32,535 nucleotides of DNA from the NCBI GenBank assembly GCA_025774645.1, contig JALGVN010000001.1, positions 1 through 32,535 of the forward strand, given 5' to 3'. The translations under genes were made by a program, and so were the position numbers. This document shows, one piece after another, positions 1-32,535 of this stretch (positions within the stretch are counted from its first letter, which is position 1; every line of letters starts with the position of its first letter). The notes under the pieces were generated by a model that was not told the origin of the DNA, ran no database searches, and saw nothing but the letters and a program-made list of their open reading frames with translations. The DNA comes from a bacterium. Lineage in GTDB: Bacteria; Joyebacterota; Joyebacteria; Joyebacterales; Joyebacteraceae.

Positions 1-586
1 AGACCGACAGGGGCGCGCGCAGGATCCGCGTGTCGGGGCTCGCCTCCGAGTCCTCGGCTGGCGCCCAGTCCTCGAGGAGGCCCGCGTAGACCGCCACCGC
101 CTCGGGCCAGTTGTCCTCGACCCGCTCGACCGCGCCGAGCGCGAGCGTAGCGTCGATCGTCAGACCCCTGTCGAACGCGTAGCTGTCCCGCACGGACGAG
201 TAGAGCCGCCGCGCCTCGTCGAGGTCGCCGTACTCCATCGCGAGCTGCCCCAGCGCGAGCCTGCTTCGCCCGGAGATGCGGGCAATCTCCCTCGCCGCCT
301 CGGAGACTTCCGCGAGGTCTCCCGCGGGCGGAGGGAACGCCCGGGCGATGCTCCGGTACTCGTCCTCCACGCGCTGGCGCGTCTTCTCGGTGTTCATCCC
401 GGGATTGGCGACCACGGCGCGCGTGAGGCTGCTCACCCTCCAGGCCATCCTCTCAGCCTCGTACCTGTTCCTGATCTCACTCGATGACTCGCATCCGACG
501 CACGCCGCGAGGGTCGCGAGGAGCAGGACCGCCACGAGGCGCCACGCCGTGCGAGTGTACGGTGCTCTCGTCATGGCCGTCGTCAT
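1..586 (-). CDS. Putative lipoprotein with TPR-like helical repeats; 3' part lies outside the window
   Basis: Manual translation of the reverse strand from ATG at 584-586 (or 572-574) is open to the window edge: MTAMTRAPYTRTAWRLVAVLLLATLAACVGCESSSEIRNRYEAERMAW...LALGQLAMEYGDLDEARRLYSSV... Signal peptide with lipobox LAAC. The start overlaps the upstream stop (ATGA). Not in the ORF track because it is open at the edge. Confidence 0.7.
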   Translation of the reverse strand, partial: MTTAMTRAPYTRTAWRLVAVLLLATLAACVGCESSSEIRNRYEAERMAWRVSSLTRAVVANPGMNTEKTRQRVEDEYRSIARAFPPPAGDLAEVSEAAREIARISGRSRLALGQLAMEYGDLDEARRLYSSVRDSYAFDRGLTIDATLALGAVERVEDNWPEAVAVYAGLLEDWAPAEDSEASPDTRILRAPLSV

Positions 587-1467
587 GGCCGTCCCTCCCC
601 TCCGGCGGCCGCAGCCTCCGCGCGCGCCGTCTCGTCCTGCGTCAGGTGGAGGAAGAGCCGCGTGACGCCGCCGAGCGCCGCGTAGACCGCGAAGAAGAGG
701 ACCGCGATCCACACCACCATGAGGAGCGGCACGAGCTCGGGCGAGAACGTGTGGGCGATCGACGCGCTCTGCCTCCAGAACCAGAGCGGCAGGATCTCGA
801 GCGCCGCCGGCACGGCCACGAGCATGAACGTGGTGATCGGGGTCCTTCCGAAGAGACCCAGGCTGCCTCCGATCGCGGCGCGCACGCTCTTCCCCGCCAG
901 CACGATGTAGGGCGTCGTGTAGATGAGGAGCGCCTGGACGACGAGGACGACGAGGATCGTCGACCCTCTCACGAGCCGGAACGTCCCGGGGCTCTCGTCC
1001 GCGAGGTAGCCGAAGAACGCGTAGGACGTTCGCGTCACGATCTGAGCGAGACCGACGGCGATCACCGCGGCGAGCACGAGCGACCAGTACCTCGACGATG
1101 CCGTGCGCCACGCTTCCCCGAACCCCACCCGTCTTCTCTGATAGAACGTACCGAAGAGCACGACCGCCGTCGCCGTGGTCACCGCACCGAGGAAGACGGC
1201 GAGGAACGGATCGATCTCACCCAGCCCGGCGCGGAGCACGAGGAAGTTGTTCGGGTAGTGCAGCACCGACTCCCCGAACCGCCACCTCATGAGCGGCACC
1301 ATGAACCACGAGACGACCGGGTACGCGAACCCGGCGATCGCGGCCAGGATCGCCGCCTGCGCCGCGGTGTAGATGACGAGCGGGAGGAGCGCCACGCGGC
1401 GTCCGAACGCCGTGAACGTCTCCACCCAGCTCCAGATGAGAGCGTTGATCTGTTCGATGAGACCCAT
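583..1467 (-). CDS. Multi-pass integral membrane protein, unknown function
   Basis: 294-aa ORF with about six long hydrophobic segments. ATGA overlap with the downstream lipoprotein. No family recognised. Confidence 0.75.
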   Translation of the reverse strand: MGLIEQINALIWSWVETFTAFGRRVALLPLVIYTAAQAAILAAIAGFAYPVVSWFMVPLMRWRFGESVLHYPNNFLVLRAGLGEIDPFLAVFLGAVTTATAVVLFGTFYQRRRVGFGEAWRTASSRYWSLVLAAVIAVGLAQIVTRTSYAFFGYLADESPGTFRLVRGSTILVVLVVQALLIYTTPYIVLAGKSVRAAIGGSLGLFGRTPITTFMLVAVPAALEILPLWFWRQSASIAHTFSPELVPLLMVVWIAVLFFAVYAALGGVTRLFLHLTQDETARAEAAAAGGEGRP

Positions 1468-1496
1468 CTAAGTCCTTTCGAGTATCCCCCGCGACG

Positions 1497-1529
1497 GGGC
1501 TCGCCCGGCGTCACGCCGACGGCGGGCCC
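1497..1529 (-). terminator. Strong GC hairpin between the EpsI-like gene and the membrane-protein gene (terminator or attenuator candidate, no T-tract)
   Basis: GGGCTCGCC...GGCGGGCCC stem with inner CGGCG-TCA-CGCCG, in the 87-bp gap 1468-1554. No U-run on the transcript side. Confidence 0.3.
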
Positions 1530-1554
1530 GTTCGTTCCCGACGCCCGGCCCTCG

Positions 1555-2199
1555 TCAGCTCTCCCCGATGAACACGAAGAGCTGCGGAAGGCGCACGAGC
1601 GCGGCCTCCGAGAAGTCCTTGAGAACCTCCATCGCGCCGTCGAAGTCGCCGTCCTCCACGACGGTCGACGTCCTGACGAACGCTCCGTAGGTCACGTTCG
1701 ACACGATCCCCGACGCCGCCATCCGCGACATGAACTTGTCGCGGTCGGCCGTCGCCAGGTCGCCCGCCGCGTACCACCAGTAGACCGCGAGACGGCGGAC
1801 GCCCTCCCGATCCACGAGCACCCAGTTCGCGTCGAAGCTCCCGTCTTCACGCCAGAGCGGCACGAGCCCCGAGTCGACGTCCATCCACCCCTGAGACCGG
1901 TAGCACACCAGCGGTTCGTGCGCGCCGTACCGGTCGTTCTGGTGGAAGATGATGACGAACCAGATCCAGTCGCCGACGTCGTTCGTGTACCGCCGCGCCA
2001 GCGTGTCGGTCGCCTCGAGCTCCTCGTAGACGACGTCGGAGAACGAGAGGTCGACGCTGCGCCAGCCGCCGAGCTCCGACGGGAACGCGCCGAGCGTGCC
2101 TGCCTCGAGCTCCATCCTCTCCGGCGGGTTGAAGTGCACGTAGAGAGCCCCCGCCCCAAGGAGCGCGACCACGACGATCGTCCCGAGTGCGGTCCTCAA
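1555..2199 (-). CDS. EpsI-family (DUF3485-like) exosortase-associated protein
   Basis: 214 aa, N-terminal TM, then ...GGWRSVDLSF... and the hallmark HEPLVCYRSQGW (H-x-P-x-x-C...GW). ATGA-coupled directly downstream of the exosortase. Confidence 0.82.
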   Translation of the reverse strand: MRTALGTIVVVALLGAGALYVHFNPPERMELEAGTLGAFPSELGGWRSVDLSFSDVVYEELEATDTLARRYTNDVGDWIWFVIIFHQNDRYGAHEPLVCYRSQGWMDVDSGLVPLWREDGSFDANWVLVDREGVRRLAVYWWYAAGDLATADRDKFMSRMAASGIVSNVTYGAFVRTSTVVEDGDFDGAMEVLKDFSEAALVRLPQLFVFIGES

Positions 2200-3134
2200 G
2201 CGCCCCTCCCCTCTGTGGCGGTCTCTTCCTCCTCGTGCGAGTTACACCGGAGGAGCCTCCTGAGCACCACCAGCCCGGCGAACGCGAACATGAACAGCAG
2301 GAAGCCCGAGAAGTCGTGGAAGAACCCGAGAGCCGCGTCGATGCCCCAGACGTGCGCGACGAGGCAGAGCGCCGTGATTCTGAGCAGGTTCCCGGCGATC
2401 GCGAGCGGCACGCTGGCCGCGACGATGGCGAGCCGCTTCCACACCGCGCCCTCCGTCAGGTACGCGAAGAGCGTTCCCAGCGCCAGGAGCGCGATGAGAG
2501 AGCGAAGCCCGCTGCACGGGTCGGCGATCCGGAGCGACCCCGCCGGGACGTGTATCGTCATTCCCGAGCGGACGAGCGGCACGCCGAGTTTCGCGGCGAC
2601 GGCGCTTCCGGTTCGCGCCGCGAACACCTTGAGGTTGAAGCTCAGCACGTTCATGAGGAACGGCGGCCACGGAAGCATGAACACGAGAAACGCGAGCGGG
2701 AACCAGACCACCTTCGTCGCACGTCCCCCGAAGAAGAAGAGCGACAGGCCGAAGAGCATGAGGACGAACGAGTAGCCCTGCGTCATGAAGACGCCGGCCC
2801 TGATCGACACCACGTTCCCCGCGAGCGCAAGCGCGATGAGAACGATGCCCCACGCCGTCCCCGACCCCACGGCCTCCGCGAACCTCTTCCGCTCGCGCCA
2901 CAGAAGGAAGAGGACGATCGGAGGGATGAGGAATCCGTGCGAGTAGTTCGGGGAGGACATCCAGGTCCGCCAGAGCGTCGGGAAGATCGGGTAGTAGACG
3001 ATCGCGACGAGCACGGCCGCCACCGCGAAGCGCGCGAGCTGGCGCGCGGCGAGCGTCCCCCTGGGGACCGCGTTCCCGTCCCCGGACGTCTTCCGGATCT
3101 CCGACCCGTCGTGTCTGTGGGTCCCCTTCGTCAA
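2196..3134 (-). CDS. Exosortase (transmembrane cysteine transpeptidase-like)
   Basis: Multi-TM protein with MSSPNYSHGFLIPPIVLFLLWRERKRF, DPCSGLRSLIALLALGTLFAYL (Cys), GNLLRI (Arg) and GFFHDFSGFLLFMFAF (His). Likely TTG start at 3134 overlapping the upstream TGA, preceded by GGAGGAG. The 372-aa ORF in the track has an over-long N-terminus overlapping the upstream gene. Confidence 0.9.
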   Translation of the reverse strand: MTKGTHRHDGSEIRKTSGDGNAVPRGTLAARQLARFAVAAVLVAIVYYPIFPTLWRTWMSSPNYSHGFLIPPIVLFLLWRERKRFAEAVGSGTAWGIVLIALALAGNVVSIRAGVFMTQGYSFVLMLFGLSLFFFGGRATKVVWFPLAFLVFMLPWPPFLMNVLSFNLKVFAARTGSAVAAKLGVPLVRSGMTIHVPAGSLRIADPCSGLRSLIALLALGTLFAYLTEGAVWKRLAIVAASVPLAIAGNLLRITALCLVAHVWGIDAALGFFHDFSGFLLFMFAFAGLVVLRRLLRCNSHEEEETATEGRGA

Positions 3135-4987
3135 CGCTGCTCCTCCGTGCTGCGGCGCGGACCGCGCTGCTCCCCTCGGGACCTTCTGAGAGCCCCGAAC
3201 GTCCCCAGGAGGATCCTGAGGTCCAGGAGGAGCGAGCAGTTCTCGACGTAGGATCCGTCGAGCCTGATCTTCTCCTCCAGCTCGACCTCGTCCCTCCCGT
3301 TGATCTGTGCCCATCCGGTGAGTCCGGGCCGGACAAGATCGACTCCGAGCCGGCGCCTGAGCTCGATCAGCTCGTGCTGGTTGTAGAGGGCCGGCCGCGG
3401 GCCGACCACGCTCATCTCACCCCGGAGCACGTTCAGGAAGTTCGGGTACTCGTCGATGCTCGTCCTTCTGAGAAGCCACCCGAACTTCGTCACGCAGCCG
3501 ACCTTCATCGGGCTGTCGTTCATCAGATCGGTCGCGAGATCCGGCGTCTCGCGGTGCATCGTCCGGAGCTTGAAGATCGTGAACTCCTGCGAGTAGACAC
3601 CGATCCGCCTCTGCGTGAAGTGGGCGTGACCGGGTGAATCGAGTCTGACGGCGAGCGCCAGGAGCGCGTGGAACGGCGCTCCCACGATCAGGACAGCGAG
3701 CGCCGTGAGGACGTCGAGCGTGTACTTGATTCCGAGGTAGTAGTGGAACTTGAAGTGGCTGCCGCAGAGCGCGCTCTCCGAAGCGAGGATCTCCTCGATG
3801 AGCTCCTCGAGCTTCCCCGCGAGAGCGGTCCTCGAGTACTCGTCCTCGACGAAGACGCGGCCGCTCCTCCCGAACGTGTGGCGGAGCTCGGCGTCGCCCA
3901 GCAGCGTCTTCACGGCATCCGCGAGCCCCTTCCCGTCTCCAGGCTCCGTCACGATGCCGCTCCCGGCGCGCTCGACGATCTCCCGCGCGTCGCCCTCGAC
4001 CGCCGCGACGATCGGCTTCCCGCACGCCATGTAGTCGAAGATCTTCACCGGGATCGTGCCGGCCGAGAACTCTCCGCCCCTCGTCGTGGCGAGGCAGAGA
4101 GCGGACCGGTGCACGAGCTCGCTGAGTTCCTCCGGCTGCCTGCTCGAGATGAACTCGACGTTCTTGAGTCCGCGCCGGTCGGCCTCGCGCACGAGGTCCT
4201 GCTTGGCCACACCGTCCCCGACCAGCACGAACTTCGCGTCGCTCTCGTCGCGGAGGATCTCGGCGGCGTCGAGGATCACGTCCATCCCGTGAACCAGGCC
4301 GTGGGTCCCCGAGTAGATGACCGTCCGGCCGTCTCCGCCGTTGCCGGCGGGGCCGCCTCCCGCGGGCGTGAACATCTCCGTGTCCGCGCCGTTGGTGATG
4401 AGCGATATCCTGTGCCGCGGGATGCCGTGCTCGAGCATGAGCCGCTCCATCCCGGGCGTGACCGCGATGAGCCTCGCGGCGCGCCGGTAGAGGAACCGCT
4501 CGAGTCTCTCCGCGGCGCGGATGGCCCGCGGGTTCCTGAGCTCGCCCAGCGCGACCGCGGCGTGCGGCCAGTAGTCCCTGAGGTCGAGCACGAAGGGAAC
4601 ACCCCGTACGAGTCCGAGGAACCACGCCGTGAGCCCGAGGAAGAGCGGCGGCGAGCTCACCAGGATCATGTCGCACTTCCTGGCGGCGCAGCCGCCGATC
4701 GCGGCGGTGAACATGAACGAGAGCTGGTTCGCTATGCGGGTGAAGAACGTCTTCCTCGGCGTCGCGTAGAGGTAGCACCGCACGATGCGGACGCCGTCGG
4801 ACTCCTCGCGGCCGCCGAGCTTCCTCCGGTAGCGGGGCTGCTTCACTCCGCTGGGGTGGTTGGGCATACCCGTCACGACCGTCACGGCGTGGCCCTGCCT
4901 CGCGAGCTTCGTCGCGAAGTGATAGGCCCGAAGCGGCGCCGCGCCGGTCTCCGGCGGGTAGTATTGTGTCAGGAAGAGGATCCTCAT
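3131..4987 (-). CDS. Fusion: N-terminal GT4 glycosyltransferase (WbuB-like) plus C-terminal monotopic phosphoglycosyltransferase (polyprenyl-phosphate sugar-1-P transferase)
   Basis: MRILFLTQYYPPETGAAPLRAYHFATKLARQGHAVTVVTGMPNHPSG (GT4) continues in frame into FHYYLGIKYTLDVLTALAVLIVGAPFHALLALAVRLDSPG...FTIFKLRTM...SIDEYPNFLNVLRGEMSVVGPRPAL...RPGLTGWAQINGRDE (bacterial sugar transferase). ATG at 4987 forms ATGA with the upstream stop; the ORF start at 5074 is an N-terminal over-extension. Confidence 0.88.
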   Translation of the reverse strand: MRILFLTQYYPPETGAAPLRAYHFATKLARQGHAVTVVTGMPNHPSGVKQPRYRRKLGGREESDGVRIVRCYLYATPRKTFFTRIANQLSFMFTAAIGGCAARKCDMILVSSPPLFLGLTAWFLGLVRGVPFVLDLRDYWPHAAVALGELRNPRAIRAAERLERFLYRRAARLIAVTPGMERLMLEHGIPRHRISLITNGADTEMFTPAGGGPAGNGGDGRTVIYSGTHGLVHGMDVILDAAEILRDESDAKFVLVGDGVAKQDLVREADRRGLKNVEFISSRQPEELSELVHRSALCLATTRGGEFSAGTIPVKIFDYMACGKPIVAAVEGDAREIVERAGSGIVTEPGDGKGLADAVKTLLGDAELRHTFGRSGRVFVEDEYSRTALAGKLEELIEEILASESALCGSHFKFHYYLGIKYTLDVLTALAVLIVGAPFHALLALAVRLDSPGHAHFTQRRIGVYSQEFTIFKLRTMHRETPDLATDLMNDSPMKVGCVTKFGWLLRRTSIDEYPNFLNVLRGEMSVVGPRPALYNQHELIELRRRLGVDLVRPGLTGWAQINGRDEVELEEKIRLDGSYVENCSLLLDLRILLGTFGALRRSRGEQRGPRRSTEEQR

Positions 4988-6198
4988 GGCTTCCTTCCGG
5001 CCTCTCCTGCCTGCCCAAGCTTCAGTTCCGACGACGTTCGACCCACGCCGGCGTGCGCTCTCCCCGCGGTGCACAAGAGCGCCGCGAACGTGTCCTCGAC
5101 CTTCGCCACGACGGCGTTGATGTCGTATCTCGCGCGAGCGAGCGCCCTTCCGCGCTCACCCATCGAGTCGGCCCTCGCGGGATCGTTCAGAATCTCGAGG
5201 AGCGACCCGCCCATCGCGGGGCCGTCGCCGGCCTCCACCAGGAGACCCGACGAGCCGTGCTCTACCACCTCCGGCACCCCGCCGACGTCCGTCGCCACGA
5301 CCGGGAGTCCGGCGGCCATCGCCTCCATCAGGACGTTCGGCGTGCCCTCTGAGGTCGACGAGAGCGCGAAGACGTCCATGAGTCCGAGCACTCGGGGCAC
5401 GTCCTCGCGGACGCCCGCGAAGATCACCGCGTCCGCGATACCAAGCGTGTCGGCCATCCGGCCGAGCTCCTGTCTCCTCGCGCCGTCGCCGACGATGAGG
5501 AAGCGCGCGTCCGGCCGCGCCTTCGCGACCGTGGCCGCCGCCTCGAGGAAGTGCTCGTGCCCCTTCACCTCCGAGAGTTTGCCGACGATCCCGACCACCG
5601 GGTGTCCCCTGGTCCCGAGCTCCCTCGCGAGAGCCTCGTCCCGGGGGTCGTCGCGGTCGCCCGCCTCGCCGGCCGAGTAGGGCGCCAGATCGATCCCGAC
5701 ACCGATGTTGACGATCTTCCGTTCCGGGACGTGGAACCGCTCGACGAGCTCTCCCGCCGCCGCCGCGCTGTTCACGAGGACAGCGTCGACGACGCGACGG
5801 TTCGCGTACCCGTAGGCCCTCTCCTTCGCTCCGCCTTCCAGCCAGTACGAGAGGTTTCTCTGGTTGTTCACCACGACCGGCACGCGCGCGGCGCGCCCGA
5901 CGAAGGGCCCGACGATCGTCGTGAGGCCGAGCATGCAGGAGAGCACCTCCACTCGCTCGCGCCGCAGGAACGACGCCGCGCGGGGAAGACCACGGGCGGT
6001 CCCCGCCGAGAGAGCGCTCGCCCCGGTCCCGAACTCGTGCACCGGGATCCCCAGCGCCTCGATCACGGGAAGAAGCTCTCCGCGCTTCGCCGTCGACATG
6101 ACGATCGCGTCGAAGCGTTCCCGGTCGATCCTCGAGAGGAGCTCGACCAGGAACCGCTGCGTCCCCGCCCGCTCGAACGACCCGGCCCAGAACGCCAC
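4984..6198 (-). CDS. GT4-family glycosyltransferase
   Basis: AFWAGSFERAGTQRFLVELLSRIDRERFDAIVMST...VGIVGKLSEVKGHEHFLEAAATV...ALSSTSEGTPNVLMEAMAAGLPVVATDVGGVPEVVEHGSSGLLV. GTG start at 6198 is the only standard start after the upstream TGA in this frame. Confidence 0.85.
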   Translation of the reverse strand: MAFWAGSFERAGTQRFLVELLSRIDRERFDAIVMSTAKRGELLPVIEALGIPVHEFGTGASALSAGTARGLPRAASFLRRERVEVLSCMLGLTTIVGPFVGRAARVPVVVNNQRNLSYWLEGGAKERAYGYANRRVVDAVLVNSAAAAGELVERFHVPERKIVNIGVGIDLAPYSAGEAGDRDDPRDEALARELGTRGHPVVGIVGKLSEVKGHEHFLEAAATVAKARPDARFLIVGDGARRQELGRMADTLGIADAVIFAGVREDVPRVLGLMDVFALSSTSEGTPNVLMEAMAAGLPVVATDVGGVPEVVEHGSSGLLVEAGDGPAMGGSLLEILNDPARADSMGERGRALARARYDINAVVAKVEDTFAALLCTAGRAHAGVGRTSSELKLGQAGEAGRKP

Positions 6199-6267
6199 CT
6201 TGGTCGGTCCGCGACTCGCTTCTTTGCCGGTCCTTCCCAGAATCGACCTCCGCGTGCTCGGCGTCCG

Positions 6268-7509
6268 TCACGACGCCGCCTCCTGACCTTCGTCCGTGGC
6301 CCCCGCGTCGTCGCGACCGCCACCGGGTGCTCGCCGCGAGTCCGACGACGCGGCCACCTCCCTGAGAGACGAGTGGTTCGGGCGAGAGAGCCGCGCGTGC
6401 TGGATGTCTGCCGCGAGCCATCGGACGTCCGCGTCGTGCGGGACGATCCCCAGCCGAGGCAGGCAGTGCACCGGATACCGCAGCGAGACGGGGCCCGAGA
6501 TCGACGTCACCGCAGACCTGAACCCCGCCTCCGCGACCACAGAGGCCACTCTCGCGTCGAAGTGCCGGTTCGTCCTCCCGTTCGGGTAGGCGAAGTGCTC
6601 CACCTCGCACCCCAGCAGTTCCTCGAGTGCCTGCCTCGACTCGCCCACCTCGCGAACGAGCGCGTCGGTCGTGAGGCTCGGAAGGTTGTAGTGCGTGACC
6701 GAGTGCGCGCCAATCGTCATCCCGCCCTCGTGCATCTCCCGAATCTCGTCCGGGGTCATCATGATCCGCGAATCGAACGTCTGCCGGGAGCTCCCGCAGG
6801 CCTCCAGGACCTCGCTCACGATGTCCAGGGCCTCGCCTTCACCACACCGCTTCACGACTGCCGTGATGAACGCGATGGTCCTCTCCTTCGCGCGGGGCGT
6901 CGACAGGTCGACCGAACATGAGCCGAACGTGCCGCACTCGAGCCCGGGCGCCTCGGTCTTCCGAATCGCGTGGCGGAGAGCGACGGTCCAGAGGATCGAC
7001 GCGTCCGAGATCGCGCCCGTCGTGACGTAGAACGTCGCGGTCGCCCCGTGCTTCCTCAGGATCGGAAACGCGCAGCGGTAGTTGTCCTCGTACCCGTCGT
7101 CGAACGTGATCGCCACGGTCCTCGGGTCGACCCGCCTGCCGGAAGCGATCGCTTCCGCGAGCTCCGGCACGCCGACGACGCGGTGGCGCTCCACGAGGGA
7201 GGCGACCTGCCGGTCGAAGACCTCCGTCGGGACGACCAGGCTCCGCTGGACGTAGTCGCCGGCCCAGCCCGGGTCGTCGTTGACCGAGTGGTAGCGCAGG
7301 ATCGTCCCGCCGCCCCACGGCGCGAGGCTCATCGCCCGCACGAGGGGCGCGCAGTTCCGGAGTCCCCGCCCGAGCCCCCAGAGGCCGGAGAAGGAGACGG
7401 CACCGTTCTCGTCGATGTGGGGAACGTCGTCGCCCCACAGGCAACGGCTGTCCTCGCCTGTGAGCCCGCCGCGTCTTCCGCGCTCTCCCGTGTCGGGATC
7501 CGTCCTCAT
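6268..7509 (-). CDS. Polysaccharide deacetylase (NodB-homology domain)
   Basis: ILRYHSV..., VAITFDDGYEDNYRCAFPILRKHGATATFYVTTGAI, IGAHSVTHYNLPSL (HSxxH). ATGA overlap at 7506-7509 supports ATG 7509. Confidence 0.88.
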   Translation of the reverse strand: MRTDPDTGERGRRGGLTGEDSRCLWGDDVPHIDENGAVSFSGLWGLGRGLRNCAPLVRAMSLAPWGGGTILRYHSVNDDPGWAGDYVQRSLVVPTEVFDRQVASLVERHRVVGVPELAEAIASGRRVDPRTVAITFDDGYEDNYRCAFPILRKHGATATFYVTTGAISDASILWTVALRHAIRKTEAPGLECGTFGSCSVDLSTPRAKERTIAFITAVVKRCGEGEALDIVSEVLEACGSSRQTFDSRIMMTPDEIREMHEGGMTIGAHSVTHYNLPSLTTDALVREVGESRQALEELLGCEVEHFAYPNGRTNRHFDARVASVVAEAGFRSAVTSISGPVSLRYPVHCLPRLGIVPHDADVRWLAADIQHARLSRPNHSSLREVAASSDSRRAPGGGRDDAGATDEGQEAAS

Positions 7510-9842
7510 GCCGTATCGAACTCCCTCGCGCTCAGCGCGTCGACCCACCCGACGAGCCCCGGCACGCGCTCATCGAGCATCTCGAGGTAGAAACCGATCG
7601 TGTCGTCCACCATGTGTTCCGTCGTGTACCGGGCGAGGACGCGCTCCCTGCCCGCCCTCCCCATTCGGCGCCGCAGTTCCTCGTCGCCGAGGAGGTCGAG
7701 CACACGGCGCGCGATACCCTCGGCGTCGCCGACCGGAAGCAGGAACCCGGTCTCGCCCTCTGCAATCAGCTCGGGGTTCCCCCCGACGGAGGTCGCAACG
7801 ACGGGTCTCCCGGCGGCCATCGACTCCAGGATCACGTTCGAGCAACCCTCCTTGATCGAGGTGAGCACGAACACGTCGGTGCTCGCGAGGACCGCGCCGA
7901 CCTTGTCGGTCGAGCCCGCGAACGTCACGGCGTCCCCGAGCCCGAGGTCCTTCGCGTGCTCCGAGAGCTCCGCCCTGAGCGGGCCGTCGCCGACGACGAG
8001 GAACCGCACCTCGGGCCTCTCGCTCGCGATCCTGGCGGCGGCCGCGAGGAACGTCCTGTGGTCCTTCTTCGGAGTCAGGCTCGCGATCACGGTGACCGTG
8101 GGACCTTCCCCTGCGCCGCGCCCCGGGAACGACTCTCCGGCCGGGACGTCCGTCACCCACGGGGCCTCCGCGCCTCCGGGCGTCCCGGTGGCGCGGCCGA
8201 GGACTCTCTCGACCGATATCCCGTTGTAGACCACGCGGATCCTCCGCGGATCGACCCAGTGCATCTCCGCGACGTAGTCCTTGACCGCGCCCGCGTTCGC
8301 GATCACCTGGTCCGTGATGCTGGAAAGGAGCCTCTCGATCGCGTTCCCCCGGAACTTCGTGTGAACGTCGACGTTCCGCATCGACGTGATGACGATCGGA
8401 ACGCGCAGGAGGCGTCCGACGACGAGGCCCCGCCAGTTTGCGGACGACAGGAACGCGTGCAGGATCACGGGGCGCTCCGCGCGCACCAGGCGTGCGAGCT
8501 TGCGGGACGCGCCGGAGAAGTTGCCGACCGGCTTCGCGTGCACGACCAGACGGACGCCGGACTCCTCGATCTCCCGGCCCAGCGGCCCGGGCCGGCCGAG
8601 GCAGCAGACGACCGGCTCGAAGCGGTCCTTCGGGAGTCGCGTGGCGAGCTCCAGGAGCTGACGCTCGGCCCCGCCGCGGTCGAGCTGCCCGATCACGTAG
8701 AGGACCTTGATCTTCCCGGACGGTGCGCGGTGCGCGTGACCCGCGAGCGCGAGGTCGTACAGCGCCTCCGTCTGCCTGACCATGTGCTTCGCGGTGAATG
8801 CCCTCTCGTAGGTACGGCGGGCCATGGCCGCCAGTCGCGAGCGCTGCCCGGCGTCCCTCGCGAGAAGAGCGATCTTCTCCGCGAGCGCTTCGTGGTCCCG
8901 CGGCGGCACGACGTACCCGTTCACGCCGTTCCTGATCACTTCCGGGACGCCCCCGACGGCCGTCGAGACGCACGGGACCCCCGCCGCCATCGCCTCGAGC
9001 ACCGTGATCGGCAGCCCCTCCCAAGCCGACGAGAGGACGAAGACATCCGCTCCTCTGAGAAGCCTGGGCACGTCGTCGCGCGGCCCGAGAAACGCCACGC
9101 GGTCGCCGACGCCGAGCTCGGCCGCGTGATCCGCCAGGTGCTTGAGAATGGGACCTCCGCCGGCAACGGCGAAGTACACCGGCGGCACCTGGTCCGAGAC
9201 GGCCGCGGCCGCGCGGATGAGGTTCTCGTGGTCCTTCTGCGGGGTGAGGTTGCCGACGGTCAGACAGAGGACGGCGTCTTCGGGCACGCCGAGCTCGCGG
9301 CGCACCTCTCGACGGTCCCCCGCGACCGGCCGGAGCGTGTCGTCGATGCCGTTCCGAATGGTCACGAGACGGGCCGGGGAGAGTCGTCCTTCCGCGAGTC
9401 GGGACCGGGCGACGGCGTCCGACACCGCGATCTGAGCGTTCTCGCGCATGCCGGCGACCCTGCTCAGCGCGAGCCGGAGCGGGAAGCGCCTTGTGGCGAC
9501 GTTGTGCTCGGTGCGCAGGACGGCCGTGGCCCCGCCGAGGATGGCGGCGGGGATCCCGACGGTCATCGCGGTGAAGTTGTGGTCGTGGACGACGTCGACG
9601 CCGCGGCGTCTGATGAGACGCGCGAGTTTGAACACGGCGCGGAAGTCGAGACGGGACCTCCGTCCCAGGGCGTGGACGGGAACGCCGCGTTCGTCGAGGA
9701 TGCCGGCCAGGGGACCCGCGTCCCCGACGCAGCACACCTCGGGCTCGTAGCGCGAGCGGTCGTGGGAGGTCGCGTACTCGACCACCACGCGCTCGGCCCC
9801 ACCGAGCCCCAACGAGCCAACGACGTGGAAGACCTTCTTCAT
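7506..9842 (-). CDS. Tandem GT4-GT4 glycosyltransferase fusion
   Basis: Two full GT4 repeats in one frame: MKKVFHVVGSLGLGGAERVVVEYATSHDRSRYEPEVCCVGDAGPL...EGLPITVLEAMAAGVPCVSTAVGGVPEVIRNGVNGYVV, then IKVLYVIGQLDRGGAERQLLELATRLPKDRFEPVVCCLGRPGPL...EGCSNVILESMAAGRPVVATSVGGNPELIAEGETGFLL. Confidence 0.88.
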   Translation of the reverse strand: MKKVFHVVGSLGLGGAERVVVEYATSHDRSRYEPEVCCVGDAGPLAGILDERGVPVHALGRRSRLDFRAVFKLARLIRRRGVDVVHDHNFTAMTVGIPAAILGGATAVLRTEHNVATRRFPLRLALSRVAGMRENAQIAVSDAVARSRLAEGRLSPARLVTIRNGIDDTLRPVAGDRREVRRELGVPEDAVLCLTVGNLTPQKDHENLIRAAAAVSDQVPPVYFAVAGGGPILKHLADHAAELGVGDRVAFLGPRDDVPRLLRGADVFVLSSAWEGLPITVLEAMAAGVPCVSTAVGGVPEVIRNGVNGYVVPPRDHEALAEKIALLARDAGQRSRLAAMARRTYERAFTAKHMVRQTEALYDLALAGHAHRAPSGKIKVLYVIGQLDRGGAERQLLELATRLPKDRFEPVVCCLGRPGPLGREIEESGVRLVVHAKPVGNFSGASRKLARLVRAERPVILHAFLSSANWRGLVVGRLLRVPIVITSMRNVDVHTKFRGNAIERLLSSITDQVIANAGAVKDYVAEMHWVDPRRIRVVYNGISVERVLGRATGTPGGAEAPWVTDVPAGESFPGRGAGEGPTVTVIASLTPKKDHRTFLAAAARIASERPEVRFLVVGDGPLRAELSEHAKDLGLGDAVTFAGSTDKVGAVLASTDVFVLTSIKEGCSNVILESMAAGRPVVATSVGGNPELIAEGETGFLLPVGDAEGIARRVLDLLGDEELRRRMGRAGRERVLARYTTEHMVDDTIGFYLEMLDERVPGLVGWVDALSAREFDTA

Positions 9843-9912
9843 CTCGACAACCCCGTGCACCCTTCCCGGCGCTCGAGACACCGGTACCCTGTGCTCCTCG
9901 CCGCGCGCCGTC

Positions 9913-11409
9913 CTACGCCCCAGTGCGGGAAGCGCCGGCGCGTTCCTCCTTGCGATCCCCCGTGCCTTCCCCCCCACCTTCCTCCTGGTAGAGATTCGCC
10001 GTGGTCGTCTTCCCCCACACGAGTGGCACCGTGGAGATGACCCGGCGGTACTTGCTCCTTCCGACGAGCGGTATCTCGTCGACGTACTCGATCTCGACCC
10101 GGACGGCCGGTCCGAGCCGATCGGCGATGTTCCTTCTGAGATCGTCCTCCTCGTGCTGCGTGAGCGGCTCCTTCACGACGAGCCGCGTCGTGATCTCAGC
10201 GGCATCGTGCTGGACGATCTGCGATCTCACGATGCCCGGCACCAGCTTGAACGCGCGCGCGACCATCAGCGGCGGCACGAGGCGTCCGTCGGGCGTGACG
10301 AGGATGTCCTCCGCCCGCATCGCCACGTCGCCCATGAGCGGCAGCTTCCTGCCGCACGGGCAGTCCGTCCCGGACATCGAAGCGGTGTCGCCGACCTCGT
10401 AGCGAATGAAGGGCATCCCGAAGTTGTGGAGCCCGGTCGCGACGACGCGTCCGACCGTCCCGTCCGGAACGGGGGCGCCTTCGTCGTCGAGGAGCTCCGT
10501 GATGCCGAACTCCATGTAGAGGTGGTGCCCGGTGTGCTTGTCGCACTCGCTCGTGAACATGACCCGCTCGGACTGGCTGTAGCCGTCGAAGACGCGGCAC
10601 CGGAACCGCTCCTCGATCACCTCCCGCTCGACGTCGAGGAGAGGCTCCGACGTGGTGAAGACGCACTTGAGCGGCAGGTACTCGTCCCGCGCCTCCATGA
10701 ACCGGGCCAGGACGTACGCAGCGGTCGGGTACGCGTCGAGCGCCACCACCCCGGCCTTGCGCATGGCCTCGATGTAGAGCGGGGCGGACTCGTCGGTCAT
10801 GTGGAGCGGAGACAGCATGAGGTAGTTCCACGGCCGGTTGTGGCGCCAGAACGGCGGCCCCTTCTGCTCGAGGGGGACGACGGGACGTCCGAGACACGTG
10901 GCGATCGGATCGCCGAACTCGATGCCGGCCCAGCTCCTCTCGCGCCAGAGGCACGCGTTGTTCATGTAGCCGACCTCTTGATCCCAGTACATGTAGAGCG
11001 ACGACCCGGTCGTCCCGGCGCTGTGTGTTTTCTGGAGCGACTTCTTCCCGGCGGCCTCCGACACGAGCTGGTCGAGGCTCCGGTCGACGTCTTCGCGCGT
11101 GAGCACGGGCAGCTTCGACAGGTCCGAGAGACGGGTGACGTCGCCGGGCTCGAGCCCGAGCCCGCTCATGAGGTCCCGGTAGTAAGGCACCGTCTCGTAG
11201 GCGTGCCTCACGACCAGGCGGAGACGCTCCTCCTGATACGCCTCGAGCTCCTCGAGCGAGAACCACTGTGACCGATCGAGCAACTCGCTCGCGCGGTCGA
11301 ACTCGCGCCCGAAACGTTCGCTGCGGAGCCTCCACCCGTAGACCGACATCAGCAGGTTCTGAATCGGCACGGGGCATCGGCTGTAGAGCTTCTCTCCGGC
11401 GTACTCCAT
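9913..11409 (-). CDS. CapK/PaaK-like (phenylacetate-CoA ligase-type) adenylate-forming protein
   Basis: RLVVRHAYETVPYYRDLM, KTHSAGTTGSSLYMYWDQEVGYMNNACLWRERSWAGI, YSQSERVMFTSEC, GMPFIRYEVGDTASMSGTDCPCGRKLP. ATG at 11409 follows the upstream stop at 11412; the 737-aa ORF is over-extended. Confidence 0.82.
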   Translation of the reverse strand: MEYAGEKLYSRCPVPIQNLLMSVYGWRLRSERFGREFDRASELLDRSQWFSLEELEAYQEERLRLVVRHAYETVPYYRDLMSGLGLEPGDVTRLSDLSKLPVLTREDVDRSLDQLVSEAAGKKSLQKTHSAGTTGSSLYMYWDQEVGYMNNACLWRERSWAGIEFGDPIATCLGRPVVPLEQKGPPFWRHNRPWNYLMLSPLHMTDESAPLYIEAMRKAGVVALDAYPTAAYVLARFMEARDEYLPLKCVFTTSEPLLDVEREVIEERFRCRVFDGYSQSERVMFTSECDKHTGHHLYMEFGITELLDDEGAPVPDGTVGRVVATGLHNFGMPFIRYEVGDTASMSGTDCPCGRKLPLMGDVAMRAEDILVTPDGRLVPPLMVARAFKLVPGIVRSQIVQHDAAEITTRLVVKEPLTQHEEDDLRRNIADRLGPAVRVEIEYVDEIPLVGRSKYRRVISTVPLVWGKTTTANLYQEEGGGEGTGDRKEERAGASRTGA

Positions 11410-11411
11410 CG

Positions 11412-12536
11412 TCACCTCACCAGCGGCGGCCGGGCCGCGCGGCTGTCGGTCGGCGCTGCGCCCGCACCGACGAGCCCCAGATAGGCCGCCTCGATCGTCT
11501 TCATGTTCTTCGAGAGGTCGCCCCTCTCCTCCACGATCGCCCTGTTGATCTCCGCCGCGCGAGCTCTGAGGTCGCGATCCGAAAGGGCGGCGGTGATCGC
11601 CTCCGCGTAGGCCTCCGGGCCCGTTCCGGCGACCAGGAAGCCGTTCCGCCCGTTGTCGATCCAGTAGCGGTTCGCCTCGTTGTCCCAGACGACGGGAAAA
11701 CAGCCGCGCGCCATCGCCTCGAGGAGGGAGGCCGACACACCGTCGACGCGGACCGCGGCCACGTAGACGCTCGACTTTCCGAGGAGGCCCGGGAGCTCGT
11801 CGTACGCCACTCCCCCCGCGAACCACACGCGATCCTCGATCCCGAGGTCGCGGGTGAGGCCCTCGAGCTCCGCGGCGCAGTTCCCGGTTCCGGCCACCGC
11901 GCCCGTGACGGAGGGAACCTCCTCCCTGACGAGCGCGAGCGCCTGGAGCACGACGCCGAGCCTGTAGTGACGCTGGAGCGACCTCGTCGTGACCACCGAG
12001 TACTCGTCTTCCGCGTCGCCGTCCCGCGGCGCGAACCGAGTGAGGTCGATCCCGCGGGGGCACTCGAAGATCTTCTCGGGCGAGGCGCCGAGCTCGACCA
12101 GCCGCTTCGACATGTGAGGCGCCCACGAGTGGATGAGATCGGCTCGCCTGAGCGTCATCCTCACCGGTATCCTCTTCTGTGCGCGGAAGGGCTTCCCGAC
12201 GATGAGCTGGCTCTGGGCCACCACGACGAAGGGGTGGAACCCCGACATCGCGGCCAGAAAGCCGTAGCTCGCGACCCGGTAGCCGACGACGAGGTCGGGC
12301 GCGATCGCTCCGACGATCCTCCTCACGCGCGGGATCTTACCGAGGTTCGCCACCCTGCCCGCGAACCCGGGCTCGCCCTCCACGACCGAGAGGTCGTGCA
12401 CTCCGATCGAAGGGCCGAGATCGGCGGGCGGGCTCATGGACAGCACGTGCACGTCGTGACCGAGCACCTTCGAGAAGTGCTCGACCCAGCTCCGCGTATT
12501 CACGCTGCTGCCGTCTGCGAGAAAACAGACTCGCAC
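11412..12536 (-). CDS. GT4-family glycosyltransferase
   Basis: VRVCFLADGSSVNTRSWVEHFSKVLGHDVHVLSM...FAPRDGDAEDEYSVVTTRSLQRHYRLGVVLQALALVREEVPSVTGAVAGTG...SLLEAMARGCFPVVWDN. GTG start at 12536 preceded by AGGAGG. Confidence 0.8.
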   Translation of the reverse strand: MRVCFLADGSSVNTRSWVEHFSKVLGHDVHVLSMSPPADLGPSIGVHDLSVVEGEPGFAGRVANLGKIPRVRRIVGAIAPDLVVGYRVASYGFLAAMSGFHPFVVVAQSQLIVGKPFRAQKRIPVRMTLRRADLIHSWAPHMSKRLVELGASPEKIFECPRGIDLTRFAPRDGDAEDEYSVVTTRSLQRHYRLGVVLQALALVREEVPSVTGAVAGTGNCAAELEGLTRDLGIEDRVWFAGGVAYDELPGLLGKSSVYVAAVRVDGVSASLLEAMARGCFPVVWDNEANRYWIDNGRNGFLVAGTGPEAYAEAITAALSDRDLRARAAEINRAIVEERGDLSKNMKTIEAAYLGLVGAGAAPTDSRAARPPLVR

Positions 12537-12594
12537 GAACCCCTCCTGTCGCGCTGCCTTGCGGCCGTCGTTGTCCTCCGGCCGCCGTTGCCCT

Positions 12595-14619
12595 CTACCC
12601 GCCGGACACCCAGCAGGCGTCCTCGCCCGGCTGGCCGCTCTTCGTGAACAGGACCGTCTGCCCGGCCACGTTCGCACCGATGAAGTCACCCGTGTCGATG
12701 AACGTCACGTTCGGCATCGACGTGACGCTCGACGAGGTCGCGTAGAGGACGTGCAGGAATATGTGCTCGTTCGCGGCCGTCGCCGGTGACACTTCGACGC
12801 GCCACGCTCCGTCCTCGAGTCCGCCTCCTCCGGAAGGCGGGTAATTGGTGCCGTTCACCTCGAACTTCCGACCGCTGCCGCCGATCGTCGTGATCTGGTG
12901 CTGCGTCGGGAGCAGCGTCTTCACGAACAGCTTCGAGCTCCCGTGCGTCACGGAGAACGTGTCGCCCGAGACCTGCGGCTGGTTGATCGAGTGGAGGAGC
13001 CACTTCTTCGTGAACGACGGAGACGTCGCGCTGACGCGGTCGAGGATGACGAAGAAGTCGGGCTTGAGCCACACGAACTCCCTGGTGAAGTTCGAGACCT
13101 TGCTCGAGGAGTACGCCTTCGTCGCGTCGCCCTTGACGTAGGTGAACGTCTCGGTGTCCTTGAAGGGCGTGACGATCCTCCCGCGGTCGAACTGCGGGTC
13201 GGACATGTCTCCGCACACGTCGGGGTGTCCGTAGTTCGAGGCCACGAACTGCCCGCCGTCGTTCACGTACGGTGACCACGTCGACTCGTTCGGGTCGTAG
13301 ACCGTGATCGTGTTGTGGGCGACCGTGCGGATGAAGTAGTTCCGCCAGTGAGAGCTGCCCCACGTGTCGTAGTCGCCCGAGTCGATCGCCAGGAGGTCGT
13401 TCCCCCTCGCAATCAGGAAGTGACCCTGGTGGGCGTGTGTGTGGTAGACGGGGACCGCCTCGCAGCGGAAGACGGCGTAGACGTCCGTGCTGCTCTCAGA
13501 GAGGTCCCAGCCGGACCTCATGTACGCCATGCCGACGTCGTTGAAGAGCGCGGCGTTGCTCTCGCCGTAGACGGTGGCCGGGTGGACGGGCGTGATCGAA
13601 GGGTCTCGCCAGATGATCTTCTTCCAGCGGTCGAACGAGTTGATGTACCCGGACCCCTTCTCAATGAGCTCGTCGGACATCCACTGGGCAACGCCGTCAT
13701 TGTAGATGTCGGCGAGGTTGTAGAGCGCCAGCCGCGTGGACGGCCCACCACCACCGTGCGAGTGGGAGTCGCCCTGCCTCGAACCGATCGCCGTCCCGTT
13801 TCCCTTCACCGCGCCCGTCTCGTAGATGAGATAGCGCGCCATGTTCTGGTAGTTCGAGGACCAGGAGAACGGGTCGTCGGTCGTCGCGACGTCGTAGGCC
13901 GCCATGCCCATCCGGTTGCCGGTGCAGAGGATCGAGAGGTTGTACTCGCCCTCGAAGTAGCCTCCGTCGCTCGCGATCTCGTCGAGGCAGCAGAGGATGT
14001 GCGAGGAGCCGAACTGGTTGGAGGTGTACGTGTCGAGGCACGCGGTCGCGACCTGGTCGTTGATCCCTTCGCCGTAGAGCGCGATGCCCGGGTACACGAG
14101 GAGTGCGATCCTCCCGAGCTTGTGGTGGTAGTTGTCGGTGATGTGCCACTGCGTTCCGATGCCGTCACCGCTCTCCCACCAGTCGGCGCCCTGCGCGAGC
14201 GCGTTTCCGTACGTCTGCCGCTCCGTCGGAGTGAGCGCGTCGTAGCACCAGTCGAAGAAGATGCTCCCGCCCGATACCCAGCTGGTCGACTCAGTCTGAT
14301 TGTGACTGATGACGTAGTTGGAGATCGTCTTCGCGCGGTTGAGATAGCGGGTGTCCTGACTGACGAGGTAGACGAAGCTGTACGACGGAAGCGCCCAGCC
14401 GAGATTCACCGGGAGCGAGTCGTTGATGTGGCTGTCGCACCAGGTCTTGATCTTGTTGTAGTCCGAGGCGTATGGACCCAGTGCCCTCGCGCGGATGGCG
14501 GAGACATCGCTCGCCCTGAAGAAGAGCCGCGGGTGTCCCTGAATGACCTGGTACCCCTCCGCCGGGACCACCATGGCCGCGACGACGAAGAAGAGCACTG
14601 CAGCGATTGTGAGCCTCAT
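12595..14619 (-). CDS. Secreted heparinase II/III-like polysaccharide lyase
   Basis: Signal peptide MRLTIAAVLFFVVAAMVVPAEG, alpha-barrel region (GHPRLFFRASDVSAIRARA...), then HTHAHQGHFLIARGNDLLAIDSGDYDTWGSSHWRNYFIRTVAHNTITVYDP, typical of heparinase II/III-like C-terminal domains. Confidence 0.8.
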   Translation of the reverse strand: MRLTIAAVLFFVVAAMVVPAEGYQVIQGHPRLFFRASDVSAIRARALGPYASDYNKIKTWCDSHINDSLPVNLGWALPSYSFVYLVSQDTRYLNRAKTISNYVISHNQTESTSWVSGGSIFFDWCYDALTPTERQTYGNALAQGADWWESGDGIGTQWHITDNYHHKLGRIALLVYPGIALYGEGINDQVATACLDTYTSNQFGSSHILCCLDEIASDGGYFEGEYNLSILCTGNRMGMAAYDVATTDDPFSWSSNYQNMARYLIYETGAVKGNGTAIGSRQGDSHSHGGGGPSTRLALYNLADIYNDGVAQWMSDELIEKGSGYINSFDRWKKIIWRDPSITPVHPATVYGESNAALFNDVGMAYMRSGWDLSESSTDVYAVFRCEAVPVYHTHAHQGHFLIARGNDLLAIDSGDYDTWGSSHWRNYFIRTVAHNTITVYDPNESTWSPYVNDGGQFVASNYGHPDVCGDMSDPQFDRGRIVTPFKDTETFTYVKGDATKAYSSSKVSNFTREFVWLKPDFFVILDRVSATSPSFTKKWLLHSINQPQVSGDTFSVTHGSSKLFVKTLLPTQHQITTIGGSGRKFEVNGTNYPPSGGGGLEDGAWRVEVSPATAANEHIFLHVLYATSSSVTSMPNVTFIDTGDFIGANVAGQTVLFTKSGQPGEDACWVSGG

Positions 14620-16088
14620 GATGTCATCTCCTCTGCTGTCCGGGGAGCGTCCTCAGTGCGAATGAAATGGATGCATCTATCCACAAGACCGGCGAGGAAG
14701 AAGTACGTCCCCGCGATCGACATGTTCATGAACCTCTCTCCGAACACGTTCGCGACGAGAAGCGCCGCGGTCGCGCCGAGGAATCCGACGGCGATCCCCC
14801 TGTCCAGCTTCCGCGTCGCCCTGCGCAGGAGTTCGAGGCCGCTCCTCACGCAGGAGAGAAGGAGCCAGAAGAGCGCGGCAATCCCGATGAGTCCGGCCTC
14901 TCCGAACGTCGCGATGTAGAGGCTGTGAGCCGAGAACGACCTCCCGATCTCCCTGTAGGTCAGGAAAGGGATCGTCGAGTATCCCATCCCCCAGAGGGGA
15001 GTGCGCACCGTCTCGCGAAGGACGACGCCCCAGATCCTGAGCCTCACCGAGGCCGAGGGATCGAGCTTGTCGGTCGGGTCCCCCATGATCTCGGCCTCGA
15101 CGCTGTCGACTCTCGTCTCCGCCATCCGGTCCTTCACGAAGCCCGGGGCCCACAGCGGGCTCAGGGCGAGGACGATCAGGAAGAAGACGAACGCGCGCTT
15201 GCTCACGCTCAGCGCCAGAACCCCGAGTCCGCACGCGAACCCCACGAGCGCGCCGCGGGACTTCGGGAGGACGACGCCGATCGTGGTGAACGCGGCCGCG
15301 ACCCAGATCGCAACCCGCTTCAGCGCGGAGAACGCTCCCGAGGCCAGGAAGACCCCGCCGAGCATCGACGCGCACACGGCGAAGTAGGCGCCGAGGTCGT
15401 TGACGTCTCCGAGCGCGCCGACGACGCGCTTGTGGGAAGCGAGACCGATGAACTGCTGGATCGCGATGATGGCGCCGACCGTCGCGCCTGCGCCGAACGT
15501 CACGAGGAGGTTCTTCATCTGCTCGCGGCTCACGACGGTGTTCACGACGACGTAGTAGACCGCGAGCCCGAGGGCGCTGTTCCAGAGGTTCTTGACCATC
15601 ACGATCGCCGGGTAGCTTCCCGCAGAGGGCGGGAACACCACGGCCTTGATGAGCGAGAGGGTGAGCACGCCGATGAACACTGCGATCGGCACGGAGAGCC
15701 TCGTGCGGGTGAATATCCTCTCCCGCGAGAAGATCCTCGGGACGACCCAGCTCAGCAGGAGGATGATGAAGATGAGGTTGGGGCCGTTCACGCCGGGGAT
15801 GCCCGTCGCGGGGAGAAACTCGCCGAGCGGAAGGGCGAGGAGCCACGCGTGCATCGCGACGTAGGGCCGGAAGAACGCGATCAGAAAGACCGTCACGCCG
15901 ACGAGGATCTTGATGATCCGGTGCGGCGCCTGCCCGTACGAGTAGTGGAGCTGGTAGATCGCGTAGGCCATGCCGAGGGCGACGACGGCCGCCAGAACGT
16001 AGAGCACCCAGGCGTAGCTGTACTGCGGCACCTGGCTCGGCATCGGGGGAGGTGCGGAGGTCTGTCTCGGCATCCGGGAATCAGCCAT
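14616..16088 (-). CDS. O-antigen ligase/polymerase-like (Wzy/WaaL-type) membrane protein
   Basis: About 12 hydrophobic segments. RLRIWGVVLRETVRTPLWGMGYSTIPFLTYREIGRSFSAHSLYIATFGEAGLIGI matches the Wzy_C periplasmic loop. ATGA overlap with the lyase gene. Confidence 0.85.
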   Translation of the reverse strand: MADSRMPRQTSAPPPMPSQVPQYSYAWVLYVLAAVVALGMAYAIYQLHYSYGQAPHRIIKILVGVTVFLIAFFRPYVAMHAWLLALPLGEFLPATGIPGVNGPNLIFIILLLSWVVPRIFSRERIFTRTRLSVPIAVFIGVLTLSLIKAVVFPPSAGSYPAIVMVKNLWNSALGLAVYYVVVNTVVSREQMKNLLVTFGAGATVGAIIAIQQFIGLASHKRVVGALGDVNDLGAYFAVCASMLGGVFLASGAFSALKRVAIWVAAAFTTIGVVLPKSRGALVGFACGLGVLALSVSKRAFVFFLIVLALSPLWAPGFVKDRMAETRVDSVEAEIMGDPTDKLDPSASVRLRIWGVVLRETVRTPLWGMGYSTIPFLTYREIGRSFSAHSLYIATFGEAGLIGIAALFWLLLSCVRSGLELLRRATRKLDRGIAVGFLGATAALLVANVFGERFMNMSIAGTYFFLAGLVDRCIHFIRTEDAPRTAEEMTS

Positions 16089-17967
16089 CGAGCGCCCCCT
16101 CCCCGTCCGGCCCCGTCTCGGCCTGAGCGGCCGGCGGATCCTGCGCCCCCTCGAGAGAGAGCTCGAAGATCTCGATCACCGGGTTGTGGAACGAGCGGCC
16201 CGGCCCGCGGTCGATCGTCGGCATCGCCGTCCCCTCGACGAAGCGGGAGACGAGTGTGCCGTTCTCCCCGACCCAGTCGACGAGCGTGCTCGGACTCGGC
16301 GTCGGCGGCGGCTCCGCGCCGGCCATCGGTCGCGCGGGGTCCGCCTTGCTCGTCAGGATCAGGTAGCGCGGAGCGATCCTCTCGATCTCCGCCACCATCG
16401 CCGCCTGGTCGTCCGCGGCGGCGGTGATTCGGAAGAGCATCTGTCCCATGCCGGATCCGAAGACCCGGTACTGCGGATGTCTGGCGCGTCCGATGTCGAG
16501 CTCGAGCTCGTTGATTCGCCGCTTCGAGGCGCTCCACGAGGACACGCCCGTCGAGTCCGCCCCGACGGCGTACTCGAGCTGCGCGGTCGTACGGTTGAGC
16601 TCCGGCCCGTACGCCTCGACGACGAGCGTGGTCCCGGGCTCCACGTTCTCCTCGACCCAGCGTTTCGCCTGCGAGCGCGTGTCGACGGCGCCGATCGCCC
16701 TGTCGAACCGGATCGACGGCCACGCGGTGAGCGCCAGCGCGACGATCGCGACGGCGGTTCCCGCGATGGCCCTCGACGACGCGCGCGACGAACGCCGCCG
16801 TCCGGACGCCCGGTCACCCGTCCCAAGCCCGAACGCGATGACGAACCCCGCGCCGGCCAGGGCCGCGATCGCAGGGATCGCCTGCGTGACGTACGTCGAG
16901 CGCTTCACGGTGATCGCGATCAGAAACGCGAGAACGCACGCCGTGTAGACGAGGGCGATGAGAGCGCCTGCGAACGCCAGCTCGGGATCGCCGGGCTCGG
17001 GCGCACCGCGGCCCCTCCCGCGACGCGCGTGCCGACCGTGGGGAAGACCGCGCCGGAGCACGAGGACGAACCCGAGGATCGCCGACGCGAGGACCGGATA
17101 CCCGATTCCCCGGACGAGGCTCTTCCCGAACACATCCCCGAGCCCCCGCCAGATCGAGGCCGCCTCCTGGGCGACGCCCGCCTCCGAGACCATCGTGAAC
17201 TGCATGAGCACGTCTCTCGAGAACTCCCCCGCGCTCAGGACCGCGTACGGCGTACCGATCACGAAGCCGACGACGCACGCGGCGACCGCGGCCGGGAGGA
17301 CCCACGCTCGAGTGGCACGTCTCGCCGCGAGGAAGGCGAACGCGGTGAACGTGCCCGCGAAGACGATCACGCCGGGGTACTTGGCCGACGCCGCGAGTCC
17401 CGCGAGGAGCCCCGAGAGGACGAGCTGGCTCGCCCGCCCGGAGCGCACCGCGTAGAGTGCGAACAGAAGCGAGAGGGACGCGAGGAACGTCGTGGCCACG
17501 TCGGGCGTCGCGTAGTGCGAGTCGCGGACGTGGAGGAACACCACGGCGACCACCGCCGCCCCGATCAGACCCGCGGCTCTCCCGAACGCCGTCCGGCCGA
17601 AGAGGTACGTCGTCCAGACCGTGGCGACCCCGGCCGCCACCGAGACGTACCGACCGAGGAGCCAGAACGGCGTGATGTCGGTGAGGTATGCGCGCGCGAG
17701 GTCGAGCGGCCCGCCGAACGTGCCGGCCGCCTTCCCCACCAGATAGAAGACCGAGTAGACGCCGAACACGAAGTACATCATGAGCGACGGCCACCTGAAC
17801 CAGTGTGGGTTCAGGTCGCCGGTGCCGAAGCCGAGCGAGTGGATGAGGATCGAGCCTTCGTCGGGGTGGTAGGCGTGCGGAAGCCCCCACCCGATCCCCC
17901 ACAGGCGAATCCAGAGGGCGACCCCGATGATAACGACGAGGATGACTGTGGCGTTGCGTCGGCTCAT
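16081..17967 (-). CDS. GT39/ArnT-like (dolichyl-P-mannosyltransferase-type) membrane glycosyltransferase
   Basis: LWIRLWGIGWGLPHAYHPDEGSILIHSLGF, then many TM segments. ATG at 17967 preceded by GAGGAG. Overlaps the downstream start by 8 nt. Confidence 0.82.
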   Translation of the reverse strand: MSRRNATVILVVIIGVALWIRLWGIGWGLPHAYHPDEGSILIHSLGFGTGDLNPHWFRWPSLMMYFVFGVYSVFYLVGKAAGTFGGPLDLARAYLTDITPFWLLGRYVSVAAGVATVWTTYLFGRTAFGRAAGLIGAAVVAVVFLHVRDSHYATPDVATTFLASLSLLFALYAVRSGRASQLVLSGLLAGLAASAKYPGVIVFAGTFTAFAFLAARRATRAWVLPAAVAACVVGFVIGTPYAVLSAGEFSRDVLMQFTMVSEAGVAQEAASIWRGLGDVFGKSLVRGIGYPVLASAILGFVLVLRRGLPHGRHARRGRGRGAPEPGDPELAFAGALIALVYTACVLAFLIAITVKRSTYVTQAIPAIAALAGAGFVIAFGLGTGDRASGRRRSSRASSRAIAGTAVAIVALALTAWPSIRFDRAIGAVDTRSQAKRWVEENVEPGTTLVVEAYGPELNRTTAQLEYAVGADSTGVSSWSASKRRINELELDIGRARHPQYRVFGSGMGQMLFRITAAADDQAAMVAEIERIAPRYLILTSKADPARPMAGAEPPPTPSPSTLVDWVGENGTLVSRFVEGTAMPTIDRGPGRSFHNPVIEIFELSLEGAQDPPAAQAETGPDGEGALDG

Positions 17968-18022
17968 GCGCTCCTCTTCGGATCCGGTCCAGCGGCACAA
18001 TGCCGCGCGACCGGCGGCCCTG

Positions 18023-18382
18023 CTAGCTCCGCGAGATGACGAACACCCCGAGGCAGATGATCACGAGACCGATCGTCCTGACGGCCGAGATGTGTTCCCC
18101 AAGGATGAGCCAGGACGCCACGAAGACGAGCACATACGCGAGGCTCACCATCGGGTAAGCCAGGCTCAGATCCACGTTAGACACCACCGCGATCCATAGG
18201 ACGGCGGAGAGTCCGTAGCAGAGGAAACCGATCGCCACCTGCGGGACCTTGAGGATCGGGATGAGCTGGCCCCACACGCTTCCTGCCGACACCTCCCCGT
18301 AGATCATCATTCCCTTCTTCATGATGACCTGGCCGATGGCTCCCAGCATGACCGCCGCGAGGATGAGCGGGATTCCCTTCAT
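18023..18382 (-). CDS. SMR/EamA-like four-TM small membrane transporter (possible lipid-linked sugar flippase subunit)
   Basis: 119 aa: MKGIPLILAAVMLGAIGQVIMKKGM...YGLSAVLWIAVVSNVDLSLAYPMVSLAYVLVFVASWLILGEHISAVRTIGLVIICLGVFVISRS. ATG preceded by GGAGGAGG. Confidence 0.82.
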   Translation of the reverse strand: MKGIPLILAAVMLGAIGQVIMKKGMMIYGEVSAGSVWGQLIPILKVPQVAIGFLCYGLSAVLWIAVVSNVDLSLAYPMVSLAYVLVFVASWLILGEHISAVRTIGLVIICLGVFVISRS

Positions 18383-18409
18383 CGAGCGCCTCCTCCACGA
18401 AACCGGATC

Positions 18410-18426
18410 GGCCGCGCGCCGCGGCC
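18410..18426 (-). other. Perfect GC hairpin in the GT2/SMR intergenic gap
   Basis: GGCCGCG-CGC-CGCGGCC, 7-bp perfect stem with a 3-nt loop inside the 55-bp gap 18383-18437. Possible attenuator or mRNA-stability element. Confidence 0.3.
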
Positions 18427-18437
18427 TCGGGCTCGGA

Positions 18438-19190
18438 CTACGATGGTCTCCTGATGGCCTGACGTCCTGCGGTGACCATCACGAGGTACCGTCTGATCGT
18501 GTCCACGATGTTCATCTTGCTGGCGCCGCCCTTCCTGTCGTACCTGAGGACGAGCGGCACTTCGGTCACGCGCGACGGAAGCTGCGCGAGCTTGAGGAGC
18601 ACCTCGGCGGACGAGACGAACCCCGACTCCGTGATGAGGTCGTCGCCGAACGTCCTGAAGCCGTCCGCGAGGGTCGAGCCCCTGTATGCCCTGTAGCCGC
18701 ACGAGTAGTCGCGCGCGCCGGGCACCCGCAGGAACGTCCTCAAGAGCATGCTCGCTCCCTTGCTCAGGAAGCTGCGAAGCGGCGAGAGGCCGACCTCCCT
18801 GCCGCCCTTCGCGTACCTCGAGGCGATGACGATGTCGTAGCCTTCGTCGATCTTCTCGAGCATGTCGGGAATGATCGAAGGGTCGTGCGTGTCGTCGGTG
18901 TCCATCCCGACGACGACGCCGTCTTCGCCGGCCATGTCCTTCGCGCGCGAGAATCCCGTCCGCAGGGCCTCGCCGAGACCCCGGTTGGTCTCGTGCGTCT
19001 CGACGGTGAGATCGAGCTTGAGCTGTCCCGCGTGCTCCCTGGCCTTGTTCGCGGTGCCGTCGGCGCTCCCGTCGTCGACGAGGAGCACGGACGCGGGACC
19101 GTCGAGACGGCGGAACGTCGCCGCGATCTTCTCGAGCAGCGGCCCGATCGCCCCGGACTCGTTGTACGCGGGCAGCATTACCACAAGCAT
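18438..19190 (-). CDS. GT2-family polyprenyl-phosphate sugar synthase (DPM1/ArnC-like)
   Basis: MLPAYNESGAIGPLLEKIAATF...VLLVDDGSADGT...GLGEALRTGFSRA...VGMDTDDTHDPSIIPDML...ASRYAKGGREVGLSPLRSFLSKGAS. Confidence 0.88.
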   Translation of the reverse strand: MLVVMLPAYNESGAIGPLLEKIAATFRRLDGPASVLLVDDGSADGTANKAREHAGQLKLDLTVETHETNRGLGEALRTGFSRAKDMAGEDGVVVGMDTDDTHDPSIIPDMLEKIDEGYDIVIASRYAKGGREVGLSPLRSFLSKGASMLLRTFLRVPGARDYSCGYRAYRGSTLADGFRTFGDDLITESGFVSSAEVLLKLAQLPSRVTEVPLVLRYDRKGGASKMNIVDTIRRYLVMVTAGRQAIRRPS

Positions 19191-20344
19191 CGGTTGGTGT
19201 CCCTCTCCCCCGCCACGAAGTCCGGCGGGCGCATCGCCTTCCCGACCCCGTACGCGCTCTCGATGGCGTCGACGATCCGCTTGCTCGCGCGGCCGTCGCC
19301 GTACGGGTTCACTGCGTTCGCCATCGACTCGTAGAGCTCGTCGTCGGTCAGGAGCGCGGAGATCTCGTCGACGATCGTCTCAACGCCCGTGCCTACGATT
19401 CGCACGGTCCCGGACTCGACCGCCTCGGGCCTCTCCGTCTCGTTCCTGAGAACGAGGACCGGCTTCCCCAGCGCCGGCGCCTCTTCCTGAAGACCGCCCG
19501 AATCGGTCACGACGATCGCGGCGTTCTTCATGAGATCGACGAACCGCTCGTAGGGCATCGGGTCGACGAGGTGGATCCGTTCGTGACCGGAGAGGAGTGC
19601 GTGCGCCGTCTCCCGAACGCGGGGGTTCAGGTGCACCGGGTAGACGACGTCGATCCCGAGCGAGTCGTCGGCCACGATCCTGAGAGCCCGACAGATGTCC
19701 TCGAGCGGTCTCCCGAAGTTCTCCCGCCTGTGCGCCGTGACGAGGACGTAGCGGTCGCCGACGGGGATGCCGTGAGACGGCGCGTGAGGGTCGCCCGCGA
19801 TCTCGAGGAGGGCGTCGATGACCGTGTTGCCCGTGACGTAGATCGAGCCGGCCGAGATCCTCTCGTCGAGGAGGTTCTGCCTCGCCCGCACGGTCGGAGC
19901 GAAGTGGTAGGACGACAGCGAGTCCGCGACCCTCCGGTTCATCTCCTCCGGGAACGGCGTGTAGAGGGAGTGCGTTCGGAGTCCGGCTTCGACGTGGCCG
20001 ACGGGGATCTTCCTGTAGAACGCGGCCAGGGACGCGGCCATGGTCGTGGTTGTGTCGCCGTGCACGAGGATGAGGTCGGGGTTCTCGGTCGCTATCACCG
20101 AGTCGAGACCCTCGAGGACACACGTGGCCACGCGCCACGGCGGCTGGTCGTCGGTCATCACGCACAGGTCGACGTCCGGGGTGATCCGGAAGATCTCGAG
20201 CACCTGGTCGAGCATCTCGCGGTGCTGGCCGGTGACGCATACGCGTGATTCGATCAGCCCCTCTCGGGAGGCCAGCTCCTCGATGACGGGGGCCATCTTG
20301 ATCGCCTCGGGACGGGTCCCGAAAACCGACAGCACTCTGATCAT
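19178..20344 (-). CDS. wecB: UDP-N-acetylglucosamine 2-epimerase (non-hydrolysing)
   Basis: IRVLSVFGTRPEAIKMAPVIEEL, VCVTGQHREMLDQVLEIF, DLILVHGDTTTTMAASLAAFY, VGHVEAGLRTHSLYTPFPEEMNRR, VTAHRRENFGRPLEDIC, VTDSGGLQEEAPALGKPVLVLRNETERPEAVESGT. Confidence 0.95.
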   Translation of the reverse strand: MIRVLSVFGTRPEAIKMAPVIEELASREGLIESRVCVTGQHREMLDQVLEIFRITPDVDLCVMTDDQPPWRVATCVLEGLDSVIATENPDLILVHGDTTTTMAASLAAFYRKIPVGHVEAGLRTHSLYTPFPEEMNRRVADSLSSYHFAPTVRARQNLLDERISAGSIYVTGNTVIDALLEIAGDPHAPSHGIPVGDRYVLVTAHRRENFGRPLEDICRALRIVADDSLGIDVVYPVHLNPRVRETAHALLSGHERIHLVDPMPYERFVDLMKNAAIVVTDSGGLQEEAPALGKPVLVLRNETERPEAVESGTVRIVGTGVETIVDEISALLTDDELYESMANAVNPYGDGRASKRIVDAIESAYGVGKAMRPPDFVAGERDTNRCLW

Positions 20345-20349
20345 CTGGG

Positions 20350-22599
20350 CTACTCCTCCTCCTCGAGCTCGCAGCTGTCTGCCGTGTAGCCGTAATAGCG
20401 GTAGTCGTAGTAGTACGGCAGCACGCGTTCAAGGTTGTTCACCACCACGCCGAGCACGTTGTCCTTCTCGTCCTTCTGCAGCCGAACGCCGCGTATGACC
20501 ACCTCGCGGGGGGTCACGCCGGCCCTGAGAACGATCACGACGCCGTCCACCTCGCCGCCCAGGATCATCGCATCGGGCACGGGCAGGTTGGGCGCGGTGT
20601 CGAGAATCACGGTGTCGAAGCTGGCGAGGAGCTCCGTCATGACGCGCGACCCGGGCATCGACTCGAGCAGCCACGTAGGCTGGTCTCGCCTGGTCCCGCA
20701 CGGCAGGACGAAGAGGTTCGGCAGCTTCGTGGGCTTGATGTCCGTGCCGAGGAGGTTCCCCCGCTCGAGCGCGTCGGAGAGGCCGGGCTTCGAGGCGACG
20801 CCCATGAGGTAGTGCGCGCGGGGCTTCCTGAGGTCGCAGTCGACGAGCACGGTCCTGTGCCCGTAGTGCTTCGCGAACGTGATGGCGAGCGAGGCCGCCG
20901 CGGTCGACTTCCCCTCTCCCCTGTTCGCGCTCGTGACGAGGATCGACTTCGGGATGTCGCATCCCGCTCCCCGCGCGATCCTCCTCGCCATCCTCCTGAA
21001 CTCGAAGCTGACGGCGGTCTCCCGCACCATGTGTCGGAGGAGTTCGGAGTCACCGGTAGCGGGCAAGCCCCCCTTCTTTCTGTGCTTCTTCTTCGCCTTC
21101 TTCTCCCGCGCCGAGATGCCCCGGAGGACGTCGCTGGCCGGGATGGTCGCCAGGACGGGAGAGCCGACCGCTGCCTCGATCTCCTCGATGTTCTTGAACG
21201 ACGAGTCTCCCTGCTCCGAGACGAGAATCGCTCCGAGCCCGATCACGAAGCCGCCGAAGACCGACATCACGAGGATCATCAGTTTGTCCGGGGCGACGGG
21301 CGCGGTCGGGCGGACCGGAGGTTCTAACACCTCGAACCGTCCGCCCGCTCTCGCGGCCTCGAGCGCCTCGGTGATCTGGCCGGCGGCCGTCTGCTGAAGG
21401 AACGCATCGTAGAGGGCGCGCGTCGACTCGACCTCCTGCTCCAGACGCCTGACCTCGAGCTGGCTTCCCGCGGCCGTGGCGCGACCGCGCGTGTAGTCCC
21501 GCATGAACCTGCCCAGTACGTTCGCGCGCTCCGAGATCATCCGCTCCTCGAGCCCGGCGATCCTGTACTGAACGAAGGCCTCCACTACGTCCGCTCCCGC
21601 TCCGGGAACGGCGGCGGCGGCGAGCCTCCTCGCCTCCTGGCGGTACCGGTCCTTCTTCTCGACCTCGCTGACGTAGAGCGTCGTGATCTCCGAGCCCTCC
21701 CGCGTCGAGAGGACGAGCACGGAGGCCACTTCCCGCTCGAGCTCCACGAGCTGCTGGGTGTAGGACGTTGTGAGATCTGACTCGAGCGTCGAGAGCCTGG
21801 TGAACGCGCTCCCGGCCACGCTCATGAGGTCGGACCGCCGCTCGTTGACCCGCTCCCCGGCACGGTCCCGCTCCACCGTCGCCTGGCTGATGAGGATGTC
21901 GACCCGCCCGACGTTCGCGGCGTTGACGGGGTTCGCGATCGAGACGCTCACCGCCTGGCTCTCGCGGTACTGCTTCAGGCGCTCCTCGACGTCGTCGAGC
22001 TTCTGCTGGTAGATGACGAGCTGCTCGATGCTGAAGTCGTAGACCGCCCTGATCTCCTCGAGCTGCTCGCGATTCGACGAGCTCACGAACGCGTTCGTGA
22101 TGTGCTGCGCCAGGAGGGTCGCCCGATCGGGGTCGGTGTCCCGCACGACGACCTGGAATCCGTCGGTCGACGTCCGATGGACGCTGATCCTCCGCTGGAG
22201 CCCCTCTACCGCCTTCCCCTGTGCGAGGTCCTCTACCGAGGTCGCCGGGTCCTGGGCGTTCAGTTCCTCCGCCCACGCCCTGATCGCCGGGTCTTCGGCG
22301 AGGTCGAGCGTGCGGACGAGCTCGAGGAGGAACGTCCTGCTCTTGAGCTTCTCCTGCACGCGAGAGAGCTGCTCCTCCGCCGGCGACCGTCCGATGATCT
22401 GCGCGAGCCCCTCCGACAGCCGCTCCTGGACCTTGACGACGATCGTGCTCCGGGCTTCGTAGACCGGTGCGAGCGTCTGCGAGATACCGAAGCCCGCGGC
22501 TCCGGCCACGAGGACCGGGATGATAAGGAGCCACTTCCGCCTCCACACGACCCTCAAGAGCGCCATCAGGTCGATCGTCTGTGCCGGCTGGTCAGGCAT
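20350..22599 (-). CDS. Polysaccharide co-polymerase / BY-type tyrosine autokinase (Wzc-like)
   Basis: N-terminal Wzz-like TM domain and coiled coil; second TM near LMILVMSVFGGFVIGLGAILVSEQ; kinase with ANRGEGKSTAAASLAI (Walker A) and RTVLVDCDLRKPRAHYL (Walker A'); C-terminal Tyr cluster YYYDYRYYGYTADSCELEEEE. Confidence 0.92.
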   Translation of the reverse strand: MPDQPAQTIDLMALLRVVWRRKWLLIIPVLVAGAAGFGISQTLAPVYEARSTIVVKVQERLSEGLAQIIGRSPAEEQLSRVQEKLKSRTFLLELVRTLDLAEDPAIRAWAEELNAQDPATSVEDLAQGKAVEGLQRRISVHRTSTDGFQVVVRDTDPDRATLLAQHITNAFVSSSNREQLEEIRAVYDFSIEQLVIYQQKLDDVEERLKQYRESQAVSVSIANPVNAANVGRVDILISQATVERDRAGERVNERRSDLMSVAGSAFTRLSTLESDLTTSYTQQLVELEREVASVLVLSTREGSEITTLYVSEVEKKDRYRQEARRLAAAAVPGAGADVVEAFVQYRIAGLEERMISERANVLGRFMRDYTRGRATAAGSQLEVRRLEQEVESTRALYDAFLQQTAAGQITEALEAARAGGRFEVLEPPVRPTAPVAPDKLMILVMSVFGGFVIGLGAILVSEQGDSSFKNIEEIEAAVGSPVLATIPASDVLRGISAREKKAKKKHRKKGGLPATGDSELLRHMVRETAVSFEFRRMARRIARGAGCDIPKSILVTSANRGEGKSTAAASLAITFAKHYGHRTVLVDCDLRKPRAHYLMGVASKPGLSDALERGNLLGTDIKPTKLPNLFVLPCGTRRDQPTWLLESMPGSRVMTELLASFDTVILDTAPNLPVPDAMILGGEVDGVVIVLRAGVTPREVVIRGVRLQKDEKDNVLGVVVNNLERVLPYYYDYRYYGYTADSCELEEEE

Positions 22600-22665
22600 G
22601 TACCCCCCGTGAATCCGGATGTATTCGTGGCATCGGCCCCGCCCTGCTCGTCGTTCGAGAAGCGC

Positions 22666-23697
22666 CTATGGAGTGGTCGTGGTCGTGGTCGTCGCTTGCT
22701 GAATCGCCGCGTTCCTGAACCTGCGGTCGTCGATCTCCCGCTCGATGCTGAGGTAGAGGAGGTAGGCGGTGAGCACCTGGGTCGTGGCCGTCAGAAGCGC
22801 GCCGGCCGCGTTCCAGAACTGCCCGGAGAACTCGTCCTTGACCGACCCGACGACCACGCGGTCTCCCGCCCTGAGGAAGAACGGCTTCGGCGTTCCGCGC
22901 TTGAGGATACTGTTGAGGTTCACCTTGGCGACCGCCTGCCCGTCCCCCGCGTCCATCACCACAGAGACCTCGTTCAGTTGTGCGTCGATCGTCGTGCCTC
23001 CGGCGACCGCGATGAGCTGGAAGAGGTCGATCCTGTCCGACGTCGGGTACGCTCCGGGCGTGTTCACCTCGCCGAAGATGTAGACCATGCCGGCGCCCGC
23101 GAGGCCACCGCCGCCGAGGATCGACGGGACTTCGATCGTGTCGCCCGGCATGAGCGCGGGGAGCGGTTGAGCGCTCTCGCCTCTCATGTACGCGCCGAGG
23201 TCGACGCTGATGAGTTCGGGTCCGCCGATCGAGGGTCTCAGGATCGAGACCTGCGAGAGGTCTGCGCTCGGCAGCGCGCCACCCGCGGAGCTGAGGAGCT
23301 GCAGGATGTCGGGGATGGCCTCGAAGCTGTAGCGGCCGGGCGCGGTGACCTGTCCCGTCAGAAAGACCGCGCGGCTGTTGAACTGCTCGACCGACACCGT
23401 GACCTGGGTGGTCTCCCTCGTGTAGTCCCTGAACCGCTGGACGAGCTCCCTCGAGAGTTCCGACGGAGTGAGTCCGGCCGCCATGAGTTCACCGATCGGC
23501 GGGAGCGTGATCGTCCCGTTCGATTTGACCGTGACGTCCCGGTCCAGATCGGCGTGACGCCAGACCGCGACCCTGAGCACGTCGCCCGGGCCGATGGTGT
23601 ACTCTATTCCCTGCTGCTGCGCCGGCGCGTCGATCGCAACAAGCGGCAGGATCATGGTAACGAGCAGAATCGATGACACGATCTTCCTGCTGGACAT
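22666..23697 (-). CDS. Polysaccharide export protein (Wza-like, SLBB domains)
   Basis: Signal peptide MSSRKIVSSILLVTMILPLVAIDAPAQQ, then YTIGPGDVLRVAVWRHADLDRDVTVKSNGTITLPPIGEL, SLBB-like VFLTGQVTAPGRYSF and VYIFGEVNTPGAYP. ATG 23697 preceded by GGGGGGA; the ORF start at 23844 is over-extended. Confidence 0.92.
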   Translation of the reverse strand: MSSRKIVSSILLVTMILPLVAIDAPAQQQGIEYTIGPGDVLRVAVWRHADLDRDVTVKSNGTITLPPIGELMAAGLTPSELSRELVQRFRDYTRETTQVTVSVEQFNSRAVFLTGQVTAPGRYSFEAIPDILQLLSSAGGALPSADLSQVSILRPSIGGPELISVDLGAYMRGESAQPLPALMPGDTIEVPSILGGGGLAGAGMVYIFGEVNTPGAYPTSDRIDLFQLIAVAGGTTIDAQLNEVSVVMDAGDGQAVAKVNLNSILKRGTPKPFFLRAGDRVVVGSVKDEFSGQFWNAAGALLTATTQVLTAYLLYLSIEREIDDRRFRNAAIQQATTTTTTTP

Positions 23698-23712
23698 CGC
23701 TTCGTCCCCCCG

Positions 23713-23723
23713 AGTCAGAACTG
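23713..23723. repeat. Direct repeat family B, copy 1
   Basis: AGTCAGAACTG, perfect 11-bp match to 23885-23895. Confidence 0.5.
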
Positions 23724-23847
23724 CGTGGAAGTCGCCGGTCTCACCGGCGGCGTCCCGTCTGTTCCACGTTCTCGCTGAATTCCCAGAGATGTGCGGCACG
23801 CGACGAGCGGTCCGGGACACGAGTCCCGCAGTCGCCCGGCGCACACA

Positions 23848-23876
23848 TGGTTACCGGGTACGGACACAGCGGTCAA
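23848..23876 (-). promoter_or_regulatory. Weak sigma70-like promoter candidate
   Basis: Minus strand TTGACC-N17-TAACCA: good -35, poor -10. Would give a leader of roughly 140 nt before ATG 23697. Confidence 0.25.
23852..23871. repeat. Direct repeat family A, copy 1 (20 bp)
   Basis: TACCGGGTACGGACACAGCG; 17/20 identical to 23994-24013, all differences transitions. Confidence 0.6.
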
Positions 23877-23881
23877 CAGGA

Positions 23882-23897
23882 AACAGTCAGAACTGTT
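23882..23897. promoter_or_regulatory. Perfect palindrome AACAGT-CAGA-ACTGTT (operator candidate) containing family B copy 2
   Basis: 6-4-6 perfect inverted repeat immediately upstream of the TTGACC -35-like hexamer (minus-strand sense). Includes AGTCAGAACTG at 23885-23895. Confidence 0.5.
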
Positions 23898-23953
23898 GCC
23901 TTTTCCGACACTTCCACCCCAGCGTCTCGCGAGTAGCATCTTTAACACCTTAC

Positions 23954-23971
23954 CCTGCAATGCGTTACAGG
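23954..23971. promoter_or_regulatory. Imperfect 18-bp palindrome CCTGCAATG/CGTTACAGG (operator candidate)
   Basis: 7/9 positions symmetric; the two asymmetric positions do not favour pairing on either transcript strand, so a DNA operator is more likely than an RNA stem. Confidence 0.45.
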
Positions 23972-23993
23972 TATCCACACCGGGAACCCGGCG

Positions 23994-24013
23994 TGCCGGG
24001 TGCGAACACAGCG
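23994..24013. repeat. Direct repeat family A, copy 2 (20 bp)
   Basis: TGCCGGGTGCGAACACAGCG; 17/20 identical to 23852-23871. Confidence 0.6.
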
Positions 24014-24052
24014 ACCCCCCGGAAAGCGCACATTGATGCACTTCCGGAGGGT
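24014..24052 (-). terminator. Long RNA hairpin downstream of ddl (U-less terminator, processing site or leader structure)
   Basis: Minus-strand RNA ACCCUCCGGAAGUGCA-UCAAUG-UGCGCUUUCCGGGGGGU folds as 11 bp + single bulged U + 5 bp with a 6-nt loop. Starts about 30 nt after the ddl stop. No U-tract follows. Confidence 0.5.
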
Positions 24053-24082
24053 CCCTTTGCATCACCTGTGCCAGAGAGAGCC

Positions 24083-25135
24083 CTATTTCAGGGCCATTCT
24101 GACGATTCTGTCCACTAATTCGTCAAAGCCGATCCCGGCCGCGGCGGCCGCCATCGGCACCAGACTCACGCCGGTCATGCCGGGAACCGTGTTGACCTCG
24201 AGGCAGAAGACCCCGTTGTTCGGAGCGACGCGGTAGTCGACCCGCGCGTATCCGCGGCAGCCGAGCGCGCGGAACGCGTGGAGCGCCGTCGTCTGGAGAA
24301 CGTCGGCGAGCCGCTTCGGAACCTCCGCCGGACAGGTGTAGTCGCTCATGCCCTTCGTGTACTTGCTCTCGTAGTCGTAGAGACCACCTTTCGGCGCGAT
24401 CTCCACTACGGGGAGAGGCTCGCCCCCGAGAACCGCGACCGTGAGCTCGCGGCCGGGGACGTATGTCTCGACCAGCACGTGGCGCGAGTACTCGGCCGCC
24501 AGGCTGATGGCGCCGGCAAGTTCGTCTTCCCTCTCGACGACGGTGAGTCCGACCGTCGAGCCCTGGTCGTTCGGCTTCACGACGAGCGGGTAGCCGCCGA
24601 CGCGCTCCGCGGCGTCGAGCGAGTCGGAGACCGCGAGGTCGTCCGGGAGCCACGGCGAGCCGCCGCGTTCGTCGGCCGCGACGTCGCCCTCGAGCGAGAC
24701 CACGGCCCACGCGGGCGTCGGCACGCGCGACTCCCTGAAGACGATCTTCGACGCGCGCTTGTCCATCGCCAGCGCGCAGGCGAGGACGCCCGAGCCCGTG
24801 TAGGCTCTCCCGGAGAGTTCGAGAAGCCCCTGAACCGTCCCGTCCTCGCCCGACCCCCCGTGGAGCGCGACGAAGACGACGTCGGCTCCCTGGACGGCCT
24901 CGCCGGCGACCGCGCGGAGTGCCGCACCGGCCTCCTCGAGGATGGGTGGCGGCGCCACCCCGATCTCCGCCGCGACCGCCGCCTCTCTCGCCCCCACAGC
25001 GGAGTCGCCGACGGCCGGATCGATCAGGAGAACGTCGTGTCCCCCGTCCGCGAGCGCGAGCCCGACGGCCCGCCCCGTGACGAGGGAGATCTCGCGCTCG
25101 GCAGATGTGCCTCCGTAGAGAACCGCGATCCTCAC
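24083..25135 (-). CDS. ddl: D-alanine--D-alanine ligase
   Basis: VRIAVLYGGTSAEREISLVTGRAV, VFVALHGGSGEDGTVQGLLEL, YTGSGVLACALAMDK, PLVVKPNDQGSTVGLTVV, YARVDYRV...FCLEVNTVPGMTGVSLVP. GTG start overlaps the gltX stop (GTGA). Confidence 0.95.
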   Translation of the reverse strand: MRIAVLYGGTSAEREISLVTGRAVGLALADGGHDVLLIDPAVGDSAVGAREAAVAAEIGVAPPPILEEAGAALRAVAGEAVQGADVVFVALHGGSGEDGTVQGLLELSGRAYTGSGVLACALAMDKRASKIVFRESRVPTPAWAVVSLEGDVAADERGGSPWLPDDLAVSDSLDAAERVGGYPLVVKPNDQGSTVGLTVVEREDELAGAISLAAEYSRHVLVETYVPGRELTVAVLGGEPLPVVEIAPKGGLYDYESKYTKGMSDYTCPAEVPKRLADVLQTTALHAFRALGCRGYARVDYRVAPNNGVFCLEVNTVPGMTGVSLVPMAAAAAGIGFDELVDRIVRMALK

Positions 25136-26583
25136 CGCCTTGCCTCCTTCTCCGCGGCGCTCGAGAGCCGCGTGAGGACCCTCTCCCGTCCGAGAATTGC
25201 CGCGACCTCGCCGAGCGCCGGACCGTGCGTCCTCCCGGTCAGCGCGGCGCGCGCAGGCATGAAGAGGTCCTTCCCCTTGACGCCGAGCTCTCTTCCGACG
25301 CCCTTCAGAATCGACTTGAATGTCCCGGGGCTGAGCGCCTCCGCCTCGCGCTCCACCGCGGTCCGGAGCTCCCGGACCACGCCGCTCCCGGTCTCGCCTT
25401 CGACCCACTCGCGCGCCTCGCTCTCGAACTCCACCTCGTCTCCGAAGAAGATCGCGATCTCCTCGGGGAGATCGCCCAACCGCTCGAGCCCCTCGCGCAC
25501 CAGGCCGACGATGGCAGCAAACCGCTCCGGGTCTGCCTCGACGAACCCCGCCCTCTCCGCGAACGGCCGCGCGAGCTCGACGACGCGCTCGAGGGGCTCC
25601 TCCCGGATGTGGTGGGCGTTGACCCACGAGAGCTTGTCCTCGTCGAACGCCGCCGGCGACGGTGAGACCCGGGCGAGATCGAACGCGTCCACGAGCTGTT
25701 CGCGCGACAGGACCTCCGCGGCCTCCGGGTGGGACCAGCCGAGGAGCGACAGGTAGTTCACGATGGCCCCCGGAAGGAAGCCCTGCTCCCTGAACTCCGC
25801 GACCGACGTCGCGCCGCGCCGCTTCGACAGCTTGCTCCTGTCCTTGTCGACGATGAGCGACACGTGCACGAAGGTCGGCGGCTCGAAGCCGAGAGTCCGG
25901 TAGACGAGGATCTGCCGCATGGTGTTCGAAAGGTGTTCCTCCGCGCGGATGACGTGCGTGATCTCCATGAGGGCGTCGTCGACGACGACGGCGAAGTTGT
26001 AGGTTGGCCGTCCGTCGCTCCTCATGATGACGAAGTCTCCGAGCATGCCCTTCTTGAACTCCACGGCGCCCCGAACGAGATCCTCGAACGCGATGTCCTC
26101 CGTCGGTCCGTAGAGTCGGACGACCGGAGCCCTGCCTTCACTTCGCAGCCTCTCCTCGTCCCCCGCGGAGATCCCCCGGCAGGTGCCGTCGTACTGCGGC
26201 ACGAGCCCGTTCGCGAGCGCGCCCTTTCGCTTCGTCTCGAGCTCCTCGTCGGTGCAGTAGCAGCGGTACGCCTTCCCCTCGTCGAGGAGCCGGTCGGCCT
26301 GCTCCCGGTAGATCTCGCGCCGCTCCGACTGCCGGTACGGTCCCCGGTCGCCCCCCGCCTCGGGACCCTCGTCCCAGGAGAGCCCGAGCCACGCGAGGTC
26401 CTCGAGCACTGCCTTCTCGGACTCCGCGGTCGACCTCGCCGTGTCGGTGTCCTCGATCCGGAGGACGAACGTGCCGCCGGTGTGCCTCGCGAAGAGCCAG
26501 TTGAAGAGCGCAGTTCTGGCGCCTCCGATGTGGAGGTGCCCCGTCGGGCTGGGCGCGAACCTCACTCGTGTGGAACCGGTCAT
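25132..26583 (-). CDS. gltX: Glutamate--tRNA ligase
   Basis: VRFAPSPTGHLHIGGARTALFNWLFARHTGGTFVLRIEDTD (HIGH motif) and DKDRSKLSKRRGATSV (KMSKS-like). Confidence 0.97.
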   Translation of the reverse strand: MTGSTRVRFAPSPTGHLHIGGARTALFNWLFARHTGGTFVLRIEDTDTARSTAESEKAVLEDLAWLGLSWDEGPEAGGDRGPYRQSERREIYREQADRLLDEGKAYRCYCTDEELETKRKGALANGLVPQYDGTCRGISAGDEERLRSEGRAPVVRLYGPTEDIAFEDLVRGAVEFKKGMLGDFVIMRSDGRPTYNFAVVVDDALMEITHVIRAEEHLSNTMRQILVYRTLGFEPPTFVHVSLIVDKDRSKLSKRRGATSVAEFREQGFLPGAIVNYLSLLGWSHPEAAEVLSREQLVDAFDLARVSPSPAAFDEDKLSWVNAHHIREEPLERVVELARPFAERAGFVEADPERFAAIVGLVREGLERLGDLPEEIAIFFGDEVEFESEAREWVEGETGSGVVRELRTAVEREAEALSPGTFKSILKGVGRELGVKGKDLFMPARAALTGRTHGPALGEVAAILGRERVLTRLSSAAEKEARR

Positions 26584-26654
26584 GATCCCTCCGTGGTGTC
26601 TCTGTCCGACTTCCGCCGACCTGCCGCCGAGCTCACGCCGACCTTACACCGCCC

Positions 26655-27236
26655 TCACCTGCGGCGCGACAGCCGCATCACCTTCTGACGCGCGGGGACC
26701 GGCGGCGGCCGCCCGATGGCCATCAGGAAGATGAGCACCGCGCCCGCCGCGAAACCGCCGATGTGCGCCATGTACGCGACGCCGGTCGAGGCGCCGAGCG
26801 ACGGGACGACCGAGTTCGAGGCGAACGCGATGTGCGCCAGGCTCGCGCCGATCCCGCAGAGGAGGTAGAACAGGATGAACCTCCCGTGCCCGAGGATGTC
26901 CTCGATCTGGTCGCCGAAGATGAGCAGGTAGAGCATGTTCCCGATGATGTGCATCCACGATCCGTGCATGAACATCGCGGTCAGGACCGTGATGTGGATG
27001 GGGACCGGTCCCGGCGCCTGCGGGATCTCGATCGTCTGTCCCGCGAACTCGACCATCTGCGCCTGAACGAGGTCCACGTTCCGCGTGATCTCGAACGGGA
27101 TCGCGGCCCAGCCGTAGGTGAACGACTCGCCGAACCCAAGCTGCGCGAGCCAGAAGAGGACGTTGATCCCGACGAACGTCCAGACCACGTACGGGGTCGT
27201 CCGCCTCTGTGAGTTGTCGTCTCCGAGCGGGAACAT
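26655..27236 (-). CDS. Rhomboid-family membrane protein, apparently lacking the TM4-TM5 segment
   Basis: TPYVVWTFVGINVLFWL, MHGSWMHIIGNMLYLLIFGDQIEDILGHGRFILFYLLCGIGASLAHIAF, then VVPSLGAS joined directly to TGVAYMAHIGGFAAG. Confidence 0.8.
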   Translation of the reverse strand: MFPLGDDNSQRRTTPYVVWTFVGINVLFWLAQLGFGESFTYGWAAIPFEITRNVDLVQAQMVEFAGQTIEIPQAPGPVPIHITVLTAMFMHGSWMHIIGNMLYLLIFGDQIEDILGHGRFILFYLLCGIGASLAHIAFASNSVVPSLGASTGVAYMAHIGGFAAGAVLIFLMAIGRPPPVPARQKVMRLSRRR

Positions 27237-27239
27237 CGT

Positions 27240-28232
27240 TCACTCCGGTGTGCCGACGGTCGCACCCGCCGAGAGTTCGATCAGGGCGCCCGCCACCCAC
27301 GTCGGCGGCGGCGCGTCGTACGCCGCCGACATGTCGTCCCAGACGAGATCGAGGATCCGCCAGTCGAACTCCCCGATCAGGAACCGCAGAACCTGGCCGA
27401 CGTCCCTGGCGTCGCTCTTCGCGTCGACGCAGTGCCCGTTGTAGCCCCAGTGGTCTCCGGCTCGCAGGATCTCGAGTCCTTCCCCGATCCGGCGCCGCGC
27501 GAGATCGAGCCCGCCCCCGTCCGGGGCGAGCGCAGTCTCGACGGAGTCACCGTAGCCGACGCCGTGGTGAAACGGGTCGGCGGTGGCGACGATCGCGGCG
27601 TCCCGGGCGATGTCCTCGAGCTCGCCCATCCCCGGAAGATCCTCGGGCCTTCCACCCGCGAGATACGGATACCGCACCACGAGCTCCGGGGACGCTGTGC
27701 CCGCGGAGGCGATCCCCCGGCGCGCGACCTCCCGCTCCCAGAGAAACAGGAAGTTGGACAGCGAGAACTCGGGAAGCCAGTCGTCCCGGCCGCCGACGCC
27801 GGGTCCCTGGATGCCTCGGGAGGGCTCGCCCGCGGCGTCGCTGCCGCCCGCGACGCGTACCCGCGCCTCGTCGAGCTCCCGCGTGAGCGCGTGGAGCACG
27901 CCGAGCACGAGCACCCGTTCGACGCCCGAGTCGAGGCACGCGTGTACGGCGGCGGCAGCCATGTGCCCGCAGCTCTCGATGCCGACGTGAGGGAACACGA
28001 TGGCCCCACCGTCCTTGAGGACCGGACCCAGGTTCCATCGGCGTCCCGCGTCGAGCAGGCGGTCCGCCCCCTCCTCGCCGAGCGCGGCCTGCGCTCGGGC
28101 GGAGGCAGCCTTGAAGTCGGGGATCTCACGTCTCAAGGAGGAGTCCTCGGAGTCTCGGTGGACGGCGGCCCGACCCGCGTCACGTCGCGCGGGCGTAGCG
28201 CGGCCGGAGAACGGACGAGGCGACCAGGTCAC
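27240..28232 (-). CDS. MEMO1-like (AmmeMemoRadiSam system protein B-like) protein, divergent
   Basis: GGAIVFPHVGIESCGHMAAAAVHACLDSGVERVLVLGVLHAL, EFSLSNFLFL (cf. EHSLExQLPFL), IVATADPFHHGVGYGD, HWGYNGHCVDA. GTG 28232 overlaps the upstream stop (GTGA); ORF start 28442 is over-extended. Confidence 0.6.
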   Translation of the reverse strand: MTWSPRPFSGRATPARRDAGRAAVHRDSEDSSLRREIPDFKAASARAQAALGEEGADRLLDAGRRWNLGPVLKDGGAIVFPHVGIESCGHMAAAAVHACLDSGVERVLVLGVLHALTRELDEARVRVAGGSDAAGEPSRGIQGPGVGGRDDWLPEFSLSNFLFLWEREVARRGIASAGTASPELVVRYPYLAGGRPEDLPGMGELEDIARDAAIVATADPFHHGVGYGDSVETALAPDGGGLDLARRRIGEGLEILRAGDHWGYNGHCVDAKSDARDVGQVLRFLIGEFDWRILDLVWDDMSAAYDAPPPTWVAGALIELSAGATVGTPE

Positions 28233-29065
28233 TTGACCGTGAGCTCGAGCCCGCATTCGTCGATCTCGAAAGCGACGCTCTCGGAGAACCGGGACGTGTC
28301 GCGCACGTACGGCAGGTACTCCGCCATCTCCGCCCCGAAGGTCCAGTCGATGCTGTCGTGCGCGATCACCCACGCGCCCTCGGGAAGACGGTCGTAGATC
28401 TGCTTGAGGAGCTCCAGGTAGAGCCGGTCTCCGCCCGGGCACTTCGCCTCGATGTAGACGAAGTCGAACGTCCCCGGGATGCGCTCGAGAGCCGTGCGCG
28501 CGTCCTCCGCGAGGAGCTCGACCTCCCCTACGTTCGGGAGCTTCGCGAAGTTAGCCCGCGCCTTCTCCGTCATGACCGTGTCGGGGTCGATCCCGATGAT
28601 CCGGTCGGCGGCGTAGGCCCGGTGCTCACCGACGCAGGGTCCCGCGAACATCGCGAGCGTGAAGCCCCAGAAGCTCCCCAGTTCGAGGAGGTTCCGGGGA
28701 CGCCGCACGCTCGTGAGCATGTACATCAGGCGCTGCATCGTGGGGCTCAACGACGTCCACGTGCCTTCGAACTCACGTCCGACGACCTCGCGGTGGCGCT
28801 CGAACGCCGCCTTCTCGTACCCCGCCGACGGTCCGGCGAGCCCGTGTTCCCTGAGAAGCTCGAGGGCGCTGTCTACCGTCTCTTCCTCGGCGCCCCAGCG
28901 CCCTACGCGATAGAGGAGATCCCGATCGAGGTGCGCGATCTCGCGGCGAAGGCCCCCGGGAGCGTCCGGATTGAGCCGGGCCTCGGGGTGCACCACACCG
29001 TCGCGCTTGAGCTTCGCGACCGCCGACTCGAGAGCGGCCGGCGGCGGCCGGAATGTGATCGCCAT
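28229..29065 (-). CDS. SAM-dependent methyltransferase (O-methyltransferase family 3-like)
   Basis: RRPRNLLELGSFWGFTLAMFAGPC, IIGIDPDTVMTEKARANF, AEDARTALERIPGTFDFVYIEAKCPGGDRLYLELLKQIYDRLPEGAWVIAHDSID. ATG at 29065. Confidence 0.72.
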   Translation of the reverse strand: MAITFRPPPAALESAVAKLKRDGVVHPEARLNPDAPGGLRREIAHLDRDLLYRVGRWGAEEETVDSALELLREHGLAGPSAGYEKAAFERHREVVGREFEGTWTSLSPTMQRLMYMLTSVRRPRNLLELGSFWGFTLAMFAGPCVGEHRAYAADRIIGIDPDTVMTEKARANFAKLPNVGEVELLAEDARTALERIPGTFDFVYIEAKCPGGDRLYLELLKQIYDRLPEGAWVIAHDSIDWTFGAEMAEYLPYVRDTSRFSESVAFEIDECGLELTVK

Positions 29066-29069
29066 CGCT

Positions 29070-29486
29070 TCACCGTCTCTCTGCCTGGTCCGCCGCTTCC
29101 GGAGCGGCCCGCTGCTTCGCGCCGATCCACTCCTCCGCCTCGCCCATCTCGCGGAAGACACGCAGCTCGATCGGCGCCTCCTCGAGGTTCGCCTGGAGCA
29201 TCCGGATGAGTCCGAAGCTCGCGTTCGTCGGAGCGACCACGGCGACCTTGAGCAGGCCGATCTCAGCGAGATGTCCCTTCACGTACGACGCGACCCTGGC
29301 GACGTCCGCCTTGTGAGCGGTCGTCGTGACGTCGCGCATGTCCGCAAGCATGCGCATTCCGGGACGGTAGTCCGGGTCGCGGAGCGCCTCGTCGAAGCTC
29401 TCGAGGAGCTCTTCGGTCGTCACGACTCCGGAGAGGGTGCGGTAGATGATCCCGGCTTCCTTGTCGATGACGTAGATGGTAGGCAT
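29070..29486 (-). CDS. SpoIIAA/STAS-like domain protein
   Basis: 138 aa: PTIYVIDKEAGIIYRTLSGVVTTEELLESFDEALRDPDYRPGMRMLADMRDVT...KVAVVAPTNASFGLIRMLQ...FREMGEAEEWIG. Confidence 0.65.
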   Translation of the reverse strand: MPTIYVIDKEAGIIYRTLSGVVTTEELLESFDEALRDPDYRPGMRMLADMRDVTTTAHKADVARVASYVKGHLAEIGLLKVAVVAPTNASFGLIRMLQANLEEAPIELRVFREMGEAEEWIGAKQRAAPEAADQAERR

Positions 29487-29538
29487 GTGCTAACCTCTTC
29501 CGGTTCCGACCGACGCTCACCGGACGTCGATCCTGCCG

Positions 29539-30078
29539 TTACTCAACCAGGAGGATGGCGTAGCGGTTCATGGTCTGGTCGCGGCTCGCGAGAACCTCGA
29601 TGGGGTAGCCGCACGCGCGCACGGTCGAGAAGACGTCGACCGCGAGCCCCTCGGCACTCGGTCTCGCCGACTCGGGATGACAACACTCTCCCGGCGTGCC
29701 CGGGCACTCGTCGCAGATGTGGCACGAGCTCGTGCCCAGAATGAAGGCCTTCTCGCTCCCGGCGAGAAACGCGCCGCGCTCGATCTCGAGGAGCCTCCCG
29801 TTCAACTCGGCGGTCCAGACGTGGCGCGCGTCGGGATCGTCGAGCCGCTTCTCGAAGCGGAAGACGACCGCGGACGAATACTCGCTGATGAACTCCCTGC
29901 ACTCGCTCACCGACGGAATGTGCGGCGGACACGTCGCGGTCCGACCGTAGTCCTCACATCCGAACCGGCACTTCATCCGGACCCACTGAGCGACCACGAT
30001 GCCGGCGGCGTCGATCCACTTGTAGTCCTCGAGGCCTTTCTCCCGGAAGAGCGCCTCGAGTGCTGTTCGGTCGGCCAT
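29539..30078 (-). CDS. DUF2284-type Cys-rich predicted metal-binding protein
   Basis: KCRFGCEDYGRTATCPPHIPSVSECREFI, SCHICDECPGTPGECCHPESARPSAEGLAVDVFSTVRACGYPIEVL. ATG 30078 with GAGGTGA upstream. Confidence 0.82.
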   Translation of the reverse strand: MADRTALEALFREKGLEDYKWIDAAGIVVAQWVRMKCRFGCEDYGRTATCPPHIPSVSECREFISEYSSAVVFRFEKRLDDPDARHVWTAELNGRLLEIERGAFLAGSEKAFILGTSSCHICDECPGTPGECCHPESARPSAEGLAVDVFSTVRACGYPIEVLASRDQTMNRYAILLVE

Positions 30079-30102
30079 CGTCACCTCGCCGGCGTCGTCG
30101 GT

Positions 30103-30255
30103 TCAGAGATCGACCGGCTGGAAGTTCGCAAACCGCTCGGTCGATTCCGGAAGCTCGGACAGGCTCGGGAACTCGGCGCACTGGTCGAGTCGCTCCCACG
30201 GCCGCCGCGCCGCCTCGTGTTCGTGAGCCTGCTTCTTCGCTTCGGACGATAGCAC
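30103..30255 (-). CDS. Possible small protein (50 aa), unknown
   Basis: Frame not in the ORF track: VLSSEAKKQAHEHEAARRPWERLDQCAEFPSLSELPESTERFANFQPVDL*, in the gap between the lipoprotein and DUF2284 genes. GTG start, weak RBS. Confidence 0.35.
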   Translation of the reverse strand: MLSSEAKKQAHEHEAARRPWERLDQCAEFPSLSELPESTERFANFQPVDL

Positions 30256-30325
30256 GCCACTGCGGTTCCTGCCACGCTCTCGTTCTCCCGCGATGGTCGC
30301 GCTGCTGACGACCCCGGCTGGGGTG

Positions 30326-31672
30326 TCACTCGATTCCCGGACCGATTCGGACGTACGCCCGATCTTCAGACTTCTCGACCGTCGCTCCTGCGAGATCGAG
30401 GCCGAACGTCGGCTGGCGCAGCACGACGCGTCCGTCCTCCACGTCGAAGACGGGCTCGCTCGCGAGCCCGGTCATGACGAGCCGGCGCACGCCACCGTAG
30501 AGCGGATGCGGTCCGGCCGCTTCAGTGAAGACGGTGTCGTCCATGACGTCGACGGTCCCGGCGTCGTTCCCGAGGCTCAGGTAACGCGTGTGAAGCAGAC
30601 CCCCGTCCACGCGGCTCACGTTCATCGGGTCGAATCCTCTGAGCTGGAGCGGTTCTCCGTCCGCGGCCTCGACGATGAGTCTCCACCCGGTCACCGACTC
30701 GAACTCCTTGCGGCTCCGGGTCCGATCGTCCAGAAGCCGCTGCACGTCGTCCCGGGCAACGCGGGCGGTCGCTTCGGTCTCCTCCGTGGTGAACGAGCGG
30801 CGCGCGGACTCGGAGATCTCCGGGAGCGCGCGCGCGAGGTCGGTGTCGAGCGAACGCTCGTCGTCGTCCCCGAAGCCCTCGGGCCAGCCCGGGTCGAGAC
30901 GGTCGAGCAGGAGCGCGAACGCGACGCCTGTGCTGTACGCGCGTCCGCGGACGTCGGTCGCGTCGAATCCGCCCTCGGGGATGTCCGGGTCGCTTCGTCC
31001 GAGCGCGTGATACTCGACGTAGGTCGGAGTACCCTCGCCCACCTCGATCCCGCGCTCGTACGCCGGGAACTCGGCTTCCATCGCGTCGAAGCGCTCCCTC
31101 CTCAGGTCGAGGGCCGCGCTCGCCCAACCCACCGTTCCCTCCGCGTCGTCCGAGCCGAACGCGCGCCTGAGGGCCTCCGACTCCAGGCGTCGCAGGGTGA
31201 GGAGGTACTCGTCGTCAACAGGAAAGAGAAAGAGGGACGCTTCGTTCGCGCCCCACGAGCGGCCGGTCGTCCACTGGAAGACGTGGAACCCTTCGTGGAT
31301 CGCGACGCCCGCCATGTCCGCAGAGCCGCGCTCCTCCCGCATGGACTCGATCATGAGCGTCGCCGTCGGAACTCCGCCGATCTCGGACGACGTGTTCGCG
31401 ACAATGGAGGGGTGGCGCCCGGCGAAGACGTGCAAGCCGTCTCGCTCTACGAACCCCTCGGGCGGGGCGGGATGCCGGAAGAGATAAGTGTCGGTACCGT
31501 CGAAGACGGCGAGCGGTACCGCGAGCGGATCGTAGCCGGGCCAGAAGGGGCCGGCGGAAGCGAGCCGCTGCATCTCGTTCTCGATCGCCGGCGCGGAGTT
31601 CTCTCCCTCCCTCGCACAGCCGGCGAGCGCGAGACAGGCGATGAGAGACACGACCACTGCTCTCGTGCGCAT
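30326..31672 (-). CDS. Lipoprotein with gluzincin-like HExxH motif (putative extracytoplasmic metallopeptidase)
   Basis: MRTRAVVVSLIACLALAGCAREG (lipobox LAGC); GVAIHEGFHVFQWTTG (HEGFH); downstream VGEGTPTYVEYHAL. ATG 31672 preceded by GGAGG. Confidence 0.65.
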   Translation of the reverse strand: MRTRAVVVSLIACLALAGCAREGENSAPAIENEMQRLASAGPFWPGYDPLAVPLAVFDGTDTYLFRHPAPPEGFVERDGLHVFAGRHPSIVANTSSEIGGVPTATLMIESMREERGSADMAGVAIHEGFHVFQWTTGRSWGANEASLFLFPVDDEYLLTLRRLESEALRRAFGSDDAEGTVGWASAALDLRRERFDAMEAEFPAYERGIEVGEGTPTYVEYHALGRSDPDIPEGGFDATDVRGRAYSTGVAFALLLDRLDPGWPEGFGDDDERSLDTDLARALPEISESARRSFTTEETEATARVARDDVQRLLDDRTRSRKEFESVTGWRLIVEAADGEPLQLRGFDPMNVSRVDGGLLHTRYLSLGNDAGTVDVMDDTVFTEAAGPHPLYGGVRRLVMTGLASEPVFDVEDGRVVLRQPTFGLDLAGATVEKSEDRAYVRIGPGIE

Positions 31673-31700
31673 GGAGACCTCCGAGTGGTGACTCTTCAGG

Positions 31701-32535
31701 TCAGGAACGTGGTTTCGACTGGACGACCGCAACGGCCGTGGCAGAGATCGCGAGGCCCTCGCCTTCCGGTCCGGTTCCCTCGGTCGTCGTGGCCTTGACC
31801 GAGACGGCGTCTTCGTCGATTCCGAGGACATCGGCGAGAGCCTGTCTCATGTCCGGCACGTGGGGCGTGAGTCTCGGGAACTCGGCGACGATCGTGACGT
31901 CGATGTTCGTGGCGGCGTAGCCCATCCCGGCGACGATCGCGACGACTCGTTCGAGGAGAGCGAGACTCGAGACGTCCTTGTACTCCGAATCTCCCGGCGG
32001 GAAGTGCCGGCCGATGTCGCCCGCGGCGACGGCACCGAGGAGCGCGTCCATGACCGCGTGCGTCGCGACGTCGGCGTCCGACCACCCGTCGAGCCCCTTC
32101 TCGAACGGGATCTCGACTCCCGCGAGCACGAGCCTCCGCCCTTCGACCAGGCGGTGGGTGTCATTCCCCGTTCCCACGCGCGCTCCCGCCGGAAGACCCA
32201 GCTCGCGGCCGGCGCGGGCGGCGGCGATCTCGAGATCGAGCGGCGTCGTGACCTTGACGTTGCCCGCGTCGCCCTCGACCACCGCCACGCGCTGCCCGAC
32301 CATCTCGACGGCCTGGGCATCGTCGGTCACGACGGCGTCTCCGAGCGCGCGGTACGCCTCGTCGAGGACCGTCCGCCTGAACCCCTGCGGCGTCTGGGCG
32401 AGACCGAGGACCGCGCGGTCGAGAGTCGCCACGACGTCCGCTCCCTCGATCCTCTTCACTGTGTCGGGAACCGGCGCGACCGGAACCGCCGCGCCGCACG
32501 CCGCGACCGCGTCGACCACCCGTGCGACGAGCTCG
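31701..32535 (-). CDS. ispDF: Bifunctional IspD-IspF (5' IspD part truncated by window edge)
   Basis: IspD C-terminal ELVARVVDAVAACGAAVPVAPVPDTVKRI...QTPQGFRRTVLDEAY...DDAQAVEM...VKVTTPLDLEIA, continuing in frame into IspF VGTGNDTHRLVEGRRLVLAGVEIPFEKGLDGWSDADVATHAVMDALLGAVAAGDIGRHFPP. Open to the right edge. Confidence 0.92.
   Translation of the reverse strand, partial: ELVARVVDAVAACGAAVPVAPVPDTVKRIEGADVVATLDRAVLGLAQTPQGFRRTVLDEAYRALGDAVVTDDAQAVEMVGQRVAVVEGDAGNVKVTTPLDLEIAAARAGRELGLPAGARVGTGNDTHRLVEGRRLVLAGVEIPFEKGLDGWSDADVATHAVMDALLGAVAAGDIGRHFPPGDSEYKDVSSLALLERVVAIVAGMGYAATNIDVTIVAEFPRLTPHVPDMRQALADVLGIDEDAVSVKATTTEGTGPEGEGLAISATAVAVVQSKPRS

Follow-up and report, generated by a model that had tools for sequence, protein, structure and literature searches.

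The question raised by this locus is how transcription of a long exopolysaccharide (EPS) operon is controlled, and from which elements in the DNA ahead of it. The window analysed here is a stretch of 32,535 nucleotides that makes up an entire contig (G000:C358) of a metagenome-assembled genome of an uncultured bacterium, 81% complete. That ddl and the Wza-like gene are separated by a true gap was confirmed; it is 385 nt long (23698-24082), with the ddl stop at 24083 and the Wza-like ATG at 23697. A first-pass annotation of the sequence had taken it for a repeat- and palindrome-dense control region of the EPS locus, probably with more than one regulator and an RNA leader element. The minus-strand operon contains genes for export, chain-length/kinase, glycosyltransferase, Wzy-like, deacetylase, exosortase and EpsI proteins, a content that marks it as an exosortase-type EPS locus. 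The best NCBIfam matches of the Wza-like protein (TIGR03027/TIGR03028) were both under their cut-offs. Alignment to a relative (G001) indicates that contig C221 continues the window nearly without a gap (window base 2 corresponds to L083 7554 and C221 base 1 to L083 7545). On that contig (G000:C221:1-5175, L087) the exosortase genes are followed by a TPR gene, a PrsR-like regulator, a DUF5683/PEGA protein and an fn3 protein. Two long open frames of the locus, at 583-1467 and 7570-9735 of the minus strand, have no Pfam or NCBIfam match, and a heparinase II/III-like protein is encoded at 12595-14619 on the same strand. Coordinates of the other features can be seen in Table 1.

Table 1 Features of the EPS locus and of the gap upstream of its Wza-like gene. 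Positions are those of the window.
Feature	Position	Strand	Basis or remark
EpsI-like DUF3485 protein	1555..2199	-	PF11984, E 1.5e-27
Exosortase (EpsH/Xrt family)	2196..3314	-	TIGR02602 197 bits (cut-off 105.55); PF09721 227 bits
Wza-like polysaccharide export protein (Poly_export, SLBB), first operon gene	22666..23697	-	Profile matches
P2, predicted sigma70-type promoter, TTGAC-N17/18-TAnnnT	23848..23876	-	Comparison of 16 regions
P2 -10 hexamer, TAACCA	23848..23853	-	TAGCTT, TAGCGT and similar in relatives
P2 -35 hexamer, TTGACC	23871..23876	-	GTTGAC invariant in 16/16 regions
Perfect 6-4-6 palindrome of the first-pass annotation, AACAGT-TCTG-ACTGTT	23882..23897	-	Overlaps 3' end of box B
Box B, 17-bp PEP-CTERM / PrsR-type box, TGTCGGAAAAGGCAACA	23894..23910	-	Centred at about -61 of P2
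Box A remnant, degenerate, TGCCGGGTGCGAACACA	23994..24010	+	Placed by alignment; below detection in this genome
Hairpin just past ddl stop	24010..24056	-	z = -6.9 in the window; only strong hairpin
P1, predicted sigma54-type -24/-12 promoter, TGGCACAGGTGATGCA (GG-N10-GC)	24058..24073	-	Conserved TGGCAC-N6-TGCA
ddl, D-alanine--D-alanine ligase, upstream neighbour	24083..25042	-	PF07478/PF01820

The repeats, palindromes and folding of the gap exceed chance. It holds a 30-nt direct-repeat pair of 77% identity (23854-23883 and 23996-24025), an exact 11-nt pair (23713-23723 and 23885-23895) and a 15-nt pair at 80%. The best 30-mer self-match (23/30) was equalled by 0 of 300 dinucleotide shuffles, six perfect 6-x-6 palindromes were counted versus 1.1 expected from dinucleotide shuffles (P = 0.003), and the RNA folding energy relative to such shuffles gave z = -3.7. 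The reported richness in repeats and palindromes is thus confirmed. Their use as regulator sites did not survive comparison: most are unconserved outside the nearest relatives, and neither the long direct repeat nor the 6-4-6 palindrome, both lineage-specific, extends beyond the closest ones. We therefore rejected them as operators, the palindrome doing no more than overlapping box B. Judged by alignment, the conserved elements of the gap are ones that the first-pass annotation had left unnamed. It had recognised no JUMPstart/ops element, in agreement with our finding that the ops core GGCGGTAG is missing from the gap even with one mismatch allowed; control of the JUMPstart/ops (RfaH) type was rejected on this ground.

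In order to identify conserved elements, we compared 16 wza-upstream regions from seven genera (the present genome belonging to genus g1) of the family 'Candidatus Effluviviaceae' (Eisenbacteria). The genomes are metagenome-assembled, and the analysis drew on about 20 from the phylum. Two conserved promoters of different sigma classes were predicted, P1 of the sigma54 type and P2 of the sigma70 type. Both were kept in 16/16 regions, so that the comparison of wza upstream regions, which had been proposed as a check on the control region, found it conserved in relatives. The TGGCAC and TGCA of P1 are invariant in all 16 and form the best-conserved element there. P1 lies about 10 nt after ddl with a predicted start near 24047. 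The rpoN gene was located in 20/20 genomes of the family, in G026 as two pieces, and exact TGGCAC-N6-TGCA sites number 9 in the present genome. No upstream activator site was recognised for P1, the DNA ahead of it being part of the ddl coding region in most relatives. In one relative (G003, L015) the upstream neighbour is unlike ddl, yet the conserved blocks remain, which indicates that they belong to the EPS locus and not to ddl. Another conserved sigma54 site, TGGCACAAGTTGTGCA, was seen elsewhere (G000:C181:1667-1682, L021, and G001:C28:23250-23265, L090); in the present genome it precedes a short gene that opens with MVKTPLHPSDESGSVLTAA, and the arrangement in G001 is similar.

For P2, the TA of the -10 hexamer stands at N17 (N18 in G012) in 16/16 regions and the final T is present in 13/16, being missing in genus g1. 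A generic sigma70 promoter scan of the window found no site; it misses P2 because its -10 hexamer is weak here. The distance from P1 to P2 is 197-202 nt in 15/16 regions (197 bp in the window) and 210 nt in G007, and this near-fixed spacing is kept despite change in most of the intervening bases among relatives. The distance from P2, whose predicted start is near 23841, to the start codon varies between 85 and 182 nt.

Between the two promoters, downstream of P1 and 16-18 nt before the TTGAC of P2, stands box B. Its distance from P1 is 163 nt in g1, g3 and g5, though the intervening sequence diverges. A 17-nt motif ending in TTTACA, placed about 63 nt ahead of the sigma54 sites of PEP-CTERM genes in Proteobacteria, was described and proposed as the site of the response regulator PrsR; in 2006 it was reported only from that group (Haft 2006, PMC1569441). 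Box B is letter-identical to a 17-mer on a Desulfovibrio vulgaris plasmid, where two PEP-CTERM genes lie together on the minus strand and the 17-mer precedes the upstream one. From gene order we infer that this pair is DVUA0032-DVUA0031, an operon listed as a target of PrsR (DVUA0057), for which binding at plasmid PEP-CTERM operons was found experimentally (PMC3333781, PMC4641369).

In order to have an independent measure, we built a matrix from six boxes outside Eisenbacteria with the identical D. vulgaris copy left out. The external boxes were recovered from Vibrio alfacsensis, a Burkholderiales genome and the D. vulgaris plasmid, the plasmid boxes being missed with a strict sigma54 consensus and recovered after the sigma54 match was relaxed. 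This blind matrix found box B in the window (P = 0.005) and ranked it top in 11 of 16 regions, with P of 0.025 or less in 10 of those. The box is weak in G012 (P 0.10). Genus g4 has as its best match an inverted one that overlaps box B (P 0.005-0.035), box B itself having P 0.07-0.105, and no box was found in the control region of G007. A loose box pattern occurs once in the present genome, and a box followed by TTGAC once, at wza. Across the family, loose matches are otherwise scattered single sites, of which only one, on another contig of G003, is followed by TTGAC at the spacing seen at wza. The order of box then sigma54 site was matched a single time in 20 family genomes, away from the start of any EPS locus; classical control of that kind by the local PrsR was rejected because this order was not found at EPS loci of the family. 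Genera g3 and g5 have in addition an inverted box A, which is separated by 62-63 nt from the beginning of the sigma54 site and precedes box B by 100-101 bp. G003 carries a perfect, box-like inverted repeat TGTCGCACTACACGACA 34 nt from its sigma54 site (P = 0.05); its position differs from that of box A in the other genera.

The candidate protein for box B is the product of a gene at the opposite end of the locus (contig C221, L087:1028-2500). This response regulator contains sigma54-activator and Fis domains, and its best NCBIfam match is PrsR (TIGR02915, 406 bits; next AtoC, 312). The curated cut-off of TIGR02915, 502.6 bits, is not reached by this homologue or in any family genome. In a phylogenetic tree it forms a clade with PrsR (support 99/99), six other enhancer-binding proteins of the same genome and G007a falling outside. 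Over the DNA-binding domain it shares 49-61% identity with D. vulgaris PrsR, versus 24-39% for those six proteins. Within the family the DNA-binding domain is the best-conserved part (68%, versus 46% for AAA+ and 42% for the receiver), and the orthologues retain the PrsR-like DNA-binding helix. The GAFTGA motif, which is the sigma54 contact loop, and the acidic pair (DE) of Walker B are the parts used by such proteins to drive sigma54. Both are absent in 14/14 orthologues, the seven genera being non-independent draws for these changes; D. vulgaris PrsR carries GAFTGA. This loss suggests that AAA+ function is dead in the homologues of the family and that they are unlikely to remodel sigma54 polymerase.

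PrsK, the kinase of the PrsK/PrsR system, is encoded directly upstream of the regulator in five relatives (G003, G004, G006, G010 and G025; 311-324 bits, cut-off 300). No PrsK above cut-off was found in the present genome (81% complete) or in 14 other family genomes. The receiver residues are intact in the PrsK-bearing genera g2, g3 and g5 and changed in g1, g4 and g7, where PrsK was not found. In the regulator tree the two sets make up its two branches (94/90 and 99/98), which means that loss of PrsK and decay of the receiver may be one event and not several. The regulator of the present genome may thus act without the PrsK kinase. In G007 (97% complete) no regulator orthologue was found; regulator and box are both absent and P1 is kept. 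In G008 the regulator is present and the control region runs off the contig.

We propose that the gap is a two-promoter control region of an exosortase-type EPS operon, in which box B would be bound by the PrsR homologue of the same locus. This protein would act at P2 from a class-I position, the box being centred near -61, and no longer via sigma54; such action fits both the position of the box and the loss of GAFTGA. Since P1 is strictly conserved and the local regulator is without the sigma54 motifs, P1 would presumably be driven by another enhancer-binding protein of the genome. We regard as somewhat favoured the view that a PrsR homologue unable to drive sigma54 works at P2 and another enhancer-binding protein drives P1. 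The suggestion of a control region with more than one input is supported, in the form of two conserved promoters and a regulator box. Against this proposal are the weak -10 hexamer of P2, the shortfall of the regulator from the TIGR02915 cut-off and the low ranking of box B in g4 and its weakness in G012, and the near-fixed spacing of P1 and P2 might instead reflect action of the box on P1 from a downstream position. A fuller history, to which we give a little less than an even chance, is that an ancestral PrsR acting with sigma54 lost its motor before diversification of the family, its box now serving P2 and P1 being run by another activator, with kinase loss and receiver decay following in one branch and a DNA-binding regulator free of the kinase as the outcome.

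The first alternative takes the boxes for downstream enhancers from which the PrsR homologue, by itself or in mixture with a second enhancer-binding protein, would either activate P1 or block it, the TTGAC being secondary. With box A at about +45 and box B at about +145 of P1, the near-fixed 163 nt from P1 to the box in g1, g3 and g5 would be explained, as would the exact 100-101 bp between the two inverted boxes of g3 and g5 and the sigma54 site being the best-conserved element. It is harder to reconcile with a regulator lacking GAFTGA and the Walker-B acidic residues in every orthologue, with a box at a fixed 16-18 nt before TTGAC, and with G007, which keeps P1 with neither box nor regulator; we consider it unlikely. 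The second alternative is that an intact regulator with a similar DNA-binding domain binds the wza box, the protein of the EPS locus being no more than a remnant in decay. There are about 14-20 related enhancer-binding proteins per genome, and the AAA+ and receiver domains decay in several genera. However, the DNA-binding domain is just what is best conserved in the local protein, and the six other enhancer-binding proteins compared are less PrsR-like in that domain, which makes this alternative improbable.

The third alternative brings in the RNA leader of the first-pass annotation, namely a riboswitch or attenuator formed by the hairpins. The folding of the gap and the hairpin just past ddl would speak for it, and leaders of very roughly 140 nt (from P2) or 350 nt (from P1) are expected. 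However, an Rfam 15 covariance-model search of the window gave no match even at loose E-values, no leader sequence is conserved, and the stretch from P2 to the ATG is of variable length. In relatives the hairpin has z = -2.1 to -5.2 (G004, G005, G007, G012) or about -1 or weaker (G002, G003, G006); its stem sequence is unconserved, and strong folding is seen mainly where the ddl stop lies directly beside it. The 5' arm sets in ahead of the predicted P1 start, which falls inside the arm. These properties look more like the 3' end of ddl, and the hairpin is probably that rather than a structure of the P1 leader. The RNA leader therefore found no support, and we hold such control to be very doubtful. 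Finally, an ordinary constitutive intergenic promoter with a ddl terminator, the box and sigma54 match being coincidental, is scarcely credible: short motifs are common, with about nine exact sigma54-like sites in this genome, but this reading is already contradicted by the comparative data, namely conservation in 16 regions at near-fixed spacing, blind recovery of the box by a matrix from outside the phylum, the D. vulgaris 17-mer of identical sequence and the joint absence of box and regulator in G007.

The proposed arrangement, with P2 regulated through the box and P1 driven by another protein, may be compared to known systems. It resembles the PrsK/PrsR PEP-CTERM system (PMC1569441; PMC3333781, PMC4641369) in having the same 17-bp box form (TGTCR...ACA), letter-identical in one copy, a homologous response regulator, adjoining PrsK in five relatives and an exosortase-EPS locus. 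It differs in that the box is downstream of the sigma54 site and next to a sigma70-type promoter, whereas it is 32-92 nt upstream of the sigma54 site there, in the loss of the GAFTGA and Walker-B residues, in the phylum, which is Eisenbacteria, and in that the box was found here only at the EPS operon. This is apparently PrsR regulation with its sigma class switched. NtrC-family regulators without GAFTGA act with sigma70, as with the NtrC proteins of Rhodobacter and Caulobacter and VspR of V. cholerae (PMC10274813). They share the response regulator, AAA+ and Fis-type DNA-binding domains and the loss of the sigma54 loop; unlike them, the present regulator descends from PrsR and not NtrC and has also lost the Walker-B acids, and a conserved sigma54 promoter is still in its control region. 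In P. aeruginosa, FleQ controls pel at its sigma70-type promoter from two boxes (PMC10723142); the present regulator would likewise be an enhancer-binding protein that serves EPS genes through a sigma70 promoter, and g3 and g5 have two boxes as well. FleQ differs in retaining sigma54 function and in its c-di-GMP/FleN input.

If the comparison with PrsK/PrsR holds, regulation of this kind would extend beyond the phylum of its description and be tied to the EPS operon itself. The family offers a graded natural series, from kinase with intact receiver, through no kinase with decayed receiver, to neither box nor regulator, which bears on how a sigma54 activator converts to a sigma70-type regulator. 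How enhancer-binding proteins without GAFTGA originate and come to use new promoters is a general question, which can be tested here on a single box, the two promoters and about 14 orthologues. Should the switch of sigma class be true, its stages could be read across living genera.

A separate RNA-like element of about 150 nt was observed near the end of the EPS locus, outside the window. Its copies (L083:2031-2182(-), L085:8340-8491(+), L086:907-1058(-), L190:3586-3737(-) and seven more) follow a sigma54 site by about 60 nt in most cases and lie ahead of a gene whose product is large and secreted (fn3/FlgD_ig in G001). It occurs as a single copy in 16/20 genomes, including 13/13 of good quality, and was not found in the incomplete present genome. 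No Rfam match was obtained for it. Many of its loop bases are invariant (ACCCCCAC, AACCCCCTATGCACC) and 12 of 40 predicted pairs show two-sided changes; the element is possibly a new structured RNA family.
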